This document shows, in pieces, positions 1 through 64,000 of a stretch of 64,000 nt of DNA. Below the pieces are notes generated by a model. The model ran no database searches and was not told the origin of the DNA. It was given only the letters and a program-made list of their open reading frames with translations. The position numbers were made by a program, and so were the translations under genes. Where the stretch lies: assembly GCF_006539345.1 (NCBI RefSeq), contig NZ_BJMV01000002.1, positions 1 through 64,000 of the forward strand, written 5' to 3'. Within the stretch, counting starts at the first letter, position 1; each line of letters starts with the position of its first letter. The stretch is from Acetobacter peroxydans (GTDB lineage: Bacteria; Pseudomonadota; Alphaproteobacteria; Acetobacterales; Acetobacteraceae).

Positions 1-143
1 AAATGCGAAGGGGCGTATCTATTCGTTGGTGAAGCTATATTGGCATAAATTCAGCATAATTTGGATTTCTGGTTTTTTAATTTGTTTGTTTATATCTGAT
101 TCAGAGGTTGTTTGACTTTTATTTTACGTGATGGAATTTTCAA

Positions 144-1949
144 ATGGTGGATTTTGCAAAAAATAAGCATGATGAAAGGCAAGCAGATCACGTAAAATTT
201 GACTTTCTTGGCATGAGTCCGGATTTTTACACGAAAATACTGGACGATCTGCCCGTAGCTATTATGGCTGTTGACCCAGAAACATTCGTGATCATCTATA
301 TTAATAAAGCGTCAATATGTCTGCTCAGGCAGATAGAAGCGCTCCTGCCGCGTGGGGTGGACAGTATACTGGGCTCCACCATTGATATATTTCATAGTAA
401 TCCTGCGCATCAGCGAAGTATCCTTTCGACGGAGGCGTGTATGCCTCACCGTGCCCGTATCTCTCTTGGAGGAGAGACGCTGGACCTCCAGATTTCTCGG
501 GCGGCTCTGGAAGGAGGCGAGGGCGCCATCCTCGTCCTGACATGGTCAATTGTCACGCAACAGGTCGAGGTGGAAAAACATATCTGGAAATTGGCGCATT
601 ATGATGCGCTGACAGGGCTGGAAAATCGTCATGCCTTTGGTCAGCGTCTCAGCCGAGAGGACGGCGCGCCTTTGGCGGGCGGTGTGCTACTGATCGGCCT
701 CGATGGTTTTGAAGCGATCAGCGACCTGAATGGGCGGCATGTCGGCGAAGGGCTGATTGTTCAGGTGGCGGATCGGCTACGTCTGGCTTGTCAGGGGCAG
801 GATGCTCATATCGGACGGCTGGAGGGACACCAGTTTGCCATGCTTGTGCCCTATGCCGAGCGTGAGCGCCTTGAGGCTTTTGCTCATGAACTGGTGGCGC
901 TTCTGGGCCGCCCCTATTGGTTAGGGCAGAAAATGCTGCCCGGTGTTACTGTGGTTATAGGGATTGCGCAGCAGCCGCAGCATGGCATGGGCAGTGACCG
1001 GTTGATTGCACGGGCGGATATTGCCATGCGTGTGGCTAAAAGCCAGCGCAAGAGTGCTGTCGCATTTTTTCAGCTCGATATGGAGCAGTGTCTGCTTGAG
1101 CGCGTACTGCTTGAGCAGGATTTACGTCGTGCGCTGGAAACAGGCGAGGGGCTGTTTGTTTTCTATCAACCAATCATGGAAATCAGCAGCGGGCGGGTCA
1201 GCACGCGTGAGGCGCTGGTGCGGTGGCATCGGCCGCAGTGGGGATGGGTATCTCCGGCAGATTTCATTCCCATAGCGGAGGAGACGGATCTTATTGAGCA
1301 TCTGGGCGCTTTTGTGCTCAGGCGTGCCTGCTGGGATGCGCTGGTCTGGGGGGATTCGGCGCGCGTTGCGGTCAACATGTCGGGGCGGCAGTTTGGCCGT
1401 CAGTCTCTTGTTCCGGCTGTCATGGCGGCATTGGATGAAACGGGCCTGCCGGCTGAGCGGCTTGAAATCGAGATAACGGAAACGGCCGCCCTTGCAGAAG
1501 ACGCGGATGTGCTGGCCGATCTCCATTGTCTGCACGCCATGGGCGTACGCATTTCTCTGGATGATTTCGGGACTGGGTATTCATCCTTTTCTCATCTACG
1601 GACATTCCATGTGGACAAAATCAAGATTGACGGGTCTTTCGTGCGGGATGCTGCGAAAAAGATCGAATGTGCCTCAATCGTGAGAGCGGCTGCCGATATC
1701 GGCAGAAGGCTTGGTATTCCCGTTGTGGCAGAGTGCGTGGAAACAGAAGAACAGTTCCACAGCATTGTATTGGAGGGATGTACGGAGGCGCAGGGATATT
1801 TTATTTCAGTGCCCAAGCCGACAGCCCGCGATCTGGTTACTATAAATATCATCAATCGAAGTGAAGATGATTTATTCTTTGTTAAAGGGGATAAAATGGA
1901 TATTTATTTTTCTTGTAATGATAGGTTAAGAGAAATTTATAGCATGTAA
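144..1949 (+). CDS. PAS-GGDEF-EAL cyclic-di-GMP signalling protein, probably a phosphodiesterase
   Basis: Cytosolic signalling protein of 601 residues with no evident membrane segment. A PAS-like sensor (about residues 25-135) is followed by a GGDEF domain (about 150-310) and an EAL domain (about 325-575). The GGDEF domain keeps the LTGLxNR opening, but its active-site loop reads EGHQF near residue 227, so cyclase activity is unlikely. The EAL domain looks competent: EALVRW near 356, an ITET motif, DDFGTGYS near 473 and KIDGSFV. The usual AEGVET reads AECVET. The likely reaction is hydrolysis of cyclic di-GMP, with the degenerate GGDEF domain perhaps acting as a GTP or ligand sensor (inference). 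The start is an ATG with GGA eight bases upstream. The next gene, a chemoreceptor, follows after 56 bases and may be co-transcribed. The signal sensed by the PAS domain is unknown. Confidence 0.88.
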   Translation: MVDFAKNKHDERQADHVKFDFLGMSPDFYTKILDDLPVAIMAVDPETFVIIYINKASICLLRQIEALLPRGVDSILGSTIDIFHSNPAHQRSILSTEACMPHRARISLGGETLDLQISRAALEGGEGAILVLTWSIVTQQVEVEKHIWKLAHYDALTGLENRHAFGQRLSREDGAPLAGGVLLIGLDGFEAISDLNGRHVGEGLIVQVADRLRLACQGQDAHIGRLEGHQFAMLVPYAERERLEAFAHELVALLGRPYWLGQKMLPGVTVVIGIAQQPQHGMGSDRLIARADIAMRVAKSQRKSAVAFFQLDMEQCLLERVLLEQDLRRALETGEGLFVFYQPIMEISSGRVSTREALVRWHRPQWGWVSPADFIPIAEETDLIEHLGAFVLRRACWDALVWGDSARVAVNMSGRQFGRQSLVPAVMAALDETGLPAERLEIEITETAALAEDADVLADLHCLHAMGVRISLDDFGTGYSSFSHLRTFHVDKIKIDGSFVRDAAKKIECASIVRAAADIGRRLGIPVVAECVETEEQFHSIVLEGCTEAQGYFISVPKPTARDLVTINIINRSEDDLFFVKGDKMDIYFSCNDRLREIYSM

Positions 1950-2005
1950 TGTTTGCTTTTTTCTTTAAACATAATTAATGGCTTATTAAAATAGGAGTAT
2001 TCCCC

Positions 2006-3479
2006 ATGATTGATCTAAAAAAAGCGCTTCCTTCCTGGAACAGTGCGGATCAGAAGACCGGACAGAGTGTATGGAACGCCGTGAACGGCGATCTGGAGAA
2101 AATTCTTCTGCGCGCCTACAAGGCGGCAGATTCCAGCCTTCAGGTTATGAAAAGTGACGTTCTGGCCGAAGAAGTAAGGAAATTTTCCTACATTAGTCAG
2201 GGGAATTTCTGTGATGACTATTTTGCCGTGCAGGAGCGCATCTCAAACCGTCTGGCGGGCGAGGTGGACTACATCCGCTATCTCAGTCAGGTTTACGCGC
2301 AGTACGTCAGCGGTCTTGTCGAGAGTCTCGTCAAGAAAAAATCCCTGTTTAGTGGAAACAGGAATCAGTTGATCGAGTCTCTTATCAAGTCAGTGATGTC
2401 GGATATATCCGTTGTGATGTATCATTACTTCATTCAGTTGAATAAGGAAGCCGATGAGGCGCGCGCAGCGGCTCAGGCCGAGCGCGAACATCGTGCGCAG
2501 GAAGATCGTAACGTCATTGTCGTCATTACCGAGGCGCTGGCCGCCTTGTCCGATGGTGATCTGACCTACCGTATCGAAAGCAGTATGCCAGAGCGGGTCG
2601 AGGTGCTGAAGGATAACTTCAATGCTATGGCAGAACGCCTTGCCGATACCATGAAGCGGATTTCTGGTAACACGCAGGATGTTATGGCGAATGCTGATGG
2701 TATCCGTCAGAGCAGCGATGACCTGTCCCGCAGGACAGAGCAGCAGGCGGCGACACTGGAGGAAACCTCAGCGGCTCTGGCGCTGGTTACGCGCAGAATC
2801 CGGCAGACAACGGAAGAAACGCAGCAGGCGCACAAACTGGCGGATGCTGCACGCGGCGATGCCATGCAGTCCGCCACAGTTGTTCAGAACACGGTTGATG
2901 CCATCGCCAAGATTGAGCAATCCTCTGAAGAGATCGCCAGCATTGTCGATATTATCGGCAACCTGTCCTTCCAGACCAATATTCTCGCGCTCAATGCCAG
3001 TGTTGAAGCGGCGCGCGCGGGCGAGGTAGGGCGTGGCTTCGCTGTTGTGGCGAGTGAAGTGCGGGTGCTGGCGCAGCGTTCTGCCGAAGCCGGGAAAGAC
3101 ATTTCTGCTCTGGTCAGCCGGTCCGGTACGCATGTGGCGGCAGGGGTCGCGCTGGTACGCGAAACCGGGGAACTGCTCCAGCGCATTGTGACGCAGATTC
3201 AGGATATTAACGTCCTGGTCTCCAACATTGCCTCCGCAGCGCAGGAACAGTCATCCAGTATGAGCCAGATTGGGATTGCCATGACGGACATGGAGCAGAC
3301 CCACGCAACAGAATGCTGCCGTGGCGGAGGAAAGTGCCGCGGCCAGTCATAACCTTGCAACAATGTCTGATGAACTGGCCCGTCTGGTGGCGCAGTTTAA
3401 ACTGGATGAGCGTTCGGTTCAGTCTGCAAGGCAGATTGGCAGGACTGCATCACGCAGCGGTGGTCTGCGGCTTCTGTAA
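2006..3479 (+). pseudogene. Soluble methyl-accepting chemotaxis protein, frameshifted near the 3' end
   Basis: Chemoreceptor without transmembrane segments. Residues 1-150 form a helical sensor region that vaguely resembles a globin-coupled (protoglobin) domain, but I see no convincing haem-ligating histidine. A HAMP-like stretch (about 165-215, containing SDGDLTYRIE) leads into an MCP signalling domain whose hairpin tip carries FQTNILALNASVEAARAGE. As read, the frame ends at 3352 with 448 residues and a nonsense tail. Removing one C from the CCC at 3300-3302 restores a typical MCP ending (TTQQNAAVAEESAAASH) through to a TAA at 3477-3479, about 490 residues. AGGAG eight bases before the ATG supports the start. 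Only the last C-terminal helix is lost, so the truncated product might retain partial function. A real mutation and a sequencing error cannot be told apart here. Confidence 0.85.
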
Positions 3480-3507
3480 CGCGCAGAACTCTTTGTGAAA
3501 AAATGAT

Positions 3508-3542
3508 TCTGTGAGCGTGGGATTTTAAATCCTGCTCACAGA
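3508..3542. terminator. Hairpin after the chemoreceptor gene
   Basis: TCTGTGAGC (3508-3516) pairs with GCTCACAGA (3534-3542), and the inner part GGATTTTAAATCC can extend the stem. It lies between the end of the chemoreceptor gene and the convergent LysR gene, where a bidirectional terminator would be expected. The following T tract is poor, so termination is inferred from position and stem. Confidence 0.5.
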
Positions 3543-3638
3543 TTCGTTTGGGCGAGGGGCTTCCATGCGTCTCGTCATGCGTCATGCGTCATGCGTCGGG
3601 AAGAGGGACATCCGTGCCCGCTTCCAGGCGTCGTTTTG

Positions 3639-4571
3639 TCAGTCGCTCTCATCCGCGACAGTGCCGGGGAGTGGCTTACCTGAAAGGTTGCGCAGGCACA
3701 TATCCACAAAGGCGGAAACCCGTAATGGTAGTCTCTGCTCCGTGATAGTGAACAACCCATAGACAAGAGGCGCGCAACTGTCGGCGAGTGCCAGATAGGT
3801 TAGCGGCTTGTCGTCAAGGGCGTGGTGGTTGCGCGGACGGGCATTGCCCATGCCGAATCCCACCCCACGCGCAGCCAGACTGCGGATAACGTCCATACTC
3901 GGGTAGTGGCCCGCGATCCGCGGAACAACGCCCGCGCTTGAAAAAAGCTGTAGAAAATAATCACGTGAAAAAGGCAGGTCGAGCAGCAGAAAGGGTTCTT
4001 CTGCAAGATCGCGCAGATGCACGCGTTTTTTTCGGGCGAAAGGGTGATCGGTCGAAGTAAAGACGTAAGGTGGCAACGCCGACAGCGGCTGGAATCTGAT
4101 AGAGGGCGGCATGGTCATGTTGTAGCCGATCATGACCGAAATCTCGCCACCGCGGAGCTTGTCGCTTAACTCCTCATGATGGCCCGCAATAACATGCAGG
4201 TGCGCTTCGGGGTACGTGCTGCTGAACCGCTGGATGAGATCGGGCGCCAGCAGGGGAAAGAGCGTGGTCATGCAGCCAACGGTCACTTCGCCCTGCACAC
4301 GACCCAGCATCCCGTTGAGCGAGCTGCCCAGTTCCTGCGCCTGTAGCAGAAGCGTGCGGGCCTCTTCCAGCACGACCCTGCCTTCGGGGGTGAGAGCCAG
4401 CCCCTGCGCGTGATGCCGGATAAAGAGCGAAACACCGAACACGCTTTCCAGATGGGCGATGGCGGCTGATATGGCGGGCTGTGAGATCGGGATCAGCCGG
4501 GAGGCCTGCACGATGGAGCCCGTTTCGGCTGTGGCGACGAAATATTCGATCTGCCGCAGGGAAAACTTCAC
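3639..4571 (-). CDS. LysR-family transcriptional regulator
   Basis: DNA-binding regulator of about 310 residues, the normal size for the family. The N-terminal winged helix-turn-helix (about residues 3-62) contains SLRQIEYFVATAETGS and SQPAISAAIAHLE. The remainder is a periplasmic-binding-protein-like effector domain. The open frame continues upstream to 5087, but that extension has no family resemblance and runs across the divergent regulator gene. I therefore place the start at the GTG at 4571, which has GGAG eight bases upstream and begins the protein at KFSLRQ. It is transcribed away from the YqjI-like gene, with about 180 bases between the two starts. LysR proteins often control a divergent neighbour, but here the neighbour has its own regulator, so the target and the effector are unknown. 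Confidence 0.85.
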   Translation of the reverse strand: MKFSLRQIEYFVATAETGSIVQASRLIPISQPAISAAIAHLESVFGVSLFIRHHAQGLALTPEGRVVLEEARTLLLQAQELGSSLNGMLGRVQGEVTVGCMTTLFPLLAPDLIQRFSSTYPEAHLHVIAGHHEELSDKLRGGEISVMIGYNMTMPPSIRFQPLSALPPYVFTSTDHPFARKKRVHLRDLAEEPFLLLDLPFSRDYFLQLFSSAGVVPRIAGHYPSMDVIRSLAARGVGFGMGNARPRNHHALDDKPLTYLALADSCAPLVYGLFTITEQRLPLRVSAFVDMCLRNLSGKPLPGTVADESD

Positions 4572-4698
4572 TTTCGGCACTCCATAATGAAACCGCGCGC
4601 GACAGACGTTTTTTGCAGAAGCATTCCGGTTTTTCAACAGAATTACCTTTTGACGCCGGGCTGCGCGGGGGACAGTGCGCAATTGGATGGAAAAAACA

Positions 4699-4735
4699 TA
4701 TCCCGATATATCTTGAAATACGATATATCGGGATA
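4699..4735. promoter_or_regulatory. Long palindromic operator candidate upstream of the YqjI-like gene
   Basis: A perfect 14-base inverted repeat: TATCCCGATATATC (4699-4712) and GATATATCGGGATA (4722-4735), with a 9-base spacer. The similarity continues outward to ACAT at 4696 and ATGT at 4740. It lies 13 bases before the start of the PadR-family gene, in AT-rich promoter-like DNA. PadR proteins, including E. coli YqjI, repress their own promoters through palindromes, so autoregulation is the simplest reading (inference). Confidence 0.7.
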
Positions 4736-4748
4736 TATGTAATGAGGC

Positions 4749-5336
4749 ATGAAACATAGAAACAGACATGAAGGCGGCCGTGGCCGCTGGTTTTTCTCTC
4801 CTGAAGGTCATGCGGGTTCCGCGCCGGAAGGACGACAGGGCGGCAGGTGCGGGCGCGGCGGAGGCCGCCATCGGCACAGGCTGTTCGATTATGGCGAGAT
4901 GCGCCTGCTCGTTCTGAGCCTGATTTCGGAAAAACCGACTTATGGGTATGAGTTGATCCGAACCATCGAAGAACGCTTCGCAGGGAGTTATACGCCCAGC
5001 CCCGGTGTGATCTACCCGACACTGACCTGGCTGGAAGAGGCGGGTTACGTGACCCAGGTCGAGGCGGATGGTCGCAAGCACTATCACATTACCCCACAGG
5101 GAACGGCGTTCCTTGAAGCCAGCAGCGCGGCAGTGGAGGAAATTCTTACCCGTGTGGCATGTGGCGCCGCTGAAGGGCGGGGCGGGCGTCGCGCGCCGGT
5201 GCCGGTCATGCGGGCCATGGAAAATCTCAAGACCTCGCTGCGTCTGAGGCTCCGCAACGGGGGGCTGGATGCCGAAACTGAGGAAAAAATCGCGGCTCTG
5301 ATTGATGAGGCCGCGCGTGCGGTGTCCCGGCTCTGA
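4749..5336 (+). CDS. yqjI: PadR-family metal-responsive regulator, YqjI-like
   Basis: Probable repressor of 195 residues. The first 48 residues are rich in Gly, Arg and His, with several histidines and one cysteine, resembling the metal-binding N-terminus of E. coli YqjI. A winged-helix domain follows (about 48-125) with LFDYGEMRLLVLSLI, GYELIRTIEERF and YTPSPGVIYPTLTWLEEAGY, all typical of this group. A dimerising helical tail ends the protein. In E. coli, YqjI senses nickel and iron and represses yqjI and yqjH. Here the next gene on the same strand is a YqjH-like reductase 32 bases downstream, so the pair appears to form an operon rather than a divergent pair. The first ATG (4749) has only a closely spaced AGG upstream, so the start is less certain than the family assignment. 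Confidence 0.85.
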   Translation: MKHRNRHEGGRGRWFFSPEGHAGSAPEGRQGGRCGRGGGRHRHRLFDYGEMRLLVLSLISEKPTYGYELIRTIEERFAGSYTPSPGVIYPTLTWLEEAGYVTQVEADGRKHYHITPQGTAFLEASSAAVEEILTRVACGAAEGRGGRRAPVPVMRAMENLKTSLRLRLRNGGLDAETEEKIAALIDEAARAVSRL

Positions 5337-5368
5337 ATGCCTGGAAATTCAAGACAAGGAGTGTGGGC

Positions 5369-6214
5369 ATGGAAAAACAGAATACCGGTTTCGGGGCTGG
5401 CGCTCCTGAAATCCGTCGGGTGCGACACGAATTACGGCAACGCTGCCTGAAGGTTGTGTCCGCTATCCGGCTGACACCCCATATGATCCGGGTGACCCTG
5501 ACAGGGCCGGAACTGGAGGGGTTTGTCAGCGCATCGCCTGATGATCACATCAAGATTTTCATTCCGGGTCTGGATGGCGCGCTGGTGCGCAGAGATTACA
5601 CGCCCCGTCGTTACGACCCTGTCGCCCGCACGCTCGTGCTTGATTTCGTCAACCATGACGGTGGTCCTGGTGCTGGCTGGGCCCGTGCAGCCCTGCCCGG
5701 AGATACTTTGGATATCGGGGGGCCAAAAGGCTCACAGGTTATCGCGGGGCCGGTGGATCACTGGCTTCTGATTGGTGATGAAACGGCATTGCCAGCCATT
5801 GGCCGCCGTGTTGAGGAATTGCCCGGACAGGCGCATGTGACCACGGTCGTAACAGTGCCGGGGGCGGAGGATGAGCAGGCTTTTGTAACGGCGGCCCGCC
5901 ATCAGGCGCATTGGATGCACAGGCCCTTGGAGCAGGCTGATGACGCAACTGGTGTTCTGGCTATTCTGGAAAAACTTTCGATACCGGAAGGCTGTTTTGT
6001 CTGGATTGGTGCTGAGGCCCATGTGGCCAGGGCGGTGCGGCAGTATCTTGTGCGGCAACGTGGCGTGCCGGTGCAGTGGATCAAGGCGTCAGGTTACTGG
6101 GTCAAGGGGCGGGCTGATGCCTCGGTCAAGAATATGACCGGTGAAGACTGGCTGGATACGGCCTGTGCGCCGCAGGCGGGCGTTCCGGCATGGCCTGCGG
6201 GAGGAAAAGCATGA
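5369..6214 (+). CDS. yqjH: Siderophore-interacting protein / NADPH-dependent ferric-chelate reductase, YqjH-like
   Basis: Flavoprotein of 281 residues in the siderophore-interacting (ViuB/YqjH) family, which releases iron from ferric siderophores by reduction with NADPH in the cytoplasm. The FAD-binding motif RDYTPRRYD (R-x-Y-T-x-R) lies near residue 75. The C-terminal NADPH domain shows LLIGDETALPAIGRRVEEL, GAEAHVARAVRQYLV and IKASGYWVKGRAD, all typical of the family. The ATG at 5369 is preferred because AAGGAG sits seven bases upstream; a GTG two codons earlier is also open. It follows the YqjI-like regulator directly, so expression is probably tied to metal status through the upstream palindrome. 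Confidence 0.9.
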   Translation: MEKQNTGFGAGAPEIRRVRHELRQRCLKVVSAIRLTPHMIRVTLTGPELEGFVSASPDDHIKIFIPGLDGALVRRDYTPRRYDPVARTLVLDFVNHDGGPGAGWARAALPGDTLDIGGPKGSQVIAGPVDHWLLIGDETALPAIGRRVEELPGQAHVTTVVTVPGAEDEQAFVTAARHQAHWMHRPLEQADDATGVLAILEKLSIPEGCFVWIGAEAHVARAVRQYLVRQRGVPVQWIKASGYWVKGRADASVKNMTGEDWLDTACAPQAGVPAWPAGGKA

Positions 6215-6226
6215 TATGCAGCGTGC

Positions 6227-6649
6227 ATGACCATTCCTATTTCCCCCGGGCTGTTTCTGGCTGAGAGCGAACTGGAGTTCAGCTACATTCTGGCTTCCGG
6301 GCCGGGTGGGCAGAACGTCAACAAGGTCGCGACAGCCGCACAGCTTCGCTTTGATGCTGCGCGGTCTCCTTCCCTGACGGATAGGGTGCGTACCCGCCTG
6401 CTGGAACTGGCGGGCAGTCGCGCCACGCGTGATGGGGTGATTGTCATTACCGCGCGGCGTTTCCGCACCCAGCAGCGCAACCGGGAAGATGCGGTGGAGC
6501 GGCTGGCGGCTTTGCTGCGTGAGGCAACGCACAGGCAGGCTTTTCGTGTGGCCACCCGCCCCAGCCGGGCGGCCCGCCAGCGCAGGCTTGATGGCAAGAG
6601 CCGCCGCGCCGCTATCAAGCGCGGGCGCTCGGCCTCCTACGACGACTGA
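6227..6649 (+). CDS. arfB: Alternative ribosome-rescue factor / peptidyl-tRNA hydrolase ArfB (YaeJ)
   Basis: Protein of 140 residues with the catalytic GGQ of class I release factors in SGPGGQNVNKVATAAQLRFD, near residue 26. It ends in a highly basic tail (about residues 105-137, rich in Arg and Lys) that in ArfB/ICT1 enters the mRNA channel of stalled ribosomes. Together these features and the length identify ArfB, which hydrolyses peptidyl-tRNA on ribosomes lacking a stop codon. It starts 12 bases after the reductase gene and may be read through from it, although the functions are unrelated. A strong hairpin follows. Confidence 0.93.
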   Translation: MTIPISPGLFLAESELEFSYILASGPGGQNVNKVATAAQLRFDAARSPSLTDRVRTRLLELAGSRATRDGVIVITARRFRTQQRNREDAVERLAALLREATHRQAFRVATRPSRAARQRRLDGKSRRAAIKRGRSASYDD

Positions 6650-6656
6650 TTTTGTA

Positions 6657-6683
6657 AAACCAGACTGCCTGTCAGTCTGGTTT
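6657..6683. terminator. Bidirectional terminator between arfB and the M20 deacetylase gene
   Basis: Perfect 11-base stem AAACCAGACTG (6657-6667) and CAGTCTGGTTT (6673-6683) with loop CCTGT, located just after the arfB stop and before the convergent gene. The A/T ends of the stem give a short T run on either strand. Confidence 0.8.
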
Positions 6684-6748
6684 CTGTAGGTCATATTCCG
6701 GCGTGCCGTTTGGCTACCGACCGCGCAAGGTGTGTCTGCCCTGATGTC

Positions 6749-7903
6749 TCAGAGCAGTGTTTCCACAATCCGTTTTACAAAAAGTTCACCCGCATCCAGC
6801 TCTTCGGGCAGAATGAATTCATCCGCCTTATGGGCGCGGTCTATGGAGCCGGGACCACAGACAACAACCGGCATGTTCAGATAGTCATTGAACAGACCGC
6901 CTTCTGTTCCAAAGCCGATGCGTGACGCGCGGTTGTCGCCTGTAATGCGCATGATGTCACGCAGAAAGGTCACATTTTCGGATGTATCAAGGCCGGGATA
7001 GGCGTTCAGTGTTTCAATCTCAATGCGCGCGTGCGGCGTGGCGGCGCAAAGGCGGGTAGCTTCTTCCCGCAGGCGGTCAAGCCATGGCTGGGGATCGGCA
7101 CCGGGCAGTAGGCGCATTTCGAACTGTATGTCGCATAGGTCAGGTACGATATTGAGCGCCACTCCACCACGGATCAGCCCTACCTGCATGGTGCTGTAGG
7201 GCACTTCAAAATGCTCATCCACCGTGCCGCTGTGCTTCAGCTCTTCCTGTAGCGCTTCAATGGTTTTGACCATATTGGCGGCGAGTGAAATGGCGTTGCA
7301 CCCGCGCGCGGGATTGGCGGAATGTGCCGCAAGACCGTAGCAGGTGACTTTGGCGGCCAGCTTGCCCTTATGGCCCGAAATCACATGCAGTCCAGTGGGC
7401 TCACCAATAACGCAGCCGCGCGCTTTGAAACCCTGTGTTGCCAGATCCCGGAGAAGGGAATGGACGCCTACACAGCCAATTTCTTCGTCATATGAAAAAG
7501 CCAGATGCAGCGGGGCGCGCAGGTTCTGTCGCTGGGCGGCATGGCGCGCGGCGACCAGCATACAGGCCAGAAACCCCTTCATATCGCTGGTACCGCGCCC
7601 ATATAGCCTGCCATCGCGCTCGGTCAGGGCGAAGGGGTCTGTTGTCCAGGGTTGCCCTTCGACCGGCACCACGTCGCTATGGCCGGACAGCACGATGCCG
7701 TCGTCCGTTTCCGGCCCAATACTGGCAAACAGGTTGAACCGTCCCGGCTGTTCGCCAGGTACCCGCAGGCAGCGGGCGCCAAGGTCGCGCAGGAATGTTT
7801 CGATCCAGTCGATCAGTTCCACATTTTCTGTGCGGCAGACTGTCGGAAACGCGATCAGCTTTTCCAGAATGGCACGGGTGGAAAGGGGGGCGTTCTGGCT
7901 CAT
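6749..7903 (-). CDS. argE: M20-family deacetylase, ArgE-like (acetylornithine deacetylase)
   Basis: Zinc-dependent amidohydrolase of 384 residues. Metal and catalytic motifs are present: LSGHSDVVP (His ligand and Asp), GRGTSDMKGF (bridging Asp), YDEEIGC (catalytic Glu pair), GEPTG, and a late His in IDRAHKADEF. The dimerisation lid carries AHSANPARG. The sequence fits acetylornithine deacetylase (release of acetate from N-acetylornithine), and the start is clear. However, it is the last gene of a catabolic-looking unit with a permease and a dehydrogenase, overlapping the upstream gene by four bases (ATGA). It may therefore act on a different N-acyl compound imported by that unit; annotation as arginine biosynthesis is the alternative. 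Family is certain, substrate is not. Confidence 0.85.
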   Translation of the reverse strand: MSQNAPLSTRAILEKLIAFPTVCRTENVELIDWIETFLRDLGARCLRVPGEQPGRFNLFASIGPETDDGIVLSGHSDVVPVEGQPWTTDPFALTERDGRLYGRGTSDMKGFLACMLVAARHAAQRQNLRAPLHLAFSYDEEIGCVGVHSLLRDLATQGFKARGCVIGEPTGLHVISGHKGKLAAKVTCYGLAAHSANPARGCNAISLAANMVKTIEALQEELKHSGTVDEHFEVPYSTMQVGLIRGGVALNIVPDLCDIQFEMRLLPGADPQPWLDRLREEATRLCAATPHARIEIETLNAYPGLDTSENVTFLRDIMRITGDNRASRIGFGTEGGLFNDYLNMPVVVCGPGSIDRAHKADEFILPEELDAGELFVKRIVETLL

Positions 7904-9525
7904 GCCAGTTCCGACAGGATCATGTCGGCGGCCTTGTCGCCGATCATCATGGTAGGGGCGTTGGTGTTGCCGCTGATAAGCGTGGGCATGATGGATGTAT
8001 CCGCCACACGCAGTCCTTTCAGGCCCCGCACTTTCAGATCCGGGGTCAGCACGCTGGCGTCATCCGATCCCATGCGGCAGGTGCCTGAGGGATGGAACAC
8101 CGTGCTGGCGGAAGCGCGCAGATAGTCCATCAGTTCCGCATCGCTCTGGACGGCCGCGACTGGGGCCATCTCCTTGCCCCGGATTCCATCGAACGCGGAG
8201 GCACGCAGGATACGGCGGGCCAGCTTGACGCCTTCGAGCAGCACCAGCGCGTCACGCTCATCAGACAGGAAGTTGAAGTCGATTTCAGGGTTGCGGCTGC
8301 CATCGCGCGTCAGGCGGATGCTGCCGCGGCTGTGCGGGCGCAGTACGCAGGTGTGCAGGGCAAAGCCGTGGCCCCATTCGAACAGCCGTCCGCGATGGCT
8401 GCGGTAGCCGGGCACGAAATGGAACTGCACGTCCGGTACACCCTGAGCGTAGCGGGTGGAGGCAAAGCCTCCGGCTTCGACGTAGTTCGTGGTCAGCCAG
8501 CCTTTGCGCCCAAGCAGGAACCGCAAGGGGGCGGGGAGGACGGACCCGAGCGAGGCGCGGGAGAAGCCCAGTGTCGTGGCGGAGCCTGAACGCAGGGTAA
8601 CAAGACCATCAATATGGTCCTGCAGGTTGCGGCCCACCTGCGGCAGGTTCGCCACGACCGGCACGCCGGATTCCAGCAGTTCTTCCGCATTGCCAATGCC
8701 GGACGCCATCAGGAGGTGGGGGGAGCCAACCGCCCCGGCGGACAGGATGGTTTCGCGGTGGGCACGCAGGACATGGAATTGCCCCCCATGCTCCACGGTT
8801 ACGCCCTGCACGCTCTGTCCATCCGTTACCAGCGATACAACCCGGCAGCCGGTCAACACATGCAGATTGGGGCGCGTCCGTATGGGGGCGACGAAAGCGC
8901 GATAGGCGCTCAGGCGTTTGCCGTTTTTCTGGGTGACATTGTAAATGCCAACGCCTTCAAGCTGTGCGCCGTTGAAATCGGTATTTTCTTTCAGCCCTAT
9001 TTCTTCGGCAGCCTGAATGAACAGGCGGGACACATCCAGCGGGTCGCGCGGCTCGTCCACAATCAGCTCGCCACCCGTGCCATGAAAATACGGGTCCTGA
9101 TGCAGGTGGTTGTCTTCGGCGCGCTTGAAGTATTTCAGCACCGAGTCATAGCCCCAGCCGGTGCAGCCAAGGCTTTCCCAGTGATCGTAATCCGAGCGTG
9201 CGCCACGGATATAGATCATGCTGTTCATGGAGGAGGAACCGCCCAGCATCCGGCCACGCGGCACATGGATACGCCGGTTATCAAGATGTGTCTGCGGGGT
9301 GGAATAATACTGGTAGGTGTATTTCCGGCTCTTGTAGAGCGAAATGGTGCCCGCTGGCACATGGATGCGCGGTGTGTTGTCTGGCCCGCCTGCTTCAACC
9401 AGAGCCACGCGCAGGGTGCTGCGCGCGCTCAGGCGATTGGCGAGTACACAGCCCGCCGCACCACCACCGACGATGATGTAGTCGAATTCAGTGGGGAAAT
9501 CGGGCTGGGTGGTAGGGGCGGTCAT
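7900..9525 (-). CDS. GMC-family FAD oxidoreductase (choline dehydrogenase-like)
   Basis: Flavoprotein of 541 residues that oxidises an alcohol, with FAD as cofactor. The N-terminal dinucleotide fold YIIVGGGAAGCVLANRLS starts near residue 15. GMC signature 1 (GRMLGGSSSMNSMIY) is near residue 95 and signature 2 (GAVGSPHLLMASGIG) near 265. The C-terminus has the catalytic histidine in FHPSGTCRMG and the GNTNAPTMMIGDKAAD block. It resembles BetA-type choline dehydrogenases, but many members act on other alcohols, and the betB partner expected next to betA is not adjacent. It overlaps the deacetylase gene by four bases and meets the permease gene at one shared base, so the three are almost certainly one operon. 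The aldehyde product could feed the aldehyde dehydrogenase encoded 2 kb upstream (inference). Confidence 0.9.
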   Translation of the reverse strand: MTAPTTQPDFPTEFDYIIVGGGAAGCVLANRLSARSTLRVALVEAGGPDNTPRIHVPAGTISLYKSRKYTYQYYSTPQTHLDNRRIHVPRGRMLGGSSSMNSMIYIRGARSDYDHWESLGCTGWGYDSVLKYFKRAEDNHLHQDPYFHGTGGELIVDEPRDPLDVSRLFIQAAEEIGLKENTDFNGAQLEGVGIYNVTQKNGKRLSAYRAFVAPIRTRPNLHVLTGCRVVSLVTDGQSVQGVTVEHGGQFHVLRAHRETILSAGAVGSPHLLMASGIGNAEELLESGVPVVANLPQVGRNLQDHIDGLVTLRSGSATTLGFSRASLGSVLPAPLRFLLGRKGWLTTNYVEAGGFASTRYAQGVPDVQFHFVPGYRSHRGRLFEWGHGFALHTCVLRPHSRGSIRLTRDGSRNPEIDFNFLSDERDALVLLEGVKLARRILRASAFDGIRGKEMAPVAAVQSDAELMDYLRASASTVFHPSGTCRMGSDDASVLTPDLKVRGLKGLRVADTSIMPTLISGNTNAPTMMIGDKAADMILSELA

Positions 9526-10919
9526 TATTCGGCACTCCTGATGGCAGGCTGTCCGGCGCGTTCATGACGCATCAGCCAGACATAGAATATGGTGACAAAG
9601 ATCAGCCCTACGATCCATGAAATATCGGCCCCGCCGAGCATGTTGGCTACAGGCCCGGTGTAAAGACCGTTGGAAACAAAGGGGATCTGGATCAGGATGC
9701 CAAACACGTAGGCAATCAGGGCCGGCCAGCAATAGCGGCCGTACACGCCGCCATCTGCCCGGAAGAACGAGGCAACGTCATATTGACCGTGCCGGATCAG
9801 ATAGAAGTCCGCCAGATTGATGGCCGTCCACGGCACCATCACATACAGCAGCAGAAGAATGAAGTTGGTGTATTCTTCCATGAAGTTCGCCGCGGCTCCG
9901 AGGGCGATCACAAGCGAAAGCGCCGCCAGCACAATGGCCGTGCCCGCGCGGCCCACATGGGTTGCTTTCCATGAGGGGATGATCGTCTGAACGACGGTAA
10001 TGGCGGACAATGCGCCGCAATAGAGGTTCATGGCGTTGGTGCAGGCAATGCCCAGCGAAAGGACGGGGATAATGAACAGCGCCAGAGAGCCGACCTGCGC
10101 TGTCAGGGTGCTGACCACGTCACCCCCGGCCGCGATCACGCCCAGCAATGCGCCCAGAATCATTGGAAAGAGCGAGCCAAGCACGCAGCCCCAGTAGCTG
10201 GCCAGAAAAGCCTGACGGCTGCCCGTGCCGGGCGGTAGATAGCGCGAGTAGTCCGAAACATAGGGCGCATAGGCGATCTGCCAGAGTGCGGCCGTGGAAA
10301 GCCCGCCCAGAAAGCCCGAAATGGTGAACGTCCCGTGCGACAGCGTGGCGGAAGACACGCCATTGACGCCCAGAATCCAGATAAAGCACAGCGCGAGCGC
10401 CAGACCGGAGATGATGGTCATCAGCCGCGTGTATGCGTGGATCAGGTCATGGCCGTAGATGGTAGCCACAAGGCTGATCAGACCAAGCAGGACAATGCAG
10501 GCCTTCTCAGGCAGGAATGTGATCACCGTGTGCAGTGACTCTCCGCCCAGCACGAGGTTGGAGGCGAAGAAACCGACATACATCACCACCACCAGACAGA
10601 TAACCGCCATGGCCCCTATGGAACCGAACTGCCCGCGTGTCTGCACCATCTGCGGAACACCAAGCTGTGGCCCCTGTGCGGCGTGCAGGGCCATGAACAG
10701 GCCGCCAATCATGTTGCCCAGCACCGCGGACAGCATGGCGGGCCAGAACGGCTGGTCGAACACGGTGGTGGACAGCGCGCCGGTGATGATGGTCAGCATC
10801 ATGATGTTGGAGCCGAACCATACGGTAAACAGGTCGCGCGGGCGGCCGTGCCTCTGGTCGAGCGGAATCTGATAGATGGTGTGGGCTTCGGGCCCGCGTG
10901 CCGTCGCGGCGTCGGTCAT
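9525..10919 (-). CDS. NCS1-family permease (purine/cytosine-type nucleobase transporter)
   Basis: Inner-membrane transporter of 464 residues, predominantly hydrophobic with about 12 membrane spans by eye. The N-terminal cytosolic segment IPLDQRHGRPRDLFTVWFGSN leads into the first span, as is usual in NCS1 permeases (CodB, PucI types). The family imports nucleobases, hydantoins, thiamine and related nitrogen compounds with a cation. Here it leads a three-gene unit with a GMC oxidoreductase and an M20 deacetylase, so it probably imports their substrate. The substrate cannot be read from sequence. The motif GTTTCGATAT (minus strand) lies 50 bases before the start and recurs upstream of the monooxygenase gene. 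Confidence 0.88.
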   Translation of the reverse strand: MTDAATARGPEAHTIYQIPLDQRHGRPRDLFTVWFGSNIMMLTIITGALSTTVFDQPFWPAMLSAVLGNMIGGLFMALHAAQGPQLGVPQMVQTRGQFGSIGAMAVICLVVVMYVGFFASNLVLGGESLHTVITFLPEKACIVLLGLISLVATIYGHDLIHAYTRLMTIISGLALALCFIWILGVNGVSSATLSHGTFTISGFLGGLSTAALWQIAYAPYVSDYSRYLPPGTGSRQAFLASYWGCVLGSLFPMILGALLGVIAAGGDVVSTLTAQVGSLALFIIPVLSLGIACTNAMNLYCGALSAITVVQTIIPSWKATHVGRAGTAIVLAALSLVIALGAAANFMEEYTNFILLLLYVMVPWTAINLADFYLIRHGQYDVASFFRADGGVYGRYCWPALIAYVFGILIQIPFVSNGLYTGPVANMLGGADISWIVGLIFVTIFYVWLMRHERAGQPAIRSAE

Positions 10920-10968
10920 GTGGCGGTTCCTTCCTGAGGCGTGAGGCGGCGGAGACCTGTTTGTGGTG

Positions 10969-10978
10969 ATATCGAAAC
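10969..10978 (-). promoter_or_regulatory. Shared promoter motif, copy 1
   Basis: GTTTCGATAT on the minus strand, 50 bases upstream of the permease start. The same ten bases occur 54 bases upstream of the flavin monooxygenase start (14335-14344). Similar position in front of two units of one cluster suggests a common regulator site. The motif is short and chance is not excluded. Confidence 0.35.
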
Positions 10979-10989
10979 ATTTTGCGCCG

Positions 10990-11022
10990 AAAGAAACCCC
11001 GCTGCCGGTCCGGGCGGCGGGG
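10990..11022 (-). terminator. Terminator after ridA
   Basis: GC-rich hairpin: CCCCGCTGCC (10997-11006) pairs with GGCGGCGGGG (11013-11022) with one G-T wobble. On the minus strand it is followed by TTTCTTT (10996-10990). It begins 12 bases after the ridA stop and separates ridA from the permease unit. Confidence 0.75.
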
Positions 11023-11033
11023 TGGCGTGGCGG

Positions 11034-11441
11034 CTATTCGCGTTCGGCTATGACATCGACTTCAATCAGCCATTCCGGGCGGGCGAGCGCCACAACCACA
11101 AGGCCGGTAAAGACGGGAAACACGCCTTTCATGCGGCGGCCCAGCACGCGGTAGGTGGCCTCGCGGTGGCGGATGTCGGTCAGGTAGACTGTCACCTTGC
11201 AGATATCCGTCAGTTTGGCGCCCGCTTCGGTCAGCAGCAGGGTGATGTTGTCCATGACCTTTTCTGCCTGTGCGACGGGGTCGCCCACGCCAACATTTTC
11301 ACGCGTGTCGAGGTCTTGCGGCACCTGGCCGCGCAGGTAGATGGTGTTGCGCGTGATGACAGCCTGGCAGAGATCGTTATCGAGCGCCTGCTCGGGGTAG
11401 GTGTCCTTGGTGTTGAAAGGACGGAGGCGTGTATGGGCCAT
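11034..11441 (-). CDS. RidA-family protein (enamine/imine deaminase or related)
   Basis: Small trimeric-type Rid protein of 135 residues. It shows the family core: a V(M)DNITLLLTEAGAKLTDICKVTVYLTD helix-strand region and a C-terminal strand LARPEWLIEVDVIAE containing the arginine that binds carboxylates. RidA hydrolyses reactive enamines and imines to keto acids, and paralogues (RutC and others) serve particular catabolic pathways. Being placed among an aldehyde dehydrogenase, a flavin monooxygenase and a DUF1028 gene suggests a pathway-specific paralogue rather than the housekeeping RidA (inference). It has its own terminator downstream and about 100 bases upstream, so it may be a separate transcript. 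Confidence 0.88.
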   Translation of the reverse strand: MAHTRLRPFNTKDTYPEQALDNDLCQAVITRNTIYLRGQVPQDLDTRENVGVGDPVAQAEKVMDNITLLLTEAGAKLTDICKVTVYLTDIRHREATYRVLGRRMKGVFPVFTGLVVVALARPEWLIEVDVIAERE

Positions 11442-11540
11442 GGTCTTGTGTTCCCTGCATGATCCTGTTGCGAGTGTGGAATGTTTTGTGGGTTCAGAAA
11501 AAGAAGTTATTTCTGATGTTCTGCATCCATTAAGCTGAGG

Positions 11541-13025
11541 CTAGTACTGAATCCATACGGTTTTCAGCGCGGTGTATTTGTCAAAACTGTGCAGCGAGAG
11601 ATCGCGCCCGAAGCCGGATTGCTTGACACCACCAAACGGTGTCATGACTGAAAGCGCGTCAACCGTATTGACCGATACGGTGCCCACCTGCAGCCGCTCG
11701 GACAGGTCGAGCGCGCGCCCGATATCGCGTGTCCAGACAGAGGCGGCGAGGCCATAGGGCGTATCGTGCGCCAGTGTCAGGGCTTCCTCCTCAGTGCGGA
11801 AGGCCTGGATGGCCAGCACCGGCCCGAAGATTTCTTCCCGCGCGATGCGGGCGTCAGGCGGGACATCGGCAAAAACAGTCGGCTGGATGAACGCATCCGA
11901 TGCGCCAATGCTGATCCGCTCGCCCCCCGCCACAAGGCGGGATGTCGCCCGGCCCGAGGCCAGAAATTCCGCCACGCGCCCGGCATGGCGGGCATCGACC
12001 ATCGCGCCCATACGGGTTGCGGGGTCAAGCGGGTTGCCGGGCGTGATGGCTTCGGCGCGCTGGCGCATCCGCTCGGTCATGTCCTCGGCTATGTCCGCGT
12101 GTACCAACATGCGTGAATTGGCTGAGCAGACTTCGCCCTGATTGAAGAAAATGCCAAAGGCGGCCTTGTCGGCGGCGGCATCCAGATCAGCATCGGGGAA
12201 GATGATGTTGGGGCTTTTCCCGCCGGTTTCGAGCCAGACGGGTTTCATGTTGCTTTCACCCGCATAGCGCATGAACAGCTTGCCCACATCGGTCGAACCC
12301 GTGAACACGAGGCAGTCTACATCCTCATGGCGGCCAAGGGCCTGTCCAGCTTCCTCGCCAAAGCCCGGCACCACGTTCAGCACGCCATCGGGCAGGCCTG
12401 CTTCCGAGGCCAGTTCGGCCAGACGCAGGGCGGAGAGAGGTGACTGTTCAGCCGGTTTGAGCACCACCGAGTTGCCAGTCGCCAGAGCCGGAGCCAGTTT
12501 CCAGATGGCCATGTCCAGCGGGAAGTTCCACGGCACCACAGCCCCGACAACTCCCAGGGGCATACGGCGGATCATGGCAATATCGCGCCCGCCGGTGGGG
12601 GCGACTTCATCATAGATCTTGTCGACGGCCTCGGCGTGCCATTGCAGGAAATGTGCCGAGCCGGGCACATCCACGGTCATGGTTTCCGTAATGGGCTTGC
12701 CCATGTCGAGCGTGTCGAGCAGGGCAAGTTCTTCATGATGTTCACGGATGAGGGCCGCAAGGCGTAGCAGCACGTCCTTGCGCGCCGTGGGCGACAGGCG
12801 CGACCAGCGGCCATCGGCAAAAGCGGCGCGGGCGGCTTTCACCGCCCTGTCGATATCCTCGGCCCCACCGCGGGCAACCCCTGTCAGCACCTGCGCCGTA
12901 GCCGGGTTGATGCTCTCGAAGCACGCACCGGACGCGGCGGCAACAAACCGCCCGTTGATCCAGCAACGGTTGCGCAGAGTCAGGCGCGCGGCCTGCTCGG
13001 TATAGTGGGACAGACTTTGCATCAC
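11541..13025 (-). CDS. NAD(P)-dependent aldehyde dehydrogenase (PuuC-like)
   Basis: Aldehyde dehydrogenase of 494 residues, full length for the family. Motifs: VVPWNFPLDMAIWK (substrate/cofactor region), VFTGSTDVGK (NAD-binding turn), LETGGKSPNI (general base Glu) and FFNQGEVCSANSR (nucleophilic Cys). The C-terminal GVKQSGFGRDLSLHSFDKYT is typical of the gamma-glutamyl-aminobutyraldehyde or betaine aldehyde dehydrogenase branches, and PuuC is the closest type I recognise. It converts an aldehyde to a carboxylate, probably the product of a cluster oxidase. It overlaps the upstream monooxygenase gene by four bases, so the two are translationally coupled. Substrate uncertain. Confidence 0.9.
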   Translation of the reverse strand: MMQSLSHYTEQAARLTLRNRCWINGRFVAAASGACFESINPATAQVLTGVARGGAEDIDRAVKAARAAFADGRWSRLSPTARKDVLLRLAALIREHHEELALLDTLDMGKPITETMTVDVPGSAHFLQWHAEAVDKIYDEVAPTGGRDIAMIRRMPLGVVGAVVPWNFPLDMAIWKLAPALATGNSVVLKPAEQSPLSALRLAELASEAGLPDGVLNVVPGFGEEAGQALGRHEDVDCLVFTGSTDVGKLFMRYAGESNMKPVWLETGGKSPNIIFPDADLDAAADKAAFGIFFNQGEVCSANSRMLVHADIAEDMTERMRQRAEAITPGNPLDPATRMGAMVDARHAGRVAEFLASGRATSRLVAGGERISIGASDAFIQPTVFADVPPDARIAREEIFGPVLAIQAFRTEEEALTLAHDTPYGLAASVWTRDIGRALDLSERLQVGTVSVNTVDALSVMTPFGGVKQSGFGRDLSLHSFDKYTALKTVWIQY

Positions 13026-14281
13026 GCGTCCTTGCTGGCGGGTTGATAGGCCATGTAGCGGCGCTGCTTGGCAATGTGATCCGCGACGTATTTCGCATCA
13101 TGCCACACGCCCCAGATAAAGGAGGAACCGCGACGGGTCTGCCAGGGCAGGCCTAGAAAGTATATGCCCGGCTCGGAGGAAACGCCACGCTGGTGGCGCG
13201 GGCGGCCGCTTTCATCCAGCGCCTCAACTTTCAGCCAGCCGTAATCCACCCCAAAGCCCGTGGCCCAGATAACGGTGCCGACGCCGGCTTGTTTCAGGTT
13301 CAGTTCCAGCAGCGGGTTTGTTACGCAGTCCGGGTCGGGCAGGAAGGTGTGCGCCTCGGGTTCAGGCGGCAGGTCAAGGCCGTTGCGGGTGATGTAGGCA
13401 TCGGCTTCGCCCAGCAGGGACAGGTAGTTGGCATCACCATGGGCGATGTTCTGCGCCAGATCGGGGGCAAAGTTCAGCGTACCGTCACGATATGTTTCCG
13501 TGCGGCCCAGCAGGGTCATGCCCTCGGCTGCCAGACGCCGGAAATCAACCGTGTGGCCGCCATTGGCACCGCTGACGGCAATGGTGGTGTGTTCAACCCC
13601 CGGCGTTGCTTCCGCATCCCATTTGTTCAGCACGCCCAGCCACCAGACAAAATCCCGCCCACGGTAGCTGCGCGGCGGACGGTCATGCGGGCCAACGGAC
13701 AGATAGACCTTACGGCCCGCGTGCATGAGTTCTTCGGCAATCTGCACACCGGAAGAGCCCGCGCCCACAACCATGACAGCGCCTTCGGGCAACTGTTCCG
13801 GGTTGAGGTAACTGGCCGAGTGAATCTGAAGAAAATCGGATGACGCGGGAATGACCGGCGGAACGACAGGGATCTGGAATGGCCCCGTAGCAGCAACCAC
13901 AGCCTTGGCTTCGATCACGCCTTCGGAGGTTTCAACCTGAAAACCCGTACGCCCGACATTGCGGCGGACTTCCTTGACCTCCACACCACAGCGGATTGGC
14001 GCATCAATAATAGTGGCATAATCGACCAGATAGTCAGCAATGCGTTCCTTGGCTACGAAATCATCCGGGTTGTTTTCTGAAAACTCAAGACCAGGAAAGC
14101 GGTCGTGCCATGCCGGGCCATTGGCTACCAGTGAATCCCACCGGCAGCTCCGCCAGCGTTCGGCAATACGGCTGCGCTCAAGCACAAGATGGTCAATGCC
14201 GTATGCGCGCAGGTGTTCGCTCATGGCAATTCCGGCCTGACCGGCGCCCACAACAAGGACTTCGGTTTTTTCGACGGACAT
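13022..14281 (-). CDS. Flavin-containing monooxygenase (FMO-like, FAD/NADPH)
   Basis: Two-dinucleotide-fold flavoprotein of 419 residues. The FAD site VLVVGAGQAGIAMSEHLR begins near residue 7 and the NADPH site VMVVGAGSSGVQIAEELM lies near 165. Between them FLQIHSASYLNP resembles the FMO signature (FxGxxxHSxxY) without its glycine. A later ATGFGVDYGWL motif is typical of the family. Such enzymes N- or S-oxygenate small molecules, or act as Baeyer-Villiger-type oxygenases. I place the start at 14281 because AAGGAG precedes that ATG by six bases; an ATG six codons upstream lacks this. It is the first gene of a two-gene unit with the aldehyde dehydrogenase. Confidence 0.85.
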   Translation of the reverse strand: MSVEKTEVLVVGAGQAGIAMSEHLRAYGIDHLVLERSRIAERWRSCRWDSLVANGPAWHDRFPGLEFSENNPDDFVAKERIADYLVDYATIIDAPIRCGVEVKEVRRNVGRTGFQVETSEGVIEAKAVVAATGPFQIPVVPPVIPASSDFLQIHSASYLNPEQLPEGAVMVVGAGSSGVQIAEELMHAGRKVYLSVGPHDRPPRSYRGRDFVWWLGVLNKWDAEATPGVEHTTIAVSGANGGHTVDFRRLAAEGMTLLGRTETYRDGTLNFAPDLAQNIAHGDANYLSLLGEADAYITRNGLDLPPEPEAHTFLPDPDCVTNPLLELNLKQAGVGTVIWATGFGVDYGWLKVEALDESGRPRHQRGVSSEPGIYFLGLPWQTRRGSSFIWGVWHDAKYVADHIAKQRRYMAYQPASKDA

Positions 14282-14334
14282 GACCGTCTCCTTTTGCAAC
14301 GCCGCTTTGTTTCTGGAAGCGGCTTATTGATGTC

Positions 14335-14344
14335 ATATCGAAAC
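14335..14344 (-). promoter_or_regulatory. Shared promoter motif, copy 2
   Basis: GTTTCGATAT on the minus strand, 54 bases upstream of the monooxygenase start; identical to the sequence at 10969-10978 before the permease gene. See that entry. Confidence 0.35.
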
Positions 14345-14396
14345 GAATGAAGGCGTGCGGGTGCGTATCCGTTTCGCGGTTCAGTGGTGCCGGGCT

Positions 14397-15074
14397 TTAT
14401 TCGTCGCCCGGCACGCCGTAGGAGGGGGCGGCCTCGGGGTTAAGGCAGCGCGTGACGTAGTCGTGCATCTGCGGCGCCCAGACATCCCACAAGGCGCGCA
14501 GGCGTGTAATGGGGTCTTCGTCCCAATCCACGCGCAGGTCAGCCAGAGGCCATTTTTCGCGGTCCACCACCAGCAGGCCGGCGGACTTTACGGGGCCGGC
14601 TTCTCCTCCGGCTGCAATGCCCGCCTGCATGGCCTGAATAACGCGCAGGCCCAGTTCCTGCTGTGGGTCAGACTGGGTAAAGCTGTTCGCAATTGCCTGT
14701 GGCACGGCTTCGGTGGCCAGCAGATTGCCGGCACAGGCTACATTCACGCTTTCAAACTGGGCGTTCAGGCCAAGTGCTTTCTCGCCAGACCACAGGGCCG
14801 TGCGTCCGTCCCGGTCAATCAGGCTCATCTGGCGATAGGCAGGATAGGTGCACCTGCTGATGATGATGTCACGCGCCTGCTCGGCTGAGGCCCCGGCGGC
14901 CATCAGATCGAGCGCCCACGGACCAAGACGCGGGTCCGTGACATTCTGCGTGGTAACGGCCCCGATGCCTGCCCGGGCAAAGGCGCAGCGCGCCGCAACA
15001 GCCGGAGAGGAGGAGGAAACGGCCACGGCAAACTGGCCCGTGCGGGAACAGCGCGCAACAATGGAAAAGGTCAT
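14397..15074 (-). CDS. DUF1028 family protein (Ntn-hydrolase-like)
   Basis: Protein of 225 residues in the DUF1028 family, recognised from the opening MTFSIVARCSRTGQFAVAVS, the AARCAFARAGIGAVTTQNVTDPRLG stretch shortened here to its core, and the GNLLATEAVPQAI block. The fold is predicted to be of the Ntn-hydrolase type (threonine or serine peptidase/amidase-like), but no activity is established for the family. Members are often found with RidA and M20 peptidase genes in catabolic clusters, as here. The start at 15074 matches the conserved beginning of the family; an ATG ten codons upstream is open but unlikely. It forms its own unit upstream of the monooxygenase gene. Confidence 0.85.
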   Translation of the reverse strand: MTFSIVARCSRTGQFAVAVSSSSPAVAARCAFARAGIGAVTTQNVTDPRLGPWALDLMAAGASAEQARDIIISRCTYPAYRQMSLIDRDGRTALWSGEKALGLNAQFESVNVACAGNLLATEAVPQAIANSFTQSDPQQELGLRVIQAMQAGIAAGGEAGPVKSAGLLVVDREKWPLADLRVDWDEDPITRLRALWDVWAPQMHDYVTRCLNPEAAPSYGVPGDE

Positions 15075-15231
15075 GGTTCCGGTGTCTCTTTGATAAGAAA
15101 ACAAAGGCTGTCAGGGGGAGAAGCTCCGACAACAGGGAAAACGTAACACCATTATTTTGGCACCGGAACATTGACTTTCCGGGGCTCTGGTTCCGTTTTC
15201 CTGATGTCGATATGCGCAGGGCATCAGGGAA

Positions 15232-15390
15232 TTATAGAAGCGGCGGAGGCGCCAGCTTCAGGACGCATAGCCAGATCATGATGAGTGTAGTGAGGTAGAT
15301 GGCCGAAAAGAAGACATCAGGGTATCTATTGTGGCGTGCTGAGACACGACGCCAGTTCTTCAGGCGCGTCACATGAATTCTGCTGGTCCG
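15232..15390 (-). pseudogene. IS5-family transposase remnant, C-terminal part
   Basis: A short minus-strand frame reading RIHVTRLKNWRRVSARHNR then YPDVFFSAIYLTTLIMIWL matches the C-terminal end of IS5-family transposases, where the pattern is RIEIMFGRLKDWRRVATRYDR...FFSAIALAATVIFWL. Only the last 40 or so residues are left, with no catalytic DDE residues other than the region near the last Glu, which has itself been altered. It lies at the left edge of the AT-rich quorum-sensing block. Identification is from memory of the family consensus. Confidence 0.7.
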
Positions 15391-15824
15391 GGGTTCCGCT
15401 TTTCCAGCGGCCAAGCCATATGCCATCCGGGAGGAAATTCCCATCGTGCCCGAGTATTTCCGGAGCTTATACTTGGTAATGAACGCAGTAAATGTTTTAT
15501 GTAATTTACATTTTTTGTATTCAATGACGATCTGATTGTATCAGATCGCTGATCTTCAAAGACAAAGCTACATTTACTAGAACACGTGGTGTGTCATTTC
15601 CATGGTGCCTGTCAGAATGATTTCTGACGGGTTTTTTGTCGTTTGATGATCCAGAAATAGATTTCCTCAATAAAAATCGATCATGGTGACGTGCCCCCCC
15701 CCGGGGAATGTAACCAGTTCCAACCTTCCACCGATCTAGCGATATTGATAGGTCATTTTAGAGGGGAAGATATAATAGTATAAAAAATATATGTTTATTT
15801 AGTATTTCTGTAGAGAGAGCATCG
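15391..15824. other. Non-coding AT-rich stretch before the 215-residue gene
   Basis: No convincing gene. It contains a run of nine C followed by GGGG at 15694-15706 in TGACGTG-C9-GGGG, which looks like the end of an insertion element but is attached to none. A possible -10 box TATAAT lies at 15771-15776, in AT-rich DNA leading to the next gene; a TTGATA at 15745-15750 is spaced 20 bases away, longer than ideal. A partial dyad GATCTGATTGTATCAGATC is visible near 15531-15549. Confidence 0.5.
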
Positions 15825-16472
15825 ATGAGTGCATTGTTAGATTCCTATATTGATGTCGAAAAAGATATTTATACAGAAATAGTTCATCCTTTTATTGTTG
15901 AATCGATTGGTGTATTGGCTTCTGTACTCAAAAATACAGATATGACCGGCCGTCGGCATTTTATAGATATGGTGTACCACGATAGTAATCGTAGAACTGA
16001 GTTTGCACTTAAGCTGGCAGCTTTTGTTTTGCACGAAGTGAATAAAATTTCACCACCGGATGCTGGAGCAGTGGCAGCCAACATTATCCAATTAAGTCCG
16101 GACCTCGGGATTGGAACAATTAGTACAGGACAGTTGCTTTATGCTAGTGCATTGTACGAAGGACGTAGTAAAATAACAAATTTTGACTTCGAGTCTATCC
16201 TATATGATGATAATATAGAAAACACATCGCTTGGTTTTCAAGTGGGTAAATATCTGGCACTCAACTGTATTGCAAGTTGGGTATGTATGCTGTCTGTCAG
16301 TTCGGAATATGAAGTATCTGGCGTACTGCGTCTCGGTGGGCGCGAAAGCAAAAATGTTATAAACCAACTTTTTATTTATAACTGTATTAAATCTATAAAT
16401 GTTTTTTCTGGCATATCTTCTGTGTTTGATGAAATTTATAAACAAGCTAAACTTATATCAACCCGAATTTAA
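15825..16472 (+). CDS. Uncharacterised protein next to luxR/luxI
   Basis: Protein of 215 residues that I do not recognise. It has no signal peptide or clear membrane segment and is mostly predicted helical, with acidic and aliphatic residues mixed. The DNA is much more AT-rich than the surrounding chromosome, with many A/T-ending codons (ATA, AAA, TTA), consistent with acquisition from elsewhere. GAGAGAG a few bases before the ATG serves as a ribosome-binding site, and an AT-rich promoter-like region precedes it. Its 3' end overlaps the 3' end of the convergent luxR by 20 bases, so the two genes have probably travelled together. The position suggests a quorum-controlled or quorum-modifying role, but that is inference only. 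Confidence 0.75.
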   Translation: MSALLDSYIDVEKDIYTEIVHPFIVESIGVLASVLKNTDMTGRRHFIDMVYHDSNRRTEFALKLAAFVLHEVNKISPPDAGAVAANIIQLSPDLGIGTISTGQLLYASALYEGRSKITNFDFESILYDDNIENTSLGFQVGKYLALNCIASWVCMLSVSSEYEVSGVLRLGGRESKNVINQLFIYNCIKSINVFSGISSVFDEIYKQAKLISTRI

Positions 16473-17196
16473 TTGCTTTTGCCACAGCCCCACAGGTCGT
16501 TTGTGCGCAAAGTTTATGCCGAGCCGTCGCAAGATAAAGTCTTACAGTCGCTTCAGAGATATTCAGTCTGTAAGACACTTCCTGCGTCATCAAACCCTCG
16601 CCATGGTAAGCAAGACATTCTCGTTCGCGAATAGATAACCGAGGAGGAGCCAGGGCCTCTCGGCGCCCTCCATAATTAGCGAACCATTCATGCATGTATG
16701 CACCAATCTGAGAGAATGTTGCCGCGTAAACCCTTCGCCGGTCTTGCCCGAAATCATGGATATTGCGACTGGTTATAGTCAGAAGGCCAACTTCACCACG
16801 TAATCCTCTTAACGGGATGGACATTCCGTCCTTGCCCATATTCTGTTCAGAAAAAAGCTGCATGACCCGTTTCTCTTTACGAGAGAGTATCTTTATTTCT
16901 GACCACAAAAAAGGAAGTGCACTGGTTAGTGCGGTACGGACTACCGGATCTGAATGAACAAGATTCTTTTCAGTATACAAGATTTGCCATGATAGCGGGT
17001 ATGTCGTAACCCCCAATTCTCCTCCCTGTCTGACCCAAGGGTTGGATAGAAAGTGGTAGGTGAGATGGGCCGCACCGCTATTATCCCTGATCTCGAATGC
17101 CAACTCCTGCATTATAGAAATGCTTTCGCATGACTGAAGACGCTCGAGAAGGGTATCCCCTAGGGGGAGCAGTGCATTGTGTGTATCAGGAACCAT
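16453..17196 (-). CDS. LuxR-family quorum-sensing regulator (GinR-like)
   Basis: AHL-responsive transcription factor of about 247 residues. The N-terminal ligand-binding domain has the hallmark SWQILYTEKNLVHSDPVV (W, Y, D-P spacing) near residue 75. The C-terminal helix-turn-helix reads LSIRERECLAYHGEGL, EVSYRLNISEATVRLYL and ARHKL. It is encoded directly downstream of a luxI gene, fitting a cognate pair, and in Gluconacetobacter such a pair is known as GinI/GinR. The open frame can begin at a TTG at 17211; I prefer the ATG at 17196. The initiation region sits against a hairpin (17207-17231), so translation may be structurally controlled. The gene is AT-richer than the chromosome around it. 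Confidence 0.9.
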   Translation of the reverse strand: MVPDTHNALLPLGDTLLERLQSCESISIMQELAFEIRDNSGAAHLTYHFLSNPWVRQGGELGVTTYPLSWQILYTEKNLVHSDPVVRTALTSALPFLWSEIKILSRKEKRVMQLFSEQNMGKDGMSIPLRGLRGEVGLLTITSRNIHDFGQDRRRVYAATFSQIGAYMHEWFANYGGRREALAPPRLSIRERECLAYHGEGLMTQEVSYRLNISEATVRLYLATARHKLCAQTTCGAVAKAIKFGLI

Positions 17197-17206
17197 TGCG
17201 ATTAAC

Positions 17207-17231
17207 GCCAACCAAGGTATTCTTGGCTGGC
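17207..17231 (-). promoter_or_regulatory. Hairpin in the luxI-luxR junction
   Basis: GCCA-A-CCAAG (17207-17216) pairs with CTTGG-C-TGGC (17222-17231) around a 5-base loop; only one position is mismatched. It fills most of the 45-base gap between the luxI stop and the luxR ATG and contains the only GG-rich sequence that could serve as the luxR ribosome-binding site. It could modulate luxR translation or processing of the luxI-luxR message (inference). Confidence 0.55.
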
Positions 17232-17241
17232 ATATAGGATT

Positions 17242-17820
17242 TTAAGCGGCCAATGCAAACTTTTTATTAATTTCTTCAAGACGCGCCTGCGACACATCAA
17301 ACGTGGCAAGCGTAATCGTCTTCCCTTCAAGTTGAGCGCTCATAATAGGTTCAGGTGGCCAGCCCGCACGTTCATAAATCCGTAACATCGGCCGAAAAAA
17401 GATACCTGTAAGATGGGTAATTCCGTTTTCGAGGCACGTTTGACACAGAGTGCGTGCTAACTCACCTGTATAATGTATCTCACCAGGTTGTAATGTTGCG
17501 CAGTAACGGGTGCTTTCCCATATTGTTGGACTATAAATATCCGGGCAATCTGGAAAAAATGAATGAAATTTGTCACGCAACATTGTCGGTCCCGTGGTGG
17601 GGATAATACGCATGGATGTTGCGTGCGAACCATCAGGCCGCTCTGCTACAAAATAGAGCGAGTTATACTCCCGATCATATTCGTCTTCTTCTTTTCCATC
17701 TACAACCTTAACATCCCAATTCAAGCGGTCTGAAAAAACAATAGCACGTGCTCGAAGCATTTTTTCATATGTTTGTGCGTGGAAGCGTCTTTGATTGTAA
17801 CTAAATACTTTTATCATCAC
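17242..17820 (-). CDS. LuxI-family acyl-homoserine lactone synthase (GinI-like)
   Basis: Enzyme of 192 residues that makes an N-acyl homoserine lactone from acyl-ACP and S-adenosylmethionine. All residues invariant in the family are present at the expected spacing: Arg25, Phe29 and Trp35 in RARAIVFSDRLNW, Asp46 and Asp49 in EEDEYD, Arg71 in SMRIIP, and Glu102 and Arg105 in WESTRYC. A GGGAGG ribosome-binding site lies about seven bases before the ATG pair. It is the first gene of a luxI-luxR unit; the promoter region upstream carries a 22-base dyad. The order luxI then luxR on one strand is less usual than luxR-luxI. The acyl chain specificity cannot be read from the sequence. Confidence 0.93.
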   Translation of the reverse strand: MMIKVFSYNQRRFHAQTYEKMLRARAIVFSDRLNWDVKVVDGKEEDEYDREYNSLYFVAERPDGSHATSMRIIPTTGPTMLRDKFHSFFPDCPDIYSPTIWESTRYCATLQPGEIHYTGELARTLCQTCLENGITHLTGIFFRPMLRIYERAGWPPEPIMSAQLEGKTITLATFDVSQARLEEINKKFALAA

Positions 17821-17853
17821 AAACCTCCCTATGGAGATTTTGATTTATTCAAC

Positions 17854-17875
17854 ACTAATATCATTTATAATTAGT
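17854..17875. promoter_or_regulatory. Dyad upstream of luxI, lux-box-like operator candidate
   Basis: ACTAAT (17854-17859) and ATTAGT (17870-17875) form a symmetric element of 22 bases centred about 45 bases upstream of the luxI start. LuxR-type proteins bind roughly 20-base palindromes near this position. It does not match the classical CTGT/ACAG ends, and the local DNA is AT-rich, so it is only a candidate. Confidence 0.35.
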
Positions 17876-17928
17876 CAATATTGATGGGTTCTCTAATTAT
17901 AAATTAATTATATAATCGAAATTTTGGC

Positions 17929-18023
17929 GCATACGCGAACGGACGTCCGCTCGACTTCTTCATGACAGCAGGTCGGATCAGTGATTATACCGGTGCTGCT
18001 GCCCTTCTGGACAATCTCCGACA
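17929..18023 (+). pseudogene. IS5-family transposase fragment (central part, left piece)
   Basis: Plus-strand reading gives ANGRPLDFFMTAGRISDYTG then AAALLDNL, the central region of an IS5-family transposase. It is cut off directly at the left end of the IS3 element. A continuation of the same kind of reading frame is found on the other side of that element at 18828-18982. Confidence 0.7.
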
Positions 18024-18091
18024 GTAATCCCCCCATAAAGAGAGCGGCTTCTGAATGAGAATTTTCTCAGCGTAAGAATGAGGAGATTCTG

Positions 18092-18331
18092 ATGAAGAGT
18101 GATCGCTTTACTGACGCACAGATTATGGGTGTGATCCGCCAGGCTGAGGGGGGCGTATCTGTCCCTGATCTGTGCCGGAAGCAGGGGATCAGCAACGCCA
18201 CGTTTTACCGGTGGCGCGCGAAATATGGCGGCATGGATGTGTCGATGATCAGTCAGATGAAGGCTCTGGAACCTGCTTTTGCTATTGTCCGCGACTGGCC
18301 GCGGAGAACGACAGGATTGCCGATCTTCTGA
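18092..18331 (+). pseudogene. IS3-family orfA (helix-turn-helix), truncated
   Basis: Starts with MKSDRFTDAQIMGVIRQAEG and contains [21 protein letters not shown], the helix-turn-helix of IS407-type OrfA. Family resemblance stops after MKALE, about residue 54. The leucine-zipper part is missing and the frame runs into unrelated residues until the stop. Confidence 0.75.
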
Positions 18332-18654
18332 TGGGACTGATCCAGGCTCACAGGAGATGGGGATTTGGCCTGTGTTTCCTGTATCTGCGCAATGTGCAGG
18401 GACAGATCTGGAATCATAAGCGGGTTTATCGGATCTATCGGGAACTGGAACTCAACCTGCGGATTAAACCCCGCAAGCGTCTGGTTCGCGAAAAGCTTGA
18501 AAAGCTGTCGGTCCCAGCCTTTCCCAACTGGGTCTGGTCCATGGATTTCATCGCGGACAGGCTTTTGGATGGGTGTGCTTTTCGGCTCCTGAACATTCTG
18601 GATGGCTTCAATCGTGAAGGGCCGGCGATTGAGGTTGAGTTTTCCTTGCCGGCC
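18298..18654 (+). pseudogene. IS3-family orfB transposase fragment
   Basis: Carries the block with [27 protein letters not shown], then [15 protein letters not shown] and [12 protein letters not shown], which is the first part of the DDE domain (first Asp in SMDF). The second Asp and the Glu are lost because the fragment ends at VEFSLPA and joins the right inverted repeat. It has no start codon of its own in the correct frame at the junction. Not functional. Confidence 0.75.
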
Positions 18655-18827
18655 TGTCCGCTGCCTGAATTCTCATTCAGAACCCCACTAAAAAGGGGGG
18701 AGATTACCATCCTACCAAAGGTGGCATGAGAACGAAGCCCTGTGCCGCGAGCAACAGCAATGGGAAGAGTCTGAGTTTCTTCGTGAGCGTTGGTTAGGTC
18801 GGTGGCTGCAAAGGGCTGCCCACCTTT

Positions 18828-18982
18828 CTCGATAGTCTGCCAAAGGCTCAGTGGTTGCTGGCAGACTGGGACTATGATGCCGACTGGTTGCGTAAGGCCC
18901 TTCAGGCGAACAGAAGCAGACTGCGCATTCTCGGGCGGAAATTCTGCGTTCGCCCCGTCGAGCACGACAAACGCCGCAACTG
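18828..18982 (+). pseudogene. IS5-family transposase fragment (right piece)
   Basis: Reads LDSLPKAQWLLADWDYDADW then LRKALQAN and GRKFCVRPVEHDKRRN, corresponding to the IS5-family segment ADRGYDADWFRDALQAKG...PVKHDKRR. The usual ADRGYD is ADWDYD. It continues, after the IS3 element and about 120 unassigned bases (18708-18827), from the piece at 17929-18023. It breaks off before the C-terminal part, next to the end of the deacylase gene. Confidence 0.7.
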
Positions 18983-18993
18983 TCATGCTCTGG

Positions 18994-20067
18994 CTATGAG
19001 CCCTGAGGCTGGGCCGTCAATTCGGCAGGCCGTGCCAGGCGCACTGCCGTATGTCCCCGGCGCACCCGGAAATTGGGCATGACCAGCATACAGTTGTCGT
19101 AGGGTGTGCGGATTTCATCCGGCCCGTCCAGTGCGATTACGGTTCCGGCTGAAGGGATGATTTCCGCGCTGGCATAGGCACGCACAAAGGCAAAGCTGGC
19201 AGTGTGGGCCTGTATGCAGTCTGTAACAGTTGCTGTTTGAACCGGCTGATATTTGCAAAGGCCGGTTTTTGTGTCCTGTTCTGTCGCGGGAGTAATTCCG
19301 GTCTGGGCCGCGCACTGCTGCACCGCGAGCAGCGCGATCTGCGCGGCACTCTGGCTCCAGTGCTGCCCGGTCTCCAGCAGGCAGGCGCGCGCCAATCCGC
19401 CTTGGGCGGAAAACCGCACATAGTCGATCAGCCTGCTGCCATCCTGATGTCCCTCATCATGGATAACGAGTGGCGTGGGAGACAGGGCAGCCGCCAGTTG
19501 GCAGGCCATATCGTGGTTACGCTCCTGCCCGCTATGCAGGAAAAGCGGCGGGCCGGGCCAGAGCATGGAGTGCAGGTCCAGCAGCAGGTCGGCGGTTTCG
19601 ATAACCGGCAGCACTTCGCGCAGGCGGCGCATTTCAAGGGAATCGTGGTGGGATTTGATCAGTTCCGGCCGCCACAGACGGTTCATGTCTTCTTCCACGT
19701 AGCGGGCGCGGGTGGGGTGGGCCGGGTTGTAGCGCGCATATGCGTCGGGGTTGAGAAAGATCAGGCTCAGGCGTCCATGACGGGGCAGGGGGCCTTTTTT
19801 CAGCAGCGCGTTCAGCGCATAAGCGCCTGAGGGTTCGTTGCCGTGCATCAGGGCAGTTACGACAACATGCGGGCCACGCTGGCCGCTTTCAAAATGATGC
19901 ACGCCCCGCAGTCCACAGTTTCCTGCAAGCCAGGGGGTCAGGTCAGGAGGAGGGTATTGGGGTGGAGCAGTCGGTGGCGTAGGCAGAGGCAGGGGCAGGG
20001 CGGCGGATACGGTGCGTACGCGCACGCGTCGCAGCCCCGCATGATGGCGTTTGGACGCGCAACTCAT
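18994..20067 (-). CDS. Zinc-dependent deacylase of the aspartoacylase / succinylglutamate desuccinylase family
   Basis: M14-like zinc enzyme of 357 residues. Zinc ligands appear in ALMHGNEPSG (His and Glu, near residue 75) and LLDLHSMLWP (His, near 165); the region LARACLLETGQH holds the usual catalytic Glu. The family removes acyl groups from N-acyl amino acids (AspA, AstE), but no ast operon is nearby, so the substrate is open. A proline-rich segment (residues 20-45) precedes the catalytic domain. AAGGGG five bases before the ATG at 20067 supports this start. The C-terminal end lies only 12 bases from an IS5-family remnant, but the domain appears complete, with a final beta-strand RVRRGHTAVRLA. 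Confidence 0.85.
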   Translation of the reverse strand: MSCASKRHHAGLRRVRVRTVSAALPLPLPTPPTAPPQYPPPDLTPWLAGNCGLRGVHHFESGQRGPHVVVTALMHGNEPSGAYALNALLKKGPLPRHGRLSLIFLNPDAYARYNPAHPTRARYVEEDMNRLWRPELIKSHHDSLEMRRLREVLPVIETADLLLDLHSMLWPGPPLFLHSGQERNHDMACQLAAALSPTPLVIHDEGHQDGSRLIDYVRFSAQGGLARACLLETGQHWSQSAAQIALLAVQQCAAQTGITPATEQDTKTGLCKYQPVQTATVTDCIQAHTASFAFVRAYASAEIIPSAGTVIALDGPDEIRTPYDNCMLVMPNFRVRRGHTAVRLARPAELTAQPQGS

Positions 20068-20241
20068 GTCTTCCCCTTGGCGCTGTCCTGCGCGTTGCCA
20101 TCATGGCGTATTCGCCAAGGACGTAAGAGGAACAGGGAAAAAGGTCTGGCCCGCATGGTGGCGAAGTATGGTTCGGGTTATGATTCCCTGCAATCCCCAA
20201 CCTGTTGCCTTGCCCTTTCGTGAGCGACCTTCTGGCGGTGC

Positions 20242-21456
20242 CTAACGTGCTCGGCGGTTTTTCTGGGTCTCCTGCTCGGTGGGCAGCGCCTGCTCGGGGC
20301 TGAGAATCCGCAGTTTGACACCGGCGCCAACTTCCACCTGCCGCAGGCGTTTGCGCTCGGTGGCGGCACAGAGAGTCAGGGCCGAGCCTTTCTGTCCCCC
20401 GCGGCCGGTGCGGCCAATGCGGTGCAGGTAGGTCTCGGGCTGTTCGGGCACATCATAGTTGATCACCTGCGCTACGGCGGTGATATCCAGCCCGCGGGCT
20501 GCGACATCGGTTGCAACCAGAATGAACAGGCGTCCTGCGCCAAAACTGGCCAGCGTGCTGGTGCGGCGCTCCTGTGTCAGGTCGGCATGAAGGGGGGCGG
20601 CGGCGAATCCCGCCTTGCGGAGTGTTGACGCAAGCAGGTCGGCTTCGGCCTTGGTGCGAACAAAAACGATGCTGCGTGTTTTGGGGGCTCGGCTGAAGAA
20701 GGTCTTGAGAAAAGCCACCTTCTGCGTGTCTTCCATGAACAGCGCACCCTGACGGATCGGGCCGCGCTTGAGCGGTTCACGCTCCACGGTGATTTCCTGC
20801 GGTTTGTACAGCAGGCTGGCCAGCAGGTTGGCCTGTTCATCCGGCCGGGTGGCTGAGAATACAAGTGTTTGCCGGGGCTTGGGCAGATGGTCGAGCAGGG
20901 CAGAGGTTTCATCCAGAAACTCGGCGGAAAGCAGGCGGTCGCCTTCGTCCAGCACGAGGCTGGCGCAGTCATCAAGAGAGCACTGGCCCGCCAGCACAAG
21001 GTCAAGCAGGCGACCGGGTGTGGCGATCAAAATCTGGGTGCAGGGGCGTGTCAGGTCCGAGGTTGCCTCCACCAGTGCCTGTGTCTGTTCCGTACGGTCG
21101 GTGCCGCCGATGATGGGCACCACCGGGACGAGGGGCTGGCTGGTGGTTTTGCCCCGCCCTGTTGCGGCTCCCATGCAGTGCAGGAAGACTTTCGCGGTCT
21201 GAAGCACAAGGTCGCGCGTGGGCAGCAGCACCAGAACCATGCGCGCCTTGCGCGTTTCCAGCAGCGTCTGGATCAGCGGCAGCGCATAGGCGGCGGTTTT
21301 GCCTGTGCCGGTGGGAGCAGTGGCCAGAATGTCGCGCCCCTGCAGAATGGCCGGAATGGCGGCAGCCTGTATGGGGGTGGGCTCTGTCAGCCCGGCTTGG
21401 GCGGCCATGGCGCACAGAACGGGGGACAGGCCTGTGTTTTCGAAGCTGTCAGCCAT
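20242..21456 (-). CDS. DEAD-box-type ATP-dependent RNA helicase with DEGD motif II
   Basis: Superfamily 2 helicase of 404 residues. Ordered motifs: Q motif (GLTEPTPIQAAAIP), motif I (ATAPTGTGKTAAY), Ia (PTRDL), Ib (TPGRL), II (VLDEGDRLL), III (FSATRP), V (VATDVAARGLDI) and VI (HRIGRTGRGG). Motif II reads DEGD instead of DEAD; the Asp-Glu needed for magnesium and ATP hydrolysis are kept. The likely role is RNA remodelling in ribosome assembly or cold response, as in the RhlE group. There is a short C-terminal tail without an extra RNA-binding domain. It is transcribed alone and divergently from the ELM1-like gene. Confidence 0.88.
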   Translation of the reverse strand: MADSFENTGLSPVLCAMAAQAGLTEPTPIQAAAIPAILQGRDILATAPTGTGKTAAYALPLIQTLLETRKARMVLVLLPTRDLVLQTAKVFLHCMGAATGRGKTTSQPLVPVVPIIGGTDRTEQTQALVEATSDLTRPCTQILIATPGRLLDLVLAGQCSLDDCASLVLDEGDRLLSAEFLDETSALLDHLPKPRQTLVFSATRPDEQANLLASLLYKPQEITVEREPLKRGPIRQGALFMEDTQKVAFLKTFFSRAPKTRSIVFVRTKAEADLLASTLRKAGFAAAPLHADLTQERRTSTLASFGAGRLFILVATDVAARGLDITAVAQVINYDVPEQPETYLHRIGRTGRGGQKGSALTLCAATERKRLRQVEVGAGVKLRILSPEQALPTEQETQKNRRAR

Positions 21457-21579
21457 GCTGTTGCCTTTCTTGTGCTCTCGAATACGTTATGTAGTCTGAC
21501 GATGAAGTGCGGACTGCCTAATATAGGAATAATGGCGCGGCAGACGCGCCAGACGGGGTGTAGCAAAGGAAGGCGCGTG

Positions 21580-22680
21580 ATGGCGAGTGTTGACTATGCC
21601 GTGAGCAGCAATGACACGCGGCCGCCGTCAGTAAAGGTGGAGCAGGAGGCCGAACAAACGGCTGCCCCTGCTGGTGGCATGAGCGATGGTGGGTCCTCTC
21701 TGGCGTTTGTCATGGGGGAGGATTTTGCAGGTATGCGCTCACAGGCGCTGGGGCTGGCGGCACGGGCCGGGTGGCGCGGGGTGTTCTGCCCTATCTGCCC
21801 GGATCGTGTGGCGCGTCTGGCCCTGTCCGGCCCGCGCTGGCTTAATCACGCCTTCCTGCGTGGGCTGGATGGTCGGCACCTCCATGAGCACGAAGACCTC
21901 GGCACCTCGGATGTGGTGATCAGCATCGGGGGCAAGGGTGGGGCGCTGGGGGCCGCGTTGGGCGAGCATCCACCTCCGGGGCGCAGGGAGCGTCTGCCGA
22001 TTGTGCAGGTGCAGCATCCACGGCTTGATCTTGGTCGTTTCGATCTGGTGGTTGCCTGCCGTCATGATGAAATCAGCGGGGACAACGTGCTGGTGGGCCG
22101 CACCGCCCTGCATGGCCTTACGCGTGAACGTCTGGAAGAAGCAAGAGCACTCTGGGCACCGCGCTTTGCCCATTTGCCCCGCCCGCTGGTGGCGGTTCTG
22201 GTGGGGGGCTCCAACGGCCGTTACACATTCGGCGTAACCGAAGCTGCCCGGCTTGGCAGCGTGCTGGTGGAAACCATGCGTGCGGAAGGTGGCAGCCTGC
22301 TGGTAACGCCCTCACGCCGGACAGATCGGGCCGCGCTGCGTGTTCTGGGCGATGCCGTGAAGCAGGTTGGTGGTTTCGTGTGGGATGGCGAGGGGGAAAA
22401 CCCCTATGTGGGCCTGATTGCCTGCGCGGACAGTCTGGTTGTGACCATGGACAGTGTCTCCATGATGTCCGAGGCCGTGGCAGGCTCCGCCCCCGTGACC
22501 GTGTTTCCGCTGCCTGGTCGTTCAAGGCGGATCAGTACGTTTGTCGAGGAAATGGAACTGGCTGGACGCGCGCGGGTGCTGGAAGCGAATGAAGCTCGCC
22601 TGCAGCATCCATGGCCCGTTACACCGCTGGATGATACGCCCGAACTGGTGGAGGAAATGCACCGCAGGCTCGGGTTCTGA
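21580..22680 (+). CDS. ELM1-like family protein (mitochondrial fission ELM1 / DUF1022 family)
   Basis: Protein of 366 residues with a glycosyltransferase-B-like layout, of the family named after plant ELM1 and common in alphaproteobacteria. Supporting blocks are SIGGKGGALGAALG, VQVQHPRLDLGRFDLVV, RPLVAVLVGGSNGRYTFG, LLVTPSRRTDRAALR, and NPYVGLIACADSLVVTMDSV with SMMSEAVAG. The role in bacteria is not established; a cell-surface or envelope transferase function has been suggested for the fold. The open frame extends far upstream over the helicase gene, but AAAGGAAGG seven bases before the ATG at 21580 and loss of similarity upstream fix the start. The first 40 residues are low-complexity. Confidence 0.82.
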   Translation: MASVDYAVSSNDTRPPSVKVEQEAEQTAAPAGGMSDGGSSLAFVMGEDFAGMRSQALGLAARAGWRGVFCPICPDRVARLALSGPRWLNHAFLRGLDGRHLHEHEDLGTSDVVISIGGKGGALGAALGEHPPPGRRERLPIVQVQHPRLDLGRFDLVVACRHDEISGDNVLVGRTALHGLTRERLEEARALWAPRFAHLPRPLVAVLVGGSNGRYTFGVTEAARLGSVLVETMRAEGGSLLVTPSRRTDRAALRVLGDAVKQVGGFVWDGEGENPYVGLIACADSLVVTMDSVSMMSEAVAGSAPVTVFPLPGRSRRISTFVEEMELAGRARVLEANEARLQHPWPVTPLDDTPELVEEMHRRLGF

Positions 22681-22737
22681 CGGAGTTGGATTCGGCACGC
22701 ATCCAGTCGTGCCGATCAGCGTCGGGCGGGCTGGTAT

Positions 22738-22932
22738 TCAGATCCAGATCGTACCCAGCAGCAGCAGCGTGCCGACAATCAGGGCGGCGATATGGCGCAT
22801 GACGAATTCGGGCGAGCCGGGGGGCAGCGTCAGGGCAAAATGCAGGCAATAGCCGACCAGAAATACGCCCAGCAGGATGCAGGACGCACGGATGAACGGG
22901 TAGGTTGAAAGGTCACGCGGGTCAAACTGCAT
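22738..22932 (-). CDS. Small two-span membrane protein, uncharacterised
   Basis: Protein of 64 residues with two hydrophobic segments: FIRASCILLGVFLVGYCLHF (about 12-31) and HIAALIVGTLLLLGTIWI at the C-terminus. They are joined by a short polar loop rich in proline. AGGA six bases before the ATG at 22932 supports the start. I do not recognise a family. It is convergent with the ELM1-like gene and lies just downstream of serB on the same strand, with a hairpin (22957-22981) between. Confidence 0.6.
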   Translation of the reverse strand: MQFDPRDLSTYPFIRASCILLGVFLVGYCLHFALTLPPGSPEFVMRHIAALIVGTLLLLGTIWI

Positions 22933-23030
22933 GGTCATTCCTTTCCGTTGTAGCGTGGGCCGGCTTCCGTGAAGCAGGCCCAATCCCGATTCGTTTTCCT
23001 TAACCCGACTGTATTTTACCCTGCCGGAGT

Positions 23031-23924
23031 TCAGGCGCTGACAAAAACCGATGCCGGATAGCCCTGTGCGAACAGGGCGGTCCGCAGCGATGTATGGTTG
23101 ATCTGGGCGGAAATGGCCTTCCGCACCACAGGTTTTGCATGGAATGCCAGCCCAAGGCCAGCCTTGCGCAGCATGGGCAGGTCGTTCGCGCCGTCCCCAA
23201 TGGCCAGAGCCGCGTCTTCCGGTAGGCCATGGCTCTGTTGCAGGGTTTCAAGCAGGTTCAGCTTGGCGTCCGCTCCCAGGATGGGCTGGGCGGTCTCGCC
23301 AGTCAGGCTTTCGGTGGCCTTGTCCATCAGCAGGACATTGGCGTGGTGTTCATCAAACCCGCACAGGGCGGCAACCCGCGCGGTAAAGAACGTGAACCCG
23401 CCTGACACCAGCGCGGTTCTGGCGCCAAACGCGGTCATGGTGCGCACCATTTCGACTGCGCCGGGGTTGAGGGTGACATCCTTCCACGCGGTTTCCAGCA
23501 GGGAGATGGGCAGGCCGCGCAACAGGGCCACCCGCTCGCGCAGAGAGGTGGCAAAATCCATTTCCCCATTCATCGACCGGGCTGTAATGGCCGCGACTCT
23601 CTCTCCCAGCCCGGCATGGGCGGCCAGATCGTCCAGCGTTTCATTCGCGACAATGGTGCTGTCCATGTCGGATATCAGAAGGCGCTTGCGGCGGTTGGTG
23701 CTCGGGGTCAGCACTATGTCGATTGCCAGCCCCTCCAGCGCCGCGCGCAGGGCGGGCAGGCTTTCATGCGCCGTCTGCGGGCAGGGAATATCCACGGCTT
23801 CCGCCGGGCTAAGGACGACTGTCTCGCCCTGCGCGTGAACGATATCGCGGGCAAGGGCAATGGTCGGGGCGGCGAGTGAGGTTTCCTCTCGCCGGGCGAC
23901 AAGGGTCAGAACAAGGCTCGTCAT
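23031..23924 (-). CDS. serB: Phosphoserine phosphatase
   Basis: HAD-superfamily phosphatase of 297 residues for the last step of serine synthesis. HAD motifs: DMDSTIVANETLDDLA (catalytic Asp pair), LVSGGFTFFTARVA (motif II Ser in SGG) and AIGDGANDLPMLRKAG (motif IV). An N-terminal domain of about 80 residues resembles the ACT-like region of proteobacterial SerB. The start at MTSLVLTLVA (23924) matches family N-termini; the frame is open 16 codons further upstream into the miaA start region. It is divergent from miaA with only about 30 bases between start codons, so each promoter must overlap the neighbouring coding sequence. Confidence 0.92.
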   Translation of the reverse strand: MTSLVLTLVARREETSLAAPTIALARDIVHAQGETVVLSPAEAVDIPCPQTAHESLPALRAALEGLAIDIVLTPSTNRRKRLLISDMDSTIVANETLDDLAAHAGLGERVAAITARSMNGEMDFATSLRERVALLRGLPISLLETAWKDVTLNPGAVEMVRTMTAFGARTALVSGGFTFFTARVAALCGFDEHHANVLLMDKATESLTGETAQPILGADAKLNLLETLQQSHGLPEDAALAIGDGANDLPMLRKAGLGLAFHAKPVVRKAISAQINHTSLRTALFAQGYPASVFVSA

Positions 23925-23954
23925 GGCAGCAGGGTGTGTGGCAGGAATGCGGGC

Positions 23955-25022
23955 ATGAAGCAAGCGGAACACCCCATGACACTTTCTGAAATCCGTCCTT
24001 CCCCTTTGGGGGCTCAGGCCATATCCTCAAAGCTGCCCGTGGCGCTGGTGGTGGCGGGGCCGACCTGCTCAGGCAAATCGGCACTGGCCCTGTCGGTGGC
24101 GCGTGCACTGGCGGATGGCGGAATGGGGGCACAAAAGGGCTGGGTGGGGGCAACCATCATCAACGCGGATTCCATGCAGGTGTACAAAGACCTGCGTGTG
24201 CTGACGGCCCGCCCGAGCGTGGCGGAGGAGCAAATGGTGCCCCACCGTCTCTATGGAGTGCTGCCTGCTTCCAGCACAGGCAGCGTGGCCTGGTGGCGAG
24301 GCTGTGCGCTTGAGGCGATGGAGGAGGCATGGCGGGCGGGTCGTCTGCCGGTTTTGTGCGGTGGAACAGGGCTGTATTTCCGCGCGCTGACACACGGGCT
24401 GGCGGCGATTCCTGAATGCCCGCCGGCGGTGCGGGATGAAGCCCGTCAGGCCGTGGCGCAGGAGGGCGCTCCGGCCCTGCATTCCCGCCTTGCCAGTGTG
24501 GACCCCGAAACGGCAGCCCGTTTACAACCTGCCGATTCCCAGCGGATTACCCGTGCATGGGAAGTGTGGCGCGCGACGGGGCGAAGCCTGAGCTGGTGGC
24601 AGGTCCAGCCGGGATTGCCACCAGCCGCCTGCCGGTTTGTGGCGGTGCGGCTGGCCCCCGACCGCGCAGTGCTGCGCGCGCGCATACAGGCGCGTTTTGA
24701 AGCGATGCTGGCGGCCGGTGCGGTGGACGAGGTACGCGCCCTGCTGACGCAGAGGCTTGATCCGGCGCTGCCCGCCATGCGCGCACATGGTGTGCCGGAA
24801 CTGACAGCCATGCTTGAAGGGCGCATTACGCAGGATGAAGCAACGCGTCTCGCCGTTCAGGCTACGGGGCGCTATACCAAGCGGCAGGCGACATGGTTCG
24901 CGCACCATGCTCTGGCTGAGCCAGACCGTACATGCAAGGTTGATACGTGTTTTGAGCATATCGCGCAATTTTCGGAAAGAAAATTGCATGAAATCATATC
25001 TTTTATTTTCCGTTCAGCTTGA
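23955..25022 (+). CDS. miaA: tRNA dimethylallyltransferase
   Basis: Prenyltransferase that adds the dimethylallyl group to A37 of tRNAs reading UNN codons. Motifs are the P-loop VVAGPTCSGKSALALS, NADSMQVYKDLRVLTARPS, GGTGLYFRALTHGLA and the late RYTKRQATWF. There is a short Gly-rich insertion between the P-loop helix and the NADSMQ strand. The start is chosen at the ATG at 23955, with AGGA nine bases upstream; 23976 (MTLSEI) is also plausible. The last 35 residues are not conserved. It precedes the ilv operon by 63 bases with only a weak hairpin (CCCTGA/TCAGGG, 25053-25071) between, so some read-through into ilvB is possible. Confidence 0.92.
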   Translation: MKQAEHPMTLSEIRPSPLGAQAISSKLPVALVVAGPTCSGKSALALSVARALADGGMGAQKGWVGATIINADSMQVYKDLRVLTARPSVAEEQMVPHRLYGVLPASSTGSVAWWRGCALEAMEEAWRAGRLPVLCGGTGLYFRALTHGLAAIPECPPAVRDEARQAVAQEGAPALHSRLASVDPETAARLQPADSQRITRAWEVWRATGRSLSWWQVQPGLPPAACRFVAVRLAPDRAVLRARIQARFEAMLAAGAVDEVRALLTQRLDPALPAMRAHGVPELTAMLEGRITQDEATRLAVQATGRYTKRQATWFAHHALAEPDRTCKVDTCFEHIAQFSERKLHEIISFIFRSA

Positions 25023-25085
25023 CGCCCGTAGTCGCACGGCATAATACAAACCCCCTGATCTCACTTCAGGGCTATTGAGGATACC

Positions 25086-26888
25086 ATGATGTCAACCACT
25101 GCCCACGCCCCAACCACCACCGCCCTTAGCGGCGCGGAAGTGCTGATGCGCGCGCTGATCGAGCAGGGGGTTGAGGTTATTTTCGGTTATCCGGGCGGTG
25201 CGGTGCTGCCTATTTACGATGCCCTGTTCAAGCAGAGTCATATCCGCCACATTCTGGTGCGCCACGAGCAGGCCGCCGTGCACGCGGCTGAAGCCTATGC
25301 CCGCTCCACCGGCAAGGTCGGGGTGGTGCTGGTCACGAGTGGCCCAGGTGCGACCAATGCCGTGACCGGTCTGCTGGACGCGATGATGGATTCCATCCCG
25401 CTGGTGTGCCTGTCCGGGCAGGTGCCTACTGCGCTGATTGGCAACGACGCTTTTCAGGAAGCGGATACAACCGGCATTACCCGTCCTGTGACCAAATACA
25501 ACTATTTGGTGCGTCGTCCGGAAGACCTTGCCCCTGCGGTGCATGAAGCCTTTGCCATCGCGCGTTCGGGACGGCCCGGCCCGGTGCTGGTGGATCTGCC
25601 CAAGAACATCACCGTGGGCGATGCGCCTTATATTGGTGCGCAGGATATCCGTCCCCGCACGACCAAGGTGCGGACCCAGCCTGAGCGCGAAGCGGTAGCC
25701 CGTGCGGTGGCCGCTATGAAGGGGGCCAAGCGTCCGCTGTTTTACACGGGGGGCGGGATCATCAACGCCGGGCCGCAGGCCAGCGAAGCCCTGCGCAGGC
25801 TGGTGGACATGACGGGCTTTCCTGTCACCTCTACCCTGATGGGGCTGGGGGCTTTTCCTGGCACGGATAAGCGCTTTCTGGGTATGCTGGGTATGCACGG
25901 CACATACGAGGCCAATCTGGCCACGCATGGCTGCGACGTGCTGATCGCCCTCGGCAGCCGTTTTGATGACCGCGTGACGGGCCGCGTCAATGCGTTCTCG
26001 CCCGGCTCCTTCAAAATTCACGTGGATATCGACCCTTCGCAGATCAACAAGATCGTGCACGTTGATGAAGGTATCGTGGGGGACGTGGGCGCGGTCATCG
26101 ATATGATGATCGAGGAATGGGAGCATCAGCCTGCCGCCACGCATGAGGCCGACCTTGCCGCGTGGTGGGCACAGATCGAAGGCTGGCGTGCGCTGGATTG
26201 CCTGCGTTTTACGCAGGACGGCGCGGCGGATGCCATCATCAAGCCGCAGCAGGCGATCAGCCGGATTTACGAACTGGCGCGTGAGACCCGGCGCGAGACC
26301 TATGTGTCCACCGAGGTCGGGCAGCACCAGATGTGGGCGGCGCAGTTCTTCCGCTTTGACAGCCCCAACCGCTGGCTGACGTCCGGCGGGCTGGGCACCA
26401 TGGGCTACGGCCTGCCTGCCGCCGTGGGTGCACAGGTTGCCCACCCCGATGCGCTGGTTATGGATATCGCGGGGGAAGCCTCGACCCTGATGAACATTCA
26501 GGAGCTGGGCACAATCGCGCAATATCGCCTGCCGGTGAAGATTTTCATCATCAACAACCACTACATGGGCATGGTGCGCCAGTGGCAGGAACTGCTGCAC
26601 GGCTCACGCTATTCCGAGAGCTATAGCGACGCGCTGCCAGATTTCGTGAAGCTGGCCGAAAGCTTCCATGCTCGTGGCCTGCGTGTCACCCGGCTGGATG
26701 AGCTGGATAACACGATCCGTCAGGCGCTTGCCCATGACGGGCCGGTGATGGTGGATATCTGCGTTGCGGAAGGGGAGAACTGCTTCCCCATGATTCCGTC
26801 CGGCGCGGCCCATAATGAAATGATTCTGGGGCCTGAGCAGGAAAGCAGCGGGGCCGAAGTCAGTACGGAAGGGCGTATGCTCGTCTGA
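25086..26888 (+). CDS. ilvB: Acetolactate synthase, large (catalytic) subunit
   Basis: Thiamine-diphosphate enzyme of 600 residues that condenses two pyruvates to acetolactate, or pyruvate with 2-oxobutyrate, at the start of valine, leucine and isoleucine synthesis. The N-terminal ThDP domain has FGYPGGAVLPIYDAL and the catalytic Glu in VRHEQAAVHAAEAYAR. The central FAD-type domain includes LGMHGTYEAN. The C-terminal domain has ThDP/Mg motif DIAGEASTLMNIQEL, where the usual GDG/GDA is GEA, followed by FIINNHYMGMVRQWQEL. GAGGATACC before the ATG gives a reasonable ribosome-binding site. It is followed by ilvN and ilvC in one operon. No leader peptide rich in branched-chain residues was seen in the 63-base leader. 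Confidence 0.96.
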   Translation: MMSTTAHAPTTTALSGAEVLMRALIEQGVEVIFGYPGGAVLPIYDALFKQSHIRHILVRHEQAAVHAAEAYARSTGKVGVVLVTSGPGATNAVTGLLDAMMDSIPLVCLSGQVPTALIGNDAFQEADTTGITRPVTKYNYLVRRPEDLAPAVHEAFAIARSGRPGPVLVDLPKNITVGDAPYIGAQDIRPRTTKVRTQPEREAVARAVAAMKGAKRPLFYTGGGIINAGPQASEALRRLVDMTGFPVTSTLMGLGAFPGTDKRFLGMLGMHGTYEANLATHGCDVLIALGSRFDDRVTGRVNAFSPGSFKIHVDIDPSQINKIVHVDEGIVGDVGAVIDMMIEEWEHQPAATHEADLAAWWAQIEGWRALDCLRFTQDGAADAIIKPQQAISRIYELARETRRETYVSTEVGQHQMWAAQFFRFDSPNRWLTSGGLGTMGYGLPAAVGAQVAHPDALVMDIAGEASTLMNIQELGTIAQYRLPVKIFIINNHYMGMVRQWQELLHGSRYSESYSDALPDFVKLAESFHARGLRVTRLDELDNTIRQALAHDGPVMVDICVAEGENCFPMIPSGAAHNEMILGPEQESSGAEVSTEGRMLV

Positions 26889-26944
26889 GGCAGGCGCGTT
26901 TTTTCATTTTGCATATTCTGGTCTGTCTTCAGGGAAACTGAACA

Positions 26945-27463
26945 ATGCAGCAGGAAATTTCCGGTTCCGCCGTGATCTCGCTTCTGGTGGACAACGAAAG
27001 CGGCGCGCTGGCTCGTATCGTGGAGCTGTTCTCGGGCCGTGGTTACAATATCCAGAGCCTGACCGTGGCGCCCGTGGACGAGCAGGGCACAACTTCGCGC
27101 GTCAATATCGTGACGACGGGCACTCCCTCGGCCATCGGGCAGGTGAAGGTGCAGATCGAGCGCCTTGTGCCGGTCTCGCGCGTGGTCAACCTGTCGGATG
27201 CGGGGCCTTATGTCGCGCGGGAAATGGCGCTGGTGAAGGTGGTGTCCTCGGGGGAATCCCGCACCGAGGCGCTGCGGATTGCCGAGGCGTTCCGCGCCAG
27301 GGCTGTGGACACAACCGCTACGTCTTTTGTATTTGAACTGACCGGCTCATCCGACAAGCTGGACAGTTTTATTGATCTGATGCGTCCGCTCGGCCTGGCC
27401 GAGGTGTCCCGCACCGGCGTGGCGTCAATTTGCCGCGGACCGAAGACAATTCAGAACTTCTGA
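26945..27463 (+). CDS. ilvN: Acetolactate synthase, small (regulatory) subunit
   Basis: Regulatory subunit of 172 residues. An N-terminal ACT domain opens with ISLLVDNESGALARIVELFS (first residue differs by the V at the preceding position), followed by GRGYNIQSLTVAP and a second domain ending SRTGVASICRGPKT. It binds valine for feedback inhibition and stimulates the large subunit. It starts 56 bases after ilvB and is followed by ilvC after 54 bases, so it is the middle gene of ilvBNC. Length and motifs are those of the alphaproteobacterial IlvH/IlvN type. Confidence 0.95.
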   Translation: MQQEISGSAVISLLVDNESGALARIVELFSGRGYNIQSLTVAPVDEQGTTSRVNIVTTGTPSAIGQVKVQIERLVPVSRVVNLSDAGPYVAREMALVKVVSSGESRTEALRIAEAFRARAVDTTATSFVFELTGSSDKLDSFIDLMRPLGLAEVSRTGVASICRGPKTIQNF

Positions 27464-28543
<1,080 letters not shown>

Positions 28544-28554
28544 GCAAGGTTTCT

Positions 28555-28577
28555 GTTCCGGCCCTACGGGCTGGAAC
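28555..28577 (+). terminator. First hairpin after ilvC
   Basis: GTTCCGGCCC (28555-28564) pairs with GGGCTGGAAC (28568-28577), loop TAC, one G-T wobble; it starts 11 bases after the ilvC stop. It is followed by GTTTCTG, not a clear T run, so it may protect the 3' end ahead of the stronger terminator downstream. Confidence 0.6.
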
Positions 28578-28599
28578 GTTTCTGCCGGTTTGTGGCATG

Positions 28600-28637
28600 G
28601 CCCCTTCCTGTCTGATGACGGGAGGGGGCTTTTTTTT
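28600..28637 (+). terminator. Strong intrinsic terminator of the ilv operon
   Basis: A 13-pair stem (28600-28612 with 28617-28629, two G-T wobbles, loop TGAT) followed directly by eight T residues (28630-28637). This is a textbook rho-independent terminator on the plus strand and ends the ilvBNC transcript. Confidence 0.93.
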
Positions 28638-28735
28638 ATGGTTGCGGCACGTGCGCAGGGGCATAAACTTTTTTTCGGCGTGGGCCGTGCTCTGCGCCAA
28701 CAAGGCTGTCCGTTACGGTGAATGCAGGAAAAGCC

Positions 28736-30115
28736 ATGAATGTTTCTCCAACAATCGTGTGGTTCCGAGAGGATTTCCGTCTGGCGGACAATCAGGCCCT
28801 GCACGAAGCCACGCTGCTTGGACAGCCGCTGATCTGTCTTGTTATTCTCGATGATGCAGCAAACATGGGCGCCGCGGCGCAATGGTGGCTGGATGGCGCC
28901 ATCCACGCTCTTGCTGCCGACCTGCGCGCAAAGGGCGGAGACCTGCACGTTCTGCGGGGCCCGGCCCGCCGTGTCGTGGAGTCCGTTGCGCAGGCGACGG
29001 GGGCCGGAGCGGTGTTCTGGAACCGCCGGTATGACCCGAACGGACGCGAGACAGATACGGCGCTCAAGGCGGCATTGCAGGCGCGTGGCGTGGTGGCCCG
29101 CAGTTTTTCCGGCGCTTTGCTGCACGAGCCATGGACCGTGCGTACGCAGTCAGGCGCGCCTTACAAGATATTCACGGCTTTCTGGCGCGCGGCCTGCACG
29201 CTGCCCGTGCAGGCATTCCTGCGGCCCGCCCCTGACAGACTTGTTTTTGCACCCCCAATCCCGGCACTGGAAGCATTGCGTGTGCCGCCCGAGCAGTACC
29301 GCCTGCTCCCCACCGCGCCAGACTGGGCGGGAGGGCTGCGTGCGGCATGGAAACCGGGCGAGGCGCAGGCCCGTGCCCGACTGACTGATTTCTGTCGTCA
29401 TCATCAGGCCGAGTACGCCCAGACCCGTGATTTTCCAGCCATGGAAACGACAAGCGGTCTTTCTGCGTTTTTGCGCTTTGGTCATATCAGCCCCGCACGT
29501 GTGTGGGAGACAGCGCAGGCCAGCCCGAACCCGGATAAATTTCTGACCGAACTGGGCTGGCGGGATTTTGCCTGGTCACTCCTGTTTGAAACACCTGACC
29601 TTGCAAGTCGCAACCTGCGGCCCGAATTCGATGCCATGAAGTGGCGGACAGACCCTAAAGGGCTGGCGGCATGGCAGCGCGGGCGAACCGGCTACCCGCT
29701 GGTGGATGCCGGTATGCGCGAGTTGTGGCACACGGGAGTCATGCACAACCGGGTGCGCATGGTGGTGGCGTCGTTTCTGGTCAAGCATCTGCTGATCGAC
29801 TGGCGTGAGGGCGAACGCTGGTTCGCGGATACGCTGGTGGATTATGACCCGGCCAGTAATCCGATGAACTGGCAGTGGAGTGCCGGCACGGGCGTGGATG
29901 CGGCTCCCTATTTCCGCATCATGAACCCTATTCTGCAGTCACGGAAATTCGACCCGCACGGAATCTACATCCGGCGCTGGGTGCCTGAAGTGGCCCATCT
30001 GTCCGACAAGGACATCCATACACCGTGGGAGGTGGGGTGCCGGGGGTACGTCGCGCCTGTGGTTGACCATGCCGAGGCGCGGGCACGCGCACTGGCCGCG
30101 TGGAAAGCCCTGTAA
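28736..30115 (+). CDS. phrB: Deoxyribodipyrimidine photo-lyase (CPD class I photolyase)
   Basis: DNA repair flavoenzyme of 459 residues that splits UV-induced pyrimidine dimers using light. The N-terminal antenna-binding domain opens with TIVWFREDFRLADNQALHEA. The C-terminal FAD domain has ELGWRDFAWSLLF, KWRTDPKGLAAWQRGRTGYP, VDAGMRELWHTGVMHNRVRM and NPMNWQWSAGTGVDAAPYFR, all conserved in class I photolyases. The ATG at 28736 has AGGA seven bases upstream; a GTG six codons earlier is weaker. It stands as a single gene after the ilv terminator. Confidence 0.93.
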   Translation: MNVSPTIVWFREDFRLADNQALHEATLLGQPLICLVILDDAANMGAAAQWWLDGAIHALAADLRAKGGDLHVLRGPARRVVESVAQATGAGAVFWNRRYDPNGRETDTALKAALQARGVVARSFSGALLHEPWTVRTQSGAPYKIFTAFWRAACTLPVQAFLRPAPDRLVFAPPIPALEALRVPPEQYRLLPTAPDWAGGLRAAWKPGEAQARARLTDFCRHHQAEYAQTRDFPAMETTSGLSAFLRFGHISPARVWETAQASPNPDKFLTELGWRDFAWSLLFETPDLASRNLRPEFDAMKWRTDPKGLAAWQRGRTGYPLVDAGMRELWHTGVMHNRVRMVVASFLVKHLLIDWREGERWFADTLVDYDPASNPMNWQWSAGTGVDAAPYFRIMNPILQSRKFDPHGIYIRRWVPEVAHLSDKDIHTPWEVGCRGYVAPVVDHAEARARALAAWKAL

Positions 30116-30122
30116 GCGGCGC

Positions 30123-30485
30123 TCAGCGGATCATCTTGCGAATGATGCCCATGAGTTCTTCAAGAGTTTCATCGCCGCCATTCTCCTGCACGGCGCGGCG
30201 CACGCAGCCTCTGGCGTGGTTTTCAAGCAGGCGGATGCTTAGCGCGTCTATGGCCGAACGCACGGCGGAAAGCTGGGTGAGAATATCCACGCAGTAGCGG
30301 TCGTCGCGCACCATGCCCGCGATACCGCCAATCTGCCCTTCAATCCTTCGCAGGCGGTTGATCAGGGCAGTCTTGTCGGGCTGCACGACCTGTCTGGAGG
30401 CGGCCTCGGCCTGCTCTGGGGGCGTGCAGGCCATGCAGCCGCCTGTGCCAGGCTGGGGAGCGGTGCCGGGTGGTTTTGCGTTCAT
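30123..30485 (-). CDS. csoR: CsoR/RcnR-family metal-sensing repressor, probably Cu(I)-responsive
   Basis: All-helical regulator of about 120 residues. The core contains LINRLRRIEGQIGGIAGMV, and the Cu(I)-type ligand set is present: Cys in DRYCVDILTQL, then His and Cys in LLENHARGCVRRA. The N-terminal 45 residues have two extra cysteines in GGCMACTPP. In CsoR, copper binding releases the protein from promoters of copper-export genes. It lies 71 bases downstream of copB on the same strand, so it may be the last gene of the cop operon. A CsoR-like site is present between the two divergent cop units at 33971-33986. The start is uncertain; 30485 or 30521 are both open. Confidence 0.88.
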   Translation of the reverse strand: MNAKPPGTAPQPGTGGCMACTPPEQAEAASRQVVQPDKTALINRLRRIEGQIGGIAGMVRDDRYCVDILTQLSAVRSAIDALSIRLLENHARGCVRRAVQENGGDETLEELMGIIRKMIR

Positions 30486-30556
30486 GCCTGCCAGTTTAAG
30501 CGATCCTGACAGGAATGACACCCGTGTTCTGGCGTGGCCCGTATGCCGTGCGGGCC

Positions 30557-31669
30557 TTAGTACCAGGTCCGCAGCCCGAAAGTGAAGCGCAGGTCGTCCG
30601 GCCCGTTGGCAGGACTTGTGCGCGAGGCGGAAGGCGCGTGCGCGGCGGCCCCGTAATTGCCCGCGTAGGTTACGGCAATATAAGGTGCGAGCTTGCGTTT
30701 GAACTCGTAACGCAGGCGCAGTCCCGCATCGATGGAGGAAAAGCCCTGACTGTCCCCGCGCGCGGGGTCTGTGTGCGAGTAGAAGTTCAGTTCGGCCTGT
30801 GGTTGCAGGATCAGCCGGTTGGTAATCAGCAGGTCGTATGACCCCTCCAGCTTGCCTGCCACACCATCGGCATTGAAATAGGCCGTGGCCGATACTTCGA
30901 AGAAATACAGCGCCAGCCCCTGTACGCCCACGGCTCCCCAGGCGCGCACCGGCCCGCTGTCGAGGTCAAGCCGGGTGCCCGCCTGCAGGTCAAAATAGGT
31001 GGTAAGAGCGTGGTCGTATAGCAGTTCATGGTCGCCGTCGCTCATGGTGCGGTGGCTGTCCACGGTGCCTTCCGACTTGATCCACAGCTTGTCATGGTCG
31101 GTGCCAAACCATGCCTGACCGGAATAACGGAACAGGCTGCCGTTTGCCGCATAGCGCCCTTCAAGCTGCTCCATGAGAATATGGACATAGGTGTTATGAT
31201 CCATCACCGGTGGCATGTTGTGGATATACCGCACCTTTGGCACGGGGGGCGGCGTGGCTGGCCAGCGAGCGCTGGGGCTGAGGGGAGGCAGGCTGACATA
31301 CGCCCTGCCTGCTGGCGTGGCCATGTTCATGCTGGCCATGTTGTCCTTGTCTGCCGTTTGGGTGCTGGCTTTTGCTGTCGGAAGTGCCGCAGGATGTTGC
31401 CCGGCCTGCTGCCGGAGCTGGACTGCTTTCGCAGGGGTGGCCGGTTTGGCCGTATCCTCCATGCCGTCCATTCCTTCCATGTCATCCATGTCATCCATGT
31501 CGTCCATGTCGGACATCGCGTGTCCAGACTTCGGCTTTTGCGGCATGGTGTGGGCGCTGGCATGGGTAAGAGGGGCCGGGGTTGCGGCGGTGCTGGACGC
31601 TGCTGGCACAAGGGCCAGTAGCCCGGCTAGAAGTCCGGCGGTGTGAGCGGGAGCGCACTGTTTTTTCAT
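30557..31669 (-). CDS. copB: Copper resistance protein B (outer membrane)
   Basis: Outer-membrane protein of 370 residues. A signal peptide covers about residues 1-30 (Lys-Lys start, hydrophobic core, AxA site). A Met/Asp-rich segment follows (MSDMDDMDDMDDMEGMDGM, about 53-71) made from a short tandem repeat. The C-terminal 230 residues form the CopB beta-barrel domain, with RYIHNMPPVMDHNTYVHIL-like opening and a terminal aromatic pair in GLRTWY. Methionine repeats bind Cu(I), and the protein sequesters or exports copper together with CopA. The ATG at 31669 overlaps the copA stop (ATGA), giving coupled translation and fixing the start. Confidence 0.9.
   Translation of the reverse strand: MKKQCAPAHTAGLLAGLLALVPAASSTAATPAPLTHASAHTMPQKPKSGHAMSDMDDMDDMDDMEGMDGMEDTAKPATPAKAVQLRQQAGQHPAALPTAKASTQTADKDNMASMNMATPAGRAYVSLPPLSPSARWPATPPPVPKVRYIHNMPPVMDHNTYVHILMEQLEGRYAANGSLFRYSGQAWFGTDHDKLWIKSEGTVDSHRTMSDGDHELLYDHALTTYFDLQAGTRLDLDSGPVRAWGAVGVQGLALYFFEVSATAYFNADGVAGKLEGSYDLLITNRLILQPQAELNFYSHTDPARGDSQGFSSIDAGLRLRYEFKRKLAPYIAVTYAGNYGAAAHAPSASRTSPANGPDDLRFTFGLRTWY
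31479..31516. repeat. Short tandem repeat coding the CopB methionine-rich segment
   Basis: Four imperfect copies of a 9-base unit (TCCATGTCA, with one TCCATGTCG variant) in frame within copB. On the minus strand it codes Asp-Met-Asp units. Copy number could change by slippage, altering the number of copper-binding methionines. Confidence 0.7.
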
Positions 31670-33399
31670 GACACCACCACCGTGCGGAACATGCCAAGAT
31701 CCATGTGATAGAGCAGGTGGCAGTGATAGGCCCACAGTCCGGGTGTGTCGGCTGAAACAAGGTAGCTCAGACGGCTGCCCGGCTGCACGATGACTGTGTG
31801 TTTGACCGGGTTGTAAGCCCCCTGACCGTTTTCCAGTTCACTCCACAGGCCATGCAGGTGCACGGGGTGCTCCATCATGGTGTCGTTGATCAGCACAAAG
31901 CGCACCCGTTCGCCCAGCCGTAGGGGAATGGGATCGGCTTCGGAAAACTTGTGGCCGTCAAATCCCCAGATATAGCGTTCCATGTTGCCGGTCAGGTGCA
32001 GGATGATCTCGCGAGAGGGTGGACGTGGATCGCTAGCCGGACGGATCGCGCGCAGGTCTGCATAAGTCAGGACACGGCGGCCATTGTCGCGCAGGCCGTC
32101 GCCGGGGTCGGCCAGACGGTTGACGGGCATGGCAGCCACGTTCTGGTTTTCCACATTGAGCGGAGGGGTGTCGGCCTGTGCCCGGTGGGCCATGGCCTTC
32201 ATGTCCATGGCCTCCATTCCGGTCTCTGAGCCCATGCCCATGTCCAGCATGGTACGCACGGGGCGCGGGTCCATGGGCGGGATGGCGGCACTCATGTCCG
32301 TGCGGGGGGCCAGCGTGCCGCGCGCATAGCCCGTGCGGTCTTCGCTCTGGGCGAAAATCGTGTAGGCCTGCGCGGCTTGGGGCGTCACGATACAATCATA
32401 GGTTTCCGCCACCCCGATACGGAATTCATCCACCTGCACGGGTTCCACGTCATTGCCGTCAGACTGAATAATCGTCAGGGGCAGGCCGGGAATACGGATA
32501 TCGTAAAACGTCATGGCCGAAGCATTGATGAACCGCAGCCTGATCCGCTCGCCCGGGGCGAACCGCCCGGTCCAGTTGGCGTGCGGGGTCTGCCCGTTCA
32601 TCAGATAGGTGTAGATAATACCGCTGACATCCGAAATATCGGTGGCGGACATATTCATGCCTGCCCATTGCAGGCGGTTTTTCAGAACGGGCAGCACGCC
32701 ATCTCGCCGCGCATCGGGAAAGAAGGAAGCCGCCGTGCGCTGGCGGAACGTGTAATAGTCGCTCTGGAATTTGAGATTTTTGATGATGTCAGATGGCTCA
32801 ACATCCGCCCAGTCGGATAGCACAATCACGTAATCGCGGTCGTACTGCCGGGTTTCGCCTTCTCTGGGGTCGATGACGATCGCACCGTACAGCCCCTTGG
32901 CCTCCTGCATATTGGAATGGCTGTGGTACCAGTAGGTGCCGCTCTGCCGCAGCATGAAGCGGTAGGTAAAGGCCTGCCCCGGCGCGATACCGCCAAAGCT
33001 CAGCCCCGGTACGCCGTCCATGTTGGCGGGACAGCGGAGCCCGTGCCAGTGAATGGAGGTTTCCTCATCCATCGTGTTGTGGACATGCAGGGTAACTTCA
33101 TCGCCTTCGCGCCAGCGCAGGGTTGGGGCGGGCATACTGCCATTGACCGTAGGCGCTTTCTGCGGCTTGCCCAGAACATGCACCGGCGTATGGCCTATGC
33201 TCAGCATGAACGTGTTGGCCGACTGCGGTGGGACGTGCCCGGCGGGCAGGAAAGGGAGCGGGGGCGTGTCCATGGCGCTGGCCGGACGTGCCGGTGCAGA
33301 GAGCGTGCTCAGGCCAGCAAGTGCTCCGGCCCCGGTTATGAACCGGCGGCGCGACAGTCCACCCACAAGGGTGGCAAAAGGAGTAGGCATGGTATCCAT
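31666..33399 (-). CDS. copA: Copper resistance protein A, periplasmic multicopper oxidase
   Basis: Multicopper oxidase of 577 residues exported by the Tat system: the signal has SRRRFITGAGALAGLS near residue 16. Copper ligand motifs are complete: HWHGLRCP and WYHSHSN in the first domain, HPVHLHGLW and YHCHLLYHMDLGMFR at the C-terminus. A Met-rich loop (MLDMGMGSETGMEAMDMKAM, about residues 385-405) is characteristic of CopA/PcoA and binds copper. The enzyme probably oxidises Cu(I) to the less toxic Cu(II) in the periplasm. It sits between a small secreted protein gene and copB. An ATG three codons later is an alternative start. This is unrelated to the P-type ATPase also named CopA. Confidence 0.93.
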   Translation of the reverse strand: MDTMPTPFATLVGGLSRRRFITGAGALAGLSTLSAPARPASAMDTPPLPFLPAGHVPPQSANTFMLSIGHTPVHVLGKPQKAPTVNGSMPAPTLRWREGDEVTLHVHNTMDEETSIHWHGLRCPANMDGVPGLSFGGIAPGQAFTYRFMLRQSGTYWYHSHSNMQEAKGLYGAIVIDPREGETRQYDRDYVIVLSDWADVEPSDIIKNLKFQSDYYTFRQRTAASFFPDARRDGVLPVLKNRLQWAGMNMSATDISDVSGIIYTYLMNGQTPHANWTGRFAPGERIRLRFINASAMTFYDIRIPGLPLTIIQSDGNDVEPVQVDEFRIGVAETYDCIVTPQAAQAYTIFAQSEDRTGYARGTLAPRTDMSAAIPPMDPRPVRTMLDMGMGSETGMEAMDMKAMAHRAQADTPPLNVENQNVAAMPVNRLADPGDGLRDNGRRVLTYADLRAIRPASDPRPPSREIILHLTGNMERYIWGFDGHKFSEADPIPLRLGERVRFVLINDTMMEHPVHLHGLWSELENGQGAYNPVKHTVIVQPGSRLSYLVSADTPGLWAYHCHLLYHMDLGMFRTVVVS

Positions 33400-33483
33400 C
33401 CATCAGGGCCGCCATGCCCGAAGGCACGGCAGCAACCGTGAAAACGCGAAAGCCGTGTCATGAACACTGCTTTTGGCTTTTGT

Positions 33484-33960
33484 TCAGATGATGGAGGTCC
33501 GGGGTGGGGGCAGCAGGGGTGTTATACCCTGCCCGGCAGGAAGGGCCTGCTCACGCGGCAGACGCATTGTGACAGCGCGCAGAGGCCGCGGGGTGGTAAG
33601 GTGATAAGCGTCCGCTGTGGCGGCAGGGCTTTGCCCGGAGGCGGCGCAGCAGGGCATGGCCTGCTCGTGCGTGCGATGCGGTGTGTGCAGGCAGGCGTTA
33701 GCCCTGCCTGCTTTCCCCAACCCGGAGGGGGGGGACACCACGGTTCTATGCCGGGGCAGAACGTTGAGGTCAGCGGAAGAGTGGCCTCCGGCCATGCCTG
33801 CCGTCTGCCTATCGTTATGGCATGGCATGGTATGCTGTGCCGCGTGCATGATCATGGCAGAGCCGCCCTGCATAGCTGTAGCATGGGCAAAAGTTGGTAC
33901 ACCCGCTGCAAACAGCAGGCCCAGAATGCTCACGACAAGGCTGATCGCACGGCGGGACAT
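33484..33960 (-). CDS. Small secreted His/Met/Cys-containing protein of the cop operon (CopL-like position)
   Basis: Protein of about 158 residues. A signal peptide (SRRAISLVVSILGLLFAAGV, then an AHA site) is followed by a segment with many His and Met residues (AMIMHAAQHTMPCHNDRQ, GGHSS) and a CC pair. No domain is recognised. It is the first gene of the leftward copper unit, 84 bases before copA, the place occupied in Xanthomonas by copL, a small Cys/His-rich protein needed for copper-induced expression. A periplasmic copper chaperone or sensor role is inference. An upstream ATG at 33978 overlaps the proposed CsoR site; 33960 is preferred. Ribosome-binding site weak. Confidence 0.6.
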   Translation of the reverse strand: MSRRAISLVVSILGLLFAAGVPTFAHATAMQGGSAMIMHAAQHTMPCHNDRQTAGMAGGHSSADLNVLPRHRTVVSPPSGLGKAGRANACLHTPHRTHEQAMPCCAASGQSPAATADAYHLTTPRPLRAVTMRLPREQALPAGQGITPLLPPPRTSII

Positions 33961-33970
33961 GGCTTGAAGA

Positions 33971-33986
33971 TACCCCATGGGGGCAT
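33971..33986. promoter_or_regulatory. CsoR-type operator candidate between the divergent copper genes
   Basis: TACCCCATGGGGGCAT is a pseudo-palindrome of C and G tracts flanked by TA/AT, the arrangement found in operators of CsoR proteins. It lies 11 bases before the leftward cop unit and about 63 bases before the P-type ATPase start, and a TATATA that could be a -10 box (33985-33990) overlaps its right end. A csoR gene is encoded nearby, so this is the likely shared control site. Confidence 0.6.
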
Positions 33987-34048
33987 ATATAGCAAATGAA
34001 AGCGCGCCAGAAACCAAGGCGCTGGCTGTAAAGGGAGCGCGTGTGATC

Positions 34049-36448
34049 ATGGGGCAGACAATCAGCTTTCCGGTGGAGGGAATGTCCTGCGCCAGTTGCG
34101 CCGCCCGGCTTGAAAAAGTGCTGGACCGGCTCGATGGTGTGCAGGCGTCGGTCAACTTCGCCACCACGCGCGCGCAGGTTTCCCTGTCTGATGGCCATGC
34201 GGGCATGGCGGATGTGCTGGCAGCGGTCAGGCAGGCGGGATTTGCCCCTGCTACCCGCAGTCTTGATCTGAGCCTGAGCGGGTTGTCCTGTGCATCCTGC
34301 GTGGGGCGGGTGGAAAAAGTGCTGAACGCCCTGCCTTCCGTGCAGGCGAGCGTCAATCTGGCGACTGAGCGTGCCCATGTCAGCTTTGTGCCGGGGGTGG
34401 TGGATGTACCCACCCTGATTGCCGCTGTGGAAAAAGCCGGATACGGCGCGCGCCTTTACGAAGAGCAGAACAGTCAGGACGAAGCCCGCGCGCAGCAGCG
34501 GGTATGGCGGCGGGCTGTGTGGGAATTTGGTCTGGCCGCAGTGCTCAGTGTGCCGTTTGTGGTGCAGATGATTGCCATGATGGCGGGTCTGTCCATGATG
34601 GACATGCCTCGTGTGCTGCAACTCGTGCTGGCGGGCGTGGTGTTGTTCGGCTGCGGGCGCGGCCTGTTCCGGGCCGCGTGGCGCGCCTTGCGCGGCGGTG
34701 CGGCCAACATGGATGTACTGGTGGTCATGGGTACGGGCGTGGCCTGGATATTCAGCGCCGTTGTTACGCTCATGAAGCTCGATCAGCCGGTTTATTTCGA
34801 GGCCAGCGCCCTTGTGGTGACCCTTGTGCTGCTAGGCCGCCTGCTTGAGGCCCGCGCCAAGGCCAGTGCGGGTGCGGGCATGGCCAGTCTGCTCCGGCTT
34901 CAGCCCCGGATCGCCCATGTCGAGCGCTCCGGTGGTGTGGTGGATGAAAGTGTTGACCAGCTTGCCATAGGCGATGTGTTCGTGGTGCGCCCCGGCGAGA
35001 GCATTCCGGTGGATGGTGAGGTGCTGGAAGGCCAGTCCGAAGTGAACGAGGCCATGCTCACGGGAGAGAGCAATCTGGTGCCCAGGGCGGCGGGAGCGGG
35101 CGTGTTTGCCGGAACGCTGAACCAGACCGGCGCCCTGCGCGTACGCGCGACCAAGGTGGGGGCGCAGACAGTTCTGGCCAGTATTGTGCAGATGGTGCAG
35201 CAGGCGCAGGGCAGCAAGGCCAGCGTGCAGCGTCTGGCGGACCGGGTTTCTGCAGTTTTTGTGCCCGCTGTGCTGGTGCTTGCCGTACTGACCTTCGGGG
35301 CAACGTGGCTGGTGACGGGCTCTGCTACAACCAGCCTTGTCCATGCCGTGTCGGTGCTGGTGATTGCCTGCCCCTGTGCGCTGGGGCTGGCCACGCCAAC
35401 GGCTATCATGGTGGGCACGGGGCTGGGGGCGCGGGCAGGTATTCTGTTCAGGAATGCCGATGCGCTGGAACAGGCGCGCAGGCTGACCCTGCTTGTTACC
35501 GACAAGACCGGCACGCTTACCCGTGGCCAGCCCGGTGTTGTGGCCAGTCAGACGGCGGAGGGAATCCAGCCCGATGACTTCCTGCGTCTGGCCTGCGCGC
35601 TGGAGCAGAATTCAGAGCATCCACTGGCGCGGGCTGTCATGGACTATGCCCGTGCCGCCGGTATCGCGCCTGTGGCTGTGGAGGATTTCAAGGCAGTGCC
35701 GGGGCAGGGGGTCAGCGCCCGCGTGGGCGGGCAGGCCGTGCGTCTGGGATCTCCCGACTTCCTGAGCCAGAATGGCTGTGTGGTGGATAGCGCGCTGGTG
35801 CAGGCATGGCAGGCTGAGGGGCGCACGGCTATTGGGGTCGCGCGCGAGCAGACGGTGCTGGGCTATCTCGCCCTTGCGGATGAAATCCGACCTGAAGCCC
35901 GCACGGCCATTGCCGCCCTGCGCGCGCGCGGGCTGCGTATTGTCATGCTGACAGGCGATAACGAGCGGGCGGCGCAGGCCGTGGCGCGGCAGGTCGGCAT
36001 TGACGAGGTGGTGGCAGGCGTTCTGCCTGACGGCAAGGCAGCGGAAATTGCCCGCCTCAAAGGCACAAGCCATTGCGTGGGCATGGTGGGTGACGGGATT
36101 AACGATGCGCCTGCGCTGGCTTCGGCCGATGTCAGCTTTGCAATCGGGGCGGGCGCGGATGTTGCACTGGAAACGGCGGATGTTGTGCTGGTGCGTAGTG
36201 ACCTGATGGCAGTGGTTGATGCCATTTCCCTTTCACACGCAACGGTTGGGAAAATCCGTCAGAACCTGTTTTTTGCGTTTATCTATAACCTTCTGGGCCT
36301 GCCGCTGGCCGCTTTCGGTGCGCTCAACCCCGTTCTGGCCGGAGCCGCGATGGCCATGAGTTCCGTCTCGGTTGTCAGCAACTCCCTGCTCCTCAACCGC
36401 TGGAAACCAGCTCGCCGTTCGGCCTTCGAGTCCTCTCCGAGCGCCTGA
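34049..36448 (+). CDS. copA: Cu(I)-translocating P1B-type ATPase
   Basis: Copper exporter of about 799 residues in the inner membrane. There are two N-terminal heavy-metal domains, each with GMSCASC or GLSCASC (near residues 12 and 80). Membrane helices follow, with the ion-binding CPC in VIACPCALGLATPTA. The cytosolic part has the phosphorylation site DKTGTLTRG, the SEHPLARA motif (HP) and the GDGINDAPALASADV hinge. It pumps Cu(I) out of the cytoplasm using ATP. AGGGAG lies 11 bases before the ATG at 34049 and five before an in-frame GTG at 34043, so either may be used; the frame is open to 33977. It is divergent from the periplasmic copper genes with a candidate CsoR site between. Confidence 0.94.
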   Translation: MGQTISFPVEGMSCASCAARLEKVLDRLDGVQASVNFATTRAQVSLSDGHAGMADVLAAVRQAGFAPATRSLDLSLSGLSCASCVGRVEKVLNALPSVQASVNLATERAHVSFVPGVVDVPTLIAAVEKAGYGARLYEEQNSQDEARAQQRVWRRAVWEFGLAAVLSVPFVVQMIAMMAGLSMMDMPRVLQLVLAGVVLFGCGRGLFRAAWRALRGGAANMDVLVVMGTGVAWIFSAVVTLMKLDQPVYFEASALVVTLVLLGRLLEARAKASAGAGMASLLRLQPRIAHVERSGGVVDESVDQLAIGDVFVVRPGESIPVDGEVLEGQSEVNEAMLTGESNLVPRAAGAGVFAGTLNQTGALRVRATKVGAQTVLASIVQMVQQAQGSKASVQRLADRVSAVFVPAVLVLAVLTFGATWLVTGSATTSLVHAVSVLVIACPCALGLATPTAIMVGTGLGARAGILFRNADALEQARRLTLLVTDKTGTLTRGQPGVVASQTAEGIQPDDFLRLACALEQNSEHPLARAVMDYARAAGIAPVAVEDFKAVPGQGVSARVGGQAVRLGSPDFLSQNGCVVDSALVQAWQAEGRTAIGVAREQTVLGYLALADEIRPEARTAIAALRARGLRIVMLTGDNERAAQAVARQVGIDEVVAGVLPDGKAAEIARLKGTSHCVGMVGDGINDAPALASADVSFAIGAGADVALETADVVLVRSDLMAVVDAISLSHATVGKIRQNLFFAFIYNLLGLPLAAFGALNPVLAGAAMAMSSVSVVSNSLLLNRWKPARRSAFESSPSA

Positions 36449-36486
36449 AGGGCAGGGCCGCCGCATGGGGGGCAGCCCTGCGCGGT

Positions 36487-37095
36487 TCAGCTATGGCAGA
36501 GTGTTACGCCTGCATCGTGCAAAGCACGTAGGGTGGGGGCAGGTGAAGCTTCCAGCCCGCGTGTGGCATCTGTCAGCAGGAAGGTGCTGAACCCTGCTGC
36601 GACTGCATCCTGCGCGGTGTTGCGCACGCAGTATTCCAGCGCCAGCCCACAGACAAAAACCCGCTCGATACCGTGCTGCCGGAGTGTTTCATCCAGCCGC
36701 GCGCCTTCGGTGGTCTGGCCTTCAAAGGCGGAATAGGCATCCAGCTCGGTATCCTGCCCTTTCAGGACAAGAAGATTGCCCTGCGGCAGGTTGAGGGCAG
36801 GTGAAAGGGCTGCCCCCTCTGTGTCAGCCACGCAGTGGACAGGCCATGCCCCTGAAGGTGTAAAGGAACCATGCTCCGCCGGGTGCCAGTCCAGACTGGC
36901 GATGACCATGCCGAAAGGTTGCTGCGCCAGCGCATTGATAACCGGCAGAACGGCATCTCCTTCCGGCACGGCCAGAGCGCCACCGGGCAGGAAATCATTC
37001 TGCACATCCACAATGATCAGTGCATCTGCCGGGCCGATTACGGGCAGTTTCATGGCAGGCAGCGATGTTGGCAGGAGCGGCGCGCTTTGTGTCAT
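36487..37095 (-). CDS. pncA: Nicotinamidase (pyrazinamidase)
   Basis: Cysteine hydrolase of 202 residues that converts nicotinamide to nicotinate for NAD salvage. Active-site Asp is in LIIVDVQNDFLPGGALAV, metal ligands follow (DWHPAEHGSF), and the nucleophilic Cys is in FVCGLALEYCVRNTA. The pathway's next enzyme, PncB, is encoded 2 kb away on the same strand, with gltX and a small acidic protein gene between. An internal ATG at residue 16 is another possible start. It is convergent with the copper ATPase gene, with 38 bases between. Confidence 0.92.
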   Translation of the reverse strand: MTQSAPLLPTSLPAMKLPVIGPADALIIVDVQNDFLPGGALAVPEGDAVLPVINALAQQPFGMVIASLDWHPAEHGSFTPSGAWPVHCVADTEGAALSPALNLPQGNLLVLKGQDTELDAYSAFEGQTTEGARLDETLRQHGIERVFVCGLALEYCVRNTAQDAVAAGFSTFLLTDATRGLEASPAPTLRALHDAGVTLCHS

Positions 37096-37166
37096 GGCGA
37101 GGTCTTTCCGGTCGGTATGTGGGGCGGCAGCTCCCGCTGGTAGGCTGGAAAAAGGAAGCGGCGCGC

Positions 37167-38498
37167 TCAGGCGCCGGGTTTAAGACGGGCGAGCACCCGT
37201 GCGCGGCCCATGAGGGGCAGCAGGTCGCGCAGTTCAGGCCCCTGTTCCTCGCCGGTCAGAGCCAGACGGAGCGGGTGGAACAGCGTTTTGCCAGAACGGC
37301 CAGTGCGCTCGCGCAGGGCGGCTGTCCAGCTTTTCCAGGTGGTTTCATCCCACGGTTCGGCCGGTAGCAGGCTCGCGGCCTCGGCCAGAAAGGCGTCTTC
37401 ACCGTCCTGCACGGGGGGAATAATATCTTCCATGACAACCTGAAACCACAGCCGCGCTTCGGACAGCAGTTCGATATTGCCGCGAATGGCGAGCCAGAAC
37501 GCTTCTGTCGCCCCTTGTGGCAGACGGTCTGCGACGGCGCTGAAAGGCAGGGTGGCCAGTAGCTTGTGGTTGAGCGCCAGAAGCTGGCGGGTGTCGAACC
37601 GCGCCGCCGAGCGCGAAATGCGCGAGAGGTCATAAACCGCCGCCTGTTCGTCAAACGGCAGCAGCACGGGGTCTTCCGATGAGCCAAGGCGGGCCAGATA
37701 GGCCACAAGTGCTTCGGCTTCCACGCCGTCCTGACGCAGGGTGCGCAGCGAACACGCATCGAAACGCTTGGACAGCTTGCCGCCGTTTTCATCCAGCAGC
37801 AGCGGCAGGTGGGCAAAACGGAAATGATCTGCCCGCGCGCCCAGTGCCTGCGCGATGTCGATCTGCACGCCCGTATTGGTTACGTGGTCTTCGCCCCGGA
37901 TGATATGCGTAACCCCGGTTTCAAGGTCGTCCACCACGGAGGCGAGGGTGTACAGCACCGTGCCATCGGCACGGACAAGCACCGGATCAGAAATGGAGGG
38001 GAGTTTGACCTGACAGTCCCCCATCACCATATCGCGCCAGCGGATAATGGCATTATCCGACAATTTAAAGCGCCAGTAAGGTGTTTTGCCGTTGGCCAAC
38101 GCCTGTGCAAGCTGGGTGGGGGTCATTTTGAGCATCGCGCGGTCATAGACCGGGGCACGGCGCTGGCGGATCTGCTGCTCGCGCTTGGTGGCCAGTTCGT
38201 GCTCGCTTTCAAAACACGGATACAGCCGCCCCGATGCCTTGAGCGCTTCTATGGCGCGGTCGTACCGATCCAGCCGGTCTGTCTGGCGGAAGGTTTCTGT
38301 CCAGCTAATGCCGAGCCATTGCAGGTCCTGCCGCAGCGCATCGGCCAGATCCTCGCGTGAGCGGGCGGTATCGGTGTCGTCAATCCGCAGTTGGAACTCG
38401 CCGCCGTGGCGGCGGGCATACAGGGCATTGGCAAGGGCAAGACGAGCATTGCCAACATGCAGAAGGCCGGTCGGGCTGGGCGCGAAGCGAAGTTTCAT
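37167..38498 (-). CDS. gltX: Glutamyl-tRNA synthetase
   Basis: Class I aminoacyl-tRNA synthetase of 443 residues. The HIGH motif reads HVGN in APSPTGLLHVGNARLALAN near residue 15; the KMSKS motif reads KLSKR in ENGGKLSKRFDA near 240. The acceptor-binding domain is RWRDMVMGDCQVKLPSISDP and the C-terminal anticodon-binding domain is complete. It is the shorter type found in alphaproteobacteria, many of which carry two GltX paralogues that share charging of tRNA-Glu and tRNA-Gln; whether this one is discriminating cannot be told from sequence. It lies between two NAD salvage genes. Confidence 0.92.
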   Translation of the reverse strand: MKLRFAPSPTGLLHVGNARLALANALYARRHGGEFQLRIDDTDTARSREDLADALRQDLQWLGISWTETFRQTDRLDRYDRAIEALKASGRLYPCFESEHELATKREQQIRQRRAPVYDRAMLKMTPTQLAQALANGKTPYWRFKLSDNAIIRWRDMVMGDCQVKLPSISDPVLVRADGTVLYTLASVVDDLETGVTHIIRGEDHVTNTGVQIDIAQALGARADHFRFAHLPLLLDENGGKLSKRFDACSLRTLRQDGVEAEALVAYLARLGSSEDPVLLPFDEQAAVYDLSRISRSAARFDTRQLLALNHKLLATLPFSAVADRLPQGATEAFWLAIRGNIELLSEARLWFQVVMEDIIPPVQDGEDAFLAEAASLLPAEPWDETTWKSWTAALRERTGRSGKTLFHPLRLALTGEEQGPELRDLLPLMGRARVLARLKPGA

Positions 38499-38671
38499 GA
38501 CACAGGCTTATGCCTCGAAAACAGCCAGAACGCCAGCGGCAACAGTGCGTTCAGCCCCCGCCTGTGCCCGCCTGTGCGCGATGCCTGATCAGCACCGCTT
38601 AGCCAGTCCTGTGGAACCGTCTTGGCTTGTCTGGGGCAGCCCGGTTCCGTGTGGGACAGGGCTGTCCGGTT

Positions 38672-39136
38672 TCAGTGCCAGTCTGGTGTCAGGGGCAGGT
38701 CGGTATCGTCATCATCGTCGGGCAGGGCGTCTTCATCGTCATCCGTGCCGAGCAGGGACAGCACATCGTCATCCACCACCAGACGGCGCGGGTCGATCGC
38801 GCGCCAGTCGCGTTCCATGGGGGTGGCAGGCGTGGCGGTAAAGTCGTCCAGTTCGTTGGCCGAACGCCAGCCGTCCTCGTCCGCGTCGATCACTTCGGCA
38901 TCTTCACCAAAGCTCAGCCACGCTTCCAGCACGTCGCGCGCCGCTGCGCCCGGCACCCGGCAGCGCTCGATGCTGTCGCGCACATAGGCACGGGCAAAGG
39001 CGTTAGCATGGGCCAGATCGTGGAAAACCCCGACTTCCTCCACGGTATTATCCTCAGCCGGCCCGGAAAGATCCATGATGCGGACTTTCCATTCCTGCGG
39101 GTCAGCGGATTGTGTGGTTTCGGTTGTATCGCTCAT
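38672..39136 (-). CDS. Acidic protein, uncharacterised
   Basis: Protein of 154 residues with strongly acidic composition. The middle (about 20-100) contains EWKVRIMDLSG, HDLAHANAFARAYVRDSIER and EAWLSFGEDAEVIDADEDGW and looks folded. The C-terminal 30 residues are almost entirely Asp/Glu with a few others (DDDEDALPDDDDDTDLP). No signal peptide or membrane segment is seen, and I do not recognise a family. It starts 11 bases from the pncB gene end in an otherwise housekeeping stretch, and ordinary base composition suggests a native gene. Confidence 0.7.
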   Translation of the reverse strand: MSDTTETTQSADPQEWKVRIMDLSGPAEDNTVEEVGVFHDLAHANAFARAYVRDSIERCRVPGAAARDVLEAWLSFGEDAEVIDADEDGWRSANELDDFTATPATPMERDWRAIDPRRLVVDDDVLSLLGTDDDEDALPDDDDDTDLPLTPDWH

Positions 39137-39147
39137 GGGTGTTCCTG

Positions 39148-40371
39148 TCAGGATTGGGCGGTTCTGTCCGTGGTGGCACCGAGACGCTGGGCCGCGCGCG
39201 TGGAGGGCAGGAGAAACTCCCGCCCCATTTTGACACGTTCCTGCCCATTATAAGCGATGATGTCAGCCGTTGCGTAGGTTTCGTTCCACCGTTCGGGAAT
39301 ATAGGAACCGGTGCCTACAACGTCGAGCGGGGCGCGGGCATCGGCCATGCAGGCACATTTGGTAACCCCGAACCCCGATGAGCCGATAATCTTCACGCGC
39401 GGGAAGCCCGCTTCGTCCAGTGCATCACGCATGGACCAGACTGCTGCGGCGGAAACGCCGGTGCCGATCAGGTAGCGCAGTTCCTTGTCCGAGCGGTAGC
39501 GGCGCAGGGCCTGCGGGGCGTGCCGGTTGAGAACCGCATAGGATTCCTGCGGGTTCAGTCCTTCCATGAACCGCCCGCCATGGGTGTCCAGACGCACAGC
39601 CATGCGCCCTGCGGCCGCCAGTTCGGGAAAACGGCGGCAGACTGCCAGTGCGTCCGTGATTTCCTGACCGAAATAATCCACCAGAACCACAAGGTCCGTC
39701 TCGGGAAAGGTTTCATGGAACATCTCGGCTGCTCGCACGGTCGATCCCGCATAGCCGATGAGGGCGTGGGGCATGGTGCCAAGTCCGTGGGGCGTGTCAA
39801 AAAACGCAGCCACGGCATCGTTTGCGGTGCCGACAAAGCCTATTGCACCGTCCCTGCGGGCCGCGCGTCCGCCGACCGATGCAGCATAAGCCATGAGTTC
39901 CTGCATTTCAAAACCGGCGCAGTGCCGGGCATCCATGGCCAGAAACTGCGTGCGCGGCAGGGAGAGCGCCATCTGGTAAGCCCGCAGTGCGGCAACACAC
40001 GGGCTGCCCAGCTTTTGCAGCAAAAGCGTTTCCAGATCGGCCAGATGGGTAAAGGAGCCCGTTACGTAAACCAGTGGTTCCCCAGCGCCGACCCATTCGC
40101 CTTCAGGATGAACGATTTCAATCTCACACGGGCTGTTACGCTCGGCCATGACATTTTCAAGCCAGCGCAGCATGAGTGTTGGGGCCGAAATGACGGGTGT
40201 GCGGATAAAGAAGGCATAGGTTACGGCGCAGTCGCCAAAGGCGCTGACAATCCGCCGGGTGCGGTTGAAGTAGGAATCCGTTCTGGAGCGGATTTCCGCA
40301 TCGGGCAGGGGGGCCGTGACCTGAGCCACATCCACGCCGGGGTGGATGGACTGACTGATGGGGGATGTCAT
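39148..40371 (-). CDS. pncB: Nicotinate phosphoribosyltransferase
   Basis: Enzyme of 407 residues that joins nicotinate to phosphoribosyl pyrophosphate, the committed step of NAD salvage. Recognised by the N-terminal YAFFIRTPV region, SVGGRAARRDGAIGFVGTAN, the phosphate-binding end VKIIGSSGFGVTK and VVGTGSYIPERWN. Together with pncA (36487-37095) it provides the nicotinamide-to-nicotinate-mononucleotide route. It is followed on the same strand by the acidic protein gene and gltX. Start by the only good ATG; the ribosome-binding site is moderate. Confidence 0.9.
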   Translation of the reverse strand: MTSPISQSIHPGVDVAQVTAPLPDAEIRSRTDSYFNRTRRIVSAFGDCAVTYAFFIRTPVISAPTLMLRWLENVMAERNSPCEIEIVHPEGEWVGAGEPLVYVTGSFTHLADLETLLLQKLGSPCVAALRAYQMALSLPRTQFLAMDARHCAGFEMQELMAYAASVGGRAARRDGAIGFVGTANDAVAAFFDTPHGLGTMPHALIGYAGSTVRAAEMFHETFPETDLVVLVDYFGQEITDALAVCRRFPELAAAGRMAVRLDTHGGRFMEGLNPQESYAVLNRHAPQALRRYRSDKELRYLIGTGVSAAAVWSMRDALDEAGFPRVKIIGSSGFGVTKCACMADARAPLDVVGTGSYIPERWNETYATADIIAYNGQERVKMGREFLLPSTRAAQRLGATTDRTAQS

Positions 40372-40483
40372 CCGTAAGTGCTCTTTCTGCCTGCGCGTGG
40401 CCGCCTGTTCAGGTGACCACGCATGACCTGAAACGGCCCCCCAGGTCGTTCCCGGTCATGATGATGAAAAAGCGGCCGGGCTG

Positions 40484-41863
40484 TTATGCCCGTCCGGTCA
40501 GTTCCTGCGCGATCAGGAAGGCCAGTTCCAGCGACTGCTCCGCATTCAGGCGCGGGTCGCAGAATGTTTCGTAACGATCCGCCAGATCATCTTCCGTCAG
40601 CCTGTGGGCACCGCCCACGCATTCGGTTACGTTCTGGCCGGTCATTTCCAGATGCACGCCCCCTGCGGGAACACCTTCGGCGGCGCAAACAGCAAAGAAG
40701 CCCTTGAGTTCGCCCACGATGGCATCGAACGAGCGGGTTTTCATTTTCTGCTGTGTCGAGATCGTGTTGCCGTGCATCGGGTCGCTCAGCCATGTCACGC
40801 TACGGCCGGTTTCCTTCACCGCGCGCATGATCGGCGGCAGGAACTGCTCGATCTTGTCCGCCCCCATGCGCGAGATCAGGGTAATGCGCCCGGCCTCGTT
40901 CGTGGGGTTGAGGATTTCCGTCAGACGGCGGATGTCATCTACGCTGGTGGTGGGCCCGACCTTGATGCCAATCGGGTTACGTACCCCGCGCAGGAACTCG
41001 ACATGCGCGCCATCGGGCTGGCGCGTGCGATCACCGATCCACACAAAATGCGCAGAGCAGTCATACCATTCGCCCGAGGTCGAATCGATGCGGGTCAGCG
41101 CCTGTTCGTAGGGCAGCAGCAGGGCTTCGTGCGAGGTGTAGAACTCGGTTTCGTCTATCTGGGCCGAGCTTTCGGCATCAATGCCGCAGGCCTGCATGAA
41201 GGCCAGCGTTTCGCCAATGCGTTCGGCCATGGCGCGGTAGCGTCCGGCCAGCGGTGAGCGCTCGACAAAGCCCAGATTCCAGCGATGCACCTGATGCAGG
41301 TTGGCATAGCCGCCGCGCGAGAAGGCGCGCAGCAGGTTCTGGATACCGGCCGACTGGAAGTAGCCAGTTTCCATGCGAACGGGGTCGGGAATACGGTCAT
41401 CCGGCGTGAAGGCTGGCCCGTTGATGATATCGCCCCGGTAGGAAGGCAGGCTGACGCCATTGACCGTTTCCATGTCAGCCGAGCGCGGCTTGGCGAACTG
41501 CCCCGCCATACGGCCCATTTTGATGACGGGCACCTTGGCCCCGAAGGTCAGCACAACCGCCATCTGCAACAGGACACGGAAGGTGTCGCGTACAATATCG
41601 GCCTTGAATTCGCTGAAGCTCTCGGCGCACGGCCCGCCCTGTAGCACAAAGGCCTTGCCCTGTGCGGCCAGTGCAAGCTGCTGGCGCAGGCGGCGTACCT
41701 CTCCGGCGAAGACCAGAGGCGGGTAGGCGCTCAGACGTTCTTCCACGGCGGCAAGGGCCGCCGCATCAGGATAAGTCGGAATCTGCCTGACAGGAAACGA
41801 ACGCCAGCTTTCCGGCATCCATGATGCAGACGTCGGGTTGGGCTGGGTGAGCGTTGCACTCAT
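40484..41863 (-). CDS. aroG: 3-deoxy-7-phosphoheptulonate synthase, class II (plant-like)
   Basis: Class II DAHP synthase of 459 residues, catalysing the first step of aromatic amino acid synthesis from erythrose 4-phosphate and phosphoenolpyruvate. Typical blocks are [69 protein letters not shown] and GIKVGPT. Cys, His, Glu and Asp metal ligands fall in these blocks and in [16 protein letters not shown] about seven bases before the ATG at 41863 supports this start; an ATG six codons further up is open. Single gene, with gaps of over 100 bases on either side. Confidence 0.92.
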
Positions 41864-42146
41864 AACGAAGTTCCCTGTCAATTCTGGCTATTATGGTTGA
41901 AATGGTGAAGAAACGGGCGGATAGCAACCCGGCCTGATCGACCTTTTGCGCTCTCCAAGCGTGTCTTTATGTCCAAAACTCATGGATTAGGCAAATTCAG
42001 GCCCGGCCTGCGCAGAGGCTGAGCGGTAAGGTAATTTGGAATCTCGGCGGGATGTGCCATAATACCGCCCCGGTAGAGGTGTCGTGTCGTGATGTGCGGT
42101 ACTGGGTTAGCCATCTTATATTATCAAGTCTTGCGGGGGATGCGCG

Positions 42147-42548
42147 ATGGTGCTGCTGCGTAAATCTGTTGTAAGCGCCCTGTGCGCCGCTGGTATCGGT
42201 TTTGTGATGGCAGGAGGTGCCGCGTGGGCCGATCCCGCGCTGACACCGAGTGACTCCATCTCCTTTGCCGAAGGCAATGCCGCAATGGACAGCGGGAGCG
42301 GCCAGCGTGCTTCCAGTACAGAAAAGAAGACTGTGCACGGCCACCGCAATCTGCCGCCGGGGTATCAGGATGCGCCGTCCATGGACTTTCAGCACGGTGA
42401 TGACCCTGATGAGCTGGCGAAGGTGCAGCGCGATGCCGTAACTGGCGCGGATGTTACCAAATATGGTTCAGCCTATCAGGCATCCAGCCCGTTTGGTACG
42501 GGGCAGGTGGGCGATTCCACAGGCAATGGCTGGGTTATTCCGCGCTGA
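42147..42548 (+). CDS. Small secreted protein, uncharacterised
   Basis: Protein of 133 residues. The N-terminus is a classical signal peptide (LLRKSVVSALCAAGIGFVMA, cleavage after AWA). The mature part is polar and Gly/Ser/Asp-rich, with GHRNLPPGYQDAPSMDF and a C-terminal GDSTGNGWVIPR, and looks unstructured. No family recognised. GGGGG lies upstream of the ATG. A similar-sized secreted protein is encoded 1 kb further on at 43537, though the two do not obviously align. Confidence 0.65.
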   Translation: MVLLRKSVVSALCAAGIGFVMAGGAAWADPALTPSDSISFAEGNAAMDSGSGQRASSTEKKTVHGHRNLPPGYQDAPSMDFQHGDDPDELAKVQRDAVTGADVTKYGSAYQASSPFGTGQVGDSTGNGWVIPR

Positions 42549-42551
42549 CAA

Positions 42552-42573
42552 CAGGCCCGGTTCAGCCGGGCTG
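42552..42573. terminator. Hairpin between convergent genes
   Basis: CAG-G-CCCGG (42552-42560) pairs with CCGGG-CTG (42566-42573), loop TTCAG with one bulged G. It lies just after the small secreted protein gene and before the convergent YigZ-family gene. No clear T run. Confidence 0.5.
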
Positions 42574-42610
42574 ATACGAGCCTGACCTGTTTGCCGGTCT
42601 GCTTGGCGGG

Positions 42611-43219
42611 TCAGGATAGTACGCCCTCTTCCACAATCTGCGCTTCGCTCTGGCCATTTGTCAGGTTCGTGATGCGTACGCAGATCTCTTCGCGGCTGGT
42701 AGCGGGGAGGGTAAGCAGAAAGCGCGCCCCGTCAGCGTCAAAGATCGGTGCTTCCATGCTCGCCCCCCATTCAGGCAGGCGGGCCTGCATCAACCCCACG
42801 AGTGAAAACGGGCAGTGGAATGTGAGCCGCACCCGTTCGATCAGTTCTTCCTTGGGGGCGGCCCGCAGGCATTCGGCGGCTGTGCCCGCATAGGCACGCA
42901 CAAGCCCACCAGCCCCCAGCTTGATACCGCCAAACCAGCGTGACACTACAATGGCCACGCGGTCTATCTTCTGTGCCACGGCAACCTGAAGGATGGGTTT
43001 GCCCGCCGTGCCCGAGGGTTCGCCTGCATCGTGGCAGCGGCAATGCGGCCCGATCTGCCAGGCCCAGCAATGATGGGTGGCGTCCGGCCCGGCGGCGGCA
43101 ATATCCGCTATGAAGGCTTCAGCCTGCGCTACACTGGCGACAGGCATCGCACTGGCGAGGAAACGGCTTTTTTTGATGTCCCGTTCCAGTGAAAAAAAGC
43201 CGGTCAGCATCTGTGTCAT
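42611..43219 (-). CDS. YigZ/IMPACT family protein
   Basis: Protein of 202 residues in the YigZ (UPF0029/IMPACT) family. The N-terminal domain has KKSRFLASAMPV, ATHHCWAWQIG, DAGEPSGTAGKPIL and VVSRWFGGIKLGAGGLVRAY, all diagnostic. The C-terminal part corresponds to the DUF1949 ferredoxin-like domain. Bacterial members bind RNA or ribosomes, but the exact role is unsettled. The start at MTQMLTG (43219) is chosen because the preceding 16 codons lack family resemblance. Confidence 0.88.
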   Translation of the reverse strand: MTQMLTGFFSLERDIKKSRFLASAMPVASVAQAEAFIADIAAAGPDATHHCWAWQIGPHCRCHDAGEPSGTAGKPILQVAVAQKIDRVAIVVSRWFGGIKLGAGGLVRAYAGTAAECLRAAPKEELIERVRLTFHCPFSLVGLMQARLPEWGASMEAPIFDADGARFLLTLPATSREEICVRITNLTNGQSEAQIVEEGVLS

Positions 43220-43536
43220 GCGTGCAGGATATAGGTGGATGGAGGCTTCCCGCAAGCTGTCCCCCACTTTTGGAGAGCAAGGGCCTCTCCCGCAGGTTCA
43301 TTTATGATGGCCTGCGTATGGGCTCCATGCGCAGTTTGTCCAGCTCAGGAAAAGCCGAATGTATGAGACTGGGTTGTGTTGCTTTGTGCCTGTCCGTGTG
43401 GCGTGGACGTGCTAAAAAGAAAAAGCAGACAGTGCAAAGTGCGAATGGGCGCTTATCCGTTATTGAGGAATGGAACTGGGCCGCTGCGAGACTGGTAAAC
43501 GGTACGCTGCGGAAAAACAGGGGAGGGCGGGCGAAT

Positions 43537-43914
43537 ATGCTGCCGTTATTTCGTGGAAAATGGTCGGTGCTGGCTGGGTTTGGCGTTCTGGCGCTGTGTC
43601 TGGCGGGTACTCCAGCCCACGCGGAAGAAGATCCGGGCGATGACATTGACGGGCATAGCCGTCCGGACATGCACAGGCTGGCGGGCAAGCCGCCCCTCCC
43701 GCGTGCACATAAGGACTTCAGCAAATACAAGTTTACTCCGCCGGGCGATAAGGTGGTGGAGCAGGCGGACGCCAACCGTTTGTTGTTCTGGACGCCGGAT
43801 GGTCGGCCGGACGGGTACGCCCAGCGCCGTGGTAACAGCGTTATCTATTACAACGCACAGGGTGCCGCCATTCGCGTGCAGCGCCTGAGCGCGGAAGAAA
43901 TGCAGGACCAGTAA
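43537..43914 (+). CDS. Small secreted protein, uncharacterised
   Basis: Protein of 125 residues with a signal peptide (LFRGKWSVLAGFGVLALCLA, cleavage near AHA-EE). The mature part begins acidic (EEDPGDDIDGHS) and then has a basic, proline-containing stretch with KFTPPGDKVVEQAD. It ends with NRLLFWTPDGRP, GNSVIYYNAQGAAIRVQR, which suggests a small beta-sheet domain. No family recognised. GGAGGG nine bases before the ATG supports this start although the frame is open to 43189. It is probably periplasmic. Confidence 0.65.
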   Translation: MLPLFRGKWSVLAGFGVLALCLAGTPAHAEEDPGDDIDGHSRPDMHRLAGKPPLPRAHKDFSKYKFTPPGDKVVEQADANRLLFWTPDGRPDGYAQRRGNSVIYYNAQGAAIRVQRLSAEEMQDQ

Positions 43915-43919
43915 AGCAG

Positions 43920-43955
43920 AACGCCCATACCGTCTGAATGGCGATTATGGGCGTT
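43920..43955. terminator. Hairpin between convergent genes (before the PPDK regulator gene end)
   Basis: AACGCCCATA (43920-43929) and TATGGGCGTT (43946-43955) form a perfect 10-pair stem with a 16-base loop. It lies between the secreted protein gene and the convergent ppdK regulator gene. T runs are absent, so efficiency is uncertain. Confidence 0.55.
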
Positions 43956-44002
43956 GCATTGTGGTGCCGGACGGAGTGTGACCTGAACTGGCAAGCGCCG
44001 TT

Positions 44003-44827
44003 TTAGCGGCTTTCCATCAGTTCCAGGATGGCGGCTGATGACTCTTCAATGGAGCGGTGGGTTACATCGATCACCGGCCAGTTATGACGGCGGCATAGCC
44101 TGCGCGCCCAGTGCAGTTCTTCCTGCACTTTTTCCAGATCGATATAGGCATAATCCGCAGCGTTTTCCATGGGCCGGCGGTCCGGCATCATCTGTGTCAG
44201 ACGGTTACGCCGAATTTCGATCAGCCGTTCGGGGTCGAGCGTCAGGCCGATAACCGGCTTTGTCGTTTCAAAAAGCGTTGCTGGCGGCTCTATGCCCATG
44301 ACGAGAGGCACATTCGCGGCTTTTATGCCCCTGTTAGCCAGATAGAAGCATGTGGGTGTTTTGGAAACGCGCGAAACCCCTACAAGAATGACATCGGCTT
44401 CATTCAGCCCGCCTGTTTCCTGTCCATCGTCATGAGACAGCACATAGTGCATCGCCTCAATGCGTTGGTAGTAGCTGTCGTCCATGATGTACTGACCGCC
44501 GGGATGGCCGGTGGCTTTTTGTCCGGTTTCGTCGGCCAGAAAGTGCAGGGCGCTGTCCAGCACATCCAGCAGGCGAACCTGCAGGCTGATACAGCCCGCT
44601 TCCATGTCAGCCTGGAGCGCGGGGTCTGTCAGAGAAGACATGACCGGCCCCCGATCCGCAGCAATATTACGCAGCACGCGCCTGAGCTGGATCTGGGTAC
44701 GGATCATGTTCCAGTGACGGAGCTTGACCTCCGTATTGGGAAACTGGGCAATACAGGCGCGTGCGACTGAATCCAGCGTCTGGCCCGTTGCCTCGGAGAC
44801 AAGATGCAGGGTGAGTGTGTGTTGCAT
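44003..44827 (-). CDS. Pyruvate, phosphate dikinase regulatory protein (bifunctional kinase/phosphotransferase, DUF299)
   Basis: Regulator of 274 residues of the PDRP/PpsR family. The P-loop-like motif GVSRVSKTPTCFYLANRG lies near residue 150. Other conserved parts are LHLVSEATGQTLDSVARACI, YAYIDLEKVQEEL and WPVIDVTHRSIEESSAAIL. Such proteins inactivate pyruvate phosphate dikinase by ADP-dependent phosphorylation of a threonine beside the catalytic histidine, and reactivate it by phosphorolysis. The target enzyme is encoded immediately upstream (44877-47552). A stem-loop resembling a terminator separates the two genes, so expression probably depends on read-through. Family and partner are certain from context. 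Confidence 0.93.
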   Translation of the reverse strand: MQHTLTLHLVSEATGQTLDSVARACIAQFPNTEVKLRHWNMIRTQIQLRRVLRNIAADRGPVMSSLTDPALQADMEAGCISLQVRLLDVLDSALHFLADETGQKATGHPGGQYIMDDSYYQRIEAMHYVLSHDDGQETGGLNEADVILVGVSRVSKTPTCFYLANRGIKAANVPLVMGIEPPATLFETTKPVIGLTLDPERLIEIRRNRLTQMMPDRRPMENAADYAYIDLEKVQEELHWARRLCRRHNWPVIDVTHRSIEESSAAILELMESR

Positions 44828-44838
44828 GGCGTCTCATT

Positions 44839-44873
44839 AAAAATGGCCGCACCCGAGGGATGCGGCCATTTTT
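44839..44873 (-). terminator. Intrinsic-terminator-like hairpin between ppdK and its regulator gene
   Basis: AAAAATGGCCGCA (44839-44851) and TGCGGCCATTTTT (44861-44873) form a perfect 13-pair stem with a 9-base loop. It begins three bases after the ppdK stop and, read on the minus strand, ends in TTTTT eleven bases before the regulator ATG. It probably lowers transcription of the regulator relative to ppdK. Confidence 0.8.
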
Positions 44874-44876
44874 TCT

Positions 44877-47552
44877 TCAGGCCTTGACGGCCTTGTTGTT
44901 TTGTTTGGCAAGCGCGGCCTGAGCCGCTGCAAGCCGGGCGACAGGCACACGGAACGGGGAGCAGGAAACGTAATCCAGCCCGACTTCCTCAAAGAAGGAA
45001 ATCGACAGCGGGTCGCCGCCGTGTTCACCGCAGATGCCCAGCTTCAGGTCAGGCTTTGCGGCCCGGCCCTTTTCCACGCCCATACGTACCAGGGCGCCAA
45101 CGCCTTCACGGTCGATGGAAACGAAGGGATCCTGCGGCAGCAGGCCCTTTTCCACGTATTCCGGCAGGAAGGAGCCAGCATCATCACGCGACAGGCCCAG
45201 AGTGGTCTGGGTCAGGTCGTTGGTGCCGAAGGAGAAGAAGTCGGCGCTCTGCGCGATCTGGTCGGCCGTGATGGCAGCGCGCGGCAGTTCGATCATCGTG
45301 CCAATCTTGTAGGTGAGCGTGGCCTTGCGTTCGGACAGAACGTCGGCGATCACGCTTTCACAGGCCTTGCGCACCAGGTCCAACTCAGCCTTTGTGCCAA
45401 CCAGCGGGATCATGATTTCCGGGATCACGGCCTTGCCCGCCGAAGCGGAGATATCAAGTGCGGCTTCCGTAATGGCGCGCACCTGCATGGCGTAGATTTC
45501 CGGGTAGCTGATGCCCAGACGGCACCCGCGATGACCCAGCATGGGGTTGGCTTCCGACAGGGCGGAACGACGGGCACGCAGGCTTTCAACATCCTGACCG
45601 AGAGCCTTGGCCACGTCCTGCAACTCGGCTTCGCCATGCGGCAGGAACTCGTGCAGCGGCGGATCGAGCAGACGGATAGTGACCGGCAGCCCCGCCATGA
45701 TGCGGAACAGTTCGCTGAAATCTCCGCGCTGGAACGGCAGCAGCGCGTCAATCGCCTTGGCGCGGGCCGCTTCGTTGTCAGCCATGATCATCTGGCGGAC
45801 ATGACCGATGCGGTCAGGGCCAAAGAACATGTGCTCGGTACGGCACAGGCCGATGCCTTCTGCACCGAAGCGGCGGGCGGTTTCGGCATCCTCGGGGGTT
45901 TCGGCGTTGGCGCGCACACCAAGGCGGCGCACGCCATCGGCCCAGCCCATCAGCGTTGCGAAGTCACCCGACAGGGTCGGCGGAATGGTGGGGACACGGC
46001 CTTTGTACACTGCGCCCGAACCGCCATCCAGCGTAAGCCAGTCACCGGCCTTGAGGGTATGGCCGTCGATCGTCATGGTCTGGGCTTCGTAGTTCACGGC
46101 AATGCTGCCAGCGCCCGCCACGCACACGCGGCCCATGCCACGGGCCACAACGGCGGCGTGGGAGGTCATGCCACCACGGGTGGTCAGCACGCCGCGGGCG
46201 GCGTGCATACCGTGCACGTCCTCGGGGGAGGTTTCGATGCGAACCAGAATGACATCTTCGCCCTTGGCAGCGCGGTCTTCCACGTCTTCGGCGGAGAAAG
46301 CGATAACGCCGGTCGCGGCGCCGGGGCTGGCGGGCAGGCCACGGGTCAGCAGCACGCGTTCGGCCTTGGGGTCAAGAACCGGGTGCAGAAGCTGGTCGAG
46401 AGAAGCCGGCGGCACGCGGGTAATGGCTTCTTCCTGCGTGATCAGGCCTTCCTTGGCCATGTCAATCGCCACGCGCAGGGCGGCGGCGGCGGTGCGCTTG
46501 CCCGAGCGGGTCTGGAGCAGGTACAGCTTGTTGGCCTGCACCGTAAACTCAATGTCCTGCATGTCGCGGTAGTGGCGCTCAAGCAGGTCACGAACTTTCA
46601 GCAGTTCCTGGTAGGCGGCGGGCAGGGCCTTTTCCATGGAAATCTGGCCTTCGCCCGAACGACACTCGGCCATGGGCTGCGGCGTACGGATACCGGCCAC
46701 CACGTCTTCGCCCTGAGCGTTGATCAGGTATTCGCCGTAGAAAATATTTTCGCCGGTGGAAGGGTCACGGGTAAAGCACACGCCGGTGGCGCAGTCATTG
46801 CCCATGTTGCCGAACACCATGGACTGGACGTTGACAGCCGTGCCCCAGCTTGCCGGAATGTCGTGCAGCTTGCGGTAGGTGTTGGCGCGCGGGTTCATCC
46901 AGGAACCGAACACCGCGCCAATGGCACCCCAGAGCTGATCCTTCGGATTTTCCGGGAACGCGGAGCCCGTTTCCTTCTCCACGATCTGCTTGTAGCCCTT
47001 GACGACTTCCTTCCACTCATCGGCGGTCAGGTCAGTGTCGTCTTCCTTGCTGACAGCGCGCTTGGTCTGTTCCAGCAGGTCTTCAAAGCGGTGGTGGGAA
47101 ACGCCCAGAACCACGGAGCCGTACATCTGGATGAAGCGGCGGTAGCTGTCCCATGCGAAGCGGGCATCGCCGGAGGAGCGGACAAGGCCTTCAACCGTGG
47201 TGTCGTTCAGACCCAGGTTCAGAACAGTGTCCATCATGCCCGGCATGGAAACACGGGCGCCCGAGCGAACCGAGACCAGCAGCGGGGCTTCGGCGTCGCC
47301 AAAGCGCAGGCCCATGGCGTTTTCGATCTGGGCCATGGCGGCTTCAAGCTGGGATTCCAGCTCGCCGGGGTATTTCCGTCCGTTCTCGTAAAAGGCGGTG
47401 CAGACCTCAGTGGTAATGGTGAACCCTGGAGGCACGGGGAGGCCAATATTGGCCATTTCCGCCAGGTTGGCGCCCTTGCCGCCGAGAAGATTGCGCATTC
47501 CGGCGTTGCCTTCGCTCTGGCCAGCGCCGAAACTGTAGATCCACTTGGTCAT
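44877..47552 (-). CDS. ppdK: Pyruvate, phosphate dikinase
   Basis: Enzyme of 891 residues that interconverts pyruvate + ATP + phosphate with phosphoenolpyruvate + AMP + pyrophosphate. In acetic acid bacteria it allows gluconeogenesis from lactate, ethanol or acetate. The N-terminal ATP-grasp domain starts LLGGKGANLAEMANIGLPVP and has FTRDPSTGENIFYGE. The phosphohistidine domain carries the catalytic His in RGGMTSHAAVVARGMGRVC; the neighbouring Thr is the target of the regulatory protein. The C-terminal PEP-binding barrel has AEGIGLCRTEHMFF and the catalytic Cys in LGICGEHGGDP. Complete length. It is followed by its regulator gene. Confidence 0.96.
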   Translation of the reverse strand: MTKWIYSFGAGQSEGNAGMRNLLGGKGANLAEMANIGLPVPPGFTITTEVCTAFYENGRKYPGELESQLEAAMAQIENAMGLRFGDAEAPLLVSVRSGARVSMPGMMDTVLNLGLNDTTVEGLVRSSGDARFAWDSYRRFIQMYGSVVLGVSHHRFEDLLEQTKRAVSKEDDTDLTADEWKEVVKGYKQIVEKETGSAFPENPKDQLWGAIGAVFGSWMNPRANTYRKLHDIPASWGTAVNVQSMVFGNMGNDCATGVCFTRDPSTGENIFYGEYLINAQGEDVVAGIRTPQPMAECRSGEGQISMEKALPAAYQELLKVRDLLERHYRDMQDIEFTVQANKLYLLQTRSGKRTAAAALRVAIDMAKEGLITQEEAITRVPPASLDQLLHPVLDPKAERVLLTRGLPASPGAATGVIAFSAEDVEDRAAKGEDVILVRIETSPEDVHGMHAARGVLTTRGGMTSHAAVVARGMGRVCVAGAGSIAVNYEAQTMTIDGHTLKAGDWLTLDGGSGAVYKGRVPTIPPTLSGDFATLMGWADGVRRLGVRANAETPEDAETARRFGAEGIGLCRTEHMFFGPDRIGHVRQMIMADNEAARAKAIDALLPFQRGDFSELFRIMAGLPVTIRLLDPPLHEFLPHGEAELQDVAKALGQDVESLRARRSALSEANPMLGHRGCRLGISYPEIYAMQVRAITEAALDISASAGKAVIPEIMIPLVGTKAELDLVRKACESVIADVLSERKATLTYKIGTMIELPRAAITADQIAQSADFFSFGTNDLTQTTLGLSRDDAGSFLPEYVEKGLLPQDPFVSIDREGVGALVRMGVEKGRAAKPDLKLGICGEHGGDPLSISFFEEVGLDYVSCSPFRVPVARLAAAQAALAKQNNKAVKA

Positions 47553-47741
47553 TTTTGCCGTTCGCTTCGTTTATGGAGTGTCATTGGACCAGCCTGACGA
47601 CCAAAAAGCACACTAAGGAGAGACAGGACGACAGGTCAGCCGCGCACAGATTTTTTTTTTTGGTTCCCAACAGCGAAAAGTCACCCTTTCGCCTCGCCTT
47701 AGCATGGCGCACTTCCCGTTCTCGGGCAATCCCCGTTTTCC

Positions 47742-51616
<3,875 letters not shown>

Positions 51617-51772
51617 CACATCATCCGGCGTTGGGTATGCTTGTCTACTATGGCGACGCGCCAGAGCGGCGCTGGACATAGCCCCGCCACAGCCTGAAAA
51701 CCGTAGTGGTCAGGATTTTATGTTCTCTATGTGTTCTAGTTTCAAGAGAAAAAACAGAAAAGCCGGATTTTT

Positions 51773-51811
51773 TGTCGGTGCAGACCCGGTAAAAAACAGC
51801 GTGCACCGACA
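51773..51811. terminator. Hairpin after bamD
   Basis: TGTCGGTGCA (51773-51782) pairs perfectly with TGCACCGACA (51802-51811), 17 bases after the bamD stop on the minus strand. A-rich and T-rich runs flank it but no clean T run follows, so it may be a weak terminator or an mRNA-stabilising hairpin. Confidence 0.45.
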
Positions 51812-51827
51812 GAAAAGTTTTATTTCC

Positions 51828-52874
51828 TCAGGGACGCGCCTGTGCCCCGGATTTGCCCGTCTGGTTCGAGGTAGGCTGCCCCGTGACAGACTCTCTCTTG
51901 ACCGGTGCTACGGGAGCCGTACGGATGACCATGGGCTGCGCTGCCGCTTTCTGACCGCCAGACAGGGCTGGCGGGGGCGGTGCGCTGTTCTTGCCTACAC
52001 CGGTGCCCGGTTCGGGTTGGTTGAGCTTCAGGCTGGAGCCTGCCGCCTTGCCGGGCAGGGGAAGTTTGTCGTCAAGCAGCTTGTGGCGCTTCAGCTTATT
52101 GTAAGCGTAAGCGTACCATTCGCTACCGGGATAATTGTAACCGAGAACAACGGCGGACTTGCGGGCCTGTTCAACAAGGCCGAGATCAAGATAGACTTCC
52201 ACCATGCGCTCGAGAGCTTCGGCCACATGGTTGGTGGTCTGGAAGTCTTGTACAACGCGCTGGTAGCGGTTGATTGCGGCTTCGTAATTCTTCTCTGTCT
52301 GGTAGTAGCGACCCACCAGCATTTCCTTGCCTGCCAGATGGTCGCGGCACAGATCGATCTTGAGCTGGGCGTCCCGCGCGTATTTGGACTGAGGAAAACG
52401 GGTGACGACCTCTTCAAGCGCGTCCATGGATTCGACCGTGCCCTGCTGGTCGCGCTGTACATCAGCGATCTGTTCATAAAAGCATAGGGCGCGCAGGTAA
52501 TAAGCGTAGGCCGCATCTGTACTTGTGGGATGCAGGCTGATGAAGCGGTTTAGCTGCTGAACCGATTCAGGGTATTTGTTTTCCAGGTAATATGCGTAGC
52601 CCTGCATGAGCTGCGCGTTGGCGACATAGCCGGAATACGGGTAGTTCTGCTGCAGGGTTTCGAACTGACTGACCGCGACGGAAAAGCGGCGGGCCTGCAG
52701 GGCGTCTATCCCGTTATTGTAAAGCGTTTCGGGTGAGGAAACCTTCGGACTCGTCGGAGCGGCTTTCTGAGGATTGAGAAAACTACACCCGGCAAGCCCC
52801 CCCAGAAAGGCGGTTGCCAGCAGGCGCGGCAGGACATGACGGCTCGTGAACGATTTTACAAATGTGTCAGACAT
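51828..52874 (-). CDS. bamD: Outer-membrane assembly lipoprotein BamD
   Basis: Lipoprotein of 348 residues, an essential partner of BamA in inserting beta-barrel proteins. The signal has lipobox LAGC (Cys30). Tetratricopeptide repeats follow from LYNNGIDALQARRFSVAVSQF (about 50-275), with VANAQLMQGYAYYLENKYPE and AYAYYLRALCFYEQI as typical repeats. The C-terminal 75 residues are a low-complexity extension rich in Pro, Ala, Gln and Gly, longer than in E. coli. It lies downstream of lpxC and upstream of recN, the usual alphaproteobacterial order. Confidence 0.93.
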   Translation of the reverse strand: MSDTFVKSFTSRHVLPRLLATAFLGGLAGCSFLNPQKAAPTSPKVSSPETLYNNGIDALQARRFSVAVSQFETLQQNYPYSGYVANAQLMQGYAYYLENKYPESVQQLNRFISLHPTSTDAAYAYYLRALCFYEQIADVQRDQQGTVESMDALEEVVTRFPQSKYARDAQLKIDLCRDHLAGKEMLVGRYYQTEKNYEAAINRYQRVVQDFQTTNHVAEALERMVEVYLDLGLVEQARKSAVVLGYNYPGSEWYAYAYNKLKRHKLLDDKLPLPGKAAGSSLKLNQPEPGTGVGKNSAPPPPALSGGQKAAAQPMVIRTAPVAPVKRESVTGQPTSNQTGKSGAQARP

Positions 52875-52972
52875 ACCGGCTCTTCACCTCAGGACGACAC
52901 CTTATAGAGCATGTGTCCGGGTAAGCAAAGCGAGGATGGGCCTTTGTCTGGCCGCAACCACAAAATAACCGT

Positions 52973-53998
52973 TCAGGCCGCGACGACAGCGGGTTGTCGC
53001 TCGGCGGTATCCCGCCAGGCCTGTTGGTCGGCAAAGAGACGGCGCAGCAGCAGGTTGTTTAGCGCATGGCCGGGACGGTGTCCGCGCACACGGGCACGCA
53101 GTGCACCGTTGAACATCGCGAGATCGCCCACCGCGTCCATCATTTTGTGGCGGATAAATTCATCTGCGCTGCGCAGGCCCGCGGGGTTGAGAACGCTGCC
53201 GCCGTCCACCACAATAGCGTTGTCGAGAGAGCCACCCAGAGCCAGCCCCATCTGGTGCAGGGCATCAATCTCAGCCTTGAGGGTAAAGGTCCGGCTGCGG
53301 GAAAGCTCGTTGCGGAAGCTTGCAGGCGTCAGTTCGAGCGAGAGAGTCTGCTGTCCAATGGCCTGAGCGGGAAAGTCGATGCTAAGGGAAAGATCAAGCG
53401 CAGCGCCCAGCCCGGGAGCGGGGTTGGGTAGCAATTCCATGAAGGATTCGCCCTGTTCGACCCGGACGGGGCGGATAACCTCGACAATCCGTCGTGTGGC
53501 TGTCTGGGGTTGTTGCCCGGCGCAGTCAATCAGGAAAACAAAATCCTGAGCCGATCCGTCAAAAGCCGGAATTTCAGGGCCATCGACCAGAACAAGGGCA
53601 TTGTCGATATCGCAGCCGCGCAAGGCCGCCATAAGGTGCTCGACTGTCGCGATCCGATTATCCGGGTTTGCGGTTTCTCCCACGGTCGTGTTCAGCCTGG
53701 TATCTACCACGCAGTCATAACGTGCAGGAATGGGGGCGGCTTCAGGCAGGTCGGTGCGCTGGAAGGCGATGCCATGTCCGATCGGCGCAGGTAACAGGCT
53801 GATTCTGATCCTCTGGCCACTGTGCAGGCCGATTCCAACGGCGGAAATCGGCTGCCCGAGCGTGTGCTGGAAAGATCGCCCCGCTCCGCGTCCACCACCA
53901 TCATGACGGCGCGGCGCGGAGGAAGGTTTTTTTTCCGACAATTCGGAGTTCAGCTCAGCGTTCCTCAGCAGGGTGTCCATCGCTGCGGGCATCCTCAT
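52973..53998 (-). CDS. lpxC: UDP-3-O-acyl-N-acetylglucosamine deacetylase
   Basis: Zinc enzyme of 341 residues, the committed step of lipid A synthesis. Motifs are GIGLHSGQRIRISLLP, the zinc ligand His in TVEHLMAALRGCDIDNA, EIPAFDGSA, SRSRTFTLKAEI, and FIRHKMMDAVGDLAM with the second zinc His and Asp. GHRPGHALNN near the C-terminus contains the catalytic His. The N-terminal 45 residues are polar and not conserved, so the start may be internal (53992 or 53980 are alternatives). It follows ftsZ in transcription order, linking division with outer-membrane synthesis. Confidence 0.94.
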   Translation of the reverse strand: MRMPAAMDTLLRNAELNSELSEKKPSSAPRRHDGGGRGAGRSFQHTLGQPISAVGIGLHSGQRIRISLLPAPIGHGIAFQRTDLPEAAPIPARYDCVVDTRLNTTVGETANPDNRIATVEHLMAALRGCDIDNALVLVDGPEIPAFDGSAQDFVFLIDCAGQQPQTATRRIVEVIRPVRVEQGESFMELLPNPAPGLGAALDLSLSIDFPAQAIGQQTLSLELTPASFRNELSRSRTFTLKAEIDALHQMGLALGGSLDNAIVVDGGSVLNPAGLRSADEFIRHKMMDAVGDLAMFNGALRARVRGHRPGHALNNLLLRRLFADQQAWRDTAERQPAVVAA

Positions 53999-54080
53999 AG
54001 GTTCAGATGGCAGTTACGTCTATCATAACGCTTAAAGTCTGCCTGCGGCTGAGGCGAGTCACTGATTATTGCGTTGTGTT

Positions 54081-55628
54081 TCAAGCCTTTCGTGCCCGTT
54101 GCCCAGACACGAAAGGCGTGAGTGACTCGCGACGAAGGAAAGCGGGGATTTCCAGCCCGGTTTCGCCCTCGGCAGGGCGTGCACCGCTATTCTGATCGGC
54201 AGGGTTTACCGTCGGGTGGCTCTGCACCGCCGGTTCCTGTCGTTCATCATGGGCAGGGCTACGACGGAACGCTCCTGTCACACGACCGAACAGGCTACGT
54301 GCGTTAGGGTCATGCGCGGGCTGTTCGGCCGTACGTGGCGGTTCGGTAAACAGGTTGGCATGGCGCGATGCTGGAGGTGCTGCCTGAGGGTGGGGTGCAT
54401 TTGCATGCCCCGGCAGGCTATCGGCCGCAGGAGCGTTGACCTGACCGCCAGCCGGTGCCGCCTGAAATGCCTGCGGCGGCACAGTCTGTGCAGGAGCGGC
54501 GTAGGCGGCGGGCTGTGCGGCCTGAGCCTGTAAGGAGGGGGCGGACGCCTGCGCAAAGGTCTGCGGCGTTTGCGTCACGACGGCAGGCCCAGTGCCGGTA
54601 GCCTGAACTTCAGGCGCGACTTCGTTATTGACTGCGACCAGATGCGGCCGCTCGGCAGTAGCGTCGATACCCGTCGCCACCACGGAAACGCGCACGCGCC
54701 CGTTCATTTTTTCATCAATGACTGTGCCGAAGATCATGTTCGCGTCTTCGGGGACTTCCTGACAAATTCGGTTGAATGCCTCTTCTGCTTCGAAGAAGGT
54801 CATGTCCTCGCCGCCGGTCACGTTCACCAGAAGGCCCTTGGCGCTGTCCATGCAGGTGTCTTCCAGCAGGGGGTTGGAAATCGCCTTTTCGGCGGCTTCC
54901 ACGGCGCGGTTTTCACCTTCGGCCTCGCCCGTACCCATCATGGCCTTGCCCATTTCGGCCATGACACTGCGGATATCCGCGAAATCCAGATTGACGTAGC
55001 CGCGCTCGACCATCAGATCGGTAACGCCGCGCACGCCCATGTTCAGCACCTCGTCCGCCAGCTTGTAGGCTTCACGCAGGGTGGTGCGTTCGTTGGCGAT
55101 ACGGAAAAGGTTCTGGTTGGGAATGACAATCAGCGTATCGACATACTGCTGAAGTTCCTTGATCCCTTCGTCAGCCACCCGCGCACGGCGCTTGCCTTCG
55201 TAGGAAAAAGGCTTGCTGACCACGCCAATGGTCAAAATGTTACGCTCGCGCGCCATGCGCGCAATGACCGGTGCCGCCCCCGTGCCTGTGCCGCCACCCA
55301 TGCCGGTGGTGATAAACACCATATGCGCACCGTCGAGATGGCGGGCGATTTCATCAGCAGCTTCTTCAGCCGCAGCGCGACCGACTTCGGGCTTCGCGCC
55401 TGCGCCAAGGCCGTGCGTCAGGTGCGGGCCAAGCTGGATGCGGTTTTCAGCAAGGCTGCGTGTCAGGCTTTGCGCATCGGTATTGGCGACAACAAATTCC
55501 ACTCCCTGCAGGCTGGATGCAATCATGTTGTCAACCGCGTTCGTCCCGCCGCCGCCAACACCGATAACCGTAATTTTCGGTGAGAAATCAGAATGTGTCT
55601 GGGGCGGGACAGTCAGGTTGAGTGTCAT
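54081..55628 (-). CDS. ftsZ: Cell division protein FtsZ
   Basis: Tubulin-like GTPase of 515 residues that forms the division ring. GTP-binding residues: [16 protein letters not shown] (near 22), the tubulin signature [15 protein letters not shown] (near 108) and the T7 loop MDSAKG/NLDFADI region. The globular domain ends near residue 320. A long linker rich in Ala, Gln and Pro (about 325-485) leads to the conserved C-terminal peptide [12 protein letters not shown], which binds FtsA and other partners, followed by a basic end. GGGAG six bases before the ATG at 55628 favours that start over the ATG two codons upstream. Follows ftsA by about 100 bases. Confidence 0.96.
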
Positions 55629-55730
55629 GGGCATCTCCCGAAAGGCAACGGGTTGGTGGTTGTGGTCGGGCGGGTCTGAAAGAACCGAAAGAAAAGTTTT
55701 CGTGACTCTATCAGCCTTTGCGCTACCAGA

Positions 55731-57146
55731 TCAAACCCTCTCGCGAATAAAAGCAACAAGTTTACGCAAAAAACCGCTGGGTGGGCTCTCGCGAAATTCA
55801 ATATCCCCAAAGGGGCGCTCAGCGCTGGCTGCCCAGAACAGCAGCCCCGCCGCTGTAGCAAAACCGGCGGCGGCAGCAGTATTTTCTGGCAGATTGATGA
55901 TATGTTTGGGTCTGCCAAGCCTGACAGAGCGCGTGAATGCCGCCCCTGACAGCCGCCCTACGCTGACGGGCGCTCCAAGAATACGTTCGGCCAGGGGGCG
56001 TATGCCATCCAGCAGCGAGCCGCCGCCTGTCAGCACAATGCGTCCGCTGGCCGCCATGCCAAGGCCGGCGCCGTCCAGTTTTTCGCGTACGAGTTCAAGC
56101 GTTTCTTCCATGCGCGGGCGGATGATGCGGCCAAGCTGTGCCCGCGATATCTGCTCGAAATGCGGCACGTCATTGCCCAGCAGTTCCACCGTCAGCAGTT
56201 CGTCCTCCACATCGGTGGAAAGGTCGGCGCTGCCGTAAACGGTTTTCAGGCGTTCGGCATTTTCCAACGACGTGCTCAGCCCGCGTGCGATGTCGCGGGT
56301 GACATGCAGCCCTCCCACGGCAATCTGCGCCGTATGCAGGATCTGGCTGTCGCCAAACACTGCGAGCGATGTTGTGCCACCGCCCATGTCCACAACAGTT
56401 GTGCCCAGTTCGCGCTCATCCGCATCAAGCACAGACAGACCGGAGGCGAGGGGAGAGGAAACCAGTGCCTCGACTTTCAGTTCCGTTCTGGCCAGTACGG
56501 TTTCCAGGTTGAGAAGTGCGGTGGTGGCCGCGTCGATGATATGCAGGCGCGCCTTGAGCGTTTCGCACAGATGCCCGCGTGGATCGGACACGCCGTCGGT
56601 ATCGTCCACGGTAAAATCAATGGGCAGCGTATGGATGACTTCGCGCCCCTGTACTGCGGCCTGTAGTCGTCCTTCCGTGACCACACGGCGTATGTCTGCC
56701 TCCGTGACCACGCGCCCGCCAATAGGCCAGCGGACGTTGAAAAGGCGGCTGGCCGGGTGCCCGCAGGAAAGGTTGACCACCACCCGGTCTATAGGCCGTT
56801 CCGCCATGGTTTCAGCCTGTGCCACCGTGGCGCGGATAGCGGCTTCAGCCTCTTTCAGTTCCGTAATGGCGCCGCCTTTTACCCCTTCAGACTTGCGCCA
56901 GCCATAGCCGCGCACCCGCAGGGTGCCGTCAGGCTCGCCCCGGCCTATCAGGCAGGTGATCTTGCTTGAGCCGATATCCAGCACCGCCGTATAGCCGCTA
57001 CGCCATGCGTGCGCGCGCCGGTTTTTCTCGGCGGGCGGCAGCGGCAGGGGAGCGCGACTACTGTTGATGCCCGCGGCCTGACCGTTCTCAGCCCGACGTG
57101 GTGGCGTGCCGGTTGCGGGGAGGGCGCTATGCACCAGATCAGTCAT
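55731..57146 (-). CDS. ftsA: Cell division protein FtsA
   Basis: Actin-like ATPase of 471 residues that tethers FtsZ to the membrane. Actin-fold motifs: AVLDIGSSKITCLIGR (phosphate 1, near 55), VVDMGGGTTSLAVF (phosphate 2) and IVLTGGGSLLDGI (adenosine). The C-terminus FLRKLVAFIRERV is the amphipathic membrane-targeting helix. The first 50 residues before the core are Pro/Ala/Arg-rich and an extension relative to E. coli FtsA. It lies between ftsQ (35 bases upstream) and ftsZ. Confidence 0.95.
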   Translation of the reverse strand: MTDLVHSALPATGTPPRRAENGQAAGINSSRAPLPLPPAEKNRRAHAWRSGYTAVLDIGSSKITCLIGRGEPDGTLRVRGYGWRKSEGVKGGAITELKEAEAAIRATVAQAETMAERPIDRVVVNLSCGHPASRLFNVRWPIGGRVVTEADIRRVVTEGRLQAAVQGREVIHTLPIDFTVDDTDGVSDPRGHLCETLKARLHIIDAATTALLNLETVLARTELKVEALVSSPLASGLSVLDADERELGTTVVDMGGGTTSLAVFGDSQILHTAQIAVGGLHVTRDIARGLSTSLENAERLKTVYGSADLSTDVEDELLTVELLGNDVPHFEQISRAQLGRIIRPRMEETLELVREKLDGAGLGMAASGRIVLTGGGSLLDGIRPLAERILGAPVSVGRLSGAAFTRSVRLGRPKHIINLPENTAAAAGFATAAGLLFWAASAERPFGDIEFRESPPSGFLRKLVAFIRERV

Positions 57147-57181
57147 TGGGCGGGGTCTCCATAGCGGCGGGGCTGTCGGTG

Positions 57182-58057
57182 TTAATGTGTAGAGGGTTGC
57201 GCGCTCTTGGAGGCGCCGGCGGTCTGGTTGGGGGCGGTTTCTGCCGGTGGAGGCGGCGGAAGCTCCCGGATGGTCAGCCTGTCGGGCAGGCGCATGTCAA
57301 TCAGCACGACGGGACGATCCAGCAGGTGGGTCGAAGCCTGAAAAACGGCCAGCCGGTGAATGGCCGGAGCTTCCTCACCTTCAGGCAGGAGTACGGTTGC
57401 GCCGTCGCGCAGGCTCAGGTTCCAGCGTCGGTCGCTTACACGTACCGCAGCAGTAACGCGGCTGCGTACTTCGGGTTCCTGTAACAGCGTGTCGATCAGC
57501 CCCGAGGCGGCGAGATTGGCGCCGTCTCCCACGACTAAAGGCAGGTGCAGGAAGGCGGCTGCATCCTTGGTGCTGCCGTCCTGTCCGGGTACGGGTTTGC
57601 CCAGTCGGTCTATCAGTTCAAAGTGGCCCTGATGCTGCCACACAGCATAAGGCGGGCGCTCGACAAGCGTGACGTCAATTTCGCCCGAGAGATGGCGCGC
57701 TACACTGGCATGATCGACAAATGGCAGCGCGTTGAGGCGCTCACGCGCGCCAGAGACACTGAAACTCAGGATTGGCGCGCCAACCCGCGTATTCAGAGCC
57801 TGCAGAACGGCGTTTTCGTCAGTCAGGTTCGCCCCGGTGATATTGATTGCGGTTACACGCAGGGCATTTGTGCCCAGCAGCCGGTCACGCAGGGGAGAAA
57901 TCTGTTCCTGCACGACGGGCATTTGCAGGGCGTACCATCCACCTGTTGCCAGTAGGCCAATAAAAACAAGCCCCCCCACAGGCCGCAGCAACCGTTTTTG
58001 CCGCCGTAGGAACAGCTTCAGGCGCGAGGGACGATCCGGACGGGGGGCTGCTCTCAT
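57182..58057 (-). CDS. ftsQ: Cell division protein FtsQ
   Basis: Single-span membrane protein of 291 residues that recruits later division proteins. A basic cytoplasmic N-terminus (about 1-25) precedes a transmembrane segment (PVGGLVFIGLLATGGWYALQ, about 27-46). The POTRA domain starts with LRVTAINITGANLTDENAVL and the beta domain has FVDHASVARHLSGEIDVTLVERPPY-like residues. The C-terminal tail is Pro/Ala-rich. It overlaps the end of ddl by four bases (ATGA), the usual linkage in this cluster. Confidence 0.93.
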   Translation of the reverse strand: MRAAPRPDRPSRLKLFLRRQKRLLRPVGGLVFIGLLATGGWYALQMPVVQEQISPLRDRLLGTNALRVTAINITGANLTDENAVLQALNTRVGAPILSFSVSGARERLNALPFVDHASVARHLSGEIDVTLVERPPYAVWQHQGHFELIDRLGKPVPGQDGSTKDAAAFLHLPLVVGDGANLAASGLIDTLLQEPEVRSRVTAAVRVSDRRWNLSLRDGATVLLPEGEEAPAIHRLAVFQASTHLLDRPVVLIDMRLPDRLTIRELPPPPPAETAPNQTAGASKSAQPSTH

Positions 58058-58992
58058 CGACGGCAGGCGGCCTGTTCAACGAGCCAGTTGCACAGTTCGG
58101 CGTAGCTGATGCCGCAATAGGCGGCCTGCTCAGGCAGGAGCGATGTGGGTGTCATGCCGGGCTGGGTGTTGACTTCAAGCAGCACAAGACGCGGGGCGCC
58201 GGGCTGCGTATCGTCCAGCCGGAAATCCGCGCGGGATGCGCCAGTGCAGCCCAGTGCGCTGTGGGCTTCCACCGCGATCCGCATGGCCTCTGCGGCGGTC
58301 TGCGGGTCAATACGGGCGGGGAGTTCGTGGCGCGATCCGCCTGCGGCGTATTTGGCGGTGTAGTCGTAAAAACCCTCGCCGTTTCCGCACGGGGTAATGT
58401 CAGTCACGGTCAGCGCGCGGTCTCCCAGAACACCGACAGTAATCTCGCGGCCGGGGATGAAGGCTTCCACCAGAATCCGGGGGCCGTAGGCCCACTCCCG
58501 GGCGATGGTTGCGCGTGTGTTTGACCCTTCGCGGATGATGGAAACCCCGACGGAGGAGCCTTCACTCACCGGTTTGACCACGTAGGGCGGCGGCAGGGGA
58601 TCAGCCTGAGCCAGCGTGTCGGCATCCAGCACCACACCTTCGGCCACGGGGAGGCCCGCTGCCATAAACACGGCGCGCGCGGCCGCTTTGTCCATGGCCG
58701 TGGCTGAGGCGCGCACGCCCGAATGTGTATAGGCCAGCCCCATCCAGTCCAGTATGCCCTGTATGCACCCATCCTCGCCAAAACGGCCATGAAGGGCGTT
58801 GAACACGACATCGGGCTTCTGGGCGTCCAGCGCCGCCACCAGCGTTGCCAGATCGGTTCCCGCATCCAGTGTGGACACGTCATGTCCGAGGCTGGCCAGT
58901 GCTTCGGCTACACCACGACCGGAAGCGAGGCTGACCTCCCGTTCGGAGGACAGGCCCCCCATAAGGACGGTAATACGGCGGGGGCTTGTCAT
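58054..58992 (-). CDS. ddl: D-alanine--D-alanine ligase
   Basis: ATP-grasp enzyme of 312 residues that makes the D-Ala-D-Ala end of peptidoglycan precursors. Motifs are VLMGGLSSEREVSLASGRGV (N-terminal), HGRFGEDGCIQGILDW, VVKPVSEGSSVGVSII and the C-terminal LLEVNTQPGMTPTSLLPEQA. The open frame continues upstream into murB, but the ATG at 58992 overlaps the murB stop (ATGA) and begins at the conserved sequence. It is placed between murB and ftsQ as in other alphaproteobacteria. Confidence 0.96.
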   Translation of the reverse strand: MTSPRRITVLMGGLSSEREVSLASGRGVAEALASLGHDVSTLDAGTDLATLVAALDAQKPDVVFNALHGRFGEDGCIQGILDWMGLAYTHSGVRASATAMDKAAARAVFMAAGLPVAEGVVLDADTLAQADPLPPPYVVKPVSEGSSVGVSIIREGSNTRATIAREWAYGPRILVEAFIPGREITVGVLGDRALTVTDITPCGNGEGFYDYTAKYAAGGSRHELPARIDPQTAAEAMRIAVEAHSALGCTGASRADFRLDDTQPGAPRLVLLEVNTQPGMTPTSLLPEQAAYCGISYAELCNWLVEQAACRR

Positions 58993-59927
58993 TGTTCTAG
59001 AGCCTTTGTCTTGCCAAGACGCTTGATTTCCCACTGGAGCGATACGCCGCAATGCTGCGCCACGCGTGCGCGCACCTCTTCCCCCAGACCCTCGAGGTCG
59101 GCGGCGGTGGCGTGGCCGAGGTTGAGCAGGAAGTTGCAGTGTTTTTCGCTCACCTGAGCCTCCCCCATCCGCAGGCCGCGACAACCAGCGGCGTCGATCA
59201 GTTCCCACGCCTTGCGTGAGGAAACAGCCGGATCGGGGTTGCGGAATGTGGAACCACCCGTACGTGCGCGCACCGGCTGGGTGCTCTCGCGTGAGGCGCG
59301 GATTTCGGCAATGCGCGCGGTAATGTCCGCGGGGTTCGCCGGGTTCGCGCGCAGGCGCGCGCGGGTGACGGTAGCCCCTTCCGGCAGGCCGGAACGGCGG
59401 TAGCCAAACCGCAGGGCGGCGTTGTCCAGCCGGAGCAGGGTGCCGTCGCGGGTGACGATTTCGGCCCAGTCCAGAACACTGGCAATATCGCAGCCGTAAG
59501 CGCCGGCGTTCATGCGTACGGCCCCGCCGATAGCGCCGGGAATGCCACTGAGAAACTCCAGCCCGCCAAGTCCGGCGGCGGCAGCGTGTTCAGCCACGGT
59601 CGCATCCAGGCACACGCCGCCCACCACCAGAGCGTTTTCTTCTACCTCAATGGCGGCAAAGCCCCGTGCGAGGCGGATGACAAGCCCTTCTATCCCACCA
59701 TCGCGGATAATGACATTGGAGCACGCCCCCAGTGTGGTAACCGGCAGTTCAGGCGGCAGGCGCTGCATGATGGTAGCCAGATCCTGCGCATCTGCGGGCT
59801 GGTAAAGCCATTCCGCATTGCCGCCAACGCGAAACCAGGTGCGCGCGCCCAGAGGCGCCTGCGAGGTTAACCGTCCTTGCGCCTGAGCAAAGGTGTGGCG
59901 CACCATTTCATCCAGCGTAGGAGTCAT
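58989..59927 (-). CDS. murB: UDP-N-acetylenolpyruvoylglucosamine reductase
   Basis: FAD enzyme of 312 residues that reduces the enolpyruvyl group to give UDP-N-acetylmuramate, using NADPH. FAD-binding parts are [39 protein letters not shown] and [20 protein letters not shown]. The catalytic serine region reads GGSTFRNPD and the late Glu falls in [12 protein letters not shown]. It overlaps murC upstream and ddl downstream by four bases each. Confidence 0.95.
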
Positions 59928-61357
59928 GCAGCACTACCGCCTTTATGCTCCGCCTTGATGGCTGCAAGCTGCGCGGGTAGGGCCTGGGCCCAGTTGGTGA
60001 TTGTGCCCGCGCCCAGACACACGACATAATCGCCGGGCTTGGCGATGGCGTTGATCATCTCGGCAAGGTGCTCGGGGCTGGAAAGCGGGACTACGGAACG
60101 GTGTCCACGGTCGCGCAGTCCTTCAATCAGACGGTCGCGGTTGACGTCAGGTAGGGGCGCTTCGCCCGCCGCGTAGACATCGGCCACGATCACGGTGTCT
60201 GCGTCGTTCATGCAGGTGCAGAAATCCGCGAACAGTGTTTGCAGGCGCGAATAACGATGCGGCTGCATGACCGCGATGACACGGCTGGCCCCGGCCTGCC
60301 GCGCGGCCTTGAGCACGGCGGCAATTTCAACCGGGTGGTGGCCGTAATCGTCGATCACGGTAATGCCGCCTGTCTCGCCCGTGCGGGTGAAGCGACGCTT
60401 GACGCCGCGGAAGCTGGCCAGACCCGAGCGGATGACATCGTCGCTGATATCCATTTCCGTCGCCACGGCCACGGCGGCCAGCGCGTTCTGCACGTTATGC
60501 GCGCCCAGCATGGGCAGGCGGAACGGCCCCGCCTTGCGCGTGCGGCGGGTGGCGCGGTCTGTCAGCGTGACCTCGAATGTGGCGCCCAGCTTGTCAGTAA
60601 TCAGTTTTTCCGCCCGCACATCCGCCTGTGGTGAAAAACCGTAGGTGACAACGCGATGGTCTGACAGGCGGGGGATCATCTGCTGCACGGCGGGGTGGTC
60701 GATGCACAGCACGGCAAAACCGTAAAATGGCACGTTGGATACAAACTGGTCGTATCCAGCCTCCATGGCCTCGGCGCTGCCCCAGTGGTCAAGATGCTCG
60801 GGGTCCATGTTGGTGACGACCGAAATGACCGAAGGCAGGCGCAGGAAGGAGCCATCGCTTTCGTCGGCTTCCACCACCATCCAGTCACCCTTACCCATGC
60901 GGGTATTGGTGCCGTAGGCTTCGATAATACCGCCGTTGATGACGGTGGGGTCGAGCCGGGCGGCTTCCAGCACGGCGGCGATCAGCGATGTGGTGGTGGT
61001 CTTGCCATGTGTGCCGCCAACGGCAATCGCCCAGCGCAGGCGCATGAGTTCGGCCAGCATTTCCGCCCGGCGCACAACCGGGATCAGCCGGGCGCGGGCG
61101 GCCACGACCTCAGGGTTGTCACGGCCTACGGCGGTGGAAATCACCACCACCTGCGCATTGCCCAGATTATCGGCGCTGTGGCCTACCGTTACGGGAATGC
61201 CCGCCGCGCGCAGGCGTTTGACATTGGCATTTTCGGCAATGTCCGAGCCCTGCACGGAGTAGCCCAGCAGGCGCAGCACCTCGGCAATCCCGGACATGCC
61301 AATGCCGCCGATACCGACAAAATGAATGGTGCCGATGCTCAGGGGCAGCGCTCTCAT
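59924..61357 (-). CDS. murC: UDP-N-acetylmuramate--L-alanine ligase
   Basis: Mur ligase of 477 residues that adds L-alanine to UDP-MurNAc. The N-terminal fold has [18 protein letters not shown], the ATP site is [19 protein letters not shown] (near 115), and further motifs are [21 protein letters not shown] and [21 protein letters not shown] place the start at the ATG at 61357, which overlaps the murG stop (ATGA); the open frame runs 20 codons further into murG. It is coupled to murB downstream in the same way. Confidence 0.96.
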
Positions 61358-62517
61358 GGGCTGGTTTTCTTCTCGTTGGAGGGGATTGGGGCGCAGGAGG
61401 GAAAAGTGTGCAGACATTCTTCTACTACATTGGCCAAAAGTCTGGCCGCATCAGGGCGGGCTAGTGTCGCGGATTGGGCAGCGGCGTGGCTCAGCCCCGC
61501 AAAACCGTTACCAGCATCCAGCAGTTCGCCCAGAAGGGCCGACAGGGCGCGGGGCGTGAAATCAGCCTGACGGATCATCCATCCGGCTTCGGCATCCGTC
61601 ATGGCGCGGGCGTTTTCGGTCTGTTCGTCGCTGGCCGCGATGGGCAGCGGCACCAGAATGGCAGGCCGGCCGGCGGTGGTGATTTCCGCAACGGAAGACC
61701 CACCGGCCCGCCCGATAACCAGATGGGCCGCGCGCAGGAGAGCCGGCACATCATGCAGGAAAGCTTCAACACGCGCGCTAACGCCAGCCTGTTCATAGGC
61801 GGCTCGTACGGCGGGAATATCATCCTCGCGCGCCTGTTGGGTAATGACCAGCCGTGCACGTATTGAATCGGGCAGAAGTGCTATGGCGGCAGGCACGACA
61901 TCGGAGAAAACCCGCGCCCCCAGCGAACCACCCCAGACCAGCAGGGAAATCCGGTCGTTGGGGGCTGTCCAGCCTTCGCCCGCCAGGGCTGCTATGGCGG
62001 GGCGCACAGGCATCCCGGTCAGCACGGTTCGGTAGCCCAGTGGCAACCGCGCCACGGAGGGAAAGGAGGTGGCGATGACATCCGCGAACCGGGACAGGGC
62101 GGCATTGGCCTTGCCCAGCACGGCATTGCCTTCGTGGATGACAAGGGCGGGATGGTGGCGGCCCATCATGCGCGCACCCAGCAGCGGCGGTACGGACGGA
62201 TACCCCCCAAAGCCGACAACCACATCCGGGCGGATTTCGGTCATGAGCGCGCGGGCACGCCAGGCTCCCAGAAGCAGGGTCAGTCCGGCGCGCAGGGCAC
62301 GCAGCGGGCCACGCCCGGCAACCCCAGCACCCGGCAGAATATATTGCCGTGCCGTGGCGAACACGCCGCTTGTGCGCTTGCCCGCCCGTGCATCTGTCAT
62401 GAGCACAAGGGTATGGCCGCGTTCAGCCAGAATGGTGGCCAGCGCTTCCGCCGGGAAAAAGTGACCGCCCGTGCCGCCAGCGGCAATGACAATGGTGCGT
62501 GGAGTGCTGGGCTTCAT
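61354..62517 (-). CDS. murG: Lipid II synthase: UDP-GlcNAc transferase MurG
   Basis: Peripheral membrane glycosyltransferase of 387 residues that turns lipid I into lipid II. Motifs are [16 protein letters not shown] near residue 12, [48 protein letters not shown] and [20 protein letters not shown] with [14 protein letters not shown]. The length is close to the family norm. It overlaps ftsW upstream and murC downstream by four bases. Confidence 0.96.
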
Positions 62518-63677
62518 GCTGATCGCCAGTGTCTGAGTGTGGTCACAAATCCATCATCCGTGCCCGTGCCACCTGTCTGATGGCGCGTGAGCGCGAGTAC
62601 CATCCCGATAGCCAGCGCTACGGACATGGCGGACGAGCCACCATAGGAAATGAATGGCAGTGTCATGCCCTTGGTCGGAATAAGATGCAAGGAAGAAGCC
62701 ATGTTGACAAATGCCTGAAGCCCGAACCCCGTCACCAGTCCTGCCGTGGCTACAATTACAAAGGGATCGCTCTCACGCATCAGGCGTAGCAGGGTGCGTA
62801 CCACAATCGTCGTAAACACCATGATGATGAGCAGGCACACGACCAGACCGTATTCCTCGCCTGCCACAGCAAAAACAAAGTCTGCATGGGCGTCCGGCAG
62901 CAGATCCTTCACTCGGCCTTCACCTGGGCCGCGCCCTAGCAGGCCGCCGTTGCCGAAGGCGCGCATGGCGGTGTCGATCTGGTAATGGTCACCCACATCG
63001 GGGTGCAGAAAGCGTTCCACACGTGAGCGGACATGCGGGAACACGAAAAAGGCCGCAACGCCGCCGCCCATCATCAGCCCGACCCCCGCCCCCACCAGTA
63101 CCAGCGGCAGGCCGTTGACGAAAAGCTGGGCCAGAAACACGGCGGTAATGACGCTCAACATACCGATATCGGGCTGGGACTTCAGCAGCAGCGCAATCAG
63201 TAAGTACAGTCCGCCTGCAATGGCCGCACCCGGCAGGATACCTATGCGGCGCGGACGGGTAAGCAGCCAGCCGGTGACAACGGCAAAACAGGGTTTGAGG
63301 AACTCGGATGGCTGGAGCGACATCAGCGGCAGGGCAATCCAGCGCCGCGCGCCTTTGATTTCAACACCATGAACAAGGGTCAGCATGGTGGCGCCAAGCA
63401 TCAGCGCCCCGCCAACCGCCGAGAGGATCAGTACCGTCCTGCGTTGCAGCGTGGAAACGGTAAAAACAATCAGCCCTGCGATCGTCAGAAACTCGACCTG
63501 CTTGAGAATGAACATGTTGCGCGATGCGCCGATACGCACTGCCACCGCCGGGCTGGCCGCCAGCATGAGAATATAGCCGAAACCGATGAGGATGAAGGCG
63601 CAGATCAGCGTGGTGCGGTCCACATTGCGCCACCACCGTGCGAAGGGCGAATCATCAAGGCGGGAGTTGCCGGACAT
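62514..63677 (-). CDS. ftsW: Peptidoglycan glycosyltransferase FtsW (SEDS family)
   Basis: Polytopic inner-membrane protein of 387 residues with about ten hydrophobic segments, acting as the septal glycan polymerase with its class B penicillin-binding partner. Family motifs: RRWIALPLMSLQPSEFLKP, KSQPDIGMLSVITAVFLAQL, FGNGGLLGRGPGEGRVKDLL and PDAHADFVFAVAGEEYGLV, LIPTKGMTLPFISYGGSSAMS. It starts within the last base of murD (TAATG) and overlaps murG by four bases, so it is tightly coupled in the operon. Confidence 0.95.
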   Translation of the reverse strand: MSGNSRLDDSPFARWWRNVDRTTLICAFILIGFGYILMLAASPAVAVRIGASRNMFILKQVEFLTIAGLIVFTVSTLQRRTVLILSAVGGALMLGATMLTLVHGVEIKGARRWIALPLMSLQPSEFLKPCFAVVTGWLLTRPRRIGILPGAAIAGGLYLLIALLLKSQPDIGMLSVITAVFLAQLFVNGLPLVLVGAGVGLMMGGGVAAFFVFPHVRSRVERFLHPDVGDHYQIDTAMRAFGNGGLLGRGPGEGRVKDLLPDAHADFVFAVAGEEYGLVVCLLIIMVFTTIVVRTLLRLMRESDPFVIVATAGLVTGFGLQAFVNMASSLHLIPTKGMTLPFISYGGSSAMSVALAIGMVLALTRHQTGGTGTDDGFVTTLRHWRSA

Positions 63678-64000
63678 TATGGTCTGTCCTGTGGGGCGGA
63701 CAGGTCGGCGGCCTGCGCCAGTGCGGCAAAGTGCTGGCCGCGTTCCTCAAAGCCGGAAAACTGGTCAAAGCTCGCGCAGGCGGGCGACAGCAGCACGACG
63801 GGCGTCTGTGTTGTCTGCGCCATGGCGTAGGCTGCGGGCACGGCCAGGGCCATGGTGTGGCACAGAGTGTACGGCACATTATGCGCGCTGAGCGTAAGGG
63901 CCAGTGCTTCGGCATCCTGCCCGATCAGGAAGGCATGGCGAACCCGCCCGAACAGGGGGGCCAGCGGCTCTATACCGCCCGCCTTGGCAACGCCTCCCGC
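63677..64000 (-). CDS. murD: UDP-N-acetylmuramoylalanine--D-glutamate ligase, C-terminal part (continues beyond window)
   Basis: The last 107 codons of murD run off the right edge of the window. Translation gives [35 protein letters not shown], and the family's C-terminal block [20 protein letters not shown] with GQHFAAL. These identify MurD, which adds D-glutamate to UDP-MurNAc-L-Ala. The stop codon TAA shares its first base position with the ftsW start on the minus strand (TAATG), giving translational coupling. Confidence 0.93.

Follow-up and report, generated by a model that had tools for sequence, protein, structure and literature searches.

Sequence evidence for an imported, plasmid-associated quorum-sensing cassette in an Acetobacter chromosome and for a putative LuxR target gene within it

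The window (the whole 64-kb stretch of DNA analysed) belongs to an Acetobacter chromosome and contains a block made of luxI, luxR and an orphan gene of 215 codons, hereafter X, which is AT-rich and has insertion sequence remnants at its borders. Comparison of sequences indicates that this block is almost certainly an AHL quorum-sensing cassette, associated with plasmids, that was imported into the chromosome. It likely represents a mobile LuxI/LuxR circuit of which X would be the dedicated LuxR target. A 16-bp site that precedes both luxI and X, a putative LuxR operator, is proposed as a new element of the locus. The features are the following:

15237-19022: whole insert, standing in place of about 30 bp in two sister genomes
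15253-15460, minus strand: left IS5-family transposase remnant, reading outwards (C-terminal part at 15253-15366)
15713-17936: core module, one block common to four other Acetobacter loci (blastn)
15736-15751: near-palindromic operator-like site upstream of X (CTAGCGATATTGATAG); in 7/7 loci it lies 88-89 nt ahead of the start of X
15825-16472, plus strand: X, open reading frame of 215 aa, predicted to be soluble and helical
16453-17211, minus strand: luxR-type regulator (PF03472 and PF00196), probably translated from the ATG at 17196, which corresponds to the start in relatives
17242-17820, minus strand: luxI-type AHL synthase (PF00765), closest curated models TraI (NCBIfam)
17872-17887: near-palindromic operator-like site upstream of luxI (plus-strand sequence TAGTCAATATTGATGG)
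17938-18018, plus strand: right IS5-family transposase remnant, first part (81% aa to L080, the K. xylinus IS5, by tblastx)
18008-18713, plus strand: internally deleted IS3-family element in three pieces, interrupting the right IS5 remnant
18823-18957, plus strand: right IS5-family transposase remnant, second part (31% aa to L080 by tblastx)

The compact luxI, luxR and 215-residue block recognised in the preliminary description is confirmed. LuxI matches PF00765 (E 5e-28, 98.3 bits for a cut-off of 24), as expected for a LuxI-type AHL synthase. When it is aligned to LasI over 139 residues, the motifs R-x-x-x-F, W-D, E-x-D-x-Y-D, R-I-x-x-T-T-G-P and I-W-E match, and we take these to be the LuxI core residues. 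LuxR has the autoinducer-binding and GerE DNA-binding domains of a LuxR-type receptor (PF03472, E 2e-22, 80 bits; PF00196, E 5e-13, 49 bits), and its alignment to LasR over 187 residues includes W..Y, DP and W, presumably residues of the ligand site. The two best NCBIfam models for LuxI are TraI/AHL synthases of the repABC-plasmid kind, with scores (84.8 and 83.6 bits) far below the cut-offs of 292 and 250 for a TraI equivalog. The best model for LuxR is TIGR03541 (57.5 versus a cut-off of 215.6), followed by TraR with 41.3 bits, also below the equivalog cut-off of 250. Among 85 plasmid records that encode a LuxI matching at E<=1e-30, 82 are from Rhizobium, and the matches listed have 34-39% identity. 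In Rhizobiaceae, quorum sensing couples plasmid transfer to cell density.

The marked AT-richness of the block relative to its surroundings was also verified: the GC minimum of the 64 kb is 37.6% (1-kb segment at 15501-16500), versus 46.4% for the lowest 1-kb segment outside the block (1501-2500). By gene, the GC content is 36.6% for X, 47.8% for luxR and 43.6% for luxI. Low GC alone is weak evidence of import, because luxI and luxR of genomes G407 and G420, which both lack X, likewise have 47-49% GC. These two genomes would also suit a vertical history, in which an old Acetobacter locus drifted to low GC, was lost many times and received IS elements later.

The comparison with relatives makes such a history very improbable. 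When positions 12501-21500 were compared by blastn with the nearest relatives, genomes G428 and G416, the matches ended at 15235/15237 and restarted at 19022/19023. Between the flanking matches these sisters hold 30 and 29 bp, so that the flanking genes are adjacent and the site is empty in both module-less genomes. The core module was also matched in a fifth Acetobacter locus, that of G406 (15732-17893), and in Komagataeibacter saccharivorans (16044-17922). Its nucleotide identity to A. lambici, A. fabarum and genome G403 is 93.3-93.6%, although the backbones of these three are only 70-78% identical to the window (blocks >1 kb) and even the two sisters reach 83-89%. A module identity of 93-94% to three species with a backbone of 70-78% argues against vertical inheritance, as do the neighbouring genes of the other copies, which are unlike those of the window, though A. 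lambici and G403 have luxI-side neighbours in common. The copies of A. okinawensis (module 85.6%, backbone 69-81%, blocks >1 kb) and G406 (80.1% and 69-78%, blocks >1 kb) say little about transfer, because their module identity is only slightly above the backbone values. For G406, where the module lies on a contig with backbone genes, this near-backbone identity would fit vertical descent. The earlier proposal of an acquired module, which finding the block at one position and with one composition in most related genomes would have contradicted, is supported by the empty site in the two nearest relatives and by the presence of X in only 6/49 genomes of the genus.

IS5-family pieces had been noted at both borders. 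They were found about where they had been placed, and an IS3 remnant located between the right pieces had been missed. The left piece is related to the IS5 of K. xylinus pGX5 (tblastx, 66% aa at 15253-15366 and 39% aa at 15368-15460); it gave a match below the cut-off to NCBIfam IS5_3 (E 0.015) and a best E of 5e-8 against plasmid transposase genes (tblastn). On the right, the second part resumes in L080 about where the first one stops (tblastx), while the piece 18828-18998 alone had no match in plasmids at E<=0.01 (tblastn). The two right pieces are probably one remnant that was split, because the deleted IS3 element, with 91-93% nucleotide identity to an A. ascendens copy, sits between them. 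A composite IS5 transposon was considered and rejected: the IS5 pieces are fragmentary, about 30 bp of host DNA are replaced, and visual inspection of the junctions showed no target-site duplication. The DNA at 15237-15712 had no match in plasmids.

The module has a narrow distribution. Among 49 genomes of Acetobacter, the genus that the host shares with A. lambici, A. fabarum and A. okinawensis, X was found in six (this one included), and also on one K. saccharivorans plasmid. The same six genomes have a LuxI at least 89% identical, and none of 14 further genomes with a LuxI match of 81% or less has X. The 161-kb contig of G403 appears plasmid-like from its gene content: it encodes RepC and ParA- and ParB-type domains, and shares RepC (54% identity), SLT (61%), DsbC (48%) and ClC (66%) with the K. 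saccharivorans plasmid. Conjugation genes adjoin the A. fabarum copy. The luxI-luxR loci of G030, G333, G407 and G420 have the same gene order as the window. However, their LuxR and LuxI are only 45-47% and 56-68% identical, and X is absent from their genomes and from beside luxI-luxR, with the G333 contig stopping about 460 bp past luxR. Genome G427 retains a luxI of this clade, with neither luxR nor X; an X-like match there (25%, E 0.005) was taken as chance, as it is antisense to an unrelated long open reading frame.

In all seven copies a near-palindromic 16-bp operator-like sequence precedes both X and luxI. Relative to CTATCAATATTGATAG, the sites of the seven X promoters have 1-3 mismatches and those of the seven luxI promoters 4, at a nearly fixed distance; the luxI site of the window differs from the other six at two positions. 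Among the luxI promoters of loci that lack X, none of the six scored had a site with 4 mismatches or fewer, the promoters of G333 and G420 being left out of this scoring. The G030 and G407 loci differ from the window in having no such site, and the G427 luxI promoter has one with 5 mismatches though X is absent. A search of the window's genome returned one exact match, before X, and five with 2 mismatches, while the reversed pattern gave 2; it used the X-type pattern with a limit of 2 mismatches, so that it misses the luxI site, and the top rank of the operator is partly circular because the pattern was defined from these very promoters.

These promoters make direct control of X by LuxR quite likely. 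LuxI would make an AHL, and the AHL-bound LuxR would bind the 16-bp sequence and activate luxI, giving positive feedback, as well as X, the dedicated target of the circuit. X could then, less surely, be an output or relay protein, soluble and helical, that works in the manner of GinA. X might instead be a passenger captured by chance beside luxI/luxR, with a functionless operator-like sequence. Other luxI-luxR loci of the genus manage in its absence, and G427 keeps its luxI alone. We consider this quite improbable, since gene order, the tail-to-tail 20-bp overlap of X and luxR seen in the window and the near-fixed site distance are kept in 7/7 copies, which span two genera whose X proteins share only 52% identity, and the dN/dS of X (0.16-0.18) indicates purifying selection. 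The corresponding value for luxR is 0.02-0.04, in a table that omits the split A. okinawensis luxR.

The preliminary description did not recognise the 215-residue partner, and neither did our searches: the window's X had no Pfam family at E<=1 and no NCBIfam match. At E<=10, the seven X members yielded one Pfam family, AAA_lid_8 (E 0.21), in one of the seven. PHROGs gave nothing for the window's X and one match at E 0.35 for that of K. saccharivorans. TraM, a defence protein and a phage protein were accordingly discarded as identities of X. A PDB profile match, 7q58 (E 1.5e-5), was set aside as a repeat-protein artefact, no stretch passing on its own, and the next match was 3j9o (E 0.92). Three remote matches to a seven-row X profile (E 0.03-0.08), covering 34-62 residues inside open frames of at least 413 aa, were taken as chance. 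No description of X or of the locus was found among the listed titles and abstract openings of open-licence papers. X is predicted to be a soluble helical protein. Its AF2 model has 8 helices, and none of 165 Foldseek matches reached E<=0.001 (best E 0.5). Since the model is poor (mean pLDDT 54.5) and gave no fold match, the mode of action of X is a guess.

If LuxR does control X, an output or relay protein is somewhat favoured, and an antiactivator is the less probable of these roles. Overall, it is unlikely that X, turned on by LuxR, blocks or destabilises LuxR and sets the quorum threshold as TraM does with TraR. X lies tail-to-tail with luxR in every copy and was found only alongside this LuxI/LuxR clade. 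TraM itself is activated at the gene level by TraR via a tra box (PMC3907764), and several antiactivators of LuxR-type proteins exist, including TraM, QslA and QteE (PMC13043044), tied like X to a LuxR-type circuit. However, X has no match to the TraM family or to any other in Pfam at E<=1, and its contact with LuxR is hypothetical. It also changes faster between genera than LuxR (52 versus 85% aa identity), a poor fit to a tight LuxR partner, and a circuit whose only recognisable targets are luxI and X would then lack an output. Insofar as X is a LuxR target, the antiactivator is nested within the preferred circuit.

Among the closest known systems are TraI/TraR of repABC plasmids (Agrobacterium, Rhizobium). 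In resemblance to these, a repC-type plasmid and a repC contig each carry a copy of the module, and one copy is beside conjugation genes. The module differs by its distance from the model cut-offs, by the absence of a TraM match for X and by its operators: on the K. saccharivorans plasmid and the G403 contig no strong site precedes transfer or replication genes, and no third site of similar score was found, though weak or different ones may remain. The circuit of these acetic acid bacteria was found both on a plasmid and on a contig of repC type, and it also sits in chromosomes; its LuxR-linked protein falls in no family searched. Tentatively, X could be a new protein family and the single private output of this plasmid-travelling AHL circuit; the signal would then mainly govern the mobile module's own protein and not host or transfer genes. 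With two promoters and three genes, it is a small testable circuit in food-fermentation bacteria. A similar case is GinI/GinR/GinA of Komagataeibacter (Gluconacetobacter) intermedius, an acetic acid bacterium AHL circuit with a quorum-induced, mechanistically obscure target, GinA (PMC5908849, PMC8102297). Compared by description, GinA has 89 aa versus 215 for X. Open reading frames of 82-96 aa are present at eight other Acetobacteraceae luxI loci, two of them of 89 aa (L012 and L023).

The luxI gene, the luxR gene and the gene for a 215-residue orphan protein (X) noted in the preliminary description were all confirmed. The AT richness attributed to the block also held, since in a GC scan 15501-16500 has the highest AT content among windows of the 64 kb. 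The genes of the block and its two flanking genes are as follows.

14397-15104, DUF1028 flanking gene
15825-16472, plus strand, X, converging on luxR
16453-17211, minus strand, luxR, overlapping X by 20 bp
17242-17820, minus strand, luxI, preceding luxR
18994-20067, AstE/AspA-type flanking gene

LasI aligns with LuxI, and LasR with LuxR, across regions that we take to be catalytic and ligand-binding, respectively, and on this basis both proteins look functional. At 144-3352, genes for a GGDEF-EAL protein and for a chemotaxis protein of the methyl-accepting type lie within the stretch outside the block that is richest in AT (GC down to 46%).

The IS5 remnants proposed at both borders are present, with a C-terminal remnant on the minus strand at the left and a plus-strand remnant at the right, the pieces matching an element of K. 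xylinus pGX5. The right remnant is split by an IS3-family element, which has two internal deletions and 91-93% identity to an A. ascendens copy, and its second piece is a weak match (31%) that gave none when searched alone. When the locus was compared across 49 Acetobacter genomes, the DUF1028 and AstE/AspA-type genes were adjacent in two sister genomes, G428 and G416, and in none of the rest; in the window genome the block lies between them. DUF1028 is present in 24 of the 49. Nucleotide matches to the two sisters end at 15235-15237 and restart at 19022-19023, and the gap between them measures 29-30 bp in the sisters.

X occurs in six of the 49 genomes, including that of the window. It was found in one of 397 sampled family genomes, 14 of them from the genus, this one being the window genome itself; in three named species of the genome collection (A. 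lambici, A. fabarum and A. okinawensis, all three already among the six); and in one of 72,556 plasmids. A search of 50,697 phage records found nothing, and viral contigs yielded no confirmed match. Seven distinct loci result. The DNA common to the window and the other copies spans 15713-17936 at its widest, and window sequence beyond these limits is absent beside them. The window copy is cut upstream of X, as the five other Acetobacter copies have in common a further stretch there that it lacks (by eye). In A. okinawensis (L004:1685-2436; L044 is the same contig) luxR is split into ORFs of 141 and 80 aa, by a frameshift or a sequencing error, and X and luxI are open.

The module has been transferred. 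Its DNA is 93.3-93.6% identical to the window in A. fabarum, A. lambici and genome G403, whereas a 19.8-kb chromosomal stretch is only 70-78% identical in these carriers (blocks longer than 1 kb), which makes the module far too alike for vertical descent. The same stretch is 83-89% identical in the two sisters lacking the module. Together with their empty site and the presence of X in few genomes, this upholds the earlier suggestion of an acquired module. Module identities for A. okinawensis (85.6%; backbone 69-81%) and G406 (80.1%; backbone 72-78%, both in blocks longer than 1 kb) would fit either transfer or vertical descent; the K. saccharivorans module is 73.4% identical. The 161-kb G403 contig (G403:C2) encodes RepC, ParA-type and ParB-type domains. 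Its RepC, transglycosylase, SH3, DsbC, DnaE2 and ClC proteins are 48-66% identical to proteins encoded around the module of the K. saccharivorans plasmid, which is typed MOBF and mobilizable; betC, a LysR gene, an antiporter and two hypotheticals of that plasmid stretch have no match on the contig. On the luxI side of the A. lambici contig, ORFs start like those beside the G403 module, and the A. fabarum copy adjoins TraG/VirD4-, TrbB- and TrbC-like genes. The copies of the window genome and G406 look chromosomal, because their contigs carry backbone genes. Genes of cyclic-di-GMP type lie near the module in two genomes, a PAS-GGDEF gene in G403 (L043:4897-5628, Pfam) and BLUF-EAL-like ORFs in A. 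okinawensis (L004:3610-4850, by eye). In K. saccharivorans, the annotated plasmid feature closest to X is a TnpB/IS200-IS605 unit (L005:5512-7168).

A 16-bp near-palindrome, ideally CTATCAATATTGATAG, precedes both X (88-89 nt upstream, 1-3 mismatches) and luxI (70-72 nt upstream, 4 mismatches) in all seven loci. These two are the only places with at most 4 mismatches in the window. None of six luxI promoters from loci lacking X has such a site, the best (G427 and G272) showing 5 mismatches each. A matrix scan of the K. saccharivorans plasmid and the G403 contig found no third site of similar score, the next best reaching 15.8 and 16.2 bits, respectively, versus 19.5 in both; each was scanned piecewise, and a site spanning a joint would have been missed. 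Since the matrix was built from these two promoters, their rank is no test; what is informative is that the position is conserved in two genera and that further sites are lacking. In the proposed circuit, AHL-bound LuxR activates luxI and X. Our favoured guess is that X is the output of the circuit, comparable to GinA, described as the target relaying GinI/GinR in K. intermedius (PMC5908849, PMC8102297). A rival reading makes X an antiactivator of the kind of TraM, which is itself activated by TraR (PMC3907764, PMC13043044). LuxI/LuxR modules on plasmids are already known and X, within the libraries searched, is an undescribed family.

The dN/dS of X between the window and five Acetobacter copies is 0.16-0.18, against 0.02-0.04 for LuxR (four copies) and 0.05-0.17 for LuxI (five copies). 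Identity to K. saccharivorans is 52% for X, 85% for LuxR and 82% for LuxI. X is probably soluble, given a highest 19-residue Kyte-Doolittle mean of 1.47. A structure model built on four sequences consists of helices throughout, but has a pLDDT of 54.5 and is unfit for fold assignment.

LuxI matches occur in 20 of the 49 genomes, and the six with a LuxI at least 89% identical to that of the window are exactly those with X. G427 (81%; L066:5865-6440) has a solo luxI, with neither luxR nor X; G420 (68%) has luxI-luxR without X, as do the three genomes examined (G407, G030, G333) of the six in the 56-58% group. In a LuxI tree of 26 chosen rows, the X-bearing rows and G427 form one group, whose sister is made up of the loci without X. 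Support for this group (89/93) falls short of what the program counts as strong, and a warning of long branches was given for other parts of the tree. By distribution and tree, either X was acquired along with its LuxI clade or it was lost in lineages outside that clade; G427 probably lost it. A second, remoter luxI set exists in Acetobacter (L015, L029, L030, L034), with neighbours that by eye are TonB-like in L015, L030 and L034 and photolyase-like in L015, L029 and L030.
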